A DNA stretch of 64,000 nt, taken from positions 98,848 to 162,847 of the forward strand of contig JAFXQA010000008.1 of NCBI GenBank assembly GCA_017527415.1, given 5' to 3'. Below the pieces are notes generated by a model that was not told where the DNA came from, made no database searches, and worked only from the letters and a program-made list of their open reading frames with translations. The DNA is from Bacteroidales bacterium. Its GTDB lineage: Bacteria; Bacteroidota; Bacteroidia; Bacteroidales; UBA932. Within the stretch, counting starts at the first letter, position 1; the number at the start of each line of letters is the position of its first letter. Position numbers and translations under genes: made by a program. Shown here piece after piece: positions 1 to 64,000 of the stretch.

Positions 1-1101
1 GCGGGTGCGGGCGTCGAAGGTGAGCTCGTCGTAGAGGGCACCGTTGAAATTGATTTTGCCGTTGCACCAACTGACACGCTGGGGGCCGGCACCATCGGAG
101 ATTATCTCGAAGGTAATCTCGGGCGCTGCCATTATCCCCACATCTATCTTAGGTTGGGTGCGCGTGAGGCGCCAGACCACGAGGGCATCATCCTCCTCGC
201 TCACGGATACCTCCTCCACCATCCTGCAGAGCTGCTCCTGGGTGATTTTCCGGAAATCTTCTGGTCTGGGAACGATAAAAAAACCGGCCATGTCGGCCGC
301 CCCGGGGCTCATGGTAAGGTGATCCTCTCCTTCTGCAAAGTAATGATGTGAACGCAGGTTCGACCTAAGCACCACCGCCGCTCGGAACTCTCCGTTCTTG
401 TACCAGGAATAGAGATTGAAGCGCGGCTCGTTCTCCCCTTCCCTTCGCGGAGAACACTCCAGAAGGCGGTAGAAGAGTTTGGCCATGGATTTCTGGGTAG
501 TCGCCTTGAGGATGTAGACCCCACGGGTGAAGCCGTCGAATTTGAAAAGGCGGGCATCCTGCACGCGTTCAAGTTCGCCTGTAGCGCTGTCCAGGGCCTT
601 GTCTGCGGCAAGCTCCAGCGGAAGGATCCCTCTCGGGCAAGCCTGGAAATGCAGATGGTCGGGGGCGGAGGCTCCGCTCACCGGGCCATTATAGAAGACC
701 GTGAAATCCTGATACATCTTCGTGAAGAGCAGCATATCAGGGAAGTGATGCCAGATGGTCTGGGGGATATGCTGGTCGCGCACCACCACGAGGTGGTTCC
801 TGAAAATGGGATAGGGATTTACCTGAACATTGTAGTTCCGGTGCTTTTTACCTTCGTATTTAATGTGGAACTGCTCCTTGGGACGATTTTTCGGGCAGAG
901 GAAGCAGGGCCTCGCGGCGATGGATTTTTCGTCCACCTCGGCGGTGGAGGAAATGATGCGGCAGGGGTTGCTCTGAAGCGTGACCTTCAGGCCTCCCACC
1001 TCCATGAACCGGTATTCTGCATTCTTCAGCGAGCGGAAGTTGGCTGCAGCCATCGGCCAGACCGAGAGTTGGTCCTTTATGAATTTCTGGATATCCGCCA
1101 T
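1..1101 (-). CDS. DUF4922 (HIT-like) protein fused to SpoIID/LytB-type domain, 3' part cut by window edge
   Basis: The reading frame opens at ATG 1101 and stays open to base 1, so the C-terminus lies outside the window (367 codons visible). The N-terminal ~320 residues look like the DUF4922 family of Bacteroidota, related to HIT/GDP-galactose phosphorylase folds. A DHLHFQ stretch (HxHxQ, about residue 164) is the expected nucleotidyl-transfer motif, and a CFLCP zinc-type pair lies near residue 70. From about residue 326 the sequence (KIDVGIMAAPEITFEI, then a GALYDELTF segment) resembles the start of a SpoIID/LytB amidase-enhancer-like domain. The substrate is unknown. It starts 1 bp after the NUDIX stop codon and is probably the third gene of an operon with the HU protein and NUDIX hydrolase. 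Family assignment is from memory of such fusions in Bacteroidales. Confidence 0.75.
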   Translation of the reverse strand, partial: MADIQKFIKDQLSVWPMAAANFRSLKNAEYRFMEVGGLKVTLQSNPCRIISSTAEVDEKSIAARPCFLCPKNRPKEQFHIKYEGKKHRNYNVQVNPYPIFRNHLVVVRDQHIPQTIWHHFPDMLLFTKMYQDFTVFYNGPVSGASAPDHLHFQACPRGILPLELAADKALDSATGELERVQDARLFKFDGFTRGVYILKATTQKSMAKLFYRLLECSPRREGENEPRFNLYSWYKNGEFRAAVVLRSNLRSHHYFAEGEDHLTMSPGAADMAGFFIVPRPEDFRKITQEQLCRMVEEVSVSEEDDALVVWRLTRTQPKIDVGIMAAPEITFEIISDGAGPQRVSWCNGKINFNGALYDELTFDARTR

Positions 1102-1102
1102 A

Positions 1103-1672
1103 CTATAACAAGGCAAAGAGTCTGTCCTGGATACGGCTGTATTCCTGCTCGAACTGGGGCGTGAGTATGCCCTTGCCGATCGCCTCCGCAATCTCGCGCC
1201 TGGTCCACCAGCGGCCTTCATCCACTTCGTCGTTGTCGGGATTTATTTCCCTGTCGGTTACTGTCGCGAACACGTTTACCATCTCCGATTCATCCGGACT
1301 GTTCCAGATGTAGCTCTCGATGAGAGTAGGATTGAAATCGAAGAATGCAAGCTCTTCCCCGGCTTCGCGGATGAGAGATTCGATGAGGGACTCGCCGTAT
1401 GTCACATGCCCGCCGACAGCGGTGTCCCAGCGGCCAGGAAAGAGATCCTTCGTAGCAGAGCGCTTCTGCAGGAAGATGTTGTCGTAGGGATCTATTATAT
1501 GAAGGTGTACCACCGGGTGAAGCAACTCGGGGCGGCCGTGGCAGGCTTTGCGGGTGCTGCGGCCTATAACAAGCCCGCTCGGTTCGACTATTGGGAGGAT
1601 TTCCGTGTTTCCCCGTGCAGACTTCACGGCAAGCAGCGGGGCAGGTTCGAGTGGATACAGGAGTTCGGACAT
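1103..1672 (-). CDS. NUDIX hydrolase
   Basis: A 189-residue NUDIX protein. The Nudix box runs from GGHVTYGESLIES into LIREAGEELAF (about residues 106-129). The REUxEE core is intact, but the usual glycine near the end of the box is alanine. The flanks (HIIDPYDNIFLQKRS before, WDTAVGGH into the box) resemble the isopentenyl-diphosphate-isomerase-like/YfcD branch, which acts on unknown nucleoside or prenyl diphosphates; the substrate cannot be read from the sequence. It lies 4 bp downstream of the HU gene stop and 1 bp upstream of the DUF4922 gene, so all three are probably co-transcribed. Confidence 0.85.
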   Translation of the reverse strand: MSELLYPLEPAPLLAVKSARGNTEILPIVEPSGLVIGRSTRKACHGRPELLHPVVHLHIIDPYDNIFLQKRSATKDLFPGRWDTAVGGHVTYGESLIESLIREAGEELAFFDFNPTLIESYIWNSPDESEMVNVFATVTDREINPDNDEVDEGRWWTRREIAEAIGKGILTPQFEQEYSRIQDRLFALL

Positions 1673-1676
1673 CGGG

Positions 1677-2519
1677 CTACTGGTAATTGATTATCCTGAG
1701 TTCCTCTGGAGTGTAGAGAATGGAGTCGATGAAGTCCGGTGCGGCCTGTGCCAGAATTACGAACGTTGCCAATGCTACCGCCGCAAGGGCCACCAGGATC
1801 AGGATGACTATCAGGGTGGTTTTGAGCCAGCGAGGGAACGGCTTGCGGGGTTTGGATTCCGCCGCCAAAGGTGCGGGTTCTGGAGCATTTTCCCGGAACG
1901 GGTCGCTTTGCGACGCGGAAGAACCCGCACCTTCGGCGGCGGGTTCAGCAAGTTCCAGGAGGGGGGATTCTTCCGGCGCGGGTTCTTCAGCAGGAACCGG
2001 CGCCTCGGCGGGAATCGCCGCAGCCACTTCGGCCACCGGGGCTTCGACCAGCGTCACCAGCTCCTCCACCTTTTCCTGAACTTCTTCCTTTGTTTCGACG
2101 TGGTTCTTCAGGCTGACCGGAGGCAACCCGAAACCATCCGGGAAAATGTCCAGATCCTCATCGGTAATGAAGAAGAAATTATTCTGCCGGGTGGAGCGGA
2201 GACGGCCCAGGCCGGGGAAAACCACCATCTTCTTCTCAAGGAGATCCTTCTTTGTCTCCTCCAGAAAATGCTGGATGATGGCCTTGGCCTGATCGTAGTC
2301 GATTCCGTTGCTCTGACTGTAGAGAGTAACGAGGGAATCGTCTTCGGACCGGCTCGGAATGAAAGTTACGCGCCTGTAGGGAGGATTTATGGTATATCCC
2401 TTGTCCGAGAAACTCGCAGGAACCATCTCGGCCAGGAAGGCTCCGAGCCCCGGAAGGCCCACCTCCTCGTGGTCGAGCAGCAGCTCGCCGATCATCTTCG
2501 AGAGTAACGAAATATCCAT
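1677..2519 (-). CDS. CCDC81-type prokaryotic HU-domain membrane protein lacking SPOR
   Basis: A 280-residue protein. Residues 1-55 and about 60-130 form two HU-like (CCDC81 prokaryotic) domains, with GLPGLGAF and VVFPGLGRL as their typical turns. An acidic, Pro/Ala/Glu-rich linker follows (about 140-235), then a basic stretch and one transmembrane helix (about 243-270, from WLKTTLIVILIL). Many relatives in Bacteroidota end with a SPOR peptidoglycan-binding domain; here the chain stops about 10 residues after the helix. The domain order suggests a membrane-tethered, possibly DNA- or division-associated protein, but its role is not established. The linker contains an 80-bp palindromic repeat (1861-1940). 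It is the first gene of the minus-strand operon. Confidence 0.7.
   Translation of the reverse strand: MDISLLSKMIGELLLDHEEVGLPGLGAFLAEMVPASFSDKGYTINPPYRRVTFIPSRSEDDSLVTLYSQSNGIDYDQAKAIIQHFLEETKKDLLEKKMVVFPGLGRLRSTRQNNFFFITDEDLDIFPDGFGLPPVSLKNHVETKEEVQEKVEELVTLVEAPVAEVAAAIPAEAPVPAEEPAPEESPLLELAEPAAEGAGSSASQSDPFRENAPEPAPLAAESKPRKPFPRWLKTTLIVILILVALAAVALATFVILAQAAPDFIDSILYTPEELRIINYQ
1861..1940. repeat. Core-and-arms palindromic element, copy 1 (inside HU gene)
   Basis: A 38-nt core (1882-1919) matches, in inverse orientation, the core at 50981-51018. The core contains two small hairpins, CCCG-GAA-CGGG and GTCGC-TTT-GCGAC. Arms at 1861-1881 and 1920-1940 are inverted repeats of 21 bp with one mismatch and are unrelated in sequence to the arms of the other copy. 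The element is translated as HU-protein residues about 194-220. Confidence 0.7.
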
Positions 2520-2534
2520 AAAACTACCGAATTA

Positions 2535-2542
2535 CAAATATA
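2535..2542 (-). promoter_or_regulatory. -7 box for HU-protein operon
   Basis: TATATTTG on the minus strand matches TAnnTTTG. It ends 15 nt before the ATG at 2519. No good -33 TTTG lies at the usual distance; a TTTTTTG run sits directly upstream. Confidence 0.55.
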
Positions 2543-2578
2543 GGCAAAAAATCCCTGCGAAAAAAGTTCAAAAAAGAT

Positions 2579-2609
2579 TTTGCACTCTAAACTTTTTGTA
2601 CTACCTTTG
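2579..2609 (+). promoter_or_regulatory. Promoter of tRNA-Asn
   Basis: TTTG at 2579-2582 and TACCTTTG at 2602-2609 are separated by 19 bp. This is a near-ideal Bacteroidota -33/-7 pair, and the tRNA begins 12 nt after the -7 box. Confidence 0.8.
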
Positions 2610-2621
2610 CAGTCCACAAAT

Positions 2622-2695
2622 TCCTCCTTAGCTCAGTTGGTTAGAGCACCTGACTGTTAATCAGGGGGTCCTGGGTTCAAGTCCCCGAGGGGGAG
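2622..2695 (+). tRNA. tRNA-Asn (GUU)
   Basis: A 74-nt cloverleaf. The acceptor stem TCCTCCT pairs with AGGGGGA (2688-2694), the anticodon loop is in CTGACTGTTAATCAG with anticodon GTT, and the T-loop is TTCAAGT. Discriminator G2695 is followed by CA rather than CCA, so the CCA end is probably added by enzyme. The T-stem (CTGGG/CCCCG) has one T-C mismatch in its second pair. Confidence 0.95.
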
Positions 2696-2700
2696 CAAGT

Positions 2701-2722
2701 CCGGCAGCCGCAAGGTTGCCGG
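2701..2722 (+). terminator. Intrinsic terminator after tRNA-Asn
   Basis: CCGGCAGCC, loop GCAA, GGTTGCCGG form a 9-bp stem with one G-T pair, followed by GCTTATTTTATA. Confidence 0.8.
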
Positions 2723-2737
2723 GCTTATTTTATAGCC

Positions 2738-2845
2738 ATGGCGGGCAAGTAGCTGATAATCAACGAGATGCCCACAGTGCTCCCCCTCGTTTAGAAGGGG
2801 GAGGCTTGTGCTTAAAACATTACAACACAGCTAGTTAGCCGCCAT
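2738..2845. repeat. 108-bp inverted-dimer element, copy A
   Basis: It runs from ATGGCGGGCAAGTAGCTG to the near-perfect inverse of that sequence, ending in CCGCCAT. A central palindrome CTCCCCCT...AGGGGGAG lies at 2780-2803. The length is exactly 108 bp, as in copies B (37123), C (38174), D (40701) and E (59662). Each half is 54 bp, with CTCCCC beginning at half-position 43. It lies between tRNA-Asn and the small lipoprotein gene. No target duplication was seen. Confidence 0.8.
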
Positions 2846-2892
2846 CTTATCGATTACTCTTCTTTTTTAAGCTCGATATCCAAAATACTTGC

Positions 2893-2900
2893 TATCTTTG
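2893..2900 (+). promoter_or_regulatory. -7 box for small lipoprotein gene
   Basis: TATCTTTG fits TAnnTTTG. A transcript would begin near 2905, which favours the ATG at 2921 over the ATG at 2903. Confidence 0.6.
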
Positions 2901-2920
2901 TAATGCCTTACGGCGCACGC

Positions 2921-3361
2921 ATGTTTAAAACTATTTTCCAGAGGAAGGCCATCCTTCCATTCCTCCTTACCCCTCTATTCTTTCTGGGAGCGTGCAGTGA
3001 TTTCAACAAGGAGGAAGAACCCGAATACAGTATCGTCGGCACATGGGGTATGGTGTCCGGCCTCTACAAGAATGCCAACGGCACGTCCGTCCTCTACGAC
3101 AAACTCCACGAGGGCATGTACTACTCCAAATATGAATTCAAGGAGAATGGCATCCTCATCCAGACCCAGTATCTGGGCATAAAGCTGTTCGGAAGGTACG
3201 AATTCGACAAGACGGACCTGACTCTCAGCTTCGGATGGGAGCCGTTCAAAGAGATGTACGACGGGGTGGTGTCCTTTGCCTCAGCAGACGAAATGACCAT
3301 CACCACCGAAGGCCCCCTGGGAGTCCTGACTCAGGATTTCATCCGCATCGTGGATCAATAA
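2921..3361 (+). CDS. Small lipocalin-like lipoprotein, hypothetical
   Basis: Starting at ATG 2921 gives 146 residues. An in-frame ATG at 2903 lies at or before the predicted transcript start. The N-terminus is a lipoprotein signal peptide: basic FQRK, a hydrophobic run, and lipobox LGAC with the lipidated Cys near residue 25. The mature part opens with SIVGTWGMV and has alternating beta-type segments, like lipocalin-like lipoproteins of Bacteroidota, so it is probably an outer-membrane or periplasmic anchored beta-barrel. Ligand and role are unknown. Its 3' end overlaps the convergent sialidase-like gene by 7 bp. Confidence 0.75.
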   Translation: MFKTIFQRKAILPFLLTPLFFLGACSDFNKEEEPEYSIVGTWGMVSGLYKNANGTSVLYDKLHEGMYYSKYEFKENGILIQTQYLGIKLFGRYEFDKTDLTLSFGWEPFKEMYDGVVSFASADEMTITTEGPLGVLTQDFIRIVDQ

Positions 3362-4623
3362 ACCAGCCTCCTGAAATCCTTTACGCGGTGGAAGGTGACG
3401 ATATTGCCATCATGGGCGGTGCGGGCGGCAAGGTCGCCGGAGCGGCTTACGATGCAGAGGTCGTCGCCGTCGATGATCATCGTGGCATAGTGGCGGGCGG
3501 AGTGGTCGGAAGGGCCGACGGCAACCAGGCCGGCGAAGGTCCAGCGCAGCAGGTCGGGAGAATAAGACAGAGCCAGGCGGCGGCGTTCCTGCATCAGCCC
3601 ATCGCTCTGTGAATGCAGCAGCCAGAACAGCCCGGACACGGAATCATACACTATATGGAACTTCAAATGTCCTCCCGGGATATGCGCAAACAGCACTTCT
3701 CCGCTCTTGCGGGGCCAGCGGTCAATCTGCAGGGTGCCGTCGGGCATCTCCCTGCCGCGAAGGATCACGCCGATATCGGGCATGCCGGCATTTGCCCTGG
3801 ACAGCAGCACCACGGAACGGCCGGTAGAGTCGTAAAACGGCCGCACCGCGCCACCAGCTACACCAACGCCAGGAGCACCACCAGCACCACCAGGCTGCAC
3901 CACCCTCACCACATTCGTTTCCAGCAGGCCGGAGTGTCCGTCCCCCTCCAATGCCATACCTGCAGGACGCGCCTCCTCCATAGCGGGATCGGGGTCATAC
4001 AGGGGCGAGAACTTCCAACTCGAGGCCTGGGTCAGATCGGCAGATACCGGTGCCTGCATAAGCACGGGGCCGACCCCTGGCCAGGGGTGGCCGTCGGAAA
4101 TCCATCTCTCGTAGGCCAGCGTCACCTTGCCGTCATGCACGTCCACGGAGGTGCAGCTCTGATGCCATCGGCCCTCGGCGCAAAGCACGGATGGCTCAGT
4201 CCAGGTCTCCCCGTTATCATCGCTGCGGCAGATGAGCAGGCGCCGTGAATGCCCTATCATATAAAGCGACTCCCCAGCCTTGAACAGAATCTCGTGCATC
4301 ATTGGGATGCGGGCGGATGTCTCCCGCCAATGGGCACCGCGGTCGTCGGAGAGGAGGACGCGGATCTGATTTCCGGCCTTATAGTCCCCGAAATCCGACT
4401 TAGGCCCGTCCAGGGCGGATGTGCCCGGCCCGCCATAATCCACCGCCACCACATAGCGCCCGTCAAAACCCTCCACGATCGCCGGGGTATAGAGATAGAT
4501 ACTGTCCGGGCAGGGCGAAGTGACGATCACCGACTCGTCGGCCACCAGATGCGACTGTCTGCCGCAGCAGGCCTGCAAGGCAAGCACCGCGGCGGCAGAC
4601 ATCAGTATCACAAGCCTTCTCAT
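3355..4623 (-). CDS. Sialidase-like (Asp-box/BNR) lipoprotein
   Basis: The start at ATG 4623 overlaps the upstream stop as ATGA and removes nine unlikely upstream residues, giving 422 residues. A signal peptide with lipobox LQAC is followed by a beta-propeller with at least two Asp-box signatures, SDDRGAHW and SDDNGETW (about residues 106 and 142). The family includes exo-sialidases and other glycan-binding propellers. I could not place the full catalytic set (Arg triad, Tyr/Glu), so activity is unproven. An unusual Gly/Ala/Pro/Val-rich insert lies near residues 245-262, from GGT/GCT-rich codons. It is the last gene of the 10.2-3.4 kb operon, after an SGNH esterase-like gene, which fits a role in glycan trimming. 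Confidence 0.75.
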   Translation of the reverse strand: MRRLVILMSAAAVLALQACCGRQSHLVADESVIVTSPCPDSIYLYTPAIVEGFDGRYVVAVDYGGPGTSALDGPKSDFGDYKAGNQIRVLLSDDRGAHWRETSARIPMMHEILFKAGESLYMIGHSRRLLICRSDDNGETWTEPSVLCAEGRWHQSCTSVDVHDGKVTLAYERWISDGHPWPGVGPVLMQAPVSADLTQASSWKFSPLYDPDPAMEEARPAGMALEGDGHSGLLETNVVRVVQPGGAGGAPGVGVAGGAVRPFYDSTGRSVVLLSRANAGMPDIGVILRGREMPDGTLQIDRWPRKSGEVLFAHIPGGHLKFHIVYDSVSGLFWLLHSQSDGLMQERRRLALSYSPDLLRWTFAGLVAVGPSDHSARHYATMIIDGDDLCIVSRSGDLAARTAHDGNIVTFHRVKDFRRLVY

Positions 4624-6734
4624 TGCTTGGGCTTGAAGATGGCAAAGCAACTCCTCAGAGTCTCCTGTTCGGCATCGGAAAGATTCGGATTTTTAGCCTT
4701 GGCCAGGTTGAAGGCACGGTAGTTCCAATTGCCCCACCAGGAATCATCCACCACAACGATACCTGCAGTGGTGTTACCTGGACGATCGGTACCGCTATTA
4801 TTCGTCCTAAGGCTGGTCCACCCTTCCGGCCGATACTGGAAGCCTTCCTTCAAAACTATCACCGAGCCTGCAGGGATGTCTGTTTTATTGAAAATCTGCG
4901 TAGCTGTAAATTGCGCAGTATTGTCAGCCTTGCTGCCGGCTATGGCGCTTGTCTTTACTGAGGATGAAGTCGAATTATAGTATGCCCTGTTGGTCAGCAC
5001 CAGAGGAACTGCCTCATACTGGGAAAGATCGTATCCTGCATTGACAAAAGTCTCCTTCAGTTCATCGGAAGGCAGGACCGTGGTCAAAGGATTGGAAGAT
5101 ATGCTGACCTCAAAGGGCTTTTCGTACGCCTTTTCCACGGCTTCTTTAATCACAGCGATCTGGTCGTCGGTATATGAATAGGATGACGGCTTGAAGCTGA
5201 CGCCAGCGATGCTCTTTCCGGTAATCTTCCTAGCCCACATCAGAGCTGTGAGATAACGTCCGATATTGTATGACATGTGATATCCGTCACGGGTGATGTT
5301 ATCGCCAAGAAAACTGCTGCGCAGGTTCTGGACGGCGGTGCCGGAAGGAATAATAAAATCGAAATCGCCACGGGACAGCACCTTGGTATTCACCGCATTT
5401 AGAATTGCCTCATACATGGTCTTCTGATCATCGTTGTACTTGGTAAAATCTTTATGGTTGGAATCCCCCTGATATGCCCAGGTCATGTGCCACATACGCT
5501 TGGCGCCCGGGCAGGAGCTTATGACAGCATTTACAACGGTGGAGAGATATGGTTCATAACTGTCCGCCACACCGGAATAACCGCTGGCCTGCTGCATGCT
5601 CACATAATCCCAGTCACGTTCCTTCAGCGCGGAAGAAGCAGTGTGGCTTGCCGCGGTAGACCATTTACCGGCACTGTTGGTGCGGTAATCATAGGCGCCG
5701 AGATTATTCGTAAGATTGCCGGCATGGGTCTGGAGCGTGCATCCGCCGATATACAGATTACCAAGGAAAATGTCTTTGTAGCCGAGATCCTGGAGAATCT
5801 GGTAAAGGTATTCCATAGCATCGTCGGAGAAACTGTTTCCTATTGCAAGAATGTAAAGCGACTTGGTGGATTTCTGCTTTACGCTGAAAGCCGCTCTCTT
5901 ATTGAATTCCGTGTTGGTGATAGCAACCGTGCCGCTGCGTAGATTGTCGGTCGAATTCTCTGAAACCGTAAAATCGAAACCCTGCCCGGTCCTGGTCGCA
6001 GTGATCCAGGAAGGAGTGTCTACAGCGACCTCCAGATTGGTTGTAAGCGATACAGAGAAGGATTTGCCCTCAGCCGGGCACTTGACCTCGGGTACGGCAG
6101 GCACGTCGAAGACAGGCGGCTGGCCGGACTGGGTCACGGTGATTTCAGCCGACAGTGCAGCAGAGGTGAAAACCAGCTTTGCATCCCTGCCATGGACATC
6201 ATCGTTCCTGGAGACCGTGATTATCAGCGTTCTGTCGCCCCTGGAGTCTGCCTGACCAAGATTCGTCTTGATCCAGGACGACGCCTCGGAGGGCACCAGC
6301 TGCATTGTGATATCGGCATTGGAACTCACGACAGAGGGATACACCCCACCGTCATTACCAACACTGAACACGGAAGGATCGACCGTGATGTATTTTTTAG
6401 CCAGCTGCGTGACACGCACCGTATCCTGTGCCGTTCCGGATTTGATGACCACGAACCCCTTCCGGACCGAGCGGTCGGGATTCGAATCCACGGAAATCAC
6501 CGGGGCAGCTCCACCCTTCGCTCCTGAAGAAGGGGTCAAAGTGAGCCACGAGAAAGAATTGGACGACGTCCAGTTGGTGGAGGCAGTGAAAGAAAGGTCG
6601 ATGGTCCCCGCTTCACCATCCACTGTGAAGACCTTCTGGGATTCAAACGTGATGGAATCCTTCGGCTCGGGTTTCTTCTCTTTCTCGCAGGCGACAGCCA
6701 AAATGGTCAGAGCTATGAGTAAAAGCTTTTTCAT
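4620..6734 (-). CDS. BACON-repeat lipoprotein with SGNH/DUF4886 hydrolase domain
   Basis: A 704-residue surface lipoprotein. The signal peptide ends in AVAC (Cys about residue 16). Three BACON beta-sandwich domains follow, at about 28-110, 112-203 and 207-290; each has the typical W-I/W-L and closing VTQ or VKQ strand. From about residue 293 (LYILAIGNSFSDD) an SGNH/DUF4886 hydrolase-like domain begins: GNSFS carries the likely nucleophile Ser, and a DGYHMS segment near residue 490 could carry the Asp/His pair. BACON domains are thought to bind glycans or mucin, and SGNH enzymes often deacetylate sugars. Esterase action on a glycan is therefore a reasonable inference. It overlaps the sialidase-like gene by 4 bp and lies 11 bp after galM. 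Confidence 0.8.
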   Translation of the reverse strand: MKKLLLIALTILAVACEKEKKPEPKDSITFESQKVFTVDGEAGTIDLSFTASTNWTSSNSFSWLTLTPSSGAKGGAAPVISVDSNPDRSVRKGFVVIKSGTAQDTVRVTQLAKKYITVDPSVFSVGNDGGVYPSVVSSNADITMQLVPSEASSWIKTNLGQADSRGDRTLIITVSRNDDVHGRDAKLVFTSAALSAEITVTQSGQPPVFDVPAVPEVKCPAEGKSFSVSLTTNLEVAVDTPSWITATRTGQGFDFTVSENSTDNLRSGTVAITNTEFNKRAAFSVKQKSTKSLYILAIGNSFSDDAMEYLYQILQDLGYKDIFLGNLYIGGCTLQTHAGNLTNNLGAYDYRTNSAGKWSTAASHTASSALKERDWDYVSMQQASGYSGVADSYEPYLSTVVNAVISSCPGAKRMWHMTWAYQGDSNHKDFTKYNDDQKTMYEAILNAVNTKVLSRGDFDFIIPSGTAVQNLRSSFLGDNITRDGYHMSYNIGRYLTALMWARKITGKSIAGVSFKPSSYSYTDDQIAVIKEAVEKAYEKPFEVSISSNPLTTVLPSDELKETFVNAGYDLSQYEAVPLVLTNRAYYNSTSSSVKTSAIAGSKADNTAQFTATQIFNKTDIPAGSVIVLKEGFQYRPEGWTSLRTNNSGTDRPGNTTAGIVVVDDSWWGNWNYRAFNLAKAKNPNLSDAEQETLRSCFAIFKPKQ

Positions 6735-6745
6735 ATAGTCATGGA

Positions 6746-7816
6746 TTATTTCGTTACAAACTCAAAAACGCAGTGGCTGGTATAAGTTTCGCCAGGCCTG
6801 AGCATGGCGGAAGGCCATTGGGGCTTGTTGGGAGTGTCGGGGAACTTCTGAGTCTCCAGGCAGACTGCGGTACGGTGCCCATACACAACACCGCCTTTGC
6901 CGGTCACGGTTCCGTCCAGGAAGTTGCCGGAATAAACCTGAATGCCGGGCTCATCGGTGTAGACCCGCAGTTCTATGCCACTGAAAGGGCTGTAAAGGGA
7001 AGCGGCCACGGCAGTGTCGTCTCCGGCAGTGTCCAGCACCCAGTTATGGTCGTATCCATGGCCGTTGCGAAGCTGCTCATAATCGGCATCAATATCCTGC
7101 CCGACAGGCTTGGGAGTACGGAAATCCATCGGGGTCCCTTCTACGGGCCAAATCTCTCCGGTGGTCATGAAGGTATCGTCCACAGGAGTGAAGGCCGAAG
7201 CATTGATGTAGAGTTCATCTTCCAGCACCGAATGCCCGGCCGGATCGCCGGAAAGGTTGAAATAGGCGTGATTGGTCATGTTGATCACGGTGGGCGCATC
7301 CGTGGTGGCCTCGTAACGGATATCCAGTTTATTGTCTTCCTGAACGGTGAAGGTCACACAGGCTTTCACGTTGCCCGGGAAGTTCTGGTCGCCGTCCGGC
7401 GAGATGCGCTCGAGTTTCAGGCTGTTTTCCGATACCTTTACGGCATTGTAGAACTGATACTGCCAGCCCCTGGTACCACCGTGCAGGCAGTGGCCGTAAT
7501 TATTCCGGGGCAGCTGATACTCCTTGCCGTCAATGGTGATGCGGCCGTCCTTTATGCGGTTGGCGTAACGCCCGATACTGGCACCGAAGTCGGTCTCATT
7601 GTTCTCGGGATAATAATCCGTGAGAGTGTCGAAACCCAACACCACATCCCTCAGTTCACCGTTCCGGTCAGGAACCATCAGCGATACTATACGCCCGCCG
7701 TAGTTGGTGATGCTTACTTCCATCCCGGAAGAATTCTTGATGGTGTAGAGCTGTGGTGCCTGCTTGCAGCACGCAGACATCAAGAGAACCATGGCAGCAA
7801 AAAAGATCTTTTTCAT
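6746..7816 (-). CDS. galM: Aldose 1-epimerase (mutarotase)
   Basis: 356 residues, with a lipoprotein-type signal peptide (MSACC, Cys about 16-17), so it is predicted to be exported rather than cytosolic. Family motifs include SIGRYANRI near residue 95, GWQYQF, and NHAYFNLSG near residue 195, which carries the catalytic His; EPGIQVY and a C-terminal ETQKFPD segment with the expected Glu also match. The enzyme interconverts alpha and beta anomers of galactose or glucose. It lies 2 bp after the M23 gene and before the BACON/SGNH and sialidase-like genes, supporting a role in processing sugars outside the inner membrane. Confidence 0.9.
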   Translation of the reverse strand: MKKIFFAAMVLLMSACCKQAPQLYTIKNSSGMEVSITNYGGRIVSLMVPDRNGELRDVVLGFDTLTDYYPENNETDFGASIGRYANRIKDGRITIDGKEYQLPRNNYGHCLHGGTRGWQYQFYNAVKVSENSLKLERISPDGDQNFPGNVKACVTFTVQEDNKLDIRYEATTDAPTVINMTNHAYFNLSGDPAGHSVLEDELYINASAFTPVDDTFMTTGEIWPVEGTPMDFRTPKPVGQDIDADYEQLRNGHGYDHNWVLDTAGDDTAVAASLYSPFSGIELRVYTDEPGIQVYSGNFLDGTVTGKGGVVYGHRTAVCLETQKFPDTPNKPQWPSAMLRPGETYTSHCVFEFVTK

Positions 7817-7818
7817 AA

Positions 7819-8853
7819 CTATTTGACTCTTAGTTTTTTACCTATTTTCAACGGAGCGGATGCACTGATGCCGTTAAGTTTGCAGATGGCGCCGACCGTG
7901 GTGTGATATTTGGACGCAAGGCCATAAAGCGTATCCCCCGACTTGACGGTATGATACTGCGCGGCAGCCATCTCCCTGGCAATACGCTCGGCTTCAGCCC
8001 TGTCCTGTTCCTCCGCCTTGTATATCTCATCTTCCTCATCCTCGGACTCGGGATAATACCTGGAGGTATTGGAAAGATACTTGCGTTTGAGCACGAAGTA
8101 GCCGTGGCGCAGGGTGCCGGTCTCGAAATCTATCAGCCACTGAGGATCGAAGGCATAGCCCTCGTAACGGGTTTCGAAGTGGAGATGAGGGCCGGTAGAG
8201 CGCCCCGTGGATCCCCCGAGTCCTATCACATCTCCCGCCGAAACATAGTCCCCGGCCTGCACATTCCTCTCTTTTAGGTGGGCGTACGTCGTCTCCAGGC
8301 CGGATGCATGGCGCACGACAACCACGTTTCCATATCCTCTGTTGTACATGGAAACCCGCACGCGTCCGTCAAACGCAGCATATACCGGTGTTCCGGTCGG
8401 CAGCGGCAGATCCACCCCGGTATGGTTACGGCGCCTGCGCCATCCGAAAGGAGAAAACACCTTTACCTTGTTCGGACAACAGAAACGGCTCGCCGAATCA
8501 GCCAGGCACAAGGTTATGCGGTAGGGCAGGTCTTCGAGCTTAGTGCGGTAGGGATTGAGTTCGCCCGCGTTCCATGCCTTGCGGAATACGGCGCTGTCGG
8601 CAAAGGAGCGGGGATCCCGGGCATATCTCCAGGTGCCATCGTTGTAGAGGATTATCTTCACGGCAGCGTCGGATGTGTCCAGAGTATCGTGCACGGGAGG
8701 TTTTTCGCCCGGAATCATGGATTTCACCGGTTTCCGAATCTCTCTGGGAACCAGTTTCTCTGCCTCCTTTACAGTCAGGCGCCGGTCCTGAGCCCCTGCC
8801 ATCAGCGGCAGCAGCACAAGAATCAACGATAGTTTAAGCCCTCTTTCCACCAA
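7819..8853 (-). CDS. M23 metallopeptidase with C-terminal LysM
   Basis: About 344 residues. The start is TTG 8853 or GTG 8850, overlapping the phosphomutase 3' end by about 20 bp; no ATG fits the signal peptide (LSLILVLLPLMAGA). The M23 domain is complete: HTGVDLPLPTGTPV near residue 143, YAHL, and GPHLHFE with both His of HxH, so zinc binding and endopeptidase activity on peptidoglycan cross-links are likely. A LysM repeat (YHTVKSGDTLYGLAS, about residues 297-340) anchors it to the wall. An acidic linker joins them. It is probably a periplasmic cell-wall hydrolase, co-transcribed with its neighbours. Confidence 0.88.
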   Translation of the reverse strand: MVERGLKLSLILVLLPLMAGAQDRRLTVKEAEKLVPREIRKPVKSMIPGEKPPVHDTLDTSDAAVKIILYNDGTWRYARDPRSFADSAVFRKAWNAGELNPYRTKLEDLPYRITLCLADSASRFCCPNKVKVFSPFGWRRRRNHTGVDLPLPTGTPVYAAFDGRVRVSMYNRGYGNVVVVRHASGLETTYAHLKERNVQAGDYVSAGDVIGLGGSTGRSTGPHLHFETRYEGYAFDPQWLIDFETGTLRHGYFVLKRKYLSNTSRYYPESEDEEDEIYKAEEQDRAEAERIAREMAAAQYHTVKSGDTLYGLASKYHTTVGAICKLNGISASAPLKIGKKLRVK

Positions 8854-10201
8854 ATTGCCCCTCTATTATTGCAGCCGCCTCGGCTATCTTTTTCTCCAGA
8901 AGTTCATCTGTAGTGGCTTCGCAGATAAAGCGCAGATACGGCTCAGTGTTCGAAGGACGGATGTTGAACCACCACTTCGGGAATTCCAGGCGGTAGCCGT
9001 CGAAATCCATCACAGCCTCGGGTTTCTCCGAGGTCTCGAAAAACTTCTTCACCGCCTCCATGGCGCCGGCCTTGTCCTCCACCCGGAAGTTGACCTCGCC
9101 GGAATTCTTGTATTTGGTAAGTTCGTCTATCTGCTGGCTGAAGGTCTTGCCCTTACGCTTGAGGGCGGCCACGATGCGCAGCACTATGATGCTGGCGAGC
9201 ATGCCGCTGTCGGAATAGAAGAAATCCTTGAAATAATAGTGCCCGGCAAGTTCTCCGCCCCATAGACCGTCGATTTCGCGGAGCTTGGGAGCGGCGAATG
9301 CACGGCCGACACGCCAGGTGTGGAGCTCGGCGCCATACTTCTGCAGATACTCCCCTACCGCCTTGGAAGAACGGATTTCCTGAAGCACGCGCGGATTCTT
9401 TTCTCCGCGCTCATCGCAGAAGTACTGGGCCATCATCGCGATGATGAGGTCGGGAGCCACGAAACGGGCCTTGTCGTCGACGAACATCACGCGGTCGGCA
9501 TCGCCGTCGTAGATAACTCCCAGGTCGGCCCCGCACTTTGCCACCAGTTCGCGCAGGGGCTGCACATTCTTGGGAATAAGCGGGTTAGGCTCGTGATTGG
9601 GGAAGCGGCCGTCGATGGTGTCGAAAAGCCATTCGGCATCCTCATCCTTATATATCTCTTTCGCAAAAAGATTGGCCATGCCGTTGGAGAGGTCGAATGC
9701 AATCTTAAGGTTGGAGTAGTCGCCCTTGTACTTCTTGAGGAAGGCAATGTAGTCGGGTTTGATGTCGATTTCCGTCACCTTGCCGGGCTTTGCGGCCTTG
9801 GGAGTGGGACGGCCCTCTTCTATCCATGCCTTGATCTGGCCGAGACCGGTATCCAGGCCCACGGGAAGGGCCTTCTCGCGGGAGACCTTCATGCCATTGT
9901 ACTCGGCGGGATTGTGCGACGCGGTTATCTGCACGGAGGCTTTGTAGCCATAGTTGGCCGTGCCGAAATATACCAGCGGGGTGCTGCTGAGGCCTATATC
10001 ATCTACGTCAGCGCCGGCGTCGGTGATGCCTTTGATGAGATAATCGTGGATTTCCGGTGAGGATACGCGGCAGTCGCGGCCTACCAGAACCTTGTCCGCC
10101 TTCAGCAGTCCGGGCAGGAAATACCCTACCTTATATGCGGTTTCTTTATCAAAATCAACATTGTAGATTCCTCTGATGTCATATGCGTGAAATGCTCCCA
10201 T
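8834..10201 (-). CDS. manB: Phosphomannomutase/phosphoglucomutase
   Basis: With ATG 10201 as start (455 residues) the protein opens MGAFHAYDIRGIYN, the usual beginning of this family. An upstream GTG at 10228 lies within the promoter. The phosphoserine loop is TASHNP (Ser95), the Mg loop is DGDADR (232-237), and a C-terminal RPSNTEPYLR phosphate-binding loop is present. It converts mannose-6-P to mannose-1-P or glucose-6-P to glucose-1-P for nucleotide-sugar synthesis. It heads an operon with M23-LysM, galM, BACON/SGNH and sialidase-like genes. A -7 box (10228-10235) lies 26 nt before the start. It could be named pgm or manB; specificity is not resolved. Confidence 0.9.
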   Translation of the reverse strand: MGAFHAYDIRGIYNVDFDKETAYKVGYFLPGLLKADKVLVGRDCRVSSPEIHDYLIKGITDAGADVDDIGLSSTPLVYFGTANYGYKASVQITASHNPAEYNGMKVSREKALPVGLDTGLGQIKAWIEEGRPTPKAAKPGKVTEIDIKPDYIAFLKKYKGDYSNLKIAFDLSNGMANLFAKEIYKDEDAEWLFDTIDGRFPNHEPNPLIPKNVQPLRELVAKCGADLGVIYDGDADRVMFVDDKARFVAPDLIIAMMAQYFCDERGEKNPRVLQEIRSSKAVGEYLQKYGAELHTWRVGRAFAAPKLREIDGLWGGELAGHYYFKDFFYSDSGMLASIIVLRIVAALKRKGKTFSQQIDELTKYKNSGEVNFRVEDKAGAMEAVKKFFETSEKPEAVMDFDGYRLEFPKWWFNIRPSNTEPYLRFICEATTDELLEKKIAEAAAIIEGQFGGKRA

Positions 10202-10227
10202 AGCTTTGGTTTTAATTATGTATCCCA

Positions 10228-10255
10228 CAAATTTAAGAAATTTTTAGTATTTTTG
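10228..10255. promoter_or_regulatory. Divergent -7 boxes for manB (-) and cytidylate kinase-like gene (+)
   Basis: TAAATTTG on the minus strand (10228-10235) serves manB; TATTTTTG on the plus strand (10248-10255) serves the kinase gene at 10273. Only 12 bp separate them. -33 elements are weak for both. Confidence 0.55.
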
Positions 10256-10272
10256 CTTGTAAATCACAGGAT

Positions 10273-10923
10273 ATGAACACCAACGAACAATTCGTCATTA
10301 CCATCAGCCGCGAGGTCGGTTCGGGTGGACGCACCATAGGCCGCAAGCTCGCAGAAAAACTCGGAGTCCGCTTCTGCGACAAGAACCTCATCACCGCACT
10401 GATGGAAAAATTCGATCTTTCTTCAAACGATATCGAAACGCTCAAGGGGCAGAAGAAAAACTGGCTGGCAGACATTCTGGAGAAGTTCACTCCCGTGCCT
10501 CATGCAGGAGCCATCGGATCCGCCGGGATGGAATTCGCCCCCTCGGTAACCAACGAAGACCTGTTCAAGGCCGAATCCGGAATTCTGCGCGAGCTTGCCG
10601 CGGAATCCTCCTGCGTCATTGCAGGACGTTCAGGGTTCTTTATCCTCAAGGACCATCCCAACAAACTGGACATTTTCATCCAGTCGTCGTTCGCAAACAG
10701 GGTGAGCCGCATAATGGAAAAGCAGGGCAAGACCGCCGAAGAAGCTGAGGCAATCATCAAGAGAGTGGACGAGATGCGCGAGAACTACGTGCAGCGCTAC
10801 ACCTCCACCAGCCGCTACGATGCCCGCAACTACGACCTGGTGCTGAACATGGACGGCCTCTCTTCCGACGAAGCCGTAGACATCATCCTGGACTATATCA
10901 AAGCCCGGTCGAAAACTAATTGA
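10273..10923 (+). CDS. Cytidylate kinase-like protein
   Basis: 216 residues. The N-terminal TISREVGSGGRTIGRKLAE is the P-loop of the cytidylate-kinase-like family (a degenerate Walker A with SGG before the basic residues). An AGRSGFF segment (about residue 117) and an Arg-rich lid (FANRVSRIME) follow. Canonical Cmk phosphorylates CMP/dCMP; this shorter branch is widespread in Bacteroidota and its real substrate is not settled. It is transcribed alone and its last 8 bases overlap the convergent lipoprotein gene. Confidence 0.85.
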   Translation: MNTNEQFVITISREVGSGGRTIGRKLAEKLGVRFCDKNLITALMEKFDLSSNDIETLKGQKKNWLADILEKFTPVPHAGAIGSAGMEFAPSVTNEDLFKAESGILRELAAESSCVIAGRSGFFILKDHPNKLDIFIQSSFANRVSRIMEKQGKTAEEAEAIIKRVDEMRENYVQRYTSTSRYDARNYDLVLNMDGLSSDEAVDIILDYIKARSKTN

Positions 10924-12433
10924 ACTTGGACAGTTTTCGCTGGAAGTCAAGATTGGTGCCGGGAGAACTTAAGACAATGTAATACTCATAAGTATGTAAT
11001 CCATTGATCTTATATCCTCCGGAGCCTTGCGGGCTTGACGGATCATCTATTATAGAGTTGATACTGTAATCCATCGCGATGGAATTGCCCGGATAAACCC
11101 CAAAATAATTTCCTTTTGGATTTCCGTTCTTGTATGTGGGGTCGACCGGAATCCATCCATATCCGGGGAGATAAAACTCGGCGATAGTATGGAAGTCAGA
11201 TATCAATGGCTGAATCAACGACAGATGTCTGGAAGGAATACCTTTTGCCCTGAGGAGTGAGATATATACCGAACACATATCATCGCAATCTGCAATCTTT
11301 TTATCAAGGAGTGTACTTACTGGGGTAAGACCACCATAAGCATTGCCATAAGTAAAATACTGAGCGGTCCACTCGTAACATCTCCTGGCATAGTCTACCA
11401 AGCCATCGGATGCTTCCCAAAGTTCATTTGAGTAATCAATAATAAACGGATTTGAAGGAGTCACATATTCTTTTTCTTCATCCTTCAGATACTCTCTGCA
11501 TAATTCCGATTCCTTGTTGAATTCAGGAATATCATCGATAAGAGAAAAGTCGACACTAACACCGTAAACCTGCACATGGAATGTTTCCGAAATAGCATCG
11601 CCACCGGATGGAATATAAGAAGCATCGTTGACCAGATACTTGTTACCATTATTTTTGCAGCCATGCACTGTTCCGGTACCGGTGAAATCAGTAATATCCT
11701 GATAAAAACATGTCTGTGGCACTGGCATAACGGTGTACAACCTTGAAAAGCTTAGACCGGAATAAGTGACAGTGACAGCATTCGTAACCGTTCCGGAAGA
11801 GCCCTTATACTTGTAATAGACATTCGCTCTCTGTTTAATGTTGAAAGAATAGTCTTCCTGCCCGCACCTGACCGTAATGACACCAATACGGCTTGATCTC
11901 TCGCTATTTAAAGAGGATGTTACGGTGATCTTTGTCTTCCCGGCTCTTCCATGAGACGGGGTGACAGCCAGCCATGGATCATCTTCCGGCGATATTGAAA
12001 TGCTCCAGTCCTTGTCTGTTTCAAAGACGATATCCTCAGATCCGCCAGTAGCGGTTATTACGCGATTATCCTTGCTGAAGAAAACGTCCAGGTCAGACAC
12101 TGATGAGGCCCCTTTATACACAGTCACAGCACAAGTCTTCTCAAAACGCCCAATTTTAGCATGGATTGTAGCGTGTCCTTCCGAGATTCCTGTAACCAGT
12201 CCGTCATCAACCTTGGCTATTGCCGGATTGGAACTGCTCCATAACACGCGTTTGGCAGATGAATTCGAAGGATTGACAGTTGCAACAATAGTGACAGTTT
12301 TTCCAATAGCCACCGTCAGTTCCTTTTGATCCAGACTTATTGACGAAACAGGCACATACTCATCTTCTTTTTGACAAGAATAAAAAAAGAAAACGGCAAA
12401 CAGGACTATAAGAAAACGATAAAGTTGTTTCAT
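10916..12433 (-). CDS. Lipoprotein with Big_2, BACON and transglutaminase-like domains
   Basis: 505 residues. A signal peptide with Cys about residue 20 (FFFYSCQK) is followed by a bacterial Ig-like (Big_2) domain (about 30-108, SISLDQKELTVAIGKTV to VTVYKG), then a BACON-like domain (about 115-205). The C-terminal half is a transglutaminase-like fold: DCDDMCS (nucleophile Cys, about 390), SDFHTIAEFY (His) and VDPTY (Asp), i.e. the Cys-His-Asp triad. It may be a protease or protein-crosslinking enzyme at the cell surface; substrate unknown. It is the last gene after ruvX and def (20-bp gap). Its third positions are more AT-rich than those of neighbouring housekeeping genes. Confidence 0.8.
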   Translation of the reverse strand: MKQLYRFLIVLFAVFFFYSCQKEDEYVPVSSISLDQKELTVAIGKTVTIVATVNPSNSSAKRVLWSSSNPAIAKVDDGLVTGISEGHATIHAKIGRFEKTCAVTVYKGASSVSDLDVFFSKDNRVITATGGSEDIVFETDKDWSISISPEDDPWLAVTPSHGRAGKTKITVTSSLNSERSSRIGVITVRCGQEDYSFNIKQRANVYYKYKGSSGTVTNAVTVTYSGLSFSRLYTVMPVPQTCFYQDITDFTGTGTVHGCKNNGNKYLVNDASYIPSGGDAISETFHVQVYGVSVDFSLIDDIPEFNKESELCREYLKDEEKEYVTPSNPFIIDYSNELWEASDGLVDYARRCYEWTAQYFTYGNAYGGLTPVSTLLDKKIADCDDMCSVYISLLRAKGIPSRHLSLIQPLISDFHTIAEFYLPGYGWIPVDPTYKNGNPKGNYFGVYPGNSIAMDYSINSIIDDPSSPQGSGGYKINGLHTYEYYIVLSSPGTNLDFQRKLSKFN

Positions 12434-12453
12434 AACTTAAACCGCTTTTTAGA

Positions 12454-13008
12454 TCATTTGATCCTGGTATTGTAGCGGGTGGGTACTTTGCCTGAGGAGA
12501 TACGCTGTAACTTCTTCATTACCAGCTTCTTGCGAATAGGAGCCACAAGATCCGTGAACAGCACGCCCTCGAGATGGCTGAACTCGTGCTCTATCATGCG
12601 GGCGGCAAAATTGTCGAACTCCTCAACCTTCTTTTCGAGGTTTTCGTCATAATATTCCACCTTGATCTTCTTGGGGCGCACCACATCGCAGTAGATGCCA
12701 GGCACGCTGAGGCAGCCTTCGTTGTAGGTGGTCTTCTCCTCACTCTCTTCCAGCACCACGGGGTTGATGAAGGTGCGCTTGAATCCTTTCAGATAGTCGT
12801 ACACATCGGCCATCACATCGCCATCCACCACCACCACGCGCTTGCTCACCCCTATCTGCGGGGCCGCCAGGCCACATCCTTCGCTGGCCGCCAGGGTATC
12901 CCAGAGGTCGGTCACGAGCTGCTTCAGTTCTTCTTTCGCTCCAAGGTCTGCAGGCTCGGCTTTCTCGCGGAGCACGGCGGAGCCATATAAGTAAATAGGT
13001 TTTATCAT
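12454..13008 (-). CDS. def: Peptide deformylase
   Basis: 184 residues, normal family length. Motif 1 GCGLAAPQ (44-51), motif 2 EGCLS (97-101, metal ligand Cys99) and motif 3 HEFSH (141-145, metal ligands His141/His145 and catalytic Glu142) are present. The residue before the second His is Ser where most deformylases have Asp; it is not a metal ligand. The enzyme removes the formyl group from nascent proteins. It overlaps ruvX by 4 bp (ATGA) and is presumably translated in coupling with it. Confidence 0.95.
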   Translation of the reverse strand: MIKPIYLYGSAVLREKAEPADLGAKEELKQLVTDLWDTLAASEGCGLAAPQIGVSKRVVVVDGDVMADVYDYLKGFKRTFINPVVLEESEEKTTYNEGCLSVPGIYCDVVRPKKIKVEYYDENLEKKVEEFDNFAARMIEHEFSHLEGVLFTDLVAPIRKKLVMKKLQRISSGKVPTRYNTRIK

Positions 13009-13424
13009 TGTGCTTGGTTTCTATCGATGTAACTCTGCAGGATGATGGCCGCGCTGATTTTGTCTACCGACTCTTTCTTGCGGCGGTCGCTCTTCTTCAT
13101 ACCCCCGTCTATCATGGCCCTGTGGGCCAGCACAGAGGTGAAACGCTCGTCTTCCAGGCTCACCGGTACTGCCGGGAAATGCCTGGCAAGCCGTTTCAGA
13201 AAGGCGTCCACGTCGGCCGCGGCCTCTGCCGGACGGCCGTCGAGATTCATGGGATAGCCCACCACAAAGCGAACTACCTTCTCGGAAGTAGTCAATTTTT
13301 GAAGATAATCTATTATCTTTGCAGATGCCACGGTTTCGAGCGGAGATGCAAAGATTCCGAGCGGATCGCTCATGGCGACACCCACTCTCGCACGTCCGTA
13401 ATCGATGCCTATCATCCTGTCCAT
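13005..13424 (-). CDS. ruvX: Putative pre-16S rRNA nuclease / Holliday-junction resolvase-like YqgF
   Basis: 139 residues. RNase H-like fold: MIGIDYGRARVGVA (first acidic residue, Asp7), VVGYPMNLDGR, a DERFTS segment (second acidic residue) and DKISAAIIL near the C-terminus (third acidic residue, Asp). In E. coli YqgF matures 16S rRNA 5' ends; the resolvase role is older and less certain. It is the first gene of ruvX-def-lipoprotein. The -7 box at 13432-13439 lies 7 nt from ATG, suggesting a nearly leaderless mRNA. Confidence 0.93.
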   Translation of the reverse strand: MDRMIGIDYGRARVGVAMSDPLGIFASPLETVASAKIIDYLQKLTTSEKVVRFVVGYPMNLDGRPAEAAADVDAFLKRLARHFPAVPVSLEDERFTSVLAHRAMIDGGMKKSDRRKKESVDKISAAIILQSYIDRNQAQ

Positions 13425-13431
13425 CAGGGTG

Positions 13432-13439
13432 CAAATTTA
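13432..13439 (-). promoter_or_regulatory. -7 box for ruvX operon, close to start codon
   Basis: TAAATTTG on the minus strand, with 7 nt between its final G and the ATG at 13424. With transcription starting 4-6 nt after the box, the leader would be only a few nt. Confidence 0.6.
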
Positions 13440-13448
13440 CGAATTATT

Positions 13449-14297
13449 ATGGGAAAAATAAATCGTACGGACTGGAATAAAGTCTATCGGCTCACGCTGA
13501 TAGAAGACCGCACGCACCAGCATATCAAGTTCTGGAGATTCTCCGGCCTGGGCTTTCTGCTGGTAGGGATCACCACCCTTGTGGTCGTATCCCTGCTGTT
13601 CTGGTCCATCATCTCCTTCACTCCCCTCCGCACCACGATTCCAGGATATCCGGATGCTCATTTCAAGCGCGGCGCAATAGCCAATGCCCTGAAGATAGAC
13701 TCTCTCGAAAACGAGATGACGCGCTGGGCGCTCTATGCCGGCAACCTCAGCCGCATCCTTGCAGGGGAAGAAACCCTCGGTGCGGACAGCCTTCTCACCG
13801 GCAACACCAAGGAGTATCTGCGCAAGCTCAGCGATGCCGAGATCGCCCGCGGGGACTCGCTCCTGCGCATCAGCGTAAGCAACGCAGAACAGTTCGGGCT
13901 TTCGGACCGCAAACGGGAACTCCCCCTGGAGGGCCAGCATTTCTTCTCGCCACTCAAGGGTACGGTTTCCCAACCATTCGATGCCGTGCTTCATCCCGGA
14001 GTCGATATCACAGCACCTGCGGGTGCGGTTGTGAGCGCGGTGCTCGACGGCACCATCATTTTCGCCGACTGGGCGGATGCCACCGGCTATTCACTTGCCA
14101 TCCAGCACGAAAGCGGCATCCTGTCCGTCTACAAGCATAACCAGAAACTGCTCCGCAAAGCCGGCGACAAGGTGAGCGCAGGCACTCCGATCGCTCTCGT
14201 GGGCAGCACCGGAGGCCTTAGCTCCGGCGACCACCTGCGCTTCGAACTGTGGCACAACGGCGAACCCATTGATCCCGCGAAATACTGCAAATTCTGA
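13449..14297 (+). CDS. Membrane-anchored degenerate M23-family protein
   Basis: 282 residues from ATG 13449. One transmembrane helix (about 33-57) is followed by an alpha-helical stalk and a C-terminal LytM/M23 domain. HPGVDI keeps the first His and Asp (H182, D186). The HxH motif reads HLR (262-264), so the second His, normally a zinc ligand, is Arg. It is therefore probably catalytically inactive and could regulate amidases or act as a scaffold, as degenerate LytM proteins such as EnvC and NlpD do. Its stop overlaps the dxr start (TGATG), and dxr, rseP and a DUF4837 gene follow. Confidence 0.82.
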   Translation: MGKINRTDWNKVYRLTLIEDRTHQHIKFWRFSGLGFLLVGITTLVVVSLLFWSIISFTPLRTTIPGYPDAHFKRGAIANALKIDSLENEMTRWALYAGNLSRILAGEETLGADSLLTGNTKEYLRKLSDAEIARGDSLLRISVSNAEQFGLSDRKRELPLEGQHFFSPLKGTVSQPFDAVLHPGVDITAPAGAVVSAVLDGTIIFADWADATGYSLAIQHESGILSVYKHNQKLLRKAGDKVSAGTPIALVGSTGGLSSGDHLRFELWHNGEPIDPAKYCKF

Positions 14298-15448
14298 TGA
14301 AAAGAAGGCTTGCCATACTCGGCTCCACCGGCTCCATAGGCACTCAGACCCTGGATATAGTACGCCAGCACAGGGATATGTTCGAGGTGGAACTCATCTC
14401 CGCCAACAGCAGTTCCGCGATGCTGATAGAACAGGCCAGGGAATTCGATGTCAACAACGTAGTAATCTGCGACGAAACCAAATACAAGGAAGTCTCCGAC
14501 GGCCTCTCCGGCACCGATTCCAAAGTGTTCGCCGGCATCGACAGCCTGTGCTCCCTTGCGGCCGCCGCCGATGTCGACATCGTAGTAGGCGCGATGGTCG
14601 GATTCAGCGGCCTGCGCCCCACCCTTGCAGCCCTCGAGGCCGGCAAGGTCGTGGCCCTCGCGAACAAGGAGACCCTGGTCGCCGCCGGCAGCATCGTCAC
14701 CCGCACCATGCGGGAGCACGAAGCAGTCATCCTCCCAGTGGATTCCGAGCACTCGGCTATCTTCCAGTGCCTGCTGGCAGCCCAGGGGAATGCTGTAGAA
14801 AAGATACATCTCACCGCCTCCGGAGGCCCTTTCCGCAGCTGGAGCAAGGAGCAGATCGCCACTGCCACAGCCGCCCAGGCCCTGAAGCACCCGAACTGGA
14901 GCATGGGGGCCAAGGTGACGATAGATTCCTCTACGATGATGAACAAGGGCTTCGAGGTGATAGAGGCCCGCTGGCTTTTCGACATTCCCGCCGAACGCAT
15001 CAACGTGGTGGTTCATCCGGAGTCGGTCATCCACTCGATGGTGGAGTTCGAAGACGGGGCCGTGATAGCGCAGATGGCAACGCCGGACATGCGCGAGCCC
15101 ATAGGCTTCGCGCTGAGTTTTCCCGCACGCATCCCGGTGGGCAACCGCAAGCTGGATTTCGGTGAACTTGGCAAACTCACTTTCGCCGGTGCCGACCTGG
15201 ACCGCTTCCCCTGCCTCGGCCTTGCGTATGAGGCGATAAAGCGCGGAGGAAACGTGCCCTGCGCACTTAATTCCGCCAATGAAATCGCCGTTGCAGCCTT
15301 CCTGAAGGGCGAAATCGGCTTCTACGATATAGCGCGTCTGTGCGAGCGCGCAATGGATGGCGTGAATTTTGTTGCAGATCCTTCGCCCGACGACATCTTC
15401 GCCACTCACGGCGAGATAGCAGAAAAGACACGGGCGGCCATCCGCTAA
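14297..15448 (+). CDS. dxr: 1-deoxy-D-xylulose 5-phosphate reductoisomerase
   Basis: 383 residues. NADPH-binding GSTGSIGTQTLDIV is at residues 8-21; NKETLVAAG and PVDSEHSAIFQ (about 146-156) carry the metal-binding acidic residues; SSTMMNKGFEVIEA and HPESVIHSMVEF match the substrate loop. It catalyses the first committed step of the MEP isoprenoid pathway, making methylerythritol phosphate. Translation is probably coupled on both sides: it overlaps the upstream stop (TGATG), and its own TAA overlaps the rseP ATG (TAATG). The dxr-rseP pairing is common in bacteria. Confidence 0.97.
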   Translation: MKRRLAILGSTGSIGTQTLDIVRQHRDMFEVELISANSSSAMLIEQAREFDVNNVVICDETKYKEVSDGLSGTDSKVFAGIDSLCSLAAAADVDIVVGAMVGFSGLRPTLAALEAGKVVALANKETLVAAGSIVTRTMREHEAVILPVDSEHSAIFQCLLAAQGNAVEKIHLTASGGPFRSWSKEQIATATAAQALKHPNWSMGAKVTIDSSTMMNKGFEVIEARWLFDIPAERINVVVHPESVIHSMVEFEDGAVIAQMATPDMREPIGFALSFPARIPVGNRKLDFGELGKLTFAGADLDRFPCLGLAYEAIKRGGNVPCALNSANEIAVAAFLKGEIGFYDIARLCERAMDGVNFVADPSPDDIFATHGEIAEKTRAAIR

Positions 15449-16788
15449 TGGTTTTTTTGATGAAATTCCTGCAAGTAGTACTTGCACTTTCCATACTCAT
15501 CGTGGTGCACGAATTCGGGCACTTCACGTTCGCGAAGCTTTTCCGCATCCGAGTGGAGAAGTTTTTCCTGTTCTTCGATGCCGGCGGCACCTTCCTGTTC
15601 AGCACCAAGCGAAGCAAATGGTTCACCCGCCTCTGCCCCCGGGCCCTCGACTGGGAAACCGAATACGGCATAGGCTGGCTGCCTCTGGGAGGCTATTGCA
15701 AGATTGCAGGCATGATAGACGAGAGCATGGACCTCTCGCAGATGAAGCGCGCGCCCCAGCCTTGGGAGTTCCGCACGCACAACCCCTGGCAGCGCCTCCT
15801 CGTGATGGCAGGAGGGGTTCTCTACAACTTCATCTTCGCCATCATCGCATTCAGCCTGATAATGGCCATATGGGGACAGAGCTACATTCCCAACAAAGGC
15901 ACAAGGATCTATCCCAACGCCCTGGCTCAGGAGATGGGATTCCGTGCGGGAGATGAAATACTGGCGTTCGACGACTATGTGCCGGAGAATTTCGGAATGC
16001 TTCAGGCAGACCTCGCCCGGCGGAAAGTGCGTCAGGTGCATATCCTCCGCGGGGCCGATACCGTCATCCTCTATACCGATGCTTCGATGCTGGGAGAGGT
16101 GCTGAATTCGCAATACATGTTCGACCTGGCCCTCCCCTTCTGCATCGACTCCGTGCTGGCGGGCGGGGTTAACTCCGGAGCGAACCTGCAGCGCGGGGAT
16201 GTCATCGAGTCGATTGCCGGGCAGCCGGTGGCTTTCCTTCAGGACGGACGGAAGATTCTTTCCGCCATGCCGGGTCAGAGCGTGGAAGCGACGGTTTCCC
16301 GCGAGGGTTCGGTTTTCGCGGAAACCCTCCAGGTAGACAGTCTCGGCCGCATAGGTATCACGGTCAAGAATCCGCAGGTCTGCAACATGAAATACAAGGG
16401 GCTCCAGGCCATCCCGGCCGGGCTCAGGTTCACCGGAAGCACCATCCGCGGATACCTTCAGGACCTCCGCCTCCTCGCCACCCCGTCCTCCGGGGCTTAT
16501 AAGAGTGTAGGGAGTTTCATCGCCATCGGGCAGGTGTTTCCATCCGCCTGGGACTGGTATCAGTTCGTGTTCCTGTTAGGGCTTTTCAGCATCATGCTGG
16601 GGGTGATGAACCTTCTGCCCATCCCGGGGCTCGACGGCGGGCACATAGTGTTCACCCTGTTCGAGATAGTTACCGGGCGCAAGCCCTCCGACCGCTTCAT
16701 GATTGGGGCGCAGATGGTGGGGATGATTCTTTTGCTGGGGCTTATGATGCTGGCCTTCGGCAACGATATCGGAAGATTAATACAATGA
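15448..16788 (+). CDS. rseP: RIP metalloprotease (site-2 protease) RseP
   Basis: 446 residues from ATG 15448, which overlaps the dxr stop. Zinc motif HEFGH (21-25) lies in the first transmembrane helix; the second zinc-site motif, in NLLPIPGLDGGH, is near residue 395. Two central PDZ-like regions (about 165-330) carry the usual GDEI and GDVI carboxylate-binding turns. It cleaves membrane proteins such as anti-sigma factors within the membrane. An ECF sigma factor occurs in this window (62.3 kb), but without a visible anti-sigma partner. Confidence 0.95.
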   Translation: MVFLMKFLQVVLALSILIVVHEFGHFTFAKLFRIRVEKFFLFFDAGGTFLFSTKRSKWFTRLCPRALDWETEYGIGWLPLGGYCKIAGMIDESMDLSQMKRAPQPWEFRTHNPWQRLLVMAGGVLYNFIFAIIAFSLIMAIWGQSYIPNKGTRIYPNALAQEMGFRAGDEILAFDDYVPENFGMLQADLARRKVRQVHILRGADTVILYTDASMLGEVLNSQYMFDLALPFCIDSVLAGGVNSGANLQRGDVIESIAGQPVAFLQDGRKILSAMPGQSVEATVSREGSVFAETLQVDSLGRIGITVKNPQVCNMKYKGLQAIPAGLRFTGSTIRGYLQDLRLLATPSSGAYKSVGSFIAIGQVFPSAWDWYQFVFLLGLFSIMLGVMNLLPIPGLDGGHIVFTLFEIVTGRKPSDRFMIGAQMVGMILLLGLMMLAFGNDIGRLIQ

Positions 16789-16792
16789 TTAT

Positions 16793-17791
16793 ATGAAAAG
16801 GATTTTTAGTTTGGTTTTCGCCGTCCTGGCGCTTGTATCCTGCAAGAACAGCCACAAGGCCCTGCTTCCCAACGTGAGCGGAAAGGCCGGCGAAATTATG
16901 GTGGTGATCGAGAAAAACGACTGGGAAGGTGCTGTCGGCAATGCCACCCGCGAGCTTCTCGCGTGCGACTGCCCCTGGTTCCTCATGCGGGAGCCGCTGT
17001 ATTCCCTTTCGAACGTGACCCACGGCGGCTTTGCAGACATCTTCAAGGTGCACCGCAACATCGTTTACTTTGACATCGATCCCCAGGTGGCATCTACCGG
17101 AGTCAAGTACCTCCAGAATGTCTGGGCCCAGCCCCAGGCGGTAGTGAACGTTGCCGCTCCGGATTCACAGACCGCCGTAGACCTGCTTGAAAAGGAGGGC
17201 GCCAAGATCGTTTCCTTCATCGAGCAGGCCGAGCGGGACCGAATAATCCGCAACACCATGCGCTATGAGGAGAAGAACCTCGCCCCGATGGTGGCGGAGA
17301 TATTCGGAGGATGCATGCACTTCCCTACCGGTTACCAGTTCAAGAAGAAGACTTCGGATTTCATCTGGATCGCGGACGAAAAACAATACACGATCCAGGG
17401 AGTGTTCGTGTATCGTTATCCGGCCCTTGGCCTGAAGTCGGACTTCAGCAGGGCGAACATTATTGCTCACCGGAATGAAGTTCTGCGAAACAACGTTCCC
17501 GGCATGTTCGACAACACCTACATGACCACCGGCACCCTTCCCGAGCCCACCGTGGAGTTCATCAAATACAAGGGTCGCGAGTTTGCGCAAACCCGTGGAT
17601 ATTGGGAGGTTGCGAACGATTACATGGGCGGTCCCTTCGTCTCGCATTCATTCTACAGCCCGGACGGACTGTATGTAGTCGTGTGCGATGCATTCGTGTA
17701 TGCACCAAAGTACGACAAGCGCCAGTACCTGCGTCAGGTGGAATCCTTGCTGTATTCTTGGGAGTGGAAAGAAGAAAAGGCGCAAAATTAG
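16793..17791 (+). CDS. DUF4837 family lipoprotein
   Basis: 332 residues. The signal peptide ends with lipobox LVSC (Cys about 17). The remainder matches the DUF4837 family of Bacteroidota as I recall it: SGKAGEIMVVIEKNDWEG at the start of the domain, and conserved GYWEV...MGGPFVSHSFY near the C-terminus. The function is unknown; conserved linkage to dxr/rseP and its lipid anchor suggest an envelope role. It starts 4 bp after rseP and is the last gene of this operon. Confidence 0.8.
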   Translation: MKRIFSLVFAVLALVSCKNSHKALLPNVSGKAGEIMVVIEKNDWEGAVGNATRELLACDCPWFLMREPLYSLSNVTHGGFADIFKVHRNIVYFDIDPQVASTGVKYLQNVWAQPQAVVNVAAPDSQTAVDLLEKEGAKIVSFIEQAERDRIIRNTMRYEEKNLAPMVAEIFGGCMHFPTGYQFKKKTSDFIWIADEKQYTIQGVFVYRYPALGLKSDFSRANIIAHRNEVLRNNVPGMFDNTYMTTGTLPEPTVEFIKYKGREFAQTRGYWEVANDYMGGPFVSHSFYSPDGLYVVVCDAFVYAPKYDKRQYLRQVESLLYSWEWKEEKAQN

Positions 17792-17821
17792 TTGCTTAAT
17801 AAAAAAATATTCGTACCTTTG
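17791..17821 (+). promoter_or_regulatory. Promoter of tRNA-Glu / rpsT
   Basis: GTTG at 17791-17794 and TACCTTTG at 17814-17821 with 19 bp between. The tRNA starts 18 nt after the -7 box. Confidence 0.7.
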
Positions 17822-17839
17822 CACTCCTTTCGAAATGAT

Positions 17840-17911
17840 GGTGGGTTCGTATAATGGTTAGTACTCAGGATTTTCATTCCTGCAATAGGAGTTCGATTCT
17901 CCTACCCACTA
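17840..17911 (+). tRNA. tRNA-Glu (UUC)
   Basis: A 72-nt cloverleaf. The acceptor GGTGGGT pairs with ACCCACT (17904-17910, first pair G-T), the anticodon TTC lies in CAGGATTTTCATTCCTG, and the T-arm is AGGAGTTCGATTCTCCT. Discriminator A17911; CCA is not encoded. rpsT follows 26 bp later, probably on the same transcript. Confidence 0.95.
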
Positions 17912-17937
17912 CGAAAAAATTATAAAAAAGTATAACA

Positions 17938-18192
17938 ATGGCAAACAACGCATCAGCAGAGAAAGCCAATCGCCAAGGCGAAAGGCGGAGATTGCATAAC
18001 AAGTATTATGCAAAGACAACCAGGAACGCTATCCGCGCAATCCGTACAACAACCGATAAGAAGGCAGCCGAAGCAGAGGCACCCAAAGTTTACGCTATGA
18101 TCGACAAACTTGCAAAGCAGGGTGTCATCCACAAGAACAAGGCTTCGAACCTCAAGAGCGGTATCGCGCTGTATATCGGCAAGCTTTCTTAA
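17938..18192 (+). CDS. rpsT: 30S ribosomal protein S20
   Basis: 84 residues, very basic and Ala/Lys-rich, with the typical N-terminus (MANNASAEKANRQGERRR) and three-helix composition. S20 binds 16S rRNA early in small-subunit assembly. It lies between tRNA-Glu and tRNA-Pro and is closed by a strong terminator. Confidence 0.97.
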   Translation: MANNASAEKANRQGERRRLHNKYYAKTTRNAIRAIRTTTDKKAAEAEAPKVYAMIDKLAKQGVIHKNKASNLKSGIALYIGKLS

Positions 18193-18202
18193 TTTGACTC
18201 TG

Positions 18203-18230
18203 AGCGCGGTGCAATTCCGCGCTTTTTTTT
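18203..18230 (+). terminator. Intrinsic terminator of rpsT
   Basis: AGCGCGG, loop TGCAATT, CCGCGCT, then eight T residues. It directly abuts the tRNA-Pro acceptor stem. Confidence 0.9.
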
Positions 18231-18303
18231 CGAGAAGTAGCGCAGTTGGTAGCGCACTACGTTCGGGACGTAGGGGTCGGGCGTTCGAGTCGCCTCTTCT
18301 CGA
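18231..18303 (+). tRNA. tRNA-Pro (CGG)
   Basis: A 73-nt cloverleaf. Acceptor CGAGAAG/CTTCTCG, anticodon stem CTACG/CGTAG around loop TTCGGGA (anticodon CGG), T-loop TTCGAGT, discriminator A18303. No separate promoter is visible between the rpsT terminator and this gene, so it may depend on read-through and processing. Confidence 0.95.
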
Positions 18304-18335
18304 CAAAAGGCACCGGGTTTTCCGGTGCCTTTTGT
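18303..18335. terminator. Strong, potentially bidirectional terminator after tRNA-Pro
   Basis: ACAAAAGGCACCGG and CCGGTGCCTTTTGT are perfect inverse complements around a short GTTTT loop. A/T runs flank both sides of the stem. Confidence 0.85.
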
Positions 18336-18359
18336 CTTCGAAGGGCGACAAGCGCCTTT

Positions 18360-18379
18360 TTTAGGGGCCTGCCCCTAAA
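18360..18379. repeat. TTTAGGGGC palindrome, copy 1
   Basis: TTTAGGGGC-CT-GCCCCTAAA. The inverse strand reads TACTTTAGGGGCAGG and matches 50135-50155 beyond the palindrome itself (TAC before it, extra A after it). Both copies sit downstream of genes, where they could terminate transcription. Confidence 0.6.
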
Positions 18380-18520
18380 GTACCACGATCACCCACGCAC
18401 GCCTACGGCTTTAATGAGGGGCGATCCCCTCAAACTCCCCCGCAGCTCCCGGCCTTAGTCCTTCGGACCGGCCTCCGCCGTTCGCGCTGCTGCGCTCATC
18501 TCCTTTCGCTTCGAATCTGC

Positions 18521-18640
18521 GTATTTCGTAATCGCTTGATTATTAGCACTTTACCAAAACAGGTCATTCAAATTAACCGACCTGATTTAGCAACCGGTTG
18601 AATATCAATGGTTTAACAATCACACACTCCAAAACCGCCA
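18521..18640. repeat. ~120-bp dispersed repeat, copy 1
   Basis: It starts GTATTTCGTAATC and aligns without gaps to 27741 onward for the first ~73 bp. CAGGTC falls at offset 39 in both, followed 14 nt later by ACCTGATTT and then GCAA. The CAGGT/ACCTG pair forms a hairpin. A later AACCGCC end also matches. Confidence 0.7.
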
Positions 18641-18663
18641 AACCTCAGTTTATTTTTGGGCCC

Positions 18664-18750
18664 ACCCGTCAAGAAAAACCTGCAAAACCTCTACGGGTCG
18701 ACCGTTTTTTGCCCTACCCGTCAAGGAAAACCCGGGAAACCTCTACGGGT
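18664..18750. repeat. Two 35-bp palindromes with 17-bp spacer
   Basis: Copies at 18664-18698 and 18716-18750, each ACCCGT...ACGGGT at the ends with AAAACC and AAACCTCTACGGGT inside. The spacer (18699-18715) has a central T6 run. They are the inverse-oriented relatives of the three copies at 59095-59234, where the ends read ACCTGT/ACAGGT, a compensating change in the stem. Confidence 0.75.
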
Positions 18751-18894
18751 CGGGGGGTTCGCGAGTGGCTGGCCGCCGCGTCGCACACAACTCCGCGGCT
18801 ATGGTACCCGCCAGCTGCGGGGAGCTCGCCGAAAGGGCTCTCCTCGCCGGCGACCATGCCAGCGGGGACCAAAAAGTGGGTAGCGGGCCGTGGT

Positions 18895-18913
18895 GGGGAG
18901 GGGAAGGGAGGGG
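18895..18913 (+). other. G-quadruplex motif in G-rich stretch
   Basis: GGGG-A-GGGG-AA-GGG-A-GGGG: four G-runs with loops of 1, 2 and 1 nt, which fits a compact intramolecular quadruplex. It lies in a 300-bp stretch (18755-19062) strongly skewed to G on the plus strand, immediately 3' of aroF. Confidence 0.6.
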
Positions 18914-19063
18914 CGCAGTGTGGTGAGTCGGGGCGGGGGCCACAGTGGCGAGAGGTGAAGTGCCAGCGGGAGTGGCGGCGGGACCGGGCAGCGTGGCGGA
19001 GCGGGGGTGCGCTGGAGGCGGGCAGGGAGCGGGACCGAGCAGCGGTACGGGACCGCGGCGGGA

Positions 19064-20143
19064 CTACTTATTCTGTTCGGCGACGGAGGCGTCGTGGATG
19101 GTGTTGAAGATGCGCTTAATGAAATCGATATCGATGCCGTAACCTTCGGCGGAGGCGGCGACTTTCTCCAGAACCGCATCCCAGCGGGTGGGCTGCAGGA
19201 TCGCCACGCTGTTTTCCTTTTTCAGATCACCGATCTTGCGGCTGACCTTCATGCGGGAAGCCAGTGTGAACACCAGATTCTCGTCCAGTACGTCTATCTG
19301 GGCACGCAACTGCCCGAGCTCGTCGTTGAAATTCTCGTCGGCAGTGGCGGCATCACGCACAACCAGTGACTCGAGCAATTCTATCAGGGCAGCTGGTGTA
19401 AGCTGCTGGGCGGCATCGCTCAGGGCGCAGGAAGGGTCGCGGTGGCTCTCGATCATGAGGCCCTCGAAACCGAGGTCCATCGCCCTCTGCGAAAGCTCGT
19501 GCAGATACTCCCTCTTGCCTCCCATATGGCTGGGGTCAGCGAACAGGGGAATCTCCGGATAACGGGCACGAAGTTCCACTGCCATCTCCCACTGCGGGGC
19601 ATTGCGGTACTTGATCCTGGAAGCGGTGGACACTCCCCTGTGGATTGCGCCCAATTTGCGGATACCCTGGGCATAGAGCCTCTCGAAGGCCCCTATCCAA
19701 AGGTCCAGGTCCGGATTGACGGGATTCTTCACGAGCACGGGGATATCGGTGTCGCGCAGAGCCTCGGCTATCTCCTGTACCAAAAACGGATTTGCAGTAG
19801 TCCGGGCACCCAGCCAGACCATGTCCACTCCGTGCTTCAGGCATTCGAACACGTGCTTCTCGCTGGCGACCTCGGTGCATACCCTCATCCCCAGTTCGTC
19901 CTTCACCCTTCGAAGCCACTTGAGACCAAGCACACCAATACCCTCGAAGCATCCTGGATGCGTGCGGGGCTTCCATATGCCTGCACGGAATACGTTGATG
20001 CCAATCTCTTTCAGCCCTCGGGCGGTCTCCATCACCTGCTCCTCGCTTTCCGCGCTGCATGGGCCTGCAATCACGCAGGGCCGGGGCGGAAGATGGAAGA
20101 ATCCCCAGTCGTTCAGGGGGATCAAATCGAACTTTGCTGCCAT
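19064..20143 (-). CDS. aroF: Bifunctional DAHP synthase / chorismate mutase (type II)
   Basis: 359 residues. The N-terminal ~265 residues form a type-I-beta/KDPG-like DAHP synthase: PCVIAGPCSAESEEQ, GIWKPRTHPGCFEG, LVKNPVNPD, FADPSHMGG, IESHRDP. The C-terminal ~90 residues are an AroQ-type chorismate mutase (ELGQLRAQIDVLDENLV and SRKIGDLKKE). It condenses PEP and erythrose-4-P, and converts chorismate to prephenate. This fused order is typical of Bacteroidota, and the mutase domain may give allosteric control. It is the last gene of a six-gene operon; its start codon overlaps the tyrA stop by one base. Confidence 0.95.
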   Translation of the reverse strand: MAAKFDLIPLNDWGFFHLPPRPCVIAGPCSAESEEQVMETARGLKEIGINVFRAGIWKPRTHPGCFEGIGVLGLKWLRRVKDELGMRVCTEVASEKHVFECLKHGVDMVWLGARTTANPFLVQEIAEALRDTDIPVLVKNPVNPDLDLWIGAFERLYAQGIRKLGAIHRGVSTASRIKYRNAPQWEMAVELRARYPEIPLFADPSHMGGKREYLHELSQRAMDLGFEGLMIESHRDPSCALSDAAQQLTPAALIELLESLVVRDAATADENFNDELGQLRAQIDVLDENLVFTLASRMKVSRKIGDLKKENSVAILQPTRWDAVLEKVAASAEGYGIDIDFIKRIFNTIHDASVAEQNK

Positions 20144-20988
20144 TATCGGATAATGCGTTTAATCTTGTTACCTTCTTCTATGAGCTCCCGGATACGGTCT
20201 GCGTCGTAAGCGTCGATCGCCGTGCGGAACTCCTTCATCTTATCTATATAGGTGTCTATCACGCGGAGCACATTGTCGTGGTTCTGAGCCAGGATGGGCA
20301 CCCACATGTCCGCGCTGCTCTTGGCCAGGCGGACGGTGGAGGAAAAACCACCTGATGCGAGGTCGAAAATATGCTTCTCGTCCTTCTCCTTATCGAGCAC
20401 TGTGAGCGCCAGGGCGAAGGATGTAATGTGCGAAATATGAGATACATACGCCACGTGCATGTCGTGCGCGTCGCTGCGCATGCGTATCACGCGCATGTTC
20501 AGCACGTCATACAGTTTCTCTGCCAGTCGCACCGCCTTGGGAGAGGATTCTTCAATGTCGCAGAAGATGCATGCGCGGCCGTCGAAGAGCCCCGGCATCG
20601 CCGCCCAGGGGCCGGAATACTCGGTGCCGGCCATAGGATGGGTGGCCACATATTGGGCACGGGCCTTGTGCCCGGCCGCCACCTGGCAGAGACTCTCCTT
20701 CACGGAGCAGACGTCCAGCACCACCTTATCGGTGCCGGCGGCCAGGTCCAGGATACGTGGCAGCAACTTTACGGCACTGCCGACGGGAATCGCGATAACG
20801 ATGACATCCGAACCTGCCACGCAGTCTTCCAGCGAAACGATCTCATCTGCCAGCCCTATCTTGAGGGCAGCCTCGGCATTCAGCTTTTCGTTCTCCACGC
20901 CCAGCACCTTCTCCGCAAAACCGCGTCTGCGAAGGTCGATGGCCATGGAGCCGCCGATAAGGCCGAGGCCAATAACACCTACTATCAT
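20143..20988 (-). CDS. tyrA: Prephenate dehydrogenase
   Basis: 281 residues. N-terminal NAD-binding GVIGLGLIGGSMAIDL (4-19), then VIVIAIPV and the DVCSVKE turn. The HPMAGTEYSGP motif (about 136-146) carries the catalytic His, and MRSDAHDMHVAYVSHISH is a typical prephenate-binding helix region. It converts prephenate to 4-hydroxyphenylpyruvate for tyrosine. It overlaps the upstream aminotransferase stop by 4 bp (ATGA). No ACT domain is present. Confidence 0.95.
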   Translation of the reverse strand: MIVGVIGLGLIGGSMAIDLRRRGFAEKVLGVENEKLNAEAALKIGLADEIVSLEDCVAGSDVIVIAIPVGSAVKLLPRILDLAAGTDKVVLDVCSVKESLCQVAAGHKARAQYVATHPMAGTEYSGPWAAMPGLFDGRACIFCDIEESSPKAVRLAEKLYDVLNMRVIRMRSDAHDMHVAYVSHISHITSFALALTVLDKEKDEKHIFDLASGGFSSTVRLAKSSADMWVPILAQNHDNVLRVIDTYIDKMKEFRTAIDAYDADRIRELIEEGNKIKRIIR

Positions 20989-22148
20989 ATTACAGCTTTT
21001 ATCTTTTCCAGCGCCCGCTCGAACACCTCGACGGAGGCACAGAGCGAAACGCGCAGGTAGTTTTCTCCATTATGCCCGAAGATGAATCCGGGAGTGATGA
21101 ACACTCCGGCCTCGTGCAGAAGTTTGTCCGAAAGATCCACCGGTGAAACGCCTTCGGGGACGCGACCCCAAAGGAAAAGCCCCTGGGAATCAGGGTTATA
21201 GCGCACTCCGAGGGCATCGAACAACTTCCCGGCAACCACCCGTCTGCGGGCGTATTCGGCATTCAGCGCCGCGAACCACTCCGGCCCCTGCCTCAGCGCT
21301 TCCACGGCCGCCAGCTGCAGCGGCCGGAAAATCCCGGAATCCAGCTGGCTTTTCACCTTCAGTATCTCATAAATCACGTCGGCGGACGATGCCACCATCC
21401 CCATACGCCAGCCGGCCATGTTGTGGGCCTTGCTCAGGGAGTTCAGCTCCAGGCAGCAGTCCTTCGCACCGGGCACCGCCAGTAAAGAATGATGCTCGGA
21501 AGCCAGGATGAAACTATATGGATTGTCGTTGCAGACAAGTATCCCGTGCCTGCGTCCGAAATCCACAAGCCTCTCATACAGAGCCGGATCCGCCGGCGCT
21601 CCGGTAGGCATGTTGGGGTAGTTCGTCCACATCATCTTCACCCCGGTCAGGTCGCGGGCTTCCAGCGCATCCATATCCGGCTGCCAGCCCAGGGACTCCA
21701 CCAGGTCGTAGGTCACGATCTCCGCCTCGCAAAGGCGTGCAGCGGAGCTGTAGGTAGGATATCCCGGATCCGGCACCAGCACTTTGTCGCCAGGGTTCAG
21801 GAAAGCCAGCGAGGTAATCAGGATACCCTCCTTAGAGCCTGTCAGCGGCTGTATTTCGGAAGATGGATCAAGTGCTACTCCATACCAGCGGGAGTACCAG
21901 TCGGCATAGGCCCGGCGCAGTTCAGCAATACCCACATAAGGCTGATAGGCGTGCACACCGTCTTTTACCGCCACTTCGCAAAGGCGGTCGATTGCCGCCT
22001 GCGGAGGGCGTCCGTCCGGAGACCCTATCCCGAGGTTGATCACGGGCTCGGTGCGGCCGTCCGCGTTCATCGCGGCAATCTCACGGTTCTTCTTCGAGAA
22101 ATAATACTCTTTCACACTCGAGGTGCGGTCTGCTGGCTGGATGATCAT
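20985..22148 (-). CDS. Class I/II aminotransferase of aromatic amino-acid operon
   Basis: 387 residues, fold type I PLP enzyme. GSKEG near residue 108, YPNMPTGAP, CNDNPYSF and the Schiff-base Lys in LNSLSKAHNMAGWRMG (about residue 236) are present. Sequence style resembles LL-diaminopimelate/aspartate-type aminotransferases. Its place between pheA and tyrA suggests that it makes Phe and Tyr from phenylpyruvate and hydroxyphenylpyruvate, although aspartate or diaminopimelate activity cannot be excluded. It overlaps both neighbours by 4 bp. Confidence 0.88.
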   Translation of the reverse strand: MIIQPADRTSSVKEYYFSKKNREIAAMNADGRTEPVINLGIGSPDGRPPQAAIDRLCEVAVKDGVHAYQPYVGIAELRRAYADWYSRWYGVALDPSSEIQPLTGSKEGILITSLAFLNPGDKVLVPDPGYPTYSSAARLCEAEIVTYDLVESLGWQPDMDALEARDLTGVKMMWTNYPNMPTGAPADPALYERLVDFGRRHGILVCNDNPYSFILASEHHSLLAVPGAKDCCLELNSLSKAHNMAGWRMGMVASSADVIYEILKVKSQLDSGIFRPLQLAAVEALRQGPEWFAALNAEYARRRVVAGKLFDALGVRYNPDSQGLFLWGRVPEGVSPVDLSDKLLHEAGVFITPGFIFGHNGENYLRVSLCASVEVFERALEKIKAVI

Positions 22149-22975
22149 AGGGCGGCGGTGTATTCTCCGAGAATCTGGAATTCTTCAATCAGGGGCCGAA
22201 CGGCCGAGATGGCCTGCCGGTACCTGGCATAGGAGCCGAATTTGATATCGGCGTAAAAGAAGTACTGCCACTCCTTGCCGGGGATGGGCAGGGACTGGAT
22301 TCGGGTGAGGTTCATCTCATAGAATGAGAGTATGGTGAGGATGTGGGCAAGGCTTCCGGGAGTATGCGGCAGGGTGAAGCAAAGGGAAGCCTTGTTGATA
22401 TTATCTTCCCTAACCGACAGCGAGTCGTCCATGATGAGGAAGCGGGTGAAATTCTGCTTGTAGGTTTCTATGCCGGGGGCGAGGATCTCAAGCCCATAAA
22501 GCTCCGAAGCAAGCCGGGATGCAACCGCGCCAACCCCCATCAGGCCCTCACGGGCCACGTCTGCGGCCGATTTGGCAGTATCTTCCGACTCCACCAGGCG
22601 GATATGCGGCCAGTCCTTGAAAAACTCGCGGGTCTGATTGATGGCCATGTAGTGGGTGCGCACTTCGTGTATATCCTCCATCTTCTGCCCGGGAAGGGCC
22701 ATGAGGTTCTGCTCAATGCGGAGGAAAACTTCTCCCTTGATCTTCTGGGGGTTCTTGCGGAGGAGGTCGAAGTTGGGGATGAGGCCGCCGGAAACGGTGT
22801 TCTCGATGGCCATCACCGCGGCATCAGCCTCTCCCCTGCCGATGGCCTCATACAGGCCGTCGAAGGTATCGCACTCCACTATACGGAGCGCATCCTCCCC
22901 CACAGAGGAGTAGAATCTCCGCGCAGCTTCCTCGTGAAAACAGCCGGAATAACCCTGGATAGCAACTTTCCTCAT
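22145..22975 (-). CDS. pheA: Prephenate dehydratase
   Basis: 276 residues from ATG 22975, which overlaps the rfbC stop as ATGA; longer starts would read into rfbC. The N-terminus RKVAIQGYSGCFHEEAA is typical. The catalytic region contains IENTVSGG (about 72) and MAINQTREF. The regulatory ACT domain (about 180-260) has the phenylalanine-binding GSLAHILTILSF and LTRIQSLPI patterns. It makes phenylpyruvate, probably feedback-inhibited by Phe. Confidence 0.94.
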   Translation of the reverse strand: MRKVAIQGYSGCFHEEAARRFYSSVGEDALRIVECDTFDGLYEAIGRGEADAAVMAIENTVSGGLIPNFDLLRKNPQKIKGEVFLRIEQNLMALPGQKMEDIHEVRTHYMAINQTREFFKDWPHIRLVESEDTAKSAADVAREGLMGVGAVASRLASELYGLEILAPGIETYKQNFTRFLIMDDSLSVREDNINKASLCFTLPHTPGSLAHILTILSFYEMNLTRIQSLPIPGKEWQYFFYADIKFGSYARYRQAISAVRPLIEEFQILGEYTAAL

Positions 22976-23550
22976 CAATATAAACTGCTGCCGTAGATGA
23001 AGAGGTCCTCCGCCGGAACATCCTTCAGGCACGGGTGGTGACTGTCTTTCTCGCTGAGCAGCACCTCCTCCGCCGGAATTCCCCAGTCTATCCCTAGGTC
23101 AGGATCATCCCATGCGACCGCCCCTTCCGCGCCAGGATTGTAGAAGCTGTCGCACTTGTACTGGAAAACCGCCTCGTCGCTGAGTACGCTGAACCCGTGG
23201 GCGAATCCGCGGGGGATGAACAGCTGGGAGGCATTCTCGCCGGAAAGTTCCGCCCCAACCCATTTGCCGAATGTGGGACTTCCCACCCGGATGTCGACTG
23301 CGATGTCGAGGACTCTTCCCCTTATTACACGTACTAACTTTGCCTGAGCGGCATCCCCCTTCTGGTAGTGAAGACCACGCACCACTCCACGGCAGGATTT
23401 GCTTTCGTTATCCTGCACGAAGTGCACGGGGTACACCAGTTCCGCGAAGGCCTTTTCGTTGAAAGATTCGAAAAAATACCCCCGTACGTCCCGGAAAATG
23501 TCGGGATGAACTATGATTACCTCGGGTATGGATGTATGCTCAATTCTCAT
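22975..23550 (-). CDS. rfbC: dTDP-4-dehydrorhamnose 3,5-epimerase
   Basis: 191 residues, cupin epimerase. HPDIFRDVRGYFFESFN near the start, FVQDNESKSCRGVVRGLHYQ (about 46-65, His catalytic base), and IPRGFAHGFSVLSDEAVFQYKC are all present. The third step of dTDP-rhamnose synthesis. It overlaps rfbD by 11 bp and pheA by 1-3 bp. rfbA and rfbB are not in the window, so the pathway must be completed elsewhere. Confidence 0.95.
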   Translation of the reverse strand: MRIEHTSIPEVIIVHPDIFRDVRGYFFESFNEKAFAELVYPVHFVQDNESKSCRGVVRGLHYQKGDAAQAKLVRVIRGRVLDIAVDIRVGSPTFGKWVGAELSGENASQLFIPRGFAHGFSVLSDEAVFQYKCDSFYNPGAEGAVAWDDPDLGIDWGIPAEEVLLSEKDSHHPCLKDVPAEDLFIYGSSLY

Positions 23551-24439
23551 TCTTAAAAAACTCTATGCATTCCTTCAGGGGCTCGGTCCAGTGAGGGATG
23601 CTTATGCCGAAAGTGGCCTTTACGAGGCTCTTGTCCAGCACGGAATAATGCGGGCGCCTGGCTTTGGAAGGATAGTCGGACGTCTTGCAGGGGACCACCT
23701 TGCATTTGTGAGCGGCAAGCGAGCAGATCTCGCTTGCGAAATCGTACCAGCTGCACACACCCTCGTTGGTGAAGTTGTAGATGCCGGTCCTGTTAAGCAT
23801 CCCGCTGTCGATAATGTTCACAATGAACCTGGCCAGGTCCGGGCCGTATGTAGGAGTGCCCGTCTGATCGTTCACCACCTTCACCTGCGGATGGTTGGCG
23901 GTGAGATTGAACATGGTCCTGGCGAAATTGCGGCCGTATTTGGAATACATCCAGGCGGTGCGTATGATGATGTATTTGCAGGCGGATGCCTTCACAGACC
24001 TCTCCCCGGCCAGTTTCGTGGCCCCGTACACGCCCAGGGGCGAAGGGTCGGCATCTTCCGGTATGGGTGTGGAGGCATTTCCGCCGAAGATGTAGTCGGT
24101 GGAGATATGTATCAGCACGGCGCCGCGGCGCTTGGCGGTGGATGCCAGATTGGCGGCCGCCACGTGGTTCAGCTGATCGGCGAAATCGCTTTCGTCTTCT
24201 GCCTTGTCTACGTTGGTGTAGCCGGCGCAATTGATTATGACATCGATGTTTTCGGAGTCTGCCACAATGTCGACGGCAGCAGGATTGCAGATGTCCAGGC
24301 GGACCGTTTCCAGATCCGGAAGGTCGCAGATGTCGGAAAAGACATAGCGGTTGCAGCTGCCCTTGCTCGCATCCCGAAGGCAGCGGCCGAGCTGTCCGTT
24401 GCCTCCTGTTACGAGAATATTGAGCTTTTTATCTTTCAT
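23540..24439 (-). CDS. rfbD: dTDP-4-dehydrorhamnose reductase
   Basis: 299 residues from ATG 24439. NADPH-binding TGGNGQLGRCLR is at residues 9-20. The SDR-type catalytic pair lies in YGATKLAGE (about residues 148-156), preceded by STDYIFGG. Last step of dTDP-L-rhamnose synthesis for surface polysaccharide. First gene of the rfbD-rfbC-pheA-aminotransferase-tyrA-aroF operon. Its -7 box ends 7 nt before ATG, so its mRNA is probably nearly leaderless. Confidence 0.93.
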   Translation of the reverse strand: MKDKKLNILVTGGNGQLGRCLRDASKGSCNRYVFSDICDLPDLETVRLDICNPAAVDIVADSENIDVIINCAGYTNVDKAEDESDFADQLNHVAAANLASTAKRRGAVLIHISTDYIFGGNASTPIPEDADPSPLGVYGATKLAGERSVKASACKYIIIRTAWMYSKYGRNFARTMFNLTANHPQVKVVNDQTGTPTYGPDLARFIVNIIDSGMLNRTGIYNFTNEGVCSWYDFASEICSLAAHKCKVVPCKTSDYPSKARRPHYSVLDKSLVKATFGISIPHWTEPLKECIEFFKNEN

Positions 24440-24446
24440 TATCTTA

Positions 24447-24464
24447 CAAAAATAGTTATTTTTG
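24447..24464. promoter_or_regulatory. Back-to-back -7 boxes of rfbD (-) and rnhA (+)
   Basis: CAAAAATA-GT-TATTTTTG is almost a perfect palindrome. The minus-strand TATTTTTG (24447-24454) serves rfbD and the plus-strand TATTTTTG (24457-24464) serves rnhA, with only 2 bp between. RNA polymerase could hardly occupy both at once, so the two directions may compete. Each box ends 6-7 nt from its start codon. Confidence 0.65.
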
Positions 24465-24470
24465 TTGAAA

Positions 24471-24956
24471 ATGGAAGGAAAACCGACCATATACCTCTAT
24501 ACGGACGGGGCCGCGAGCGGCAATCCCGGCCCGGGCGGATGGGGCGCAGTGCTCATCTGCGGGAATCTCCGCAAGGAAATGTCCGGCGGATTCGCTCTCA
24601 CCACCAACAACAGAATGGAATTGCTGGCGGTGATAATGGGGCTGGAGGCCATCAGGTGGGAAAACGCCACAGTGGAGGTCTGGAGCGATTCTTCCTATGT
24701 GGTGAAGGCAGTGGAAGAGAAGTGGCTGGACAAGTGGGTCGCAACAGGGTTCAAGAAAAAAAAGAATTCAGACCTGTGGCTGCGGTTTTTACCTTTGTAC
24801 AAAAAGCATTCTGTTACATTCCACTGGCTGAAAGGCCATGCCGGGCATCCCGAGAACGAGCGCTGCGACCGCCTCGCGGTGGCAGCCTACGGCCAGCCAG
24901 GGCTCCCTCGCGACGAGGGCTATGTTAATGAAGAAGAAAACACTTTAGGATTATGA
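24471..24956 (+). CDS. rnhA: Ribonuclease HI
   Basis: 161 residues from ATG 24471; an upstream TTG at 24462 falls in the promoter. Catalytic acidic residues sit in YLYTDGAASGNPGPGGWG (Asp), NNRMELLAV (Glu), VWSDSSYVV (Asp) and HPENERCDRLA (Asp), with the His of KGHAGH. It removes the RNA strand of RNA-DNA hybrids. Its stop overlaps the pdxA start (ATGA). Confidence 0.95.
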   Translation: MEGKPTIYLYTDGAASGNPGPGGWGAVLICGNLRKEMSGGFALTTNNRMELLAVIMGLEAIRWENATVEVWSDSSYVVKAVEEKWLDKWVATGFKKKKNSDLWLRFLPLYKKHSVTFHWLKGHAGHPENERCDRLAVAAYGQPGLPRDEGYVNEEENTLGL

Positions 24957-26041
24957 AAGACAATAAGCTTGTAGTAGGCATTACGCAGGGCGACAGCAAC
25001 GGTATCGGTTACGAAGTGATCATCAAGGCTCTGAGCGACCCCCGAATACTCGATATGCTCACTCCGGTTGTGTACGGTTCGAGCAAGATTTTCAGTTTCT
25101 ATCGCAAATCCATCCCTGAGATAGAGCAGATGGACACCAATGCCATCTCTTCCGCCTCCGAGGCTCATCCAAAGAGGGTGAACATAGTGGGCTGTCTGCC
25201 GGACAACGTGTTCGCAGAGCCCGGTGGAGCAACAGCGGAATCTGCCAAGGCTGCCATCACCGCCCTTGACTGGGCCGTGCGGGACCTGAAGGCCGGCAAG
25301 ATCGACGTGCTGGTGACGGGGCCCATCAACAAGAAGGCCATCGTGGCCGAAGGCTTCGGCTTCCCCGGCCACACCGAGTTCCTGCAGGAGGCCTTCGGCG
25401 TGAAAGATGTGACCATGCTGATGATCAGCGAGCGCCTGAAGGTAGGCGTTGTCACCGGCCATATCCCCCTCAAGGACGTGCCTGCGGCCATCACTGAAGA
25501 GAAGATACTGAGCAAGCTTCGTCTGATGAAGGAGAGCCTGGAAAAGGATTTCGGCATCGGAAATCCCCGCATCGGCGTGCTGAGTTTGAATCCACACAGC
25601 GGAGACAGCGGCCTGCTCGGCACAGAGGAGCAGAACATCATCATCCCTGCCGTTCGCAAGGCCGTAGAAGAGGGCATCATGGCCTTCGGACCTTTCTCTC
25701 CGGACGGATACTTCGGGATGGGCCACTATGAGCAGTTTGACGCCACTCTGGCGATGTATCACGACCAGGGTCTCGCCCCGTTCAAGGCGATTGCTTTCGA
25801 AGACGGCGTGAACTATTCCGCCGGCCTTCCCGTGGTGCGCACCTCGCCCGACCACGGCACCGCATTCGAGCTCGCCGGCCGGGACGAAGCCGATCCCCGC
25901 TCGATGCGTGCCGCCATCTTCGCAGCTATAGATATCTGGAAACACCGTCAGGCCTGGAAGGCCCTGCAGGAGGGCAAGATGCCGGAGCAGAAGCCCATCG
26001 ACGACGAAAAACCCCGTCCCGGCCGTCCTCAGATAGCGTAA
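24953..26041 (+). CDS. pdxA: 4-hydroxythreonine-4-phosphate dehydrogenase
   Basis: 362 residues. GITQGDSNGIGYEVI at the N-terminus, VTGPINKKAI (about 120), GHTEFL metal-ligand His, and MYHDQGLAPFKAIAF are family motifs. It oxidises 4-phosphohydroxy-threonine in the DXP-dependent pyridoxal-phosphate pathway. The C-terminus has an extra hydrophilic Lys/Pro-rich tail of about 25 residues. It is coupled to rnhA and meets the convergent DUF1232 gene with no gap. Confidence 0.94.
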   Translation: MKDNKLVVGITQGDSNGIGYEVIIKALSDPRILDMLTPVVYGSSKIFSFYRKSIPEIEQMDTNAISSASEAHPKRVNIVGCLPDNVFAEPGGATAESAKAAITALDWAVRDLKAGKIDVLVTGPINKKAIVAEGFGFPGHTEFLQEAFGVKDVTMLMISERLKVGVVTGHIPLKDVPAAITEEKILSKLRLMKESLEKDFGIGNPRIGVLSLNPHSGDSGLLGTEEQNIIIPAVRKAVEEGIMAFGPFSPDGYFGMGHYEQFDATLAMYHDQGLAPFKAIAFEDGVNYSAGLPVVRTSPDHGTAFELAGRDEADPRSMRAAIFAAIDIWKHRQAWKALQEGKMPEQKPIDDEKPRPGRPQIA

Positions 26042-26476
26042 TTATTCCGGTTTAGAAACCCTGACATCGTACCCGAACCAGTCGTTCAGGGTATCGTTCA
26101 CCTTTTGCTCCACGGCGGGAGTCATGCATCCGGACACTTTTTTCCACAGCCAGCTTATGACTGCCGCGTCGTCCACCAGGCCCAGCAGACCGAGGGTTTT
26201 CTTGGGCAGGAGGTCGTGAGGAACCACGATGTAGATAATCCCCGCATACACAAGCGCCTTGTCTTTAGGCGAAAGGTCGCCGTCGGTCAGCGCATAATAA
26301 AAGCGCAGCACGATGCGCGTTGCCTCCCTCCCCGCACGCTTGGAATAGTCTGCGATCTTGTTCCACGCATTCTTGACAGGCCGTTTCCAGTCCGCGTCCT
26401 TGATCTTTGCGACCAGCGACGCCACCGGTTTCTTGAGCATTGAGTAAATGAGTATGAGAAGACAGATGGTAAGCAT
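26042..26476 (-). CDS. DUF1232 (YkvA-type) membrane protein
   Basis: 144 residues. The core LSPKDKALVYAGIIYIVVPHDLLPK...LGLVDDAAV is the DUF1232 signature. One N-terminal hydrophobic segment (1-14) precedes a basic helical region. The function of the family is not known. It is separated from pdxA (convergent) by zero bases and lies 5 bp after the next lipoprotein gene, so the two are probably co-transcribed. Confidence 0.82.
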   Translation of the reverse strand: MLTICLLILIYSMLKKPVASLVAKIKDADWKRPVKNAWNKIADYSKRAGREATRIVLRFYYALTDGDLSPKDKALVYAGIIYIVVPHDLLPKKTLGLLGLVDDAAVISWLWKKVSGCMTPAVEQKVNDTLNDWFGYDVRVSKPE

Positions 26477-26481
26477 GGTAT

Positions 26482-26907
26482 TTAATTGAATGTATACTGT
26501 TTGGTGGCGCCCATGGAGCCGTCGTCGTTGTAACGTTTGAAATCTATTATAATCTTCCCGTCCTTAAGTCTGCCATCCATAAAATAGTACTTCTCATCTT
26601 TTCCACTGGCCGATTTATCGGCGGGAATCTCAAAAGTAAAACCAAACTTGAATCTCAAATTAGAGAATGAACAACTATGTCTTAGCAAACAAGTGCCATT
26701 TGAGGTTTTGGCCGTGATACGACACATGGAATTGTTTATGAATGAAAGATCCCATTTAATACCATTCTCTTTATCATGGCAACTATAGATCTTTGAAGCC
26801 GCACCTACGATGGGTTCCTCTTCCTCCACCGCACCTTGTTTTTCGCAAGCCACCGCGCCCATAAGTACGGCCAACAGGCTTAAAGCTATTATGAGATATT
26901 TTTTCAT
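26482..26907 (-). CDS. Hypothetical lipoprotein
   Basis: 141 residues. Signal peptide with lipobox AVAC (Cys about 21), then an acidic tether (EEEEP) and a probable all-beta domain (YSCHDKENGIKWDLSF, CRITAKTS, KFGFTFEIP, GKIIIDFKRY). I do not recognise a named family; the pattern resembles small secreted beta-barrel lipoproteins of Bacteroidales. Coding composition is AT-richer than neighbours, especially the middle. It has its own -7 box (26933-26940). Confidence 0.65.
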   Translation of the reverse strand: MKKYLIIALSLLAVLMGAVACEKQGAVEEEEPIVGAASKIYSCHDKENGIKWDLSFINNSMCRITAKTSNGTCLLRHSCSFSNLRFKFGFTFEIPADKSASGKDEKYYFMDGRLKDGKIIIDFKRYNDDGSMGATKQYTFN

Positions 26908-26932
26908 GTCCGTAAAGAATCCTTTCTGAACG

Positions 26933-26963
26933 CAAAGATAATAATTCTTTTTGCTTAAATTTG
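26933..26963. promoter_or_regulatory. Divergent -7 boxes for lipoprotein (-) and SDR (+)
   Basis: TATCTTTG on the minus strand at 26933-26940, 25 nt from ATG 26907. TAAATTTG on the plus strand at 26956-26963, 24 nt before ATG 26988. The second box excludes the upstream ATG at 26961 as SDR start. Confidence 0.6.
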
Positions 26964-26987
26964 TCCAACATCTTAACCGAACACATC

Positions 26988-27731
26988 ATGGTAGCACTCA
27001 TCACAGGGGCTTCCCGGGGTATTGGGGAGACCATCGCATTGGAACTTGGCAGGCTTGGATTCGACCTGGCGCTCGTGGGGCGGGACAGGGAGAGTCTGGA
27101 GGAAATCGCGGGGAAGGCTGAAGGCGCAGGACACCCGGCCGGCAAAGGTTCAGCAGCCGGCGCAGGCATAAGGACATGCTGCATCGTGGCGGATCTTTCC
27201 AAAGTGGAAGCCGACAAGGGCATTGTGGAAGAAACAGCAAAGGCTCTGGGAGGCATAGACCTTCTGGTGAACTGCGCCGGAGTGCCGCAGAAGGGACCTT
27301 TTACGGATGTGACGCCGGAAGAGTGGGACAGGGTGTTCGCGGTTAACGCGAGGGCGCCGTTCTTCATCTGCCAGGCAGCCCTTCCCTACCTGAAGGCCTC
27401 GCAGAAGCCCACGGTCATCAACATCTCCTCCGTCGTAGGATTCAAGGGGTACGCCAACCAGAGTGTGTATTCATCTTCCAAGCACGCGCTGGCAGGATTC
27501 ACCCAGGTATTTGCCAAGGAGGTTCAGCCTTTCGGCATCCGCGTGCATCTGATCAGCCCCGGCGCCGTGGCCACCGAGATGGTGCGGAAGATGCGTCCGG
27601 ATATCGACCCTTCCGAGTTGATCCAGCCGGAGGAGATTGCGGAAATCGTCCGCTTCCTCGTCACCCGCAAAGGCTCCGGCACCATCGACGAGTTCTACAT
27701 CCGCCGCTACTCCGGGTTGGCGTTTGACTAG
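26988..27731 (+). CDS. Short-chain dehydrogenase/reductase
   Basis: 247 residues from ATG 26988. NAD(P)-binding LITGASRGIGE (4-14), NCAGVPQKG, the catalytic Ser in NISSVVG, and YSSSKHALAGF (YxxxK) are all present. The C-terminal DEFYIRRYSG segment replaces the usual FabG ending, so this is probably not FabG; substrate unknown. A short low-complexity insert (Gly/Ala/Lys around residues 44-55) lies between beta-3 and alpha-3. Monocistronic, ending at a repeat-rich convergent region. Confidence 0.85.
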   Translation: MVALITGASRGIGETIALELGRLGFDLALVGRDRESLEEIAGKAEGAGHPAGKGSAAGAGIRTCCIVADLSKVEADKGIVEETAKALGGIDLLVNCAGVPQKGPFTDVTPEEWDRVFAVNARAPFFICQAALPYLKASQKPTVINISSVVGFKGYANQSVYSSSKHALAGFTQVFAKEVQPFGIRVHLISPGAVATEMVRKMRPDIDPSELIQPEEIAEIVRFLVTRKGSGTIDEFYIRRYSGLAFD

Positions 27732-28093
27732 ATTAGGGCCGTATTTCGCAATCCATTGATTCATAGTTATTTAGAGAATCAGGTCGGCATTTTTGACTTA
27801 CCTGATTTTGCAATTCACTGATTACCAACCACTTACCAAACACACCCAACCGCCAGATTATCCAATCGCCCGAAAATTCAGCTTAGAATTAAAAGCGAAA
27901 GGCCGAAAGGAATCCAGCCACTGGCAGACGTGTCCACCCCCGGACACGGGCAGGGGGACGGGACCCGAAGGAGACAAGTTCTCGCGCAGCGAGGACGCAG
28001 GATACGTTGGGAGGGGCCGGAGTGCAGGATGCGCAGCATCCAAACGGAGTTCTGCCGGAGGCTGGACTCCCTTCGGCTGCAATGCGGCAGAAC
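27732..28093. other. Convergent intergenic region with hairpins, no gene seen
   Basis: 362 bp between the SDR gene (+) and the GH3 gene (-). The first 115 bp are a dispersed repeat. The rest is GC-rich with several perfect short hairpins: GTGTCC-ACCCCC-GGACAC (27930-27947), CTCGC-GCA-GCGAG, GATGC-GCA-GCATC, and AGTTCTGCC...GGCAGAACT bracketing 28048-28094. A short minus-strand open frame here is unconvincing. Confidence 0.65.
27741..27854. repeat. ~115-bp dispersed repeat, copy 2
   Basis: GTATTTCGCAATC... aligns without gaps over ~73 bp to 18521 onward, including CAGGTC at offset 39 and ACCTGATTT 14 nt later. CGCAATCCATTGATT recurs inside as TGCAATTCACTGATT, so the unit itself appears partly tandem. 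Confidence 0.7.
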
Positions 28094-30877
28094 TTAATAT
28101 ATCACCGTCAGTTTATCAGCGGCCAAACGACCGGAAGCGACCAGAAGCCGCAGTTCGGAGGCGCGGACAGGGGTTTTGAAGATGCGTTCGAAGGAGTTGC
28201 CGGTGCGGACTGTGGTTTTGTCGACGGTTGTGTAGAGGCCGCCTCCGAAGGTGGTCTGGATTTCCAGAGCGCAGTCGGAGTCGGGGCCCCATTCCAGCAC
28301 AATACCCTTGATTTCACGCTCCTGATCCACGGGAACGGTTACGAAATCTCCACGCCCGAGCGAGACGGGGAACGGGCCAGATCCAGAGGCGACGGCACAT
28401 CCCGCAGGCACGCTGCCATCGGGGTTAAGCATCAGCAGACGCTGCTGCAGGCCGATATCTACAGAAGAAGCACGCACCATAACATTGTATTCCCCGGGCT
28501 CATATACAAACTTGAACCCGGCATCCAGAATACGGAAAGTCTCCGGCCCGAGGGTGAATTTCACGGTCCTGGTCTCCCCCGGCTCCAGCGACACGCGCTC
28601 GAAACCGCGAAGCATCTTCTCGTAGACGGTGATAGAACTTAGGCGGTCGTGCAGGTAGAGCTGTACAATCTCATCCCCGGCACGGCTTCCGGTATTGGTA
28701 ACATCTACCGAAACCTCAAGACTCTCCCCCGGCCGTATCGACGTAGAAGAAAGCTTCAGCGCAGAATACTTGAAAGTGGTGTAACTCAAGCCATAGCCGA
28801 AATTATAGAGCGCTCCGTTCACGCGGGCCTGGGTTCCGTCCACACCCGGCATGTTGTCGGCATCTATCTGGGAATTAGGCTTATAGGGGAAATTGAAGGG
28901 AATCTGGCCGACGGTCTTCGGAAAGGTCACAGTCAGCTTGCCGCTCGGGTTGTAATCCCCCAGCAGGGCCATCGCGACCGCAGTGCCGCCGAACTGCCCG
29001 GGATACCAGGCTTCCAGTATAGCATTAGCATTCCTATCCACCCAGTTGATGGATAGCGGACGGCCGTTCACCAGCACCACCACAAGCGGCTTTCCGGTCT
29101 TCTTCAGTTCCATCAAAAGCCTGTTCTGATGTCCGGGAAGATCCAGCGAACTGCGGCTGCGGTTCTCTCCGCAGGTGCGGCTGTTCCCGCCTACCACGGC
29201 AACGATCAGGTCGCACTCACGGGCACAAGCGACCGCTTCTGAAATCTGTGCCTGCTCCTCGGCATCCGGTTCCACGGGAACCAGTTCCGAATCCGGCCAG
29301 GACTTATCCACGACTTCACATCCTTTGACATATTGCACTTCCGCCCTGCCTTCGAGGGCCTTCTTCAGACCGGCATAGACGGAAACATTCTCGGTACTCC
29401 TGGGGCCGTAGTGAAGATTGGCGTATGAGGTATTGTCGGCGTTGGGGCCGGTGACCAGAACCCGGCCAAGCGACTCGGCATTCAAAGGCAGGATTCCGTT
29501 GTTCTTCAGCAGCACCAGGCTCTCCAGGGATGCCCTGAGGGCCACTTTCGCATTCTCGGGACCGGCCACTACGGCATCGGCCGTCTTGAAGTCTTCCTGA
29601 TAAGGATGATCGAATAGGCCGACGGTGAACTTTACTCGCAAAATGTCACGCACGCGCTCGTCGATCACCGACATGGCCACCGTTCCTTCCTCCACCAGTT
29701 CCCGCAGAGGCAGCACGTAGCTGTCCGGGCTGCGGAAGGTGCAGCGGACATTCAGCCCTGCCTCCACGCTCTGGCGGACGGCCTCCTTCATATCGGCGGC
29801 TGTGCGATGCTTCATATATAGATATTCCACCGCATCGCTGTCGGAAACCACATATCCGCGGAAGCCGAAATCCCCGCGCAGGCGCTCGTAGAGCCAGTAT
29901 CTGCTGCCTTGCACAGGCGTGCCGTCATAGTCGTTGTAGCAGCTCATGGCCCCAAGAAGGCCGGCCCGGCTGATAACCTCGCGCCAGGGATAGACGTGGA
30001 TGTTTTCCATCTCATGCAGCGACATCTGCGGATCCGTACGGGCCATCCCTTCGCGGGCACCCTTGTTGTTGGAGTAGCCCAGATAGTGCTTGCCCGTCGC
30101 GGCCACTCCCCCATCTTCCTGCAAGCCCTTCACCATCTGCACGCCAAGTTCGGCAACAAGATAGGGATCCTCCCCGTAGACTTCCTCATAACGGCCCCAG
30201 CGCTGGTCGCGCCCGACGTCGAGAATAGGAGCATAGACGTTCGTATAGCCCAGCAGGCGCGCTTCCTGCCCGGTGATGCGGCCCACCTCGCGTATAAGCT
30301 CGCGGTCCCAAGTGTGTCCCAAGCCGAGCTGGGTGGGAAAATTGGTGGCCTTGTATGCCTCCACGCCGCGTATGCCTTCGTCGGTGAAATCCACCGGAAT
30401 ACCCAGGCGGGTTTCTTCTATAAAAAACCTCTGCACGGTGTTCAGAGCCTTTGCGTGGGCGGATGCAGGCCATACGTTAGGGTTCTCTTCGGGGTGGAGG
30501 ACAGTCCTGGAGTTGACGTATGAATTCAGATGCTCGTCGATAGCGCCCATGCCATCCTTCCAGATTCTGCTCTTCCATTCCGGGGTGGGAAGATCGTCCT
30601 GAAGCACACGCCGGTAGCCGTAGAGAGTTACCATCTGGCAGGTCTTTTCTTCAAGATTCATCTGCCCCAGAAGGTCCTCTATGCGGGCATCGATGGGCGC
30701 GGAAGGATCTTCATATACGTCCATACGGCCGTTCTTGTTAAGGTCGATCCAGCCTTTGTGGTAGATTTTGGAAGCTTTGACCGGCTTGGGGCTCTTCGCT
30801 GCGCTCAGGATAGCAGGGGAAGCCAGGCTGACAGAGCAAGCCAGAAGGATATAGGAAAGGAAGAGGCGGTGTTTCAT
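28094..30877 (-). CDS. Glycoside hydrolase family 3 beta-glycosidase
   Basis: 927 residues, exported. An EF-hand-like segment DLNKNGRMDVYED (about 46-58) precedes the GH3 (alpha/beta) barrel; YVVSDSDAVEYLY (about 317) carries the nucleophile Asp. The GH3 C-terminal sandwich domain (VVGGNSRTCGENRSR) and a fibronectin-III-like domain (DEIVQLYLHD) follow. Residues about 830-927 form an additional beta domain ending at ASELRLLVASGR, reminiscent of a discoidin-like module. The SDSD nucleophile loop is like beta-xylosidase/beta-glucosidase members from gut Bacteroidales; substrate is not decided. It overlaps the recX stop by 4 bp, an unusual partner. Confidence 0.9.
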   Translation of the reverse strand: MKHRLFLSYILLACSVSLASPAILSAAKSPKPVKASKIYHKGWIDLNKNGRMDVYEDPSAPIDARIEDLLGQMNLEEKTCQMVTLYGYRRVLQDDLPTPEWKSRIWKDGMGAIDEHLNSYVNSRTVLHPEENPNVWPASAHAKALNTVQRFFIEETRLGIPVDFTDEGIRGVEAYKATNFPTQLGLGHTWDRELIREVGRITGQEARLLGYTNVYAPILDVGRDQRWGRYEEVYGEDPYLVAELGVQMVKGLQEDGGVAATGKHYLGYSNNKGAREGMARTDPQMSLHEMENIHVYPWREVISRAGLLGAMSCYNDYDGTPVQGSRYWLYERLRGDFGFRGYVVSDSDAVEYLYMKHRTAADMKEAVRQSVEAGLNVRCTFRSPDSYVLPLRELVEEGTVAMSVIDERVRDILRVKFTVGLFDHPYQEDFKTADAVVAGPENAKVALRASLESLVLLKNNGILPLNAESLGRVLVTGPNADNTSYANLHYGPRSTENVSVYAGLKKALEGRAEVQYVKGCEVVDKSWPDSELVPVEPDAEEQAQISEAVACARECDLIVAVVGGNSRTCGENRSRSSLDLPGHQNRLLMELKKTGKPLVVVLVNGRPLSINWVDRNANAILEAWYPGQFGGTAVAMALLGDYNPSGKLTVTFPKTVGQIPFNFPYKPNSQIDADNMPGVDGTQARVNGALYNFGYGLSYTTFKYSALKLSSTSIRPGESLEVSVDVTNTGSRAGDEIVQLYLHDRLSSITVYEKMLRGFERVSLEPGETRTVKFTLGPETFRILDAGFKFVYEPGEYNVMVRASSVDIGLQQRLLMLNPDGSVPAGCAVASGSGPFPVSLGRGDFVTVPVDQEREIKGIVLEWGPDSDCALEIQTTFGGGLYTTVDKTTVRTGNSFERIFKTPVRASELRLLVASGRLAADKLTVIY

Positions 30878-31335
30878 TTGGGAGATGTTATCTGTCTTAC
30901 AAGGGGGTCGATTTCTTCGTATTCGTAGCCCCGGGTGAGGGCGAACTTAAAGAGTTTCAGGCGTCCCTGCGGATCATCCTGCAAGGTGTGCCATTTGTTC
31001 TCCAGCAGCTTTTGCAGGCGGGCGGAGGCCTTGTCGGCATCTATCTCTTCCAGGGCGCCGGAAATCACCTCATCGGAAATGCCCCTGGCGCGCAGCTGAA
31101 ATCGTATCTTGATGGGGCCCCAGCCCTGAAGCGAGGCCTTTTCGCGGGCAAAGGCAGATGCGTAGCGGGAGTCGTCCACGAACTTGTCGGCAACCAGCGC
31201 GGCCACCAGTTCATCGGCTTTTTCCCGGTCGCCTTCCAAACGCTCCAGCGCCTTCCGGCGGATGTCGGCCACGCAGTATTCCCGCTTGGCGCAGAGGGCC
31301 TCGAGCTGGCTTTTTACGGCTTTGATATCGTCCAT
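30874..31335 (-). CDS. recX: Regulatory protein RecX
   Basis: 153 residues from ATG 31335; an upstream TTG at 31350 overlaps the patatin gene. Three tandem three-helix RecX repeats: REYCVADIRRKAL, FVDDSRYASAFAREKASLQGWGPIKIRFQLRARG (split across the second repeat), and DPQGRLKLFKFALTRGYEYEEI. It modulates RecA filaments. recA itself lies 3.6 kb away, divergent, with rlmN and the patatin gene between. Confidence 0.92.
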   Translation of the reverse strand: MDDIKAVKSQLEALCAKREYCVADIRRKALERLEGDREKADELVAALVADKFVDDSRYASAFAREKASLQGWGPIKIRFQLRARGISDEVISGALEEIDADKASARLQKLLENKWHTLQDDPQGRLKLFKFALTRGYEYEEIDPLVRQITSPK

Positions 31336-31339
31336 AACA

Positions 31340-33778
31340 TTAAAAATCAAATCCTACGCCCACATAGGCACTCCAGCCGCGGAAATCCGACCACTGCAGC
31401 CGGGCCCTCACCGGGCCGATCAGCGAGTCATAGGCCAGTTCCCCGCAGAAACCGAGGTAGGTGGGGCCAAGTTCCTTGAAAGAGGAAGGGAGGCCGTCGC
31501 AGTCCATCATGTAGCCGGCCATCAGGCTGCTGTAGAAGTTCTTTGCAAGCCTGGCGCGGAAATCCAGGTTGAGCACAGCCACGAAACTCTTGGCAGGAGT
31601 CACCTGATTGAAGCCGACGAAAGGCACCTGGGTGTCGAGATAACGCCCGCGGAAGGTGCCGCCCACATAGTTGGCATAGAAGAGGTTCTCTTCCTCAGGG
31701 CTGATTATGGTGCGGGTATAGAACTCCGGGAGGATGGAGAACCAGTCGTTCACATTGAAGACCGTACGCACATCCATGCTCAGCATCTTGGTCCTCGTGT
31801 TGAAGGGGATTTTGAGGTCCACCCCCACGTTGATTCCCTTGCTGGGGAAGTAGAGATCGTCCAGGGTGTAGTGGCGGAAGGAGCCGTAAAGGGAAGTGAA
31901 GTGCTTGCTGAGGAGCTGCATCTGGTCTTTCGGCACAGCGTTGCCCGAATCTGTCAGCCAGGACTCCACGCCATAGTGCTCATACTTGATGCCGGTGCGG
32001 AAATCGAAAGTGTCGTATTTGATTCCCGAAAGATAGGCATCCAGGGTGGCTGTGCGGAAACCTGTCTGATAGTTGTAGTAGCTCTGGCGTATCTTGGCGT
32101 TGGTGAATCCCAACCTGCCCTCCACGTTGATGGCAGGCAGGCGCGGATCCACATAGGTGTATCTCAGCTGGCCATACCAGCGGGAACCGAGGCGCCCTTC
32201 GAAGTCCAGGCGAGGGCCACGCAATTTATTGACATTCAGGCCTATGTTCAGCATGGCGGCCACCAGCTCCTCCGTGTCTGCACGGCCCGCAGCACCTATG
32301 CGGTGCACGGGGCCCTTGGTGCAGTTGAAATTGAGGATATAGCCGTCTTCCCTCTTGGAAAGGGTGTAGTTCACCGATTCCAGGGCATCCAGAGCGAAGA
32401 GGGCGGACACCGCCTCGTTTATCTGGGGAGCCATCACCTCATCCCCCACCTTGATACTGACATAGCGCTTGAGGTAGACAGCATCCTCATCGTCCACTCC
32501 GTTGAAACGGATGTCGGAGATGCGCACCGCCTGGCGGGTGATATCCACTGCCTTGGGGGCCTGGAGCCTGGTGCCGGCGGAATGCGTCCTGGCCTTTATT
32601 TCCGCGAACTTATCCGCATTTTCCAGCGCCGACCGATAGCCTCTGGCGAGGATGGTGTCGACGGCCTCCGTGTTGAAGCTCATCATGCTGTAGCCAGTCA
32701 TGTCCGGATGGAGGGTGACGTCGGTGTGGCGGTAGTTGCCTACGTAGGCCTCACGGCCGAGCATTTCCGTCACCTGCATCACCAGGTCCATGATGTTGTT
32801 GATCTGGGCGTAGGAGAGGTCGGCATCTGCCAGCACCACTCCTATTATTATGTCCGCTCCCATGGAACGGGCCAGGTCGGTGGGATAGTTGTTGCGGGTA
32901 CCTCCGTCGATCAGGATCATGTCTTTGTAGCGCACGGGCTCGAACAGCACCGGGATCGACATGGTGGAGCGCATGGCGGTGTTGAACGGGCCGGAGGACC
33001 AGTTCTTCGCCTTGCACGAAACCACGTCCGAAGCCACGCAGAAGAAGGGTATGGGCAGGGTGGTGAAGTCGGTAGAATCCTGGTAACCCACTGTCCTGGA
33101 GGCAATTATGTTATTCACATTGAATCCGTAGGCATAGCCTGCGGGCAGGCTGTTAAGGGTCGTGGTGGCAGCAGCGCCGTTCACCAGGTCCTCTTCCTGA
33201 GCCGCGCTCAGATGCACGCCTTTCTTGCGGGCGGCAGCCAGCACCCCCTCCTCCACCTTTGCAGCGAAATCCTCCTTGGAATAGTGGAATGGGAGGGAAA
33301 TCAGATAGCGCTGCTGGCGCATCTTCTTATTGTAGGATACGAAGTCCTGGCTGATCTTGTCCGACAGGGCGAGGCTCCAGTCCATCCCCCGCACCAGGGT
33401 ATCCAGTTCGTCGCCTGTGTATCCGAGGGCGTAGAGGCCTCCGATCAGGCCTCCCATGCTGGTGCCGAGCACCATATCCACAGGAATCTGCTGCTCTTCA
33501 ATGTATTTGATGACGCTGACGTGCGCCGCGCCCTTTGCACCGCCTCCGCTGAGCACGAGGGCCACGGTAGGCCGCTTCTGCTCCTTGCGTATCTTGTCCA
33601 TCTTCGCCCGCATCTTAAGGAACACCAGGGAATCCTCTTCAGGATTGGTGCTTGTGGCGGCAAGCCGAACCTCTACAGGCGGCCGTTTCTGCCTTGGCCG
33701 GCGGGTAGAGCGCTGGGCACCGGCGCCCACGCAGCAGAAGATAAGGATGAATGCGAGTATGTACCGAAGCTTAATCAT
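31340..33778 (-). CDS. Patatin-like phospholipase with POTRA and outer-membrane beta-barrel
   Basis: 812 residues. Signal peptide (to about 21), then a patatin domain (about 68-290): LVLSGGGAKGAAHV oxyanion loop, GTSMGG with nucleophile Ser (about 105), and DGGTRNNYP with the catalytic Asp. A POTRA-like region (VRISDIRFNGVDDE, about 400-480) and a C-terminal Omp85-type beta-barrel ending in Phe (GVGFDF) follow. This is the PlpD/type-Vd-like architecture: a lipase that may be delivered through its own barrel. It lies between rlmN and recX in an operon; its start overlaps rlmN by 8 bp. Confidence 0.92.
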   Translation of the reverse strand: MIKLRYILAFILIFCCVGAGAQRSTRRPRQKRPPVEVRLAATSTNPEEDSLVFLKMRAKMDKIRKEQKRPTVALVLSGGGAKGAAHVSVIKYIEEQQIPVDMVLGTSMGGLIGGLYALGYTGDELDTLVRGMDWSLALSDKISQDFVSYNKKMRQQRYLISLPFHYSKEDFAAKVEEGVLAAARKKGVHLSAAQEEDLVNGAAATTTLNSLPAGYAYGFNVNNIIASRTVGYQDSTDFTTLPIPFFCVASDVVSCKAKNWSSGPFNTAMRSTMSIPVLFEPVRYKDMILIDGGTRNNYPTDLARSMGADIIIGVVLADADLSYAQINNIMDLVMQVTEMLGREAYVGNYRHTDVTLHPDMTGYSMMSFNTEAVDTILARGYRSALENADKFAEIKARTHSAGTRLQAPKAVDITRQAVRISDIRFNGVDDEDAVYLKRYVSIKVGDEVMAPQINEAVSALFALDALESVNYTLSKREDGYILNFNCTKGPVHRIGAAGRADTEELVAAMLNIGLNVNKLRGPRLDFEGRLGSRWYGQLRYTYVDPRLPAINVEGRLGFTNAKIRQSYYNYQTGFRTATLDAYLSGIKYDTFDFRTGIKYEHYGVESWLTDSGNAVPKDQMQLLSKHFTSLYGSFRHYTLDDLYFPSKGINVGVDLKIPFNTRTKMLSMDVRTVFNVNDWFSILPEFYTRTIISPEEENLFYANYVGGTFRGRYLDTQVPFVGFNQVTPAKSFVAVLNLDFRARLAKNFYSSLMAGYMMDCDGLPSSFKELGPTYLGFCGELAYDSLIGPVRARLQWSDFRGWSAYVGVGFDF

Positions 33779-34856
33779 AGTAGTGGCTGTTTTCTTCGTT
33801 GTGGAGGTAGTTGACCTCGGTTTTCTGCACCTGTCCGGCCAGAAGGCCGCAGGCAGCGTAGATGTCTTCCCCGCGCGAGGCGCGTATGGTGCAGGTGATG
33901 CCGTTGGCGTTCAGGCGGTCCCGGAAGGCCTCCATCACGTTCTGGGGGGAGGTGCCATAGGGGAAATCCGGAATCTGGTGGAAACGGATGAGGTTTACCC
34001 GGCACTCCAGCCCCCTCAGCAGGCGGATGAGGGCGTCGGCGTGGCGCTTGTCATCGTTCCATCCTGCGAACATCGTATATTCGAAAGATACCCTCCGCTG
34101 CCCGCTCCAGTCGTACTGGCGGATGAGAGCGATGACGTCTTTGATGGGCCAGGCCTTCTCTACCGGCATCATCTTCACACGCTCCTCGCCGAAAGGGTTG
34201 TGGAGGCTGATGGCAAGATGAGAGCGGTGCTCGTCGAGGTAGCGCTTGAGCTGCGGCAGCACGCCTATGCTGGAGACGGTGATGCGCTTGGGGCTCCATC
34301 CGAACCCCCAGTCGGCCGTAAGGGCCTCGATCGCCTTGGACACGGCGTCGTAGTTGTTCAGGGGCTCGCCCATCCCCATGAAAACGGCATTGGTGAGGGA
34401 GTCGGCCTCGTCGATGGAAACGAACTGGTTGAGGATGTCGGCGGCCTGCAACTGCCCGTGGAAGCCCCCGCGGCCGGTCATGCAGAATGCACAGTTCATG
34501 GCGCAGCCGGCCTGGGAAGATACGCACAGGGTGCGGCGGTCTCCGTCCGGGATGACCACAGATTCGACGGCGGACGTTTCCACCAGGCTGCCGCCGAGCG
34601 GAGCCTCCACCTTGAACAGGTATTTGACGGTGCCGTCGGTGCTGACCGCCTTCCCTATGGGAGCCTCGGTTCCCAGATGGAAACAACGGCCTAGCGTCTC
34701 CCGGTTTTCCTTGGAAATGTTGGTCATTTCTTCGAAGGAACGGACCTTCGAAACGTACACCCAGCGGGCTATCTGTTTGGCGACGAACGGCTTGAAGGCG
34801 CATCTTGCAGCGACCGATTCGAGTTCTTCCGGATTAAGGCCAAGTATCTTTTCCAT
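33771..34856 (-). CDS. rlmN: 23S rRNA (adenine2503-C2)-methyltransferase
   Basis: 361 residues. Radical-SAM motif C118-AMN-C122-AF-C125, preceded by TLCVSSQAG; GMGEPLNNYDAV; and the second catalytic Cys near the C-terminus (SRGEDIYAACG). It uses SAM radical chemistry and a methyl-Cys intermediate to modify 23S A2503, and often also tRNA A37. First gene of rlmN-patatin-recX-GH3; -7 box only 7 nt before ATG. Confidence 0.96.
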   Translation of the reverse strand: MEKILGLNPEELESVAARCAFKPFVAKQIARWVYVSKVRSFEEMTNISKENRETLGRCFHLGTEAPIGKAVSTDGTVKYLFKVEAPLGGSLVETSAVESVVIPDGDRRTLCVSSQAGCAMNCAFCMTGRGGFHGQLQAADILNQFVSIDEADSLTNAVFMGMGEPLNNYDAVSKAIEALTADWGFGWSPKRITVSSIGVLPQLKRYLDEHRSHLAISLHNPFGEERVKMMPVEKAWPIKDVIALIRQYDWSGQRRVSFEYTMFAGWNDDKRHADALIRLLRGLECRVNLIRFHQIPDFPYGTSPQNVMEAFRDRLNANGITCTIRASRGEDIYAACGLLAGQVQKTEVNYLHNEENSHYYD

Positions 34857-34863
34857 ACGTTAG

Positions 34864-34892
34864 CAAAGTTAATCATTTTTTGACTATATTTG
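34864..34892. promoter_or_regulatory. Divergent -7 boxes of rlmN (-) and recA (+)
   Basis: TAACTTTG on the minus strand (34864-34871) ends 7 nt from the rlmN ATG. TATATTTG on the plus strand (34885-34892) lies 40 nt before the recA ATG. I see no clear LexA-like operator. Confidence 0.6.
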
Positions 34893-34932
34893 CCTTCGGG
34901 CATATGCCCCTTAATTATTAATTTATTTCATT

Positions 34933-35963
<1,031 letters not shown>

Positions 35964-35964
<1 letters not shown>

Positions 35965-37112
35965 TGGCGAAGGAAAAAATCATTTTGACTGGAGACCGCC
36001 CCACGGGGCGGCTCCATATCGGACATTACGTAGGGTCGCTCCGCAGGAGGGTAGAGTTGCAGAACAGCGGGCTTTTCGACAAAATCTTCATCATGATTGC
36101 CGACGCCCAGGCTCTCACCGACAATGCGGACAATCCCGAAAAAGTAAGGCAGAATATAATTGAGGTGGCGCTCGACTATCTCAGCGTAGGGTTGGATCCA
36201 CAGAAGAGCAACCTGTTTATCCAAAGCCAGATAAGCGAACTCACCGAGCTCACGTTCTTCTATAATAATCTGGTTACTGTGCAGCGCTTGCAGCGCAATC
36301 CCACTGTCAAGGCCGAGATCCAGCTGCGCGGCTTTAACGACGATGCCGCGGCGGACAACAAGGCGGGAATCCCTGTAGGATTCTTCTGCTATCCCATCAG
36401 CCAGGCTGCAGACATCACCGCGTTCAACGCCACCGTGGTGCCCGTGGGAGAAGATCAGGAACCCATGATCGAACAGACACGCGAGATAGTGCGAAAGTTC
36501 AACTCCACTTACGCACCAGTGCTTGTGGAGCCGGATATCCTGCTGCCGGACAATGCCTCCTGCCTGAGGCTGCCCGGCACCGACGGAAAGGCAAAGATGA
36601 GCAAGAGCCTGGGCAATTGCATCTACCTTTCAGACGATTCCGAGACCGTGCGTGAAAAGGTTCGCGGCATGTACACAGATCCCGGCCACCTGCAGGTGAG
36701 TGACCCGGGAAAGGTGGAAGGCAACACCGTTTTCACCTATCTCGATGCGTTCTGCAAGCCTGAGCATTTCGAGAAATTCGCGTCCTGCTTTGCGGGCAAG
36801 AAGGTTTCTTTCTCTTTCGCCTCTCTGGACGAAATGAAGGCACAGTACCGCGCCGGCGGACTCGGGGACGTGATGTGCAAGAACTTCCTTTATGCCGTGC
36901 TGGAAGACACCCTGGCTCCTATCCGTGAGCGCAGACACCGCTTCGAGCAGGATATACCTTATGTTTATGAGGTCCTTCGCCGCGGCACCGAAGCCGCCCG
37001 CGCCGTTGCATCCCAGACGCTTGCAGCCGTCAAGCGCGCCATGAAGATCAACTACTTCGATCCCGGCGTGCTCGACGAACTTATTGCTGAGCAGAGCGAG
37101 AAGTACCGCTAG
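35964..37112 (+). CDS. trpS: Tryptophan-tRNA ligase
   Basis: 382 residues, class I synthetase. [18 protein letters not shown] contains the HIGH motif; KMSKS lies in [11 protein letters not shown] (about 213). The chain is somewhat longer than the bacterial norm (~330), with extra residues in the C-terminal helical part. Charges tRNA-Trp. It is followed 10 bp later by copy B of the 108-bp element. Confidence 0.96.
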
Positions 37113-37122
37113 CTTCCGGGCC

Positions 37123-37230
37123 ATGGCGGGTAACTAACTGAATTTCAACTATTTAACCCATAGCCTCCCCTCTTGATTCCTAGGGGAGGCTTATAGCTAA
37201 AACACTGATGGCCAAGCTTTTAGCTGCCAT
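37123..37230. repeat. 108-bp inverted-dimer element, copy B (upstream of RAYT)
   Basis: ATGGCGGGTAACTAAC to AGCTGCCAT. The central palindrome is GCCTCCCCT...AGGGGAGGC. It ends 11 bp before the transposase ATG and is in the same orientation as copy C on the other side of the gene. Confidence 0.85.
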
Positions 37231-37241
37231 CACCATTTATC

Positions 37242-38153
37242 ATGAAGAACCCTGCAGGAGACCGCAAGGTGCTCCATATCTATCAAAATACCCCTGAAGG
37301 AAGTCTTTTATTCTATACGGTATCCGACTTCCTTGTCTACTTTACGGTATTCTGTGTTTCTGCGAGGAAGCACCGGATCACCGTTCTGGGAACATGTCCT
37401 ATGTTCGACCATCTGCATGGTTTGTTTGAAGAAGAATCACGTAAGAGTGTTTCCGGTTTTATTGGAGACTATACCCGGCAATATGCAAATCTATTCAATC
37501 AGACCATAGGTCAATCCGGGGCGGTATTCAACCCGGGTTTTGGATGTGCTGTGAAAACCGGCGACAAGAGTATCCGGACAGCCTGTTCATATCTATATAA
37601 TAATCCCGGTGAAAAGGGTCTTTGCAAAAGGGCACAGGATTATCGATGGACATTCCTGGCTTATGCTGTTTCCGACCATCCGTTTTCCGAGAAAATCGTA
37701 TTGAGTAAAGCCTCACGTCCTTTGCGCCGGGCATTGAAAGAAGTCGATTGTTTCCGAAAACAGGATAAACCGCTGACTTATGTAATTCTTGAAAGGCTGT
37801 TTCGTGACCTGGAGAACAAGGAAAAGAACCAGTTGACCGACTACATTATCTCAAGATACAACTGCATCGATTATGACCGGCTGATTTCTTTTTACGGCAG
37901 TTACGATAAAATGTGTCTTGCATTCGCTTCCAACCAGGGAAGCGAGTACGACATCGACGAAGTCTTTGAACGGGGAAGCCATAAAGTGTACCCGGCCATA
38001 TCCTCAACACTTCTTAAAGAGTGTGGTCTGAAGAGTGTCAAAGACATTTTTCATATGTCTCCTGCCGATCAGGAAGATCTTGCGCGCCGGCTGTTTTATG
38101 AAAGCTCGGCGCAGGACTGGCAGATCCGAAAGTACTTTCGATGGAAAAGGTAG
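37242..38153 (+). CDS. Y1/HUH transposase, REP-associated tyrosine transposase (RAYT)-like
   Basis: 303 residues. MFDHLHGLFE supplies the HUH motif (His57, His59), preceded by the conserved cysteine-type strand (LGTCPM). About 60 residues later CSYLYNNPGEKGLC corresponds to the YxxLNPxxAGL segment of RAYTs and carries the likely nucleophile Tyr117 (or Tyr119). The C-terminal ~100 residues are basic/helical and may bind DNA. Such enzymes cut single-stranded hairpin DNA and are tied to REP repeats. Here the gene is flanked at 11 and 20 bp by 108-bp elements B and C. Base composition is clearly AT-richer than neighbours, suggesting acquisition. No second ORF (TnpB) is present. Confidence 0.85.
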   Translation: MKNPAGDRKVLHIYQNTPEGSLLFYTVSDFLVYFTVFCVSARKHRITVLGTCPMFDHLHGLFEEESRKSVSGFIGDYTRQYANLFNQTIGQSGAVFNPGFGCAVKTGDKSIRTACSYLYNNPGEKGLCKRAQDYRWTFLAYAVSDHPFSEKIVLSKASRPLRRALKEVDCFRKQDKPLTYVILERLFRDLENKEKNQLTDYIISRYNCIDYDRLISFYGSYDKMCLAFASNQGSEYDIDEVFERGSHKVYPAISSTLLKECGLKSVKDIFHMSPADQEDLARRLFYESSAQDWQIRKYFRWKR

Positions 38154-38173
38154 AGACGTGGCGTTTCAGGGCT

Positions 38174-38281
38174 ATGGCGGCCAACTAACTGAATTTCAAC
38201 TATTTAACCATAAGCCTCCCCTAGTTTTTCGCGGGGGAGGCTTATATTTAACGTGCTGATAATCAGCGCCATATCTGCCAC
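38174..38281. repeat. 108-bp inverted-dimer element, copy C (downstream of RAYT)
   Basis: ATGGCGGCCAACTAAC to ATCTGCCAC; central GCCTCCCCT...GGGGGAGGC. It lies 3 bp beyond the comEA-like stop codon (convergent). About 95% identical to copy D in inverse orientation (5 differences by eye). The identity continues 31 bp past the element, through the last codons of the comEA-like gene (to 38312). Confidence 0.85.
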
Positions 38282-38284
38282 GAG

Positions 38285-39307
38285 CTATTTAAGCCGGCAG
38301 CGGCGAAGACGCGCTGTCTGTTCTTCGGAGAGAATGCCAGCCTGCAGCAAGCCATCAACAGTATGGTTTTCCGGCGGATTGTGATCCCGGTAAAAAGCGA
38401 TGTCCCTCGCGGTCTGCCAGTTACGGATGTGAGGGTGGTTGCGGATATCTTCCACGCTGCCGGACCAGAAGGGGTAAGGTTCTGATGGCGAGCATGTAAT
38501 GAGATCTTTAAGGCCATCATATTTCTCCTGGTCGAAATGCCAGATCTCCATCAGCTGCTCCGGGCAGCTATAGCCCCGGAGCTGCTCCCGGTACTCCACC
38601 ATCCTGTGGGCAAACCAGCCGCCTATTCCGGGAAGGGAGTCGAACGATGCTGAATCCGCTTTGTTGATATCTATTTTCGGGATGTCGATGAACGGCGCCA
38701 GGCGTTTGAACACCGAATCCGCCACCACATAACTCTTCGCAAAATCGGCCTTCCGCCGGAATCGGCCGCCCTTTTCGCGATAGTTGATTATCGACTGCGC
38801 CTGCTTTTCGGTAAAGCCCAGGCGCACCAGTTCTTCAAATTTCACGGTATTCGGATTGAAGCGGAAACTCTCCACCCTCCTCTGCGGTGCCTTTTCGTAC
38901 ATCGCCCTCGCCGCCGCCCCATGGCTGCCCATTCTCTCCACGACCACCGGTTCTCCACCCTCAGTTTGTCCTTCTTCTGCCAATCGTGTCAGTCCGGACC
39001 TGTTGTTTTGTTTTTGATTATGGGTAAAACGGGAGGATGTACCCTCACGGGACCTACGCCACCCTCGGCTTAGAGGGGGAACCGCGTCAGCGGTGGGGTC
39101 GAGCGTGGGTGGGCCTGCGGGTGTGCCAGGCGAGACGGTCGGTGAGGGTACATCCTCCCGCGCTCCCTGAACAACGAACACCGTATCCGGCCGGTCGCGG
39201 TTGGCGACCACGCGTTCTACCGCGGCGCGATGCACGAACAGCGCCAGTTCAAAGCCAAGGACGAGAAAAGCGAGGGCTATTGCCCCCGTCTTGAAAGAAG
39301 CCTTCAT
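38285..39307 (-). CDS. ComEA-like helix-hairpin-helix protein
   Basis: 340 residues. An N-terminal transmembrane/signal segment (FKTGAIALAFLVLGFELALF as the hydrophobic part) is followed by a low-complexity Pro/Ser/Thr/Arg-rich linker (about 50-130). Repeated HhH units of the ComEA type follow: FNPNTVKFEELVRLGF, DINKADSASFDSLPGIGGWFA, and further helices to about 335. This suggests a membrane-tethered DNA-binding protein, possibly for DNA uptake; a competence role is only inference. The linker includes a 131-bp DNA insert with 19-bp perfect inverted ends (39030-39160). Its 3' end touches element C. Confidence 0.8.
   Translation of the reverse strand: MKASFKTGAIALAFLVLGFELALFVHRAAVERVVANRDRPDTVFVVQGAREDVPSPTVSPGTPAGPPTLDPTADAVPPLSRGWRRSREGTSSRFTHNQKQNNRSGLTRLAEEGQTEGGEPVVVERMGSHGAAARAMYEKAPQRRVESFRFNPNTVKFEELVRLGFTEKQAQSIINYREKGGRFRRKADFAKSYVVADSVFKRLAPFIDIPKIDINKADSASFDSLPGIGGWFAHRMVEYREQLRGYSCPEQLMEIWHFDQEKYDGLKDLITCSPSEPYPFWSGSVEDIRNHPHIRNWQTARDIAFYRDHNPPENHTVDGLLQAGILSEEQTARLRRCRLK
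39030..39160. repeat. 131-bp inverted-repeat insert in comEA-like coding region
   Basis: CGGGAGGATGTACCCTCAC (39030-39048) is repeated as its exact inverse complement at 39142-39160. The 93-bp interior holds smaller hairpins (CCCTC...GAGGG, ACCGC-GTCA-GCGGT). In the protein it corresponds to residues about 50-93, a low-complexity linker. The layout suggests a palindromic element that settled in a tolerant linker. Confidence 0.6.
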
Positions 39308-39319
39308 GCCACAACCCTC

Positions 39320-40030
39320 CTACTCCTTATATTTATTCTTGTGTTCCCCTTTTTCGACAACCGCACCACCCACGACTATGACTATTTCGCCCTTGGGCTC
39401 TTCAGCGCTGAAATGCCCGAGAACCTCGGCGATGGTGCCGCGGACATGCTCTTCGTGGAGTTTGGAAATCTCGCGCGCGACACTGCACGGGCGTTCTGGC
39501 CCGAAGACCTCTGCAAACTGCTCCAGGGTCTTCACCAGACGGCGGGGGGATTCATAGAAAACCATGGTCCGCGGCTCCTGGGCCAGGGACTGCAGCAAGG
39601 TCTGACGGCCCTTTTTCTGCGGAAGGAAACCCTCGAAGCAGAAACGGTCGCAAGGCAGGCCGGAAGATACTATGGCCGGGATGCATGCTGTGGCGCCGGG
39701 AAGCGTCTGCACCTCAATACCTTCCACCGCGCAGCTGCGGGCAAGCAGGAAGCCGGGGTCCGAGATGCCGGGAGTGCCTGCATCGCTTATCAACGCCACA
39801 TTCTTGCCGGAGGCGATGACTTCCTTTATGCGTTCGGCAGTCTGGTGCTCATTGAATTTGTGATGCGACTGCAACGGCCTGCGTATGCCGTAATGATCCA
39901 GGAGAACCGAACTCGTACGGGTATCCTCGGCCAGGATCAGATCCGCCTCCTTCAATATCTCCACTGCCCTGAAGGTCATGTCTTCAAGGTTCCCAACCGG
40001 GGTTGGCACAATGTAAAGTTTTCCTTTCAT
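39320..40030 (-). CDS. rsmI: 16S rRNA (cytidine1402-2'-O)-methyltransferase
   Basis: 236 residues from ATG 40030 ([19 protein letters not shown]). Family motifs: [48 protein letters not shown]. Tetrapyrrole-methylase fold enzyme that methylates C1402 of 16S rRNA with SAM. It lies 12 bp after the comEA-like start on the same strand and is divergent from tdk. Confidence 0.96.
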
Positions 40031-40047
40031 AAAACGGGACTTATTGT

Positions 40048-40055
40048 TATCTTTG
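40048..40055 (+). promoter_or_regulatory. -7 box of tdk
   Basis: TATCTTTG, 30 nt before ATG 40086. The -33 region (CTTTC near 40025) is a poor match. Confidence 0.55.
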
Positions 40056-40085
40056 CACAACAAGTCGACGACAAATTTAACCAAA

Positions 40086-40658
40086 ATGTACGCAGAAAAC
40101 AATACCAAAAAGAGCGGCTGCATCGAAGTCGTATGCGGCTCTATGTTCTCCGGGAAAACAGAAGAACTCATCCGCAGGCTCCGCAGGGCCCAGTTTGCAA
40201 ATCAGGTGATAGCCATTTTCAAACCTTCGGTAGACAACCGCTATTCCGATGTGGAAGTGGTTTCTCACGATTCCCACAGCATCACCAGCAAGCCCATCAA
40301 GGATGCTGCCGAGATGCTCAAGGTCGGCCCCGAGGTGCAGGTCGTTGGTATTGACGAAGCTCAGTTCTTCGGAGAGAATCTTGCAGCAGTCTGCCAGGCC
40401 CTGGCCAACCGCGGGGTCCGCGTCATTGCAGCCGGCCTTGATACCGACTATCTCGGAAAGCCCTTCGGCCCCATCCCGGCCCTCATGGCCATCGCAGAAG
40501 ACGTGCAGAAGGTGCACGCTATCTGCGTAAAGTGCGGCGCTCTCGCCAATCATTCCCACCGCCTCAGCAAGAGCCGTAAGTTGGTGGTTCTGGGCGAGAA
40601 GGATATCTACGAGCCCCTCTGCCGCGAGTGCTTCAACAAGGCTCTGGCCGAAGAATAA
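40086..40658 (+). CDS. tdk: Thymidine kinase
   Basis: 190 residues from ATG 40086. P-loop [18 protein letters not shown] (about 18-35), DEAQFF Walker-B-like motif, and a zinc pair CVKCGA...CREC typical of the TK1-like type II family. Phosphorylates thymidine in the salvage pathway. Followed 11 bp later by the repeat D block. Confidence 0.97.
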
Positions 40659-40669
40659 AGCATAATCGT

Positions 40670-40808
40670 GCGTCTTCGCCGCTGCCGGCTTAAATAGCTC
40701 GTGGCAGATATGGCGCTGATTATCAGCACGTTAAATATAAGCCTCCCCCGCGAAAAAACAGGGGAGGCTTATTGTTAAATAGTTGAAGTTCAATTAGTTG
40801 GCCGCCAT
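40670..40808. repeat. 108-bp element copy D (40701-40808) with 31-bp carried flank
   Basis: In inverse orientation to B and C. The element proper is 40701-40808 (GTGGCAGATATGG to GGCCGCCAT). Bases 40670-40700 reproduce the last codons, stop and 3-bp gap of the comEA-like gene next to copy C (38282-38312), although no such gene exists here. C and D form a ~140-bp inverted repeat around the comEA-like, rsmI and tdk genes. Confidence 0.85.
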
Positions 40809-40878
40809 GGCCTGGGAGTTTCGCAATCTACCATGGCCAAAACCAAGATATTCAGGGATACGACAACCAATCCTCGCA

Positions 40879-41781
40879 TCATCCGCGGGGATGATGCTCC
40901 AGCACGGCTTTCTGCCAGGTGGCGGTATCTACGTGGGTGTAGATTTCGGTAGTGAGGATGCTCTCATGCCCAAGCATCTCCTGCACAACACGCAGGTCAG
41001 CTCCGTTTTCAATCAGGTGAGTGGCGAAACTGTGGCGGAAAGTGTGGGGGGATATCTCTTTGTCTACCCCGGCCAGGAGGGCAGCCTTTTTTACCATGTT
41101 GAAAACTGAAACGCGACTCAGCGGCTTTCCGAAACGGTTCAAAAAAACCACATCGTCGTAAGCAGGGGAAAACGCATCGGGGCGCATGGCGAGCCACTGC
41201 CCGTAAGCTTCGACCGCCGCACCGCCTATCGGCACCATGCGCTCTTTATCCCCTTTCCCGACGATGCGCACGAAGCCTTCCGTCTCGTAGACGTTCGATA
41301 TCTTCAATGCGCAGACTTCCGATACGCGCAGGCCGCAACCATAGAGAATCTCCAGTATCGCCCTGTCGCGCACGCCCTGCCAGGTGCGGGTATCCACGCC
41401 CTCGATTATGGCCGTAACTTCCTCTACGGAAAGCACTTCCGGGAGATATCTGCCCAATTTTGGAGCATCTACGATATCGCAGGGATTCTCTTTCCGCTCA
41501 CCCTCCAGAATCATCCAGTCGAAAAAAGACCGCAGGGCGCTGAGCTGCCTTGCCTGGCTGCGCTTGGAGACCTTGCCGGCACGCTCTGAAAAGTATGAAA
41601 CCACGGCACTGCTCTCCAGGCTGCGAAGATCAACTGCGTCCGGAGCAGATCCTTCTTCCAAAGCAGACACAAAAGCAGCCACGTCGGAGCTGTAAGAGGC
41701 CACCGTATTAGGGGACATCTTGCGCTCTATCCGCAGATAATAACGGTAGGCTTTGAGTATTTTTTCCATCTGTCCTGCCAT
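40879..41781 (-). CDS. xerD: Tyrosine recombinase XerC/XerD
   Basis: 300 residues. N-terminal core-binding SAM-like domain (about 1-100), then the catalytic domain with Arg152 (GCGLRVSE), Lys (GKGDKER), His246/Arg249 (HTFRHSF), His272 (LGHESI) and Tyr281 (YTHV). Length and spacing fit the housekeeping Xer recombinase that resolves chromosome dimers at dif, rather than a phage integrase. XerC or XerD cannot be told apart here. The -7 box ends 7 nt from ATG. Confidence 0.92.
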   Translation of the reverse strand: MAGQMEKILKAYRYYLRIERKMSPNTVASYSSDVAAFVSALEEGSAPDAVDLRSLESSAVVSYFSERAGKVSKRSQARQLSALRSFFDWMILEGERKENPCDIVDAPKLGRYLPEVLSVEEVTAIIEGVDTRTWQGVRDRAILEILYGCGLRVSEVCALKISNVYETEGFVRIVGKGDKERMVPIGGAAVEAYGQWLAMRPDAFSPAYDDVVFLNRFGKPLSRVSVFNMVKKAALLAGVDKEISPHTFRHSFATHLIENGADLRVVQEMLGHESILTTEIYTHVDTATWQKAVLEHHPRG

Positions 41782-41788
41782 ATCTCTA

Positions 41789-41816
41789 CAAATATAAATA
41801 AAAAAGAGTATCTTTG
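41789..41816. promoter_or_regulatory. Divergent -7 boxes of xerD (-) and C11 peptidase gene (+)
   Basis: TATATTTG on the minus strand (41789-41796) ends 7 nt from the xerD ATG. TATCTTTG on the plus strand (41809-41816) ends 6 nt from ATG 41823. Both imply almost leaderless mRNAs. Confidence 0.65.
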
Positions 41817-41822
41817 TAAGTT

Positions 41823-43079
41823 ATGCGCAATATAAAGGCAGTCATATTCCTCAGCGTGCTTCTCGCAACCATCCTTTGCGGATGCACAAAGGAATCCGAC
41901 CGGAGTTCTTACCCCCAAGAGGATTTCGTGATGGTTTTTTATTGCGCAGGATTCAATGACCTGTCTTCAGACATACGGAATAATCTGGAAGTCCTGCAAA
42001 AGGCGAATCTTCCCTTCAAAGGCTCCAGACACAAATTGCTTACGTTCACCCACCTTTCGGTGTCCGACAGTGATTTCAAGACCCTTACTCCATCCCATCT
42101 GGTAGAAATATCGAAAGACTTCGGGAAGATTCATACGGACACCCTCCTCACAATCGACAAAACCCGTTTTGCAACCGACCCTGCAGTTATGCGCGAGGTA
42201 CTCGAGAAAGTCATGGAGCTTTATCCCGGTGCCCGTTATGGGCTGGTTTTCTCCTCCCACGCAACCGGATGGCTTCCAGCCGGGAAATACAACAACGCCA
42301 GCGTCCTGGATCTGCTCCAGTTTTCCGCACGACGCAACGCCGGCGAACTTCCCCTCTTCCGCTACAATGAGAATCCGGATGAGCCCAGGGTGAAGAGTAT
42401 CGGTGCAGAAGTTAAAATACAGGACAACAAAAAGTATTCGGTGGAGATGACCATACAGGACATGGCGTCTGCGATCCCGATGCATCTCGACTACCTTCTC
42501 TTCGACGCCTGCCTGATGGGCGGGATCGAAGTGGCATATGAGTTCAAGGACGTAGCAGACAAAGTGGCATTCTCCCCTACTGAAGTACTGGTCTTCGGAT
42601 TCGATTATTCCGATGTCAGCACCCTTGTCAGCGACACCCCCAACATCGAGGGCTTCTGCAAGGCTTACTACGATTCCTATGTCCAGGCACATCACGATGC
42701 TACTATAACAGTCACGAAGTCTTCCGCTCTCCCGGCTCTTGCCCAGACCTGCAAGACCCTGTTCAGCAAATACCGCGTCAATCTGGACGCCCTGAGCATC
42801 GGAAGTGGCATCCAGCCGTATTTCCAGGGTTCGCATCACTGGTTCTACGACCTGCAGGATATTTTACTTAAAGCGGGAATCAGCATCGAGGATATGGCCA
42901 GCCTGCAACTGGCTCTAGATTCCTGCATAAGCTACAAGGCGAACACCCCCAGGTTCATGTCCATCACGATCAACACGTACAGCGGTCTCAGCATGTATCT
43001 TCCGGGGGCGGGAGATGCCTCGCTGAACGGATTCTACAAGACCCTTGCCTGGAATAAAGCCACAAATTTGGTAGAATAA
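41823..43079 (+). CDS. Clostripain-family (C11) cysteine peptidase lipoprotein
   Basis: 418 residues. Signal peptide with lipobox LCGC (Cys21). The catalytic pair of the C11/caspase-like fold is visible: His146 in FSSHATGW and Cys230 in LLFDACLMGG. The EDFVMVFYCAGFNDL strand near the N-terminus is typical. C11 peptidases cut after Arg or Lys and may self-process; a lipid-anchored surface protease is likely. Monocistronic, with its own start-proximal promoter. Confidence 0.9.
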   Translation: MRNIKAVIFLSVLLATILCGCTKESDRSSYPQEDFVMVFYCAGFNDLSSDIRNNLEVLQKANLPFKGSRHKLLTFTHLSVSDSDFKTLTPSHLVEISKDFGKIHTDTLLTIDKTRFATDPAVMREVLEKVMELYPGARYGLVFSSHATGWLPAGKYNNASVLDLLQFSARRNAGELPLFRYNENPDEPRVKSIGAEVKIQDNKKYSVEMTIQDMASAIPMHLDYLLFDACLMGGIEVAYEFKDVADKVAFSPTEVLVFGFDYSDVSTLVSDTPNIEGFCKAYYDSYVQAHHDATITVTKSSALPALAQTCKTLFSKYRVNLDALSIGSGIQPYFQGSHHWFYDLQDILLKAGISIEDMASLQLALDSCISYKANTPRFMSITINTYSGLSMYLPGAGDASLNGFYKTLAWNKATNLVE

Positions 43080-43090
43080 GCAAAATTATC

Positions 43091-43191
43091 TATATTTGCG
43101 CCCGCATTTCATAAAACCCCTCAGGGGCTTTGGTGCAATGGGATCCGGGCCCAGTTTCCCGGATTGAGTAACACATTTTAAAAAAACAGAA
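43091..43191 (+). promoter_or_regulatory. rplY promoter and structured leader
   Basis: -7 box TATATTTG at 43091-43098, then a ~90-nt leader. Two hairpins: CCCC-TCA-GGGG (about 43127-43137) and ATCCGGG...CCCGGAT (43143-43164). The long, structured leader contrasts with the near-leaderless genes nearby and could bind L25 for feedback control, but no direct evidence exists. Confidence 0.5.
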
Positions 43192-43776
43192 ATGAAGCAT
43201 TTCGCACTTAACGGCCAGACCCGTGAGGTTGGCAACAAAGCAGTCATCAAGGCATTCCGCAAGCAGGGCCTCGTCCCTTGCAATCTCTATGGCAACGGAA
43301 TGGACAACGTTCTCTTCACAGTTGTGGAAAAAGATCTCAAGGGCCTGCTCGGCACTCCCTATTCCCACATCATCGACCTTACCCTAGATGGGAATAAGAC
43401 CTACACCGTGATCCTCCACGAGCTCCAGTTCCACCCCGTGAAAGACAACTGCCTCCACATCGACTTCCTCGCAGTAGACGAGAAGAAGCCCATCGCCATC
43501 AACGTTCCCATCAAGTTCGAGGGACACGCTATCGGCGTACAGAAGGGTGGTAAATTTGTTCCCGGTGCAAGGAAGCTGCGCATCAGCGCCCAGATGGAGA
43601 ACCTTCCGGACGATATCACCATCGACATCACCAAGCTCGACCTCGACAAGAAGATCAAGGCCGGTGACGTGAAGATCGAGAAGGTTTCCGTGCTTACCGA
43701 CAAGGATGCCATCCTCTGCCTCGTCAAGACCACCCGCAACGTGGACACCAGCGCAGCAGAAGCCGAGGCTGAATAA
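43192..43776 (+). CDS. rplY: 50S ribosomal protein L25 (Ctc type)
   Basis: 194 residues. N-terminal L25 domain (REVGNKAVIKAFRKQGLVPCNLYG) binding 5S rRNA, then the longer Ctc/TL5-type C-terminal beta domain (VPIKFEGHAIGVQKGGKF, ITIDITKLDLDKKIKAGDV) and a short acidic Ala/Glu tail. The pth gene follows 15 bp downstream, a conserved pairing. Confidence 0.96.
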   Translation: MKHFALNGQTREVGNKAVIKAFRKQGLVPCNLYGNGMDNVLFTVVEKDLKGLLGTPYSHIIDLTLDGNKTYTVILHELQFHPVKDNCLHIDFLAVDEKKPIAINVPIKFEGHAIGVQKGGKFVPGARKLRISAQMENLPDDITIDITKLDLDKKIKAGDVKIEKVSVLTDKDAILCLVKTTRNVDTSAAEAEAE

Positions 43777-43791
43777 TAAACCTCCCCGGAC

Positions 43792-44370
43792 ATGGCAGGC
43801 GAGAGCTATCTGGTGGCAGGACTGGGCAACATCGGCCCGGAATACGCCGGAACCCGCCACAACATGGGTTTTATGGTATTGGATGCGTGGGCTCACGCGT
43901 CCAATATCTCTTTTGAGACCCACCGCTACGGCGACGTGGCAGTTCTCAGCCTGAAAGGACGAAATGTCTACCTGCTCAAACCCTCCACCTACATGAACCT
44001 CAGCGGCAACGCCATCCGCTATTATCTCGGCAAACTGCCGGTAACTACAGAACGGCTGCTGGTGATTTGCGACGACATAAACCTACCTTTCGGCACCCTT
44101 AGGATGCGAAAGAGCGGGAGCGACGGAGGCCACAACGGACTGAGGAACATCGAGGAGACTATCGGGACCAGGGACTATACCCGGATCCGGATGGGAGTAG
44201 GGCACGAATTTGAAGAAGGAGCACAGATAGATTATGTGCTCGGCACGCTTTCAGAAGAAGAGACGGCAGGAATGCCCGATCTTTGCGAACGGGTGATTCA
44301 GGGTGTTAAAGACTGGATTTTCGTGGGTGCAGACCGCGCCATGAACGTTTTGAACACAAAAAAAAGGTAA
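43792..44370 (+). CDS. pth: Peptidyl-tRNA hydrolase
   Basis: 192 residues. GLGNIGPEYAGTRHNMGFMVLD (catalytic His near residue 24), the PSTYMNLSG loop, and CDDINLPFGTLRMRKSGSDGGHNGLRNI split over the central site are characteristic. Recycles stalled peptidyl-tRNA. Co-transcribed with rplY. Confidence 0.96.
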   Translation: MAGESYLVAGLGNIGPEYAGTRHNMGFMVLDAWAHASNISFETHRYGDVAVLSLKGRNVYLLKPSTYMNLSGNAIRYYLGKLPVTTERLLVICDDINLPFGTLRMRKSGSDGGHNGLRNIEETIGTRDYTRIRMGVGHEFEEGAQIDYVLGTLSEEETAGMPDLCERVIQGVKDWIFVGADRAMNVLNTKKR

Positions 44371-44405
44371 AAAAGGGTTAAAAAGTGAATTTTTTCACAA
44401 AAAAC

Positions 44406-44436
44406 TTTGCAATTCTTTAACTTATTGATTATCTTG
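44406..44436 (+). promoter_or_regulatory. Probable promoter of Hc1 histone gene
   Basis: TTTG at 44406-44409 and TATCTTG at 44430-44436 (one T short of consensus), spacing 20 bp. It would give a leader of about 60 nt before ATG 44500. A GTGAA-TTTT-TTCAC hairpin lies just upstream (44386-44399). Confidence 0.5.
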
Positions 44437-44499
44437 CCACTCGCTAAAGGAAAGCAACATAACACAGTACTATTTTATAAACCATTAAATTCAGACAAA

Positions 44500-44676
44500 A
44501 TGAAAAAGCTTGTTGAAAAAATCAATGCTGAAATCGCTGATTTCCAGGTGAACGCTGAGGCTCAGCTCGTTAAGGGAAACAAAGCCGCCGGTGCACGTGC
44601 ACGCAAGGCCGCTCTTGCTCTCATGAAGGATCTCAAAGAGTTCCGTGCATGCTCCGTTGCTGAGGCAAAGAAATAA
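44500..44676 (+). CDS. Histone H1-like DNA-associated protein (Hc1 type)
   Basis: 58 residues from ATG 44500. Lys/Ala-rich with the family pattern NKAAGARARKAALALMKDLKEF. The Hc1-like small histones of Bacteroidota are thought to bind and compact DNA. Transcribed singly; an upstream start at 44407 would add an AT-rich, unlikely extension. Followed by a terminator at 44759-44805. Confidence 0.85.
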   Translation: MKKLVEKINAEIADFQVNAEAQLVKGNKAAGARARKAALALMKDLKEFRACSVAEAKK

Positions 44677-44758
44677 TTTTGCAATTTTTGAAATAAATTT
44701 TGCAACGTTCATAAAACCAACTGCATCTATATTGCAGGTTTAGGTTTTAGTACACGTC

Positions 44759-44805
44759 TAAGGGTCGAGAGCCGTGAGGCTGGCGGCCCTTTGCTTTTTT
44801 ACCCT
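44759..44805 (+). terminator. Terminator between histone gene and M6 operon
   Basis: AAGGG...AGCC-GTGA-GGCT...CCCTT forms a long interrupted stem followed by TTGCTTTTTT. It separates the histone gene from the next operon. Confidence 0.55.
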
Positions 44806-44820
44806 ACTTTTATTATATTT

Positions 44821-46536
44821 ATGGCGATGAAACGTGTACTGGCCATACTTGTCGCCTTCCTGCTTCCGATTGCCGGAGAGTCGGATATGTTTGCGCAGGT
44901 TGAGCACAATGCACTCATCGTCCCCGTCCGATTCAACGACCTTCAGATTTCCACCCCCGCAGAAACACTCGACAGCCTTGCCGTGGAACTTTCCAAGTAT
45001 TACAACGCCCAGTTCCGCGACAGCATCAATTTCGTTTTCAACGTATCCAGGGAGATACCTGTCAGCGGGTCCTATGCCACTTTCGGAGGAAACCAGTCGT
45101 TCCGAAGGGATGCCCTGGCCCATAAGATGGCCCTTACAGTATACAAGACCCTGTACGACCAGATGGATTTCTCCGTATATGACAACGACAAAGACAGTTT
45201 CGTCAACGACATCATACTCATCACCCCCGGCATTCCCGAATCTGCAGGTGGAGGAGAGAATCAGTTCTGGCCCCAGTACATCGAATTGGAGAGCAGGGAC
45301 ATCCCCTATTCGCTGCGCTTCCGTCTGTATGGTTTTGCCATCGCCCCCGAATTGAACGCAGAAGGAAAGACTGCCGGCATCGGCATCCTCGCCCATGAAT
45401 TCGGACACATCCTCGGACTGAAGGATATGTACGACACCGATGAGGAATCCAGCGGAGGAGTATGCCCCGGGCTCGGGATAACCAGCCTCATGGACCATGG
45501 GCTCAACAACGACTCCGGCAACACTCCCCCTTACCTGAACGCCATAGAACGCGAAATCCTTGGAACCGGGCGCTGCGATCTCCTGGATTCGGGCGGCGTT
45601 TATACTCTCGAACCCATACATATCAACGGCCGCTATTTCAAGCTCCCCACCCAGGTCGAAGACAGGTATTACCTGATCGAAAACCGCCTTGCAGAGGGCT
45701 ACGACGCCCATATCGGAGGCGGCGGAATGCTGATCTACAAGGTAAACAAGTCGGAAACGGATGCCGGATACTCAAGTTTTTTCCAAAGGACGCTTACCGC
45801 TTTGGAGAGATGGAGACACAACCAGGTCAACTGTAATCCAGATTATCCCTGTGCGGAACTCATTCCGGCCAGCACCGATACGTTGGATAGTTCCGCCGCT
45901 TTCTGGCCAAAAGAAGACCGTACCGTTTTCAGCCCCGGCAGGCTGGCCCTCACGGACATTTGCAAGGCTTCCGACGGCAACATCTCCTTCAAGGCACTTG
46001 AGCCGGTGCGCATCCTGAAAAAGATGGTATACCAGACAAGCGCCACCCTGAATTGGACTGTCGCCGATGATCTTGGCCCAGTAGACAGCTGCAAGTTCGA
46101 ATGGTCTGTCCGGAACGGCCAGGCACACAGAGAAGACGGCTTGCTGCTCTCCGACGGCACCTACACTTTCACCATTGACGGGCTCAACCCGCGTACAACA
46201 TATAATTACAAGGCTTTAGTGTATTATCCGGACGGGGCCAGTTATTATACAAGCGGCAGCTTTACCACCAGAAACTACCGGAAGGACCTCTTCCGCTTCA
46301 TCTACCTGGGAGATTGCAGCAGAAACAGGGACGGGAGCTTCCCTCCCGGCTCCGCAATACCGCTGGTGGTTTACAACAGCGTGGATGAGGAGGTCTGCTG
46401 GACCTTCAACGGAATGCCCGTAGCAACAGGCCCGGATGGACTGTGGAAGATTCCCTCAGACGGCACACTGAGGGCCGATATCACCAATCAGGACGGCAGC
46501 AAAGATGTCATCATCAAAGAGATTCGTGTAAAATGA
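44821..46536 (+). CDS. M6-family (immune-inhibitor-A-like) metalloprotease with fibronectin-III-like domain
   Basis: 571 residues from ATG 44821 (44827 is equally possible). A signal peptide (VLAILVAFLLPIAG) is followed by an M6-type catalytic domain with HEFGHILGLKDMYD (HExxHxxGxxD, 192-205) and a Met-turn-like TSLMDHG. A fibronectin-III-like domain (TSATLNWTV...TTYNYKALVYY, about 395-475) and a short C-terminal beta domain follow. Secreted or surface protease. No clear -7 box is seen. It is the first gene of a tightly packed operon ending with the ABC exporter, so it may process an exported product. Confidence 0.85.
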   Translation: MAMKRVLAILVAFLLPIAGESDMFAQVEHNALIVPVRFNDLQISTPAETLDSLAVELSKYYNAQFRDSINFVFNVSREIPVSGSYATFGGNQSFRRDALAHKMALTVYKTLYDQMDFSVYDNDKDSFVNDIILITPGIPESAGGGENQFWPQYIELESRDIPYSLRFRLYGFAIAPELNAEGKTAGIGILAHEFGHILGLKDMYDTDEESSGGVCPGLGITSLMDHGLNNDSGNTPPYLNAIEREILGTGRCDLLDSGGVYTLEPIHINGRYFKLPTQVEDRYYLIENRLAEGYDAHIGGGGMLIYKVNKSETDAGYSSFFQRTLTALERWRHNQVNCNPDYPCAELIPASTDTLDSSAAFWPKEDRTVFSPGRLALTDICKASDGNISFKALEPVRILKKMVYQTSATLNWTVADDLGPVDSCKFEWSVRNGQAHREDGLLLSDGTYTFTIDGLNPRTTYNYKALVYYPDGASYYTSGSFTTRNYRKDLFRFIYLGDCSRNRDGSFPPGSAIPLVVYNSVDEEVCWTFNGMPVATGPDGLWKIPSDGTLRADITNQDGSKDVIIKEIRVK

Positions 46537-46937
46537 GAAGATGGATGCTCATATTCTTCCTGCCTCTTGCATTCCTGTTCGCGGGATGCGAGGAAGCAGA
46601 CCTGTCGGAAGACTTCAAGATAAACGACCAGCTTCGCATGGAGATCAAAGGATACGCCATCTTCCGTTTCGATCCACTCAACTGCCAGATAGGATTCAAC
46701 CGGGAAAGATGTGAGTTCCGTGTACATACCGACAATATGTCCGATTTCTTTGCCATCCAGCTGGAAGCCATGCCGTCCGGCCTCGGGCAGAAAATCGACG
46801 GGACTGCTTCCTGGACCACAGGTGACGATCTTCACAGGAAAAAGACTATATTTGAAGTCGTAAAGATAGACAATAACAGGTTTTGGCTCTGGTCACCCGA
46901 CAGCCGTATTGCGGCAGTGGTGCAGGCATTGTATTGA
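46533..46937 (+). CDS. Small hypothetical lipoprotein in kinase/PqqD/ABC operon
   Basis: 134 residues from ATG 46533, overlapping the protease stop (ATGA). Signal peptide with lipobox FAGC (Cys19), acidic tether (EEADLSED), then a compact beta-rich domain (MEIKGYAIFRFDP, CEFRVHTDNMSDFFAIQLE). No family recognised. A start 90 bp upstream would overlap the protease heavily and is rejected. Its position suggests a role with the protease or the modification/export genes that follow. Confidence 0.7.
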   Translation: MRRWMLIFFLPLAFLFAGCEEADLSEDFKINDQLRMEIKGYAIFRFDPLNCQIGFNRERCEFRVHTDNMSDFFAIQLEAMPSGLGQKIDGTASWTTGDDLHRKKTIFEVVKIDNNRFWLWSPDSRIAAVVQALY

Positions 46938-46938
46938 T

Positions 46939-47811
46939 ATGATTACAAAATACTTTAAAGTTGCAGGATTCGTGTTCGGCATCAGTGTGCCGGAAGAAGA
47001 TTTAACCGGAATGACAAACCTGAAGCCGTTTGAATGCCGGGGGGGTGAGGATGGCCTTATCTTCCATCTCGGCGTGGATAAAGGCCTCGAAGGCTTTCCT
47101 GCCAAACTGATTTACCGCACGGACGACGGGCCGGGTTTCCCGGAGATCGCCTTGTTCGAGTCGGAGGGAGGATGGATCGTGCGGGTTAAACCTCTCCCCA
47201 ACCTTCCTGAAGCATCGGTCATGTGGATGAAACAGGATTTCTCGGAAGTCAGGCTGCAGTTTCTGGATGAACGCGAGAAGAGTTTCGCCCTCAATAATGC
47301 CCTAATGCTCATTTTTGCCTTCTCCACAGCTAGGAGAGGTGCCCTGGAGATGCATTCCTCCGTTGTCATGAATGCCGGGAAGGGCTATATGTTCCTCGGA
47401 AAGAGCGGCACCGGCAAGAGCACACACAGCAGACTGTGGATGAAACATATCCCCGGCACCGAACTTCTCAACGACGACAACCCCATACTCCGCCTGATGC
47501 CGGACGGGACCGTCCGGGTATTCGGCTCGCCATGGAGCGGAAAGACACCTTGCTACAAGGCAAAAGATGTCCCGGCGGGAGCTGTTGTCAGCCTTAAACA
47601 GGCACCGTTCAACAGGATTGAACGCCTGAGCCTCATTCAGGCTTATGCCACGCTGATGTCTTCTTCATCTGCCTTCCGTCCGTTCAAGGATCTTGCAGAC
47701 GGCTGGCACGGCACCATTGAAGGCATTGTAGAGAAGATTCCCTGCTACCAGTTGGAATGCCTTCCCGACAGGGAAGCCGCAGAACTATGTCACAGCACTG
47801 TAAATGGATAA
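46939..47811 (+). CDS. HPr-kinase/PEPCK-like serine kinase
   Basis: 290 residues. LGKSGTGKSTHSRLW holds the Walker A loop (154-161). His139 in LEMHSSVV and the acidic NDDN (178-181) match the catalytic surroundings of HPr kinase and the PEP-carboxykinase-like fold. The N-terminal ~130 residues are unlike HPr kinase. Relatives occur in lasso-peptide and other peptide-modification clusters, where they phosphorylate the precursor peptide. The linked S26-type peptidase, PqqD protein and exporter support such a role here. It starts 1 bp after the lipoprotein stop. Confidence 0.82.
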   Translation: MITKYFKVAGFVFGISVPEEDLTGMTNLKPFECRGGEDGLIFHLGVDKGLEGFPAKLIYRTDDGPGFPEIALFESEGGWIVRVKPLPNLPEASVMWMKQDFSEVRLQFLDEREKSFALNNALMLIFAFSTARRGALEMHSSVVMNAGKGYMFLGKSGTGKSTHSRLWMKHIPGTELLNDDNPILRLMPDGTVRVFGSPWSGKTPCYKAKDVPAGAVVSLKQAPFNRIERLSLIQAYATLMSSSSAFRPFKDLADGWHGTIEGIVEKIPCYQLECLPDREAAELCHSTVNG

Positions 47812-48229
47812 GCGCATCGTTGCAAATGAACTGCTGCTGGAAGAGGCGGCAAAGCTGATGGAAGAGGGACGTGAAGTAAATTTCACACCCCTCGGCAGCA
47901 GCATGCTCCCTTTCATCAAAGGAGGCAAGGACAGCGTACGCCTGCAAAAAAAGCCGTCCGTGGAGGTCGGAGACATCGCGCTGGTGCGCCTTGCAGGGCC
48001 CCGCTATGTGCTGCACCGCGTAATCAGGGTCGACGGGGACGACATAACCCTGATGGGAGACGGCAACATCGCCGGCACGGAGTCCTGCAAGTCGGAAGAC
48101 GTGATGGGTACGGTGGTTGCCATTGTCAAGAAGAATCGGACTGTCATACCGGGTAAAGCCCGGCTGTGGCGCATCCTCAAGCCTTTCAGGAGATATATAT
48201 TAGGAATATACAGACGAATTGCATTATGA
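47804..48229 (+). CDS. S24/S26-type peptidase (signal-peptidase-like)
   Basis: 141 residues. PLGSSMLPF carries the nucleophile Ser33. YVLHRVIRVDGDD (His71) and LMGDGN (Asp) resemble the Ser-His-Asp arrangement of ER-type (Sec11/SipW-like) signal peptidases rather than the bacterial Ser-Lys pair. A basic C-terminal end (WRILKPFRRYILGIYRR) is amphipathic; there is no clear transmembrane anchor. Overlaps the kinase by 8 bp and the PqqD gene by 4 bp. May cleave a leader from a modified peptide, or act as a regulator. Confidence 0.75.
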   Translation: MDKRIVANELLLEEAAKLMEEGREVNFTPLGSSMLPFIKGGKDSVRLQKKPSVEVGDIALVRLAGPRYVLHRVIRVDGDDITLMGDGNIAGTESCKSEDVMGTVVAIVKKNRTVIPGKARLWRILKPFRRYILGIYRRIAL

Positions 48230-48495
48230 AAATCAAAGACGGATTCACCCTCCGCACCATGCTTGGAGAGAATATCGTGGTAGGCGAAGGCCTCTCACAG
48301 GTCAATTTCAACAAACTCATTACCCTCAACGAGACGGCAGCCTTCCTTTGGAAAGAGGTTACCGGTAAGGTTTTTACAAAAGAAGACCTGGTGCAGCTTC
48401 TGCTCGACAACTATGATGTAGAGGAAGACCGCGCAGGCGAAGATGTGGACAAACTTGTCGAAACCTGGATCAAAGAAGGCATCGTAGAAGAATGA
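48226..48495 (+). CDS. PqqD-family peptide-binding protein
   Basis: 89 residues from ATG 48226 (ATGA overlap with the peptidase). Winged-helix-like pattern of PqqD/RRE proteins: FTLRTMLGENIVVGE, LITLNETAAFLWKEV, then an acidic helix (DLVQLLLDNYDVEED) and a final helix WIKEGIVEE. PqqD-type domains bind the leader of ribosomally made peptides and hand them to modifying enzymes. No precursor peptide is evident nearby. Confidence 0.85.
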   Translation: MKIKDGFTLRTMLGENIVVGEGLSQVNFNKLITLNETAAFLWKEVTGKVFTKEDLVQLLLDNYDVEEDRAGEDVDKLVETWIKEGIVEE

Positions 48496-50114
48496 AGAGC
48501 TTCCGCAGCTGCATGAAAGCCCTGTACGGGATGTCCGCACCGGTGAGGTGGCGGATGTTCGTCAGCGTGCTGATAGGCATAGCCCGCATAGGCGCGTCGC
48601 TGGCTTTCGTGTGGGCCAGCAAGCATCTGGTAGACATTGCCACAAAGGTCAGCGACGACCCTCTCAGGGACGGCATCATCTTTTTCGCATGCGTGCTTCT
48701 GTTCCAGCTGGGAGTTATAGTGATGGCCAACTGGTGGGACGGCTACTGCGAAGTCAAAGCCCGCAACCGCCTGCGTCTCGACACCTTCGCCCACGTGATG
48801 CGCAGCCGCTGGGACGGCCGCGAGCGTTTCCTGTCCGGTGATACGGTCAACCGTCTGGAGGAGGATATACGCGTGGTTGCCGAACTGCTCGTCAGCCGCA
48901 TCCCCGGAATGCTGATCACCTTCTTCCAACTCATCGCCGCATCCGCATATCTGCTGTTTCTGGCCCCAAACCTGCTGTGGGTGCTGCTAATACTCATGTT
49001 CTCAGCCGTTTTCGGCTCAAAGATGTTCTTCCGCCAGCTGCGCAAGCTGATGGCCCGCATCCGTGCCCGCGAGAGTGAACTCCAGCAGCACATGCAGGAG
49101 AGCCTTCAGCATCGGGTCCTGGTGCTCACGCTGACCAACCTCGAGCGGGTGCTCAGCAAGTTCGGATGGATGCAGGACGATATCGAGGACAACACACGCA
49201 AGCGTTTGAACTACAACGCAGTAGCCCGCGGACTGATGTTCCTGGGCTTCCAGGCCGGGCATGCCGCAGCATTCATATGGGGAGTCGTAGGAATCATACA
49301 TGGAACAGTCACCTACGGTATGATGACGGCTTTCCTGCAGCTTGTAGGACAGGTGCAGAGGCCAATCGCAGAGTTCGGACGCCAGGTGCCTGCATTCATC
49401 CTTGCCCTGACATCCGTGGAGCGTATAATGGAGTTGCTTGAACTAGAGAAAGAACCGTCTGTCAAGGCGATTATGCTGGAAGGCGCGCCCGAAGTGGAAG
49501 TGTCCCATGTCAGCTACTCATATCCTGATTCCAGCGAAACCGTGCTGGATGATTTCTCCTGCAGATTCACCCCAGGATCTTTTACTGTCGTAGCCGGGCC
49601 TACGGGATCCGGAAAAAGTACTCTCATCCGCCTTATCCTGGGCCTTCTGAAGCCTTCTGACGGAAGCATACTGATTGGAGGGAAGGATGCCGGGGCGGCG
49701 CTCAGGGGCAACTTCATGTATATCCCCCAGGGGAATTCGCTGCTCAGCGGCACCATACGCACAAACCTTCAGCTTGCAGCCCCCAAGGCCACTGAAGAGA
49801 AGATGCGCGAAGTTCTGGACACTGCCATGGCCGGATTCGTATTCGAATTGCCGAAGGGTCTGGACACCCCCTGCGGAGAAGTGGGCAGCGGCCTCAGCGA
49901 AGGCCAGTGCCAGCGCATCGCCATCGCCCGCGGACTGCTGCGCCCCGGCGGTGTGCTGATCATGGATGAGGCCACTTCCGCCCTCGACGACTCCACAGAA
50001 GAAAAGCTGCTGCAGAATCTCTGCAACAGCTATCACGGTCGTAAGACCATCATCTTCATTTCTCACCGCCAGGCTGCAATGAAATATGCGGATGCGGTGG
50101 TAAATGTCCGTTGA
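48492..50114 (+). CDS. ABC exporter, fused permease and ATPase
   Basis: 540 residues, ABCB-type half transporter. A six-helix membrane domain (about 1-320) is followed by an ATPase with Walker A GPTGSGKST, Q-loop YIPQGN, signature GLSEGQ, Walker B VLIMDEATSALD and a His-loop SHRQ. No N-terminal C39 peptidase domain, so leader removal would need a separate enzyme such as the linked S26-type peptidase. ATGA overlap with PqqD. Last gene of the operon. Confidence 0.92.
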   Translation: MKSFRSCMKALYGMSAPVRWRMFVSVLIGIARIGASLAFVWASKHLVDIATKVSDDPLRDGIIFFACVLLFQLGVIVMANWWDGYCEVKARNRLRLDTFAHVMRSRWDGRERFLSGDTVNRLEEDIRVVAELLVSRIPGMLITFFQLIAASAYLLFLAPNLLWVLLILMFSAVFGSKMFFRQLRKLMARIRARESELQQHMQESLQHRVLVLTLTNLERVLSKFGWMQDDIEDNTRKRLNYNAVARGLMFLGFQAGHAAAFIWGVVGIIHGTVTYGMMTAFLQLVGQVQRPIAEFGRQVPAFILALTSVERIMELLELEKEPSVKAIMLEGAPEVEVSHVSYSYPDSSETVLDDFSCRFTPGSFTVVAGPTGSGKSTLIRLILGLLKPSDGSILIGGKDAGAALRGNFMYIPQGNSLLSGTIRTNLQLAAPKATEEKMREVLDTAMAGFVFELPKGLDTPCGEVGSGLSEGQCQRIAIARGLLRPGGVLIMDEATSALDDSTEEKLLQNLCNSYHGRKTIIFISHRQAAMKYADAVVNVR

Positions 50115-50134
50115 TATCCTGGACCTCGGGATAC

Positions 50135-50155
50135 TTTAGGGGCAGAGCCCCTAAA
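50135..50155. repeat. TTTAGGGGC palindrome, copy 2 / probable terminator
   Basis: TTTAGGGGC-AGA-GCCCCTAAA between the convergent ABC exporter and tpiA genes; followed by an A-rich or (minus strand) T-rich side. Related to 18360-18379. Confidence 0.6.
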
Positions 50156-50174
50156 AACAGTCGTATTGCGAAGG

Positions 50175-50930
50175 CTAGAAGGCCTTCGCAATGGCGATGA
50201 AGTCGTCAGACTTAAGGGCAGCGCCCCCGATTAATCCGCCGTCGATATCGGGCTGGGCGAAGAGTTCCTTGGCGTTTGAAGGCTTGCAGCTGCCGCCATA
50301 CAAGATGGTAGTGTCGTCTGCGACCTGCGCACCGAACTTGCCGGCGAGGACCTTGCGTATGCATGCATGGATTTCCTGTGCCTGCTCTGCAGTAGCGGTC
50401 TTGCCAGTGCCGATAGCCCAGACGGGCTCATATGCGATCACGATACTCTTCATATCTTCAGCAGTGAAGTTGAAGAGAACGTTTTCGGTCTGGGTCTTAA
50501 CCACTTCGAAGTGCTTGCCGGCCTCGCGCTCGTCGAGGTTCTCTCCGACGCAGAGGATGACCTTCAGGCCCGCAGCAAGTGCAAGTTTCACCTTCTCTAC
50601 AAGTTTGGCATCGGTCTCGCCATAGTACTGACGGCGCTCGGAGTGGCCGAGGATGGTCCAGGCGGCTCCGGTAGACTTGATCATGCCGACGGATATCTCG
50701 CCGGTATAGGCGCCCTTTTCCTTATCGGCGCAGTTCTGCGCGGAAAGCTCCACGCGGGTACCCTTTACGACTTCTGCGACAGGGCAGAGATGAGTGAAAG
50801 GAGTGGCTACGATAAGGCCGACCTCAGCGGGGACTTCTTTGGATTTTTCGACAACTTCTTTTGCGAGCTGTACGCCCTCAGGAACTGTGGTGTTCATTTT
50901 CCAGTTTCCTGCAACAATGTTCTTTCTCAT
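50175..50930 (-). CDS. tpiA: Triose-phosphate isomerase
   Basis: 251 residues from ATG 50930. AGNWKMN (Lys near residue 12), ILGHSERR (His about 97), [14 protein letters not shown] (catalytic Glu about 168) and [10 protein letters not shown] are present. Interconverts DHAP and glyceraldehyde-3-P. Longer starts would read through the leader palindrome (50957-51042). Transcribed from the -7 box at 51049-51056 with a ~115-nt leader. Confidence 0.97.
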
Positions 50931-50956
50931 ATCTGGTTTATTTGGTTTCTGCTCTC

Positions 50957-51042
50957 TGTCAGGTGGTATCAACCCTTTTTTCCGCGTTGCTCCGCAACCC
51001 GTTCCGGGAAAATGCTCCAAAAAGGGTTGCTACCGCCTGACA
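50957..51042. repeat. Core-and-arms palindromic element, copy 2 (tpiA leader)
   Basis: Core 50981-51018 (38 nt) is the inverse relative of 1882-1919. The hairpin that reads GTCGC/GCGAC there reads GTTGC/GCAAC here, a base-pair-preserving change. Arms 50957-50980 and 51019-51042 are 24-bp inverted repeats with two mismatches, unrelated to the other copy's arms. The whole element lies in the 5' untranslated region of tpiA, between tpiA and tyrS. Confidence 0.75.
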
Positions 51043-51044
51043 CG

Positions 51045-51076
51045 TTTGCAAATTTAGTAATAAATAGCCAAATTTG
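51045..51076. promoter_or_regulatory. Overlapping divergent promoters of tpiA (-) and tyrS (+)
   Basis: Minus-strand TAAATTTG at 51049-51056 for tpiA. Plus strand: TTTG at 51045-51048 and CAAATTTG at 51069-51076 (20 bp apart; first base off consensus), 22 nt before the tyrS ATG. Confidence 0.5.
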
Positions 51077-51098
51077 TAGGTTATTAGATAATGATTCG

Positions 51099-52388
51099 AT
51101 GAAGAATTTTGTAGAAGAACTGAAATGGCGCGGGATGATCCACGACATCACCCCCGGAACCGAAGAAGAACTTGCCAAAGGCCCTATGTCGGCATATGTG
51201 GGAATCGACCCTACAGGGGACTCCCTGCACATCGGGCACCTTGTCAGCATAATGATACTCAAGCACTTCCAGGCATGCGGCAACAAGCCCTTCGCCCTGG
51301 TGGGCGGGGCTACCGGCATGATCGGCGACCCTTCCATGAAAAGCGCGGAGCGCAACCTGCTCGACGAGGCCACCCTGGCACACAACGTTGCCTGCATCAA
51401 GGCCCAGCTCGGCAAGTTCCTGGATTTCGAGTCGGATGCCCCCAACAAGGCTGAGCTGGTGAACAACTACGACTGGATGAAAGACTACACTTTCATCAAT
51501 TTCACCCGCGACATCGGCAAGCTCATCACTGTCAACTACATGATGAGCAAGGACTCTGTGAAGAAGCGCCTCAGCCGCGACTCCAGCGAGGGTATGTCCT
51601 TCACCGAATTCACCTACCAGCTGCTTCAGGGCTACGATTTCCTCTATCTCTACCAGCATAACGACGTGCGTCTGCAGCTGGGAGGCGCCGACCAGTGGGG
51701 CAACATCACCACCGGCACGGAACTCATCCGCAAGGTGCTCGGAAAGGATGCCTACGCCCTCACCTGCCCCCTCATCACCAAATCCGACGGCGGCAAGTTC
51801 GGCAAGACCGAGAAAGGCAATATCTGGCTGGATGCCGAGCGCACCACCCCCTACCAGTTCTACCAGTTCTGGCTCAACGTCAGCGACGATGATGCCGAAC
51901 GCTACATAAAGATATTCACCATGCTGGAGCGCCCCGTGATCGAGGCAACAATCGAGGAACACCGCGCCGATCCCGGCCGCAGGACCCTGCAAAAGCTTCT
52001 GGCAAAGGAAGTTACCATAATGGTTCACGGGGAGAAGGAATACGAAAATGCTGTAGCCGCCTCGCAGATGCTCTTTGGAAAGAGCACATCGGAAGATCTC
52101 CGCAAGCTCGACGAGCGCACCTTCCTGGCTGTGTTCGACGGTGTTCCTACCTTCGAGATATCCAAAGACAAACTCCCCTGCCCCGTGCAGGATCTTCTGG
52201 CGGTAGAGACCGCCGTGTTCCCCTCCAAGGGCGAAGCCCGCAAGATGATCCAGGGGAACGGAGTCAGCATCAACAAAGACAAATTCACCGATCCTGCCGG
52301 ACAGATTACCGAAGCCGATATCATAGACGGCAAGTATATCCTCGCGCAGAAGGGTAAGAAAGACTACTACATCATCATAGTCAGATAA
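51099..52388 (+). CDS. tyrS: Tyrosine-tRNA ligase
   Basis: 429 residues from ATG 51099. Class I synthetase: [18 protein letters not shown] (HIGH motif), [24 protein letters not shown], the KFGKTEKG motif corresponding to KMSKS, and a C-terminal S4 RNA-binding domain (about 355-425). Charges tRNA-Tyr. rbfA begins 1 bp after its stop. Confidence 0.97.
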
Positions 52389-52389
52389 T

Positions 52390-52737
52390 ATGGAAAAGGC
52401 TCCCTCGACAAGGCAGCTGAAAGTTGCCCGTGAAATACAGAAAGACCTTGCGGTAATTATTCGCGGGAAGGGAATGGCAGCCTTCGGCGGAGCCATGGTG
52501 ACCGTGAGCGAAGTGCGCATCAGCCCCGACCTTTCGGTTGCAAAGGTATACGTCAGCATCTTCCCTTCCGAAAAACAGGCGGAAGTGATGTTCTCTCTCC
52601 AGGACCAGAACCGCGCCCTTCGCGGGGAGCTAGGCCGCAAGATTGGCAAGCAGATCCGCATAGTGCCTGAACTGGCTTTTTATCTCGACACTTCCATCGA
52701 CTACGCCGAGCACATCGACGAGCTGCTGAAGAAGTGA
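52390..52737 (+). CDS. rbfA: Ribosome-binding factor A
   Basis: 115 residues, KH-type fold. STRQLKVAREIQKDLAVII at the N-terminus, VSEVRISPDLSVAKVYVSIFP in the middle, and IRIVPELAFYLDTSIDYAEHIDELL near the end are diagnostic. It aids 16S rRNA maturation of the 30S subunit. Its stop overlaps the GTG start of the next gene. Confidence 0.95.
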   Translation: MEKAPSTRQLKVAREIQKDLAVIIRGKGMAAFGGAMVTVSEVRISPDLSVAKVYVSIFPSEKQAEVMFSLQDQNRALRGELGRKIGKQIRIVPELAFYLDTSIDYAEHIDELLKK

Positions 52738-53918
52738 GACTGCCCCTCTACATAGCCGGCCGATATCTTTTCGCGAAGAAATCCCACGGAGTGATAAACA
52801 TCATCTCCGGCATCAGCGCGGCCGGAATGGCTTTGGGTACTGCGGCGCTCATCCTGGTGCTTTCGGTGTTCAACGGCTTCAACGGCATAATAGAGAAGAA
52901 TCTCTCTGCCGTAGAGGCCGACCTTCGCATCGTGCCCGCCGAAGGAAAAGTTTTCATCCCCGAAGGGCCTGCTTTCGACTGGCTCTACGACGCTCCTGAG
53001 GCCGGCAGCCTCTCGAGCGTAATTGCCGACAAAGTCTTCATCTCATACGAAGGCAGGCAGAGCGTTGTAAATGCCAGGGGTGTGGACGATGTTTATGCCG
53101 AAGAAACCGGGCTGGAGTTGCGCAGGGGGGACCTTCGCCTGGCCGTAATCGGGAGCGATCTCGCATGGAAGCTTGGCATCAATCCCAAGTTCCTTTCGCC
53201 GGTGGATATCTGGTATCCCGACCGCACCGGCACCATCTCCCCTTCGAATCCCGCCGCGTCCCTTCACACCGCGGAAGTCTACCCCTCGAAAGTGATGGAT
53301 ATCCCCCACACTTCGGATGCCGGAGCGGATGGTACCATGATCATCCCGATAGGGGTGATGCGCTCACTGACAGGGTATTCCAGCGAAGTTTCCGCAGTGG
53401 AGATCCGCTTCGCAGACGCCCTCACTGCCAGGCAGCAGCGGCGCTTCGAGAAGGCCCTGCGCGCACAGCTGGGAGCTGATTTCACGGTTCAAGACCGATA
53501 CATGCAGGACGAGGCCCTCTACAAAATGATGCGCTACGAGAAGGCAGCCATCTTCCTGATACTGCTGTTCATCGTGATAATCGTGGCGCTGAATATCTTC
53601 GGCTCCCTGTCGATGCTGATAATCGAAAAGAAGGAAGATATGGAAATCCTTCGCGCCATGGGTGCCTCAGACCAGCTGATAAGCAAGGTATTCGTGCTGG
53701 AAGGCTGGTTGATCTCCCTTCTGGGCATGGTTGCGGGAGTTGTGCTCGGAGTTGGCCTGGCTCTTCTGCAGCAGCATTTCGGCCTGGTGAAGATGCCCGG
53801 CAACTTCGTGGTGGACGCCTATCCCGTAGTACTTCGCTTCACCGACGTGCTTCTCTCTGCCGCCGGAGTTGCCCTCATCGGCCTGGTCGTTGCGCTCGCA
53901 CCGCTTCGTTCCCGTTAG
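52734..53918 (+). CDS. FtsX/LolC-LolE-like ABC permease
   Basis: 394 residues from GTG 52734 (GTGA overlap). The N-terminal motif IAGRYLFAKKSHGVINIISGISAAGMALG, in two parts, is typical of LolC/LolE-type permeases. One N-terminal transmembrane helix, a large periplasmic domain (about 45-265), and three C-terminal helices (from AIFLILLFIVIIVALNIFGS) with the MGAS coupling loop. Probably part of a lipoprotein-release or similar ABC system; the ATPase is not in the window. The operon with tyrS-rbfA is conserved in parts of Bacteroidota. Confidence 0.88.
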   Translation: MRLPLYIAGRYLFAKKSHGVINIISGISAAGMALGTAALILVLSVFNGFNGIIEKNLSAVEADLRIVPAEGKVFIPEGPAFDWLYDAPEAGSLSSVIADKVFISYEGRQSVVNARGVDDVYAEETGLELRRGDLRLAVIGSDLAWKLGINPKFLSPVDIWYPDRTGTISPSNPAASLHTAEVYPSKVMDIPHTSDAGADGTMIIPIGVMRSLTGYSSEVSAVEIRFADALTARQQRRFEKALRAQLGADFTVQDRYMQDEALYKMMRYEKAAIFLILLFIVIIVALNIFGSLSMLIIEKKEDMEILRAMGASDQLISKVFVLEGWLISLLGMVAGVVLGVGLALLQQHFGLVKMPGNFVVDAYPVVLRFTDVLLSAAGVALIGLVVALAPLRSR

Positions 53919-53926
53919 TTTTTTTG

Positions 53927-53934
53927 TATATTTG
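53927..53934 (+). promoter_or_regulatory. -7 box of rmuC, start-proximal
   Basis: TATATTTG, 5 nt before ATG 53940. With a start point 4-6 nt after the box the mRNA would begin at or next to the AUG. Confidence 0.6.
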
Positions 53935-53939
53935 GTGAT

Positions 53940-55253
53940 ATGGACATTTTGACTATCATACTCAGTATATTACTTGCCCTGGCGGTCGCGACCATCATCG
54001 TGCTGGTGGCGAAGAAAGCCGGGCTGGAAGCGAAGCTGGCAGCGCAGGAGGAAGCCCAGAAACAGATGCTGGCGCAGAGGGAAGCGGCGGCAAAAGAGCA
54101 GCGGGAGATGCAGGAGGCCATCCTGAAGGCCGACCGGGAGCAGGCGGCAAAGTCGCTGGAAGAGATGCGCAATGCCTTCAAGGCCCTTAGCGCCGAGAAC
54201 AGCGAGCATTTCCGCAAGACCAGCGCGGAGAGCGTGGGAGAACTCCTGAAACCCATCCAGGAGAAGTTCAAGGAATTCAGCGATAGCGTAAAGCAATCAG
54301 ACGAGAAGAACGCCGAACGCAGCGGCTCGATGGAAAAGATGATACATCTTCTTTCCGAGCAGAGCAAAAACGTGGGCAGTCAGGCCCAGGCCCTTGCTGA
54401 TGCAATTACCGGCCAGAGCAAAACCCAGGGAGACTTCGGAGAGATGCTCCTCGTGGACCTTCTGCGCGAGAGCGGCCTGCAGGAAGGAGTGAACTTCGAC
54501 GTGCAGGGTGTCATCCGCGATGAATTCGGTCATGAGATCAAGAGCGACGACGGACGCACCATGATTCCGGACGTGATTGTGCACTACCCCGACGGAGGCG
54601 AGGTAATAGTGGATTCCAAGGTCAGCCTCAAGGCCTTCGTGGAGTGGAATCAGGCGATAACGCCCGAAGACCGCAGCCGTCTGGCCAAGGCCCATATCGC
54701 CAGCATACGCGGTCATGTGGACGAACTCCGCGGCAAAGACTATGCATCCTACATCCCCGAAGGGCGCAAGAAGATAGATTACAACCTGATGTTCATCCCG
54801 ATAGAGAACGCCTTCCGGCTGATGCAGGAGGAGGAACCCCTGCTATGGCAGCAGGCCAAGAACCAGGGGGTGCTGATTGTGAGCCAGATGTCGCTCGCGA
54901 TAGTGCTTAACATGATCCTGGTGGCATGGAGGCAGTTCGACCAGCAGCGCAATATCCAGGAGGTCTACAAGACCGCATCCGAACTCATGAGCGTGCTGGA
55001 GAACTGGATGGCGGAGTATGTGAAGGTTGGAGAGAAACTGAAAGACCTTGGCAGAACTTACGGGGAATCCACACGGCTGCTCACGGAATCCAACCAGAGC
55101 GTGGTGAAGAAGATTGCCAAACTCGAGAAGCTGGGCGCCACCCGCAAACGCTCCAATGCCGGCCTGAAATCCGGAGGGAGAATGATAGGCGGCCGCAGCT
55201 CGGTAATCCCATCCGAACTCGCTGCAAATTTAGATGATGAAGATAACAACTAA
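53940..55253 (+). CDS. rmuC: DNA recombination protein RmuC homologue
   Basis: 437 residues. One N-terminal transmembrane helix (ILTIILSILLALAVATIIVL), a long Ala/Glu/Gln-rich coiled coil (about 25-165), then the RmuC nuclease-like domain: GDFGEMLLVDLLRESGL, IPDVIVHYPDGGEVIVDSKVS (Asp and Lys of a restriction-endonuclease-like core), and FIPIENAF. RmuC limits DNA rearrangement at inverted repeats, which is of interest given the many palindromes here. Confidence 0.92.
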   Translation: MDILTIILSILLALAVATIIVLVAKKAGLEAKLAAQEEAQKQMLAQREAAAKEQREMQEAILKADREQAAKSLEEMRNAFKALSAENSEHFRKTSAESVGELLKPIQEKFKEFSDSVKQSDEKNAERSGSMEKMIHLLSEQSKNVGSQAQALADAITGQSKTQGDFGEMLLVDLLRESGLQEGVNFDVQGVIRDEFGHEIKSDDGRTMIPDVIVHYPDGGEVIVDSKVSLKAFVEWNQAITPEDRSRLAKAHIASIRGHVDELRGKDYASYIPEGRKKIDYNLMFIPIENAFRLMQEEEPLLWQQAKNQGVLIVSQMSLAIVLNMILVAWRQFDQQRNIQEVYKTASELMSVLENWMAEYVKVGEKLKDLGRTYGESTRLLTESNQSVVKKIAKLEKLGATRKRSNAGLKSGGRMIGGRSSVIPSELAANLDDEDNN

Positions 55254-55259
55254 CTGAAT

Positions 55260-56630
55260 ATGAAGAAGATACTTGCAATTGCAGTGGTACTCCTCAGCGT
55301 GAGTGCCTATGCACAGAAGGGCGGCCTCGATGCCGGCACCCTCGGTGAAATCCGCAAAGGATACGAAGGCAGCGCCACCGACAAGGCCCTGCGCAACGCA
55401 ATGAACACCACTCCCCTGGCAACCCTCGCGAAGAACGCAGACAGGGCGGTGATGATCGACACACACTTCTCCGACATGGTGAAGACCAAAGGACGCACCA
55501 ACCAGAAATCTTCCGGACGCTGCTGGCTCTTCACCGGCCTCAACGTGATGCGCGCATCCGCCATCGAGCGATTCGACCTGGGCGAGTTCCAGTTCAGCCA
55601 GAATTACTGCTTCTTCTACGACCAGCTGGAAAAGGCCAACCTCTTCCTCCAGGCAGTCATCGACACCCGCAACAAGCCCATTGACGACCGCACCGTGGAC
55701 TGGCTGTTCGCACATCCCATCGGTGACGGCGGCACCTTCACGGGAGTTGCCGACCTGGTGAGCAAGTACGGCGTGGTGCCTGCCGAGATCTTCCCCGAGA
55801 CCCTTACCGCCAACAGCACCTCCGCAATCCGCGGGCAGCTATCCAACCTTCTCCGCCAGGACGGCCTTGCGCTTCGCGATGCCGGAAAGAAGGCGGATCT
55901 TCAGAAGATGAAGGTGGATATGCTCAAGGAGGTCTACCGCATTCTGGCCCTCACTCTGGGCGTGCCTCCCACAGAGTTCGAGTGGACACGCCGCGACAGC
56001 AAGGGCAATGTGGTTAGCACCAAGACCTACACCCCCATCGAGTTCTATAACGAGTTCGTAGGCTACGACCTCCAGAATAACTATATCATGTTCATGAACG
56101 ACCCCGCCCGCGAGTACGGCAACGTCTACGAGATCGAATACGACCGCCACACCTACGACGGGCACAACTGGCTCTACGTGAACCTCCCTCTGGACGACAT
56201 CAAGAAGATGGCCATCGCTTCCATCAAGGGCGGCGATGCCATGTACTTCTCCTGCGACGTGGGCAAGTTCCTCGACCGCGAACGCGGCGTTGCCGACATC
56301 GCCAACTTCGACTATGAGAGCCTTCTCGGCGTGAAGTATACGATGGACAAAAAGCAGCGCATCCTCACCCATGCAAGCGGCTCCAGCCACGCGATGACGC
56401 TTATCGGAGTGGACCTGAAGGACGGTGTGGCCCAGAAGTGGCTCGTGGAGAACAGCTGGGGCGACACAGGCTGGAAGGGCAACATAATCATGACCGACGA
56501 ATGGTTCAACGAATATATGTTCCGCCTCGTGGTCGAAAAGAAATACGTCCCCGCCGACATCCAGGCTCTCCTCAAACAAAAGCCGACAATGCTCCCCGCA
56601 TGGGACCCGATGTTCCTGGGAGAAGAATAA
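55260..56630 (+). CDS. pepC: C1B cysteine aminopeptidase (bleomycin-hydrolase family), secreted
   Basis: 456 residues, with an N-terminal signal peptide (MKKILAIAVVLLSVSAYA). Papain-like triad: Cys in QKSSGRCWLFTGLN (about 84), His in GSSHAMTLIG (about 378), Asn in VENSWGDTG (about 400). The C-terminal residues normally folding into the active site to trim substrates are present (FLGEE end). Cytosolic in many bacteria; here exported. 6 bp after rmuC. Confidence 0.92.
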   Translation: MKKILAIAVVLLSVSAYAQKGGLDAGTLGEIRKGYEGSATDKALRNAMNTTPLATLAKNADRAVMIDTHFSDMVKTKGRTNQKSSGRCWLFTGLNVMRASAIERFDLGEFQFSQNYCFFYDQLEKANLFLQAVIDTRNKPIDDRTVDWLFAHPIGDGGTFTGVADLVSKYGVVPAEIFPETLTANSTSAIRGQLSNLLRQDGLALRDAGKKADLQKMKVDMLKEVYRILALTLGVPPTEFEWTRRDSKGNVVSTKTYTPIEFYNEFVGYDLQNNYIMFMNDPAREYGNVYEIEYDRHTYDGHNWLYVNLPLDDIKKMAIASIKGGDAMYFSCDVGKFLDRERGVADIANFDYESLLGVKYTMDKKQRILTHASGSSHAMTLIGVDLKDGVAQKWLVENSWGDTGWKGNIIMTDEWFNEYMFRLVVEKKYVPADIQALLKQKPTMLPAWDPMFLGEE

Positions 56631-56653
56631 AAATCGAATATTTTGCAGAAAAA

Positions 56654-56685
56654 TTTGTAATTGAGATTGGAAAAAACTACCTTTG
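56654..56685 (+). promoter_or_regulatory. Promoter of rpmH
   Basis: TTTG at 56654-56657 and TACCTTTG at 56678-56685, 20 bp apart. Confidence 0.75.
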
Positions 56686-56720
56686 CACTCCCTAACGCGA
56701 AAAATTAAAAAATAACAGAT

Positions 56721-56873
56721 ATGAAAAGGACATTTCAACCTTCAAACCGCAAGCGCGTCAACAAGCACGGCTTCCGCGAGCGCATGAGCACTCCCAACGG
56801 CCGTCGCGTCCTTGCAGCCCGCCGTGCACACGGTCGCAAGAAGCTTACCGTGTCTTCTGAAGACAGGTGGTAG
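56721..56873 (+). CDS. rpmH: 50S ribosomal protein L34
   Basis: 50 residues: [20 protein letters not shown], then [20 protein letters not shown] and a short tail ending DRW. Very basic, with the near-invariant L34 N-terminus. Own promoter upstream and a terminator downstream. rnpA, its usual neighbour, is not present. Confidence 0.98.
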
Positions 56874-56894
56874 TATTCGAATCTCATTCGATAC

Positions 56895-56926
56895 GACTGA
56901 GCCGGCCCGAAAAGGTCGGCTCAGTC
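56895..56926 (+). terminator. Terminator of rpmH
   Basis: GACTGAGCCG...CGGCTCAGTC stem of 10 bp plus inner GCC/GGT pairs, loop CGAAAA, then ATTT. Confidence 0.8.
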
Positions 56927-56955
56927 ATTTAAATAATAATTTGTATCTTTCGGGT

Positions 56956-59049
56956 ATGAAAACAAAGTATATATTGATTGTGACAGCATTGATCGCAGGT
57001 GCATGTGCACCCAAACTTCCGCAGACGCGGAAAGTCGCTACCGTAGACAATTATTTCGGCACCGAGGTCGCCGACCCTTACCGCTGGCTGGAGGATGACG
57101 CATCCGACGAAACCGCGGCATGGGTGAAGGCCGAGAACAAGGTGACGAATGCATATCTCCGCAAACTCCCGGCCCGTGCGAAGCTTCTCTCGCGCCTCAA
57201 GGAAGTGAGCAACTACGAGAAGGTGGGCATTCCCGGCCACAAAAAGAATGGAAAGTGGTATTTCTACAAGAATGACGGCCTGCAGAACCAGAGCGTCCTG
57301 TATGAAATGGACGAACTCGGCGGCGAGCCCAGCGTCTTCCTGGACCCCAATACCCTCAGCGAAGACGGCACCGTGGCCCTCAAAGGCTCATACTTCAGCA
57401 ACGACTGCAAATATATGGCATACGTCATCTCCCGCAGCGGCAGCGACTGGGAAGAGATTTTCGTGATGGACGTGGAGAGCGGCCAGTTGCTCGAAGACCA
57501 TATCGAGTGGGCCAAGTTCACCGGCGCATCCTGGCGCGGTGACGGCTTCTACTATAGCGCCTACGACGCTCCCCAGGGGGACGGCCACGAGTACAGCGGC
57601 AAGAACGAGGTGCACAAGATATACTATCACAAGATAGGCACGCCCCAGAGCGAAGATGAACTCTACTTCAGCAATCCTGCCGAGCCCCTTCGCTTCTACC
57701 AGCTCGAGATCAACGACGAGGAAACCATAGCCTTCCTTTACGAGGATGGGGCCGATGTTGGCAACAACCTCTATGTCAAGGACCTGCGTGTGGAAGGCGC
57801 GGAGTTCGTGCAGATGACTGCCGATATGAAGAATTCCTGCACGCCGCTCGAAACCATAGGCGACAAGATCTACCTCTTCACCAACCGCGGAGCCCAGCTC
57901 AACAAGGTTGTGGCGGTAGACCTGAGCCATCCCACATATAAGGACTGGACGGACATCATCCCCGAAAGCGACTGCGTGCTGGAAGGTGCTGCATTCATCG
58001 ACGGCAAGATCATCGCTTCTTACCTGAAGGATGCCTCCACTCACGCCTGGATATATGACATCATAGGCAACCGCCTTTCCGAAATCGAGCTCCCCGGAGT
58101 CGGCTCCGCCAGCTTCAGCGGCCGCAAGGACGAGCCCTGGTGCTTCTATTCATATTCGTCCTTCACCACCCCCGGCACCATCTACAGCCTGGACCTGAAT
58201 ACAGGGGAGAGCAAGGTCTTCCAGCAGCCCAAGACCGCGTTCGACCTTTCTGAACTCGTGAGCGAGCAGGTCTTCTTCCAGAGCAAGGACGGCACCCGCA
58301 TCCCTATGTTCCTCACCCACAAGAAGGACCTCAAACTGGATGGCAATAACCCTGTATATCTCTATGGCTACGGCGGATTCGACATCTCCCTCACGCCCGG
58401 GTTCTCATCCAGCCGCGTTCCTTTCCTGGAGGCTGGCGGCATCTATGCCCAGGTGACGCTTCGCGGAGGCGGAGAGTACGGCGAGGCCTGGCATCTGGCC
58501 GGCACCAAGATGAACAAGCAGAACGTGTTCGACGACTTCATCGGCGCAGCCGAATGGCTGATAGCCCAAGGATATACCAAGCCCGAGAAGCTGGCGATCG
58601 TAGGCGGATCGAACGGCGGCCTCCTGGTGGGGGCATGCATGACGCAACGTCCTGAGCTCTATGCAGTTGCAATTCCTCAGGTGGGCGTTATGGATATGCT
58701 CCGCTACCACAAGTTCACCATCGGCTGGAACTGGGCTCCGGACTACGGCACCAGCGAAGACAGCGAGGAGATGTTCAAGTACCTCTATGGCTATTCACCT
58801 CTTCACAACCTGAAACCGGGCACCAGCTATCCTGCAACCCTTGTCACCACTGCCGATCACGACGACCGCGTGGTGCCCGCACATTCGTTCAAGTTCGCTG
58901 CGACCCTCCAGGAATGCAACGCAGGCCCGAATCCCTGCCTCATCCGCATAGACTCCAAAGCCGGCCACGGCGGCGGCAAGCCTCTCGCCAAGGTGCTCGA
59001 GGAGCAGGCGGATATCTATGCGTTCATCTTCAAGAATTTGGGAATGTAG
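56956..59049 (+). CDS. Prolyl oligopeptidase (S9A) lipoprotein
   Basis: 697 residues from ATG 56956. Lipobox AGAC (Cys17). N-terminal ADPYRWLEDD is typical of S9A; a beta-propeller follows (about 80-400). The alpha/beta-hydrolase domain contains GGSNGGLLVG (Ser about 552), DHDDRVVPAHS (Asp) and KAGHGGGK (His). It cleaves short peptides after proline. A possible -7 box TATCTTTC (56944-56951) ends 4 nt before ATG, again start-proximal. Upstream in-frame starts overlap rpmH and are rejected. Confidence 0.95.
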   Translation: MKTKYILIVTALIAGACAPKLPQTRKVATVDNYFGTEVADPYRWLEDDASDETAAWVKAENKVTNAYLRKLPARAKLLSRLKEVSNYEKVGIPGHKKNGKWYFYKNDGLQNQSVLYEMDELGGEPSVFLDPNTLSEDGTVALKGSYFSNDCKYMAYVISRSGSDWEEIFVMDVESGQLLEDHIEWAKFTGASWRGDGFYYSAYDAPQGDGHEYSGKNEVHKIYYHKIGTPQSEDELYFSNPAEPLRFYQLEINDEETIAFLYEDGADVGNNLYVKDLRVEGAEFVQMTADMKNSCTPLETIGDKIYLFTNRGAQLNKVVAVDLSHPTYKDWTDIIPESDCVLEGAAFIDGKIIASYLKDASTHAWIYDIIGNRLSEIELPGVGSASFSGRKDEPWCFYSYSSFTTPGTIYSLDLNTGESKVFQQPKTAFDLSELVSEQVFFQSKDGTRIPMFLTHKKDLKLDGNNPVYLYGYGGFDISLTPGFSSSRVPFLEAGGIYAQVTLRGGGEYGEAWHLAGTKMNKQNVFDDFIGAAEWLIAQGYTKPEKLAIVGGSNGGLLVGACMTQRPELYAVAIPQVGVMDMLRYHKFTIGWNWAPDYGTSEDSEEMFKYLYGYSPLHNLKPGTSYPATLVTTADHDDRVVPAHSFKFAATLQECNAGPNPCLIRIDSKAGHGGGKPLAKVLEEQADIYAFIFKNLGM

Positions 59050-59055
59050 TTATCG

Positions 59056-59078
59056 ACAGGTCAAAATTTTTGACCTGT
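59056..59078. repeat. ACAGGTCAAAA palindrome after prolyl oligopeptidase
   Basis: ACAGGTCAAAATTTTTGACCTGT is its own inverse apart from the centre (here given in positions 59056-59078). A likely terminator; the CAGGTC/GACCTG ends also match the hairpin in the 18.5- and 27.7-kb repeats. Confidence 0.65.
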
Positions 59079-59094
59079 TAACAATTGCCGGCAG

Positions 59095-59234
59095 ACCTGT
59101 AAAGGTTTTGCCGGTTTTTCTTTACAGGTAGGCCAAAAAACAGCCTACCTGTAGAGGTTTTGGATGGTTTTCTATACAGGTAGGGGGTAAAAAGGGGGTA
59201 CCTGTAGAGGTTTTGGGGCATTTCCTCTACAGGT
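59095..59234. repeat. Three 35-bp palindromes with 17-18-bp spacers
   Basis: Copies at 59095-59129, 59147-59181 and 59200-59234. Each runs ACCTGTA(A/G)AGGTTTT to (T)ACAGGT. Spacers of 17 and 18 bp have an A5-A6 centre. Inverse-oriented relatives of the 18664-18750 pair. The last copy overlaps the rsmG stop codon, supplying its final Leu codon and TAG. Confidence 0.78.
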
Positions 59235-59970
59235 CAGTGCGAGATATTTCAATCACGTATTTTTCTGCAAAATATTCATCTTTTAACCATGAATCTATTC
59301 TCCAGATGCGGATATTGGCTGCCGGAATGTGGTATTTTTTCTGCAAGGCGGCGATTTCGGTGTCGATGTCTCCGCCTTTGAGGTAAAGGATGCTGTTGCG
59401 GAAACGTCCCTTTACCCAGGGATAAAAGTTCTCGAGGCTGGTCACCGCGCGGCTCACCACCCAGTCCCACTCCCCTGCCAGGCTTTCCACACGGGCGTTC
59501 ACGCACTCCACGTTCTTCAGTCCCAGGCCATCGGCCACTGCCTGTGCCACCTTCACCTTCTTGCCAATAGAATCGCACAGAGTGAATTTCGCTTCCGGCA
59601 TCACCATCGCCAACGGAACTCCTGGAAAGCCACCTCCGGTTCCGACATCCAAAAAAGTGTTGTGGCAGCTAAATGCCTGTCTATCAGCAATTTCGCCACA
59701 CCCCTCCCCTCCATTTTCCAGGGGGAGACATATAGCTAAATCGCTGTTATTCAGCGCGTTACGTGCCATAGCGAGAGAGCTCGTAGAACGGACGGTGCCC
59801 GTTGCAGAGGGATAGTAAAGCTCCAAATACTCCGCAATAGCCAGAGAATGCAGGATGTGATGGGCGAAGATATTGTCTTCGTCCTTGCGGGAGATGACGT
59901 TGATGCGCCCGTTCCACTCGCGCCACAGCGCTACCGCCTGCGCAAAATCCTGTTCCGAGGGTATCAGCAT
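59227..59970 (-). CDS. rsmG: 16S rRNA (guanine527-N7)-methyltransferase with 36-residue repeat insert
   Basis: 247 residues from ATG 59970. NVISRKDEDNIFAHHILHSL is typical of Bacteroidota RsmG; the SAM site FLDVGTGGGFPG is at about 106-117; SIGKKVKVAQAVA and VVSRAVTSLENF follow. Residues 68-103 are encoded exactly by the 108-bp element E (59662-59769), which places 36 extra residues just before the SAM-binding strand. Without them the length (~211) is normal. The last codons and stop come from a 35-bp palindrome. Overlaps the HAD gene by 7 bp. The frame is intact, so the enzyme is probably made; whether the insert affects activity is unknown. Confidence 0.9.
   Translation of the reverse strand: MLIPSEQDFAQAVALWREWNGRINVISRKDEDNIFAHHILHSLAIAEYLELYYPSATGTVRSTSSLAMARNALNNSDLAICLPLENGGEGCGEIADRQAFSCHNTFLDVGTGGGFPGVPLAMVMPEAKFTLCDSIGKKVKVAQAVADGLGLKNVECVNARVESLAGEWDWVVSRAVTSLENFYPWVKGRFRNSILYLKGGDIDTEIAALQKKYHIPAANIRIWRIDSWLKDEYFAEKYVIEISRTDL
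59662..59769. repeat. 108-bp inverted-dimer element, copy E (in frame inside rsmG)
   Basis: GTGGCAGCTAAATGCC to GCGTTACGTGCCAT on the plus strand; central CTCCCCT...AGGGGGAG. Same length and half-structure as A-D. Read on the minus strand it begins exactly at codon 68 of rsmG with ATG-GCA and ends 36 codons later with TGC-CAC, with no stop codon. Confidence 0.85.
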
Positions 59971-60800
59971 AATCCGTGGGCCTCTTCCAGGAGGCATCCA
60001 AGTTCTTCAATGTCCCGGCAGATGAGCGACGGAGCGTGAGGCCAGGCCTTGGCCACTTCGATGGTGGTTTCGCCGCTGAGCACAAGCACCCCGAAAGCTC
60101 CGGCATTGTATGCCATTTCCACATCGGTGTAGATGCGGTCCCCCACCATCGCGATCTGCGAAGGCTTCAGTCCGTAACGGCCCTCGATCCCCGCCAGCAT
60201 GGCAGGATCCGGCTTGCCGATGGTCACATCGGGCTTGCGGCCGGTAGCATATTCTATACACTTGCAAAGCGAACCGCAGTCCACCAGAATCGTGGGCTGG
60301 TCGGTCGGGCAGACCTTGTCTGGGTTGGTAGCAAGATAGGGCAGTCCCTGTGACACCCACCATGCGGCACGGCACAGGCGCGGATAAACCAAGGTGGTGT
60401 CAAAAGCCACAACCACCGCATCCGGCACGTCGTCGGCCGACTCGGAAGTGCTCACGAAGCCCGCCTCCTCAAACTGGCTGACCATCGACGGAGTGCCCAG
60501 CAGGAACAGCCTCTTCACATCCGGCAGGTGCGTCTTGATATAATCTATCGTGGCAGGCACGGTGCTGTACATCTGCTCCCTGTCGGCCTTGATGCCCATG
60601 CGCGCCAGTTTGGCCAGATAATCGTCCAGCGACTTGGTAGGGTTGTTGGTGAGGAAGGAATATGTTATCCCCATGCGCGTCAGCTTCGCAAGGAAGTCCA
60701 GGGTGAAGGGGAAAATGTTGTTCTCCATATAGATGGTGCCATCCATATCGAGGGCTATGTGGCGCAGGGCCAGCAGTTTATCGCGCAGTTCGCTATTCAT
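59964..60800 (-). CDS. HAD-IIA family phosphatase (NagD-like)
   Basis: 278 residues. Motif I ALDMDGTIYMEN (nucleophile Asp about 18), FLTNNPTKS (motif II region), Lys of TIGKPDPAML, and MVGDRIYTDVEMAYNAG (motif III). The cap domain between about 65 and 185 fits the IIA (NagD) class. Dephosphorylates a small sugar or nucleotide phosphate; substrate not predicted. It overlaps the transporter gene by 8 bp, so the two may act on the same sugar phosphate. Confidence 0.9.
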   Translation of the reverse strand: MNSELRDKLLALRHIALDMDGTIYMENNIFPFTLDFLAKLTRMGITYSFLTNNPTKSLDDYLAKLARMGIKADREQMYSTVPATIDYIKTHLPDVKRLFLLGTPSMVSQFEEAGFVSTSESADDVPDAVVVAFDTTLVYPRLCRAAWWVSQGLPYLATNPDKVCPTDQPTILVDCGSLCKCIEYATGRKPDVTIGKPDPAMLAGIEGRYGLKPSQIAMVGDRIYTDVEMAYNAGAFGVLVLSGETTIEVAKAWPHAPSLICRDIEELGCLLEEAHGLC

Positions 60801-62274
60801 CTTTCATCAATTTTTCGGTGAATTCGCGGGAGCGCTCGTAGCCATCGCGGGGGGCCCTCCACATCACAAAGAAGATGATAGCGCCCACGACACCGACGCA
60901 GAGGAAGGTGATGAACACAGCGCGCCAGCCGAAGTTATCTGCAATCAGGCCGACACCAAGCGCAGAGAGGGCGGAACCCACATAACCCAGGATGCCGGTA
61001 AGGCCATTTGCGGTAGCAGATGCCTCCTTGGTAGCCTGGTTGGCAGCGCCTATGCCTATGAGGGCCTGAGGGCCGTAGATGCAGAATCCCGCCAGGGCCA
61101 GCACTACGGTAGAAAGAATCACGGGCATGTCTACCAGAGCAAAGAGGCCCAGGAAGATAACGGAACCTATCATCGAGAAGAGGCACATGCGGTGCGCGCG
61201 GCCCTTGAAAATCTTATCGGTGGCCCATCCGGCGAAGATGGTTCCGAAGACGGCCGTGAGCTCGAATGCCGCCACCGACCAGGCTGCGCCGTTGATGTTC
61301 ATGCCGCGGTCTTCGGTGAGGAACTTGGGGCCCCAGTCCAGCACGCCCATGCGCAACACGTACACAAAGATATTGGCAATCGCATAGAGCACAACCCACT
61401 TGTTGAAGAACACCATGTGGCGGAGGAAAGCGCCGTGCGCGCCCTTCTTGCCCTCGGTGGCCTCCTTGCCGGTGTGAGTCTCCGCTATTTCCGGCAGACC
61501 CACGCTCTGGGGCGTATCCTTCAGGCCGGCAAAGCAGAGGAATGCTCCTCCTATGGCCACTATGGCGGGCACGATGAAGCACCAGCGCCATGCCCCGTAG
61601 TGGGATGCGTACGCCATAATGCGGGAGGTCTGGTCGGCGGCGGGAAGGTTATCCCATCCCTTGATGCTGGCGGCAAGATTTTCCGTTATGCGCGCAACGA
61701 TACTGCTGTCGCCGGACATATCCGCACCCAGATTAGTCATCAGAAGGCCGCATACGACCACGGCACAGAATGCACCTACAGAGTGCGAAGTATTCCAGAT
61801 GCTCATCTTGGTGGCAAGCTCTCCGGGAGCTATCCACTGCGGAAGCATCCTGGCACACGGAGGGAATCCCATCCCCTGGAAATACTGGTTAAGCACTATG
61901 GTGATGCCCATCACCAGCACCAGCATATTCACGAACTGCGGGCCCTCATGCACACCGGTGATCCAGTAGCTGAGGTCTACTCCGAAGCCGAAGCAGAGGT
62001 TGGCCGCCGCGCAGAGGATGAGGCCTATGCCCATAAATGTCTTGGGGCTCACCCTTTCCACCACGAATCCGTTCAGGAAGCGGCTCATGCCGTAGATCAG
62101 GGATCCGATGGCGATGACGATACCGAAGCTGGTGTTGGAAATGCCGTACTCGGCAGTGAGGCCGGGCATGGCGATCGAGAAGTTCTTCCGCACGAAATAG
62201 TAAATGGCATAAACTACCATCGAAACCACGATGGTGCGCCACTGCCAGTACTTGAAACTCTTGTTGGTCGTCAT
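60793..62274 (-). CDS. MFS organophosphate antiporter (GlpT/UhpT-like)
   Basis: 493 residues, 12 predicted helices with a 110-residue central loop region. YAIYYFVRKNFSIAMPGL near the start and FLNGFVVERVSPKTFMGIGL in the first repeat are typical of the OPA family (GlpT, UhpT). These exchange inorganic phosphate for glycerol-3-P or hexose-6-P. Overlaps the sigma-factor gene by 4 bp and the HAD gene by 8 bp. Confidence 0.88.
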   Translation of the reverse strand: MTTNKSFKYWQWRTIVVSMVVYAIYYFVRKNFSIAMPGLTAEYGISNTSFGIVIAIGSLIYGMSRFLNGFVVERVSPKTFMGIGLILCAAANLCFGFGVDLSYWITGVHEGPQFVNMLVLVMGITIVLNQYFQGMGFPPCARMLPQWIAPGELATKMSIWNTSHSVGAFCAVVVCGLLMTNLGADMSGDSSIVARITENLAASIKGWDNLPAADQTSRIMAYASHYGAWRWCFIVPAIVAIGGAFLCFAGLKDTPQSVGLPEIAETHTGKEATEGKKGAHGAFLRHMVFFNKWVVLYAIANIFVYVLRMGVLDWGPKFLTEDRGMNINGAAWSVAAFELTAVFGTIFAGWATDKIFKGRAHRMCLFSMIGSVIFLGLFALVDMPVILSTVVLALAGFCIYGPQALIGIGAANQATKEASATANGLTGILGYVGSALSALGVGLIADNFGWRAVFITFLCVGVVGAIIFFVMWRAPRDGYERSREFTEKLMKDE

Positions 62275-62864
62275 ATCGTTTCTTCAGTTTTCATAGTATC
62301 TATCTGTGCCTTTGCCCGGCGGATGCGGGTGCGCACCGTGTTGAGCGGCAGGCCGGTTTCTTCTGCTATCTCACTGTATTGCAGCCCGTCCACCAGGCGC
62401 ATGCGGGCTATCCTGCGATAAAGTTCGGGCAGGCCCTCGATGTATTTCTCGGTCTGCACCTGGTCTTCGTCCCGGATGATGGATTCCAGGGGGGTGTATT
62501 CCCCGCTGCCAAGGCTGCTGACCGCCGTGCCGGCGGAGCGGTCCTGGTCGATGGATACGTAACGTTTGTGCGAACGGTTCTCCTGCTCCACGATATCTAC
62601 CGCCGTGTTGTGGGCGATGTTCGTGAGCCAGGTGGAGAACTGGCTTTTGGAAGGGTCGTACGAGCGTATCTGGCGGAACGCCTTCTCGAAACTGCGGGAG
62701 CAGATGTCGTCGACGTAGAAATCGTCGAGGTTCTTCATCCGGCTCTTGATGTAGGAGCGGATGGAGTCGATGTGCGTGTCCCAGAGTTCGGTGAAAGCGG
62801 CGCCGTCGCCTATGATGGCCAGACGTATCAGTTCGTCAATGGGCCTCGAGCCAGGTCTTGCCAT
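62271..62864 (-). CDS. ECF-type RNA polymerase sigma factor
   Basis: 197 residues from ATG 62864 (62876 possible). Region 2: YVDDICSRSFEKAFRQIRSYDPSKSQFSTWL, shown here by its ends, with the FxTWL motif; region 4: LPELYRRIARMRLVDGLQYSEIAEETGLPLNTVRTRIRRA as the helix-turn-helix. The linker between is longer than usual. The start lies inside the 3' end of polA (about 29 bp overlap), and no anti-sigma gene follows; a transporter does. Confidence 0.88.
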   Translation of the reverse strand: MARPGSRPIDELIRLAIIGDGAAFTELWDTHIDSIRSYIKSRMKNLDDFYVDDICSRSFEKAFRQIRSYDPSKSQFSTWLTNIAHNTAVDIVEQENRSHKRYVSIDQDRSAGTAVSSLGSGEYTPLESIIRDEDQVQTEKYIEGLPELYRRIARMRLVDGLQYSEIAEETGLPLNTVRTRIRRAKAQIDTMKTEETI

Positions 62865-64000
62865 AATTGCATTCAACAGTCAGCGGAACGGATAGTTCCA
62901 TTACACCTTGCATCTCTTCCACCAGCAGGGCCTTCACCGCATCTATCTCGTTTTCAGGCACTTCCAGCAGAAGTTCATCGTGGATCTGCAGGACCATCCG
63001 GGCCTTGAGCCCTTCTTTCTGCAGGCGGTCGGAGACGCGAATCATCGCCAGTTTGATAATGTCGGCGGCCGTTCCCTGGATGGGGGCGTTGACGGCGTTG
63101 CGTTCGGCGATGGCGCGGATGTTTGCATTGTGTGAGTTGATGTCGGAGATGTAGCGCCGGCGCCCGAACATCGTTTCGGTATAGAGGGTTTCGCGTGCCT
63201 TGGCCAGAGTGCCGTCGATGAACGAACGTATGCTCGGGAAGGACTCGAAGTAGTCGTCTATCAGCTTCTTGGCCACCGCACGTGGGCATTTCAGGCGCTG
63301 TGCCAGCCCGAAAGAGGAGATGCCGTACATTATGCCGAAGTTGGCGGTCTTGGCCATCCTGCGATCGTCCGCGGTCACGTCCGCGACAGGCTTGCGGAAG
63401 ATTTTGGCGGCGGTGGCGGCATGCACGTCCTGCCCTTCGCGGAAGGCCTGGCGCATGTGCTCATCCCCGCAGAGATGCGCCATCACCCGGAGCTCGATCT
63501 GGGAGTAGTCTGCCGACATCATCACCCAGCCGGCTTCTCCCGGCACGAAGGCCTTGCGGATTTCGCGGCCCTGCTCGGTGCGTATGGGGATGTTCTGCAG
63601 GTTGGGATTGCTGCTGGAGAGCCTTCCGGTGGCCGTAAGTGCCTGATTGAAAGTGGTATGCACGCGACCGTCCGTTTCGGAGATGTATTGCGGGAAGGGC
63701 TCGATGTAGGTGGAAAGGAGCTTCCGCAGGCCGCGGTAGTCCAGCAGGGCATCGATTATGGGATGCCTGTCGGATAGTTCGGAGAGGGTTTCCTCGTCGG
63801 TAGGCCAGTTGCCCTTTGAAGGTTTCTTTGCCTTGGGGTCCAGTTTCAGCTGCTCGAAGATCACCTCGCCCATCTGCTTGGGGGAGCTGACGTTGAGTGT
63901 CGGGTTGCCGGCATAGCCGCGGATTTCCGCCTCGCGGGCGTTCATCTGCGTGCGGAGCGATTCGGCGAAGTCCTTAAGAGAGGAAATATCTACCTTCACG
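62836..64000 (-). CDS. polA: DNA polymerase I, C-terminal part (5' end outside window)
   Basis: About 388 C-terminal residues are visible; the frame runs through the window edge. Motif A YSQIELRVMAHL, motif B RRMAKTANFGIMYG with Lys and Tyr for dNTP binding, and motif C QIHDELLLEVP are all intact, so polymerase activity is expected. The 5'- and 3'-exonuclease domains would lie beyond base 64000. First visible gene of polA-sigma-transporter-HAD-rsmG. Confidence 0.96.
   Translation of the reverse strand, partial: VKVDISSLKDFAESLRTQMNAREAEIRGYAGNPTLNVSSPKQMGEVIFEQLKLDPKAKKPSKGNWPTDEETLSELSDRHPIIDALLDYRGLRKLLSTYIEPFPQYISETDGRVHTTFNQALTATGRLSSSNPNLQNIPIRTEQGREIRKAFVPGEAGWVMMSADYSQIELRVMAHLCGDEHMRQAFREGQDVHAATAAKIFRKPVADVTADDRRMAKTANFGIMYGISSFGLAQRLKCPRAVAKKLIDDYFESFPSIRSFIDGTLAKARETLYTETMFGRRRYISDINSHNANIRAIAERNAVNAPIQGTAADIIKLAMIRVSDRLQKEGLKARMVLQIHDELLLEVPENEIDAVKALLVEEMQGVMELSVPLTVECNYGKTWLEAH

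Follow-up and report, generated by a model that had tools for sequence, protein, structure and literature searches.

In-frame palindromic repeats in a linker of RsmG and in other core genes of uncultured Bacteroidales

We analysed a 64,000-nucleotide stretch of a Bacteroidales genome (GCA_017527415.1, JAFXQA010000008.1, positions 98,848 to 162,847; hereafter the window), which lies on contig 19 of an assembly of 1.14 Mb that is 67% complete. The rsmG gene occupies positions 59227..59970 of the minus strand and encodes 247 amino acids from a start at MLIPSEQ, with an additional ATG upstream at 59997 in the list of open reading frames. RsmG is the 16S rRNA m7G527 methyltransferase, and the product is identified as RsmG by scores of 112.2 bits against PF02527 (cut-off 27) and 105.5 bits against TIGR00138 (cut-off 99.5), with a best profile stretch that starts only after an in-frame insert. 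Within this insert lies a 108-bp palindromic repeat unit, copy E (59662..59769, minus strand), that folds into a strong hairpin. Counting codons from MLIPSEQ, position 59769 opens codon 68 and position 59662 closes codon 103, in exact agreement with the codons 68–103 given in an initial annotation of this DNA, which had also pointed out correctly that the length is divisible by three and that the minus-strand reading has no stop. The coding frame is one of two open frames among the six; 233 of 2,000 dinucleotide-preserving shuffles of copy E are also open in it, and its openness is thus not by itself remarkable. Read through this frame, the insert residues would be part of the protein, and the predicted tryptic peptides of the loop are STSSLAMAR and NALNNSDLAICLPLENGGEGCGEIADR. 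Tandem hairpin repeats of the form ACCTGTAGAGG...CCTCTACAGGT occur at window positions 59084–59234 and 18653–18752, and the last copy of the former array supplies the rsmG stop codon.

Four further copies of the repeat are present in the window. Copy A (37113..37239, plus strand) lies between a trpS-like open reading frame and a gene for a 303-aa RAYT-like, IS200-type transposase (37242..38153, plus strand), and copy B (38164..38292, plus strand) follows just downstream of the transposase gene, its outer end touching the 3′ end of the next open reading frame (38285). Copy C (40690..40820, minus strand), 95% identical to B, is located between open reading frames 40044–40658 and 40879–41781, and copy D (2730..2850, plus strand) stands just after a tRNA gene (2622–2695). 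Apart from the outer end of B these copies are intergenic, and none of the six frames of the tested stretches is free of stops. Best local alignment scores of E against A, B, C and D were 33, 40, 34 and 21 compared to dinucleotide-shuffle means of 8.6–8.8 (z = 17.6, 24.3, 19.1 and 9.9), and none of 1,000 shuffles equalled the observed score in any case, ruling out chance similarity. The RAYT-like protein carries a Y1_Tnp/IS200-like domain (PF01797, 26.5 bits, cut-off 23) and scores 32.2 bits against the REP-associated transposase model NF047646, under its cut-off of 80. Copies A and B flank this gene in the window, as E-family copies do in the genomes G170 and G167, and a 16-sequence alignment reveals repeat ends common to the E family and the flanks of the RAYT-like gene; the proposed homology of copy E to RAYT-linked repeats is borne out. 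In the same alignment E, at about 108 bp, conserves no GTAG/CGTC tag at an end and so differs from canonical REPs.

The initial annotation had further described the element as mobile. Its placement in frame inside rsmG stands, and present mobility of the E family is only putative: a query with copy B (E ≤ 1e-4) gave matches in no more than 6 of 200 genus genomes, the match in G088 spans just 28 bases, and several matches come from the orthologous RAYT locus. The only gene in which E itself was found is rsmG, and a search for a target duplication or other transposition footprint at E detected none. Scanned against Rfam with gathering thresholds, the window returned three tRNAs only, and a known RNA family was rejected as an identity for the repeat. 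In G045, a single E-family copy lies between trpS and a ComEA-like gene (L081, 8038–8163), and no RAYT match was obtained in that stretch, unlike in G167 and G170. The window holds another palindromic element at 39030–39160, in frame in a gene (38285–39307, minus strand) that we take to be ComEA-like, with 19-bp perfect outer arms; its inner part is common to G170 and G167 and its downstream arm is not. The ComEA-like gene of G045 contains a match to a different repeat, the G120 type described below.

Comparison with relatives distinguishes occupied from empty rsmG sites. RsmG was matched in 184 of 200 sampled genus genomes; almost every titled relative is a Bacteroidales MAG, with rumen and omasum as frequent sources, and one is Candidatus Cryptobacteroides onthequi; Cryptobacteroides is the probable genus. 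E DNA lies inside rsmG in five genomes, namely the window genome (G000), G170, G167, G045 and Tb.RUG.525 (L201). We ran the alignment of relatives that had been proposed as a check (36 rows, the window and 35 loci, out of 44 sequences made up of the window and 43 genome_contigs loci), and the RsmG proteins of G171, G173, G098 and G166 proved to be without the inserted residues, which supports insertion. The empty site reads SATG-SFLDVG in G171 and SATGKDCFLDVG in G173, the genomes with the nearest empty sites, whose RsmG proteins outside the insert are identical to that of the window at 186 of 201 and 181 of 203 aligned residues. Uninterrupted homologues therefore exist as the initial annotation had anticipated, although the gap is not the expected 36 residues: the window linker has gained 46 codons relative to G171 and 44 relative to G173, comprising the 36 of the repeat unit and 8–10 more, chiefly 5′ of the unit, because about 25 bp on that side were also inserted. 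The differences to G098 and G166, whose linkers are longer, are 40 and 38 codons. Judged by these occupied and empty sites, copy E is an insertion into rsmG.

We next measured the RsmG linker between the motifs HxLHSL and DVGxGGGFPG, which was possible for 109 of 118 fetched rsmG loci (nine failed the anchor test). Linker lengths range from 31 to 93, with 95 loci at 54 or below and 14 at 58 or above. A named repeat is present in eight of the 14 long linkers: E in four, a G118-type repeat in two, a G120-type repeat in one and the repeat Pal2 in one (G009). The inserts in G120, G009 and G118 belong to repeats dispersed through the genomes concerned and through others, show no match to E copies at E ≤ 1e-3, and represent three further families, unrelated to E, in frame in the same linker of other species. 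In Tb.RUG.525 the linker combines Pal2 (L201, 1679–1770), a G120-type repeat (1804–1855) and E (1879–1995) within a single open frame of 309 amino acids. Among the 43 genome_contigs loci, the G120 type is also found in the linker of L203, together with a Pal2 remnant recognized by eye only, and the G118 type in those of L207, L208, L210 and L221. By its repeat content, the RsmG linker is a hotspot for in-frame repeats.

Our preferred reading, to which we assign a probability of roughly 85%, takes copy E for a RAYT-linked palindrome that inserted, without shifting the frame, into the loop joining the N-terminal part of RsmG to its SAM-binding strand, where the additional residues are tolerated by the protein and have persisted. 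A single-strand transposase or a relative of one would have copied E into rsmG. Insertions would land widely, but those that close the frame or add a loop the protein cannot accommodate would be lost, so that elements would collect in length-elastic linkers such as that of RsmG. The RsmG loop would be translated and the enzyme would still methylate G527.

Ordinary growth of an elastic linker, with lineage-specific low-complexity or slippage sequence merely resembling repeats, could account for the six long linkers that have no repeat-family match and appear low-complexity by eye (L023, L034, L047, L049, L054 and L146), two of which (L023 and L034) returned only themselves as blast queries against the fetched loci. 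For E it is contradicted by homology to copies outside rsmG, at scores far above shuffles, and the dispersed nature of the G120, G009 and G118 inserts speaks against it as well; we regard it as extremely unlikely. An assembly or binning artefact might be suspected from the incompleteness of the window genome and the MAG origin of its relatives, and is rejected with near certainty, since the same insert occurs at the same place with species-specific substitutions in five assemblies, four of which come from different studies or samples.

In two further readings the loop has a function or is absent from the enzyme. Had the loop been recruited for a new RsmG role, for example an rRNA or protein contact, and been kept by selection, one could point to the intact frame in five genomes, to insert dN/dS values below 1 in all six carrier pairs (0.33–0.88, Nei–Gojobori) and to a hairpin largely retained at the DNA level in five sequences, with double changes at two pairs and a covariation term of +0.44 that gives no support across these five. 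In contrast, the rest of the gene has dN/dS values of 0.04–0.07, so that the insert exceeds it by a factor of about 5–18 pair by pair, unrelated inserts occupy the same spot in relatives, and close relatives do without any insert; such domestication is unlikely. The ratios point to a weakly constrained insert, as would be expected of a tolerated loop. Bypass of hairpins during translation is known from other systems, and the strong hairpin of the E unit could favour removal or skipping of the insert at the RNA or protein level, leaving it outside the enzyme; this is very unlikely given a length that is a multiple of three and a frame open in five genomes, neither of which bypass requires.

The tolerated-insertion reading leaves room for exchange after entry. 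When the linker is removed and the RsmG core is placed in a FastTree phylogeny (109 tips), the non-carriers G171 and G173 fall among the E carriers, at local supports of 0.80–0.94. This pattern does not fit a history in which E was gained once and inherited vertically, with neither loss nor exchange. Between G170 and G167, 4 of 141 bases are different in the insert versus 73 of 609 others (Fisher p = 5.8e-4); between G170 and G171, 2 of 108 are different in codons 1–36 versus 13 of 63 in codons 37–57, which adjoin the insert (p = 5e-5, for a codon range chosen after seeing the data). The insert is more diverged than the rest in G000–G170 (21/141 versus 52/600, p = 0.04) and in G170–G045 (34/141 versus 95/600, p = 0.03); three of the six carrier pairs show no difference, and G170–G167 is the only pair with a less diverged insert. 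Patchy divergence along the gene fits homologous recombination, and an occupied or empty linker has probably been exchanged between species in this way at times, as only two Fisher tests (G170–G167 and G170–G171) suggest; in some species E may owe its presence to such exchange and not to a new insertion.

To place the other families we located 85 places of Pal2, G118-type and G120-type repeats in 12 genomes (E ≤ 1e-3) and frame-tested 70 of them by masking the element and matching the host frame on both sides to a named family, with naming representatives matching themselves; nine weak places (one of them Pal2, G167:C63) were left out, along with G045:C3:46222 and G171:C17:130. The host frame was named on both sides of the element at 28 of 35 Pal2 places, 7 of 10 G118-type places and 7 of 25 G120-type places, where a weak Pal2 match in a low-complexity frame (L275) is counted among 32 matches and not among the 28 two-sided ones. 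Three of the remaining seven Pal2 places (L175, L240 and L276) are cut by contig ends and matched on one side, and four (L244, L245 and two in L275) lie in no recognized gene. Pal2 lies in frame in core genes, with inverted flanks, at L155, L157, L159–L164, L167–L173, L178, L179, L239, L242, L243, L247, L254 and L267.

Host genes, named from NCBIfam or Pfam profiles, include UvrA, TruB, TrmB, Fmt, RNase R, RlmN and PolA above cut-off, as well as the Pfam domains LYTB (IspH), Exo_endo_phos_3, MatE, RecG_dom3_C, DAP_epimerase, Pyr_redox_2, PG_1098_Fer and MRM3-like; RlmB-like, DsbD-like, GH3, AroK-like, HemW-like, PurL, RsmF-like and AddB-like hosts fall under cut-off and are tentative. Among the hosts of in-frame Pal2 copies are UvrA, PolA, TruB, TrmB and RNase R. 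The UvrA host scores 1092.9 against TIGR00630 (cut-off 729.8) and falls just under the cut-off of NF001503. An edge of the profile stretch adjoins the element in UvrA, RNase R, TruB, TrmB and RlmN, and the profile runs through a short copy in PolA. In the window genome, Pal2 resides in TrmB, an RlmB-like gene, IspH and, twice, an AroK-like gene (L247, G000:C12:62400-65700), at frame codons 61–89 and 142–172 of the last. The TrmB of G171 provides an empty site, being 94–95% identical to the window genome on both sides with the two pieces abutting, such that 33 codons are absent. Ten of 11 UvrA linkers were readable, with Pal2 in one orientation in G098 and G166, in the other in G120 and G167, and absent from G173, G045, G171, G103, G008 and G118. 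The relatives show, at the level of sequence, that repeats have entered the rsmG linker and sites in other core genes time and again with the frame unbroken.

Several further observations concern these sites. The TrmB genes of G167 and G166 (L279 and L280) carry a different insert (..SGRHSQR..) at the linker that holds Pal2 in the window genome. Pal2 copies in L183, L269 and L244 seem to contain a further insertion inside the element, which in two cases is ..TGACAGTTTTCCGGGGTGCA.., and the frame of the G166 UvrA (L183) is open despite the insertion within Pal2. Core matches to Pal2 occur in 8 of 199 family genomes and 3 of 25 genera at E ≤ 1e-6, and none was found near RAYT genes at E ≤ 0.01 in 12 RAYT loci (±1.5 kb). 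A 30-base G118-type match (E 1.9e-5) lies near RAYT genes in G173 (L184, 2573–2602) and G120 (L185, 738–767), a possible link to a mobilizer.

The host flanks of Pal2 carry a distinctive footprint. The 92-bp core common to Pal2 copies is bordered directly on either side by host sequence, and the two bordering stretches form an inverted repeat whose sequence varies from gene to gene. Flank complementarity at 27 Pal2 places averaged 12.9 for true pairs compared to 5.1 for different-gene pairs (SD 1.35, n = 660), and a score of at least 10 was reached by 23 of 27 true pairs versus 9 of 660 different-gene pairs. Pairs drawn from orthologues of one gene were also high (mean 9.8, n = 42), and two true pairs (L177 and one place in L275) did not stand out. 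The 27 places were kept from 40 blast entries; those excluded include L180 (a repeat of the same place), the broken cores of L183, L244 and L269, the cut flanks or contig ends of L175, L240, L245 and L276, and a truncated copy in L253. Part of an arm may be an element end, given scores as high as 12.5 among different-gene pairs and the ..GGTATTC common to several arms. In TrmB the right arm is a new inverted copy, because the empty site of G171 has the left arm only; UvrA empty sites are less clear, resembling the left arm in G173 and the right arm in G045. Inverted arms are absent from G118-type (cognate 4.75 versus non-cognate 4.23, n = 10) and G120-type repeats (4.31 versus 4.35, n = 16), and the values for 16 E-family copies (4.31 versus 4.47) lead us to reject the idea that E, too, has inverted flanks specific to each locus.

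From these flanks we tentatively propose, at slightly less than even odds, that Pal2 is a gene-resident mobile hairpin whose entry makes an inverted copy of adjoining host DNA and so leaves a locus-specific palindrome, probably through strand-switching synthesis and not through cut-and-paste or direct target duplication, with permissive linkers such as that of RsmG serving as landing pads that stack families as translated sequence. Template switching between inverted-repeat arms would be the preferred mechanism for the flanks, which provide a tangible molecular trace of insertion. Rickettsia is the best-known source of in-frame coding palindromes; here they occur in uncultured rumen and gut Bacteroidales, sampled so densely that numerous sister species can be compared, along with empty sites, elements in either orientation and a linker occupied by several families. 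How such DNA gets into core genes, why genes for DNA repair and RNA modification recur as targets, and how protein loops grow thereby become testable questions.

A literature search over titles and abstract openings, with subscription journals mostly uncovered, returned no description of such elements in Bacteroidales. Template switching between inverted-repeat arms is reported to make the arms alike (PMC8604942) and coding palindromes are reported from Nematomorpha mitochondria (PMC6649704); both involve inverted repeats within coding DNA, and the former offers a mechanism for the Pal2 flanks, whereas the parts of these sources drawn on here describe no tie to a dispersed repeat family. The enterobacterial MITE-like repeats RU-1/2/3 likewise lie inside genes and are read as amino acids in silico (Delihas 2007, PMC2759123), but belong to Enterobacteria, and the portion of that account used for this comparison by description mentions no comparable hotspot. 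Closer in their targets are REPs, for which in-frame copies are described from several species in genes for UvrA, DNA polymerase I, RecBCD and TruB, with different REPs at about the same recB site in two Xanthomonas species and with REPtrons in which RAYT genes are flanked by repeats or long TIRs (Di Nocera et al. 2013, PMC3733652). The overlap of these targets with the present list is striking, yet, going by the part of that source consulted, REPs measure 20–40 bp against about 108 bp for the E unit, bear the end tag that the E consensus lacks, and are mostly intergenic, whereas the Pal2 places examined are mostly genic (PMC3733652).

Rickettsia palindromic elements (RPE) are small coding palindromes of several families, described as lying in frame in unrelated genes and encoding peptides (PMC10969869). 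Pal2 and the G118 type are likewise palindromic repeats in frame in unrelated genes and in this sense RPE-like in their way of working, and TruB is a target in both systems, of RPE-1 in R. conorii according to the account in PMC3733652 and of Pal2 here. Copy E, too, works like an RPE, and the likeness drawn here concerns its way of working. The present elements differ in their Bacteroidales host, in the several unrelated families within one linker and in the locus-specific inverted flanks of Pal2. Coding palindromes in Rickettsia and intragenic REPs were thus known already, and the bacterial group, the stacked hotspot and the inverted flanks of Pal2 are what these genomes would add.
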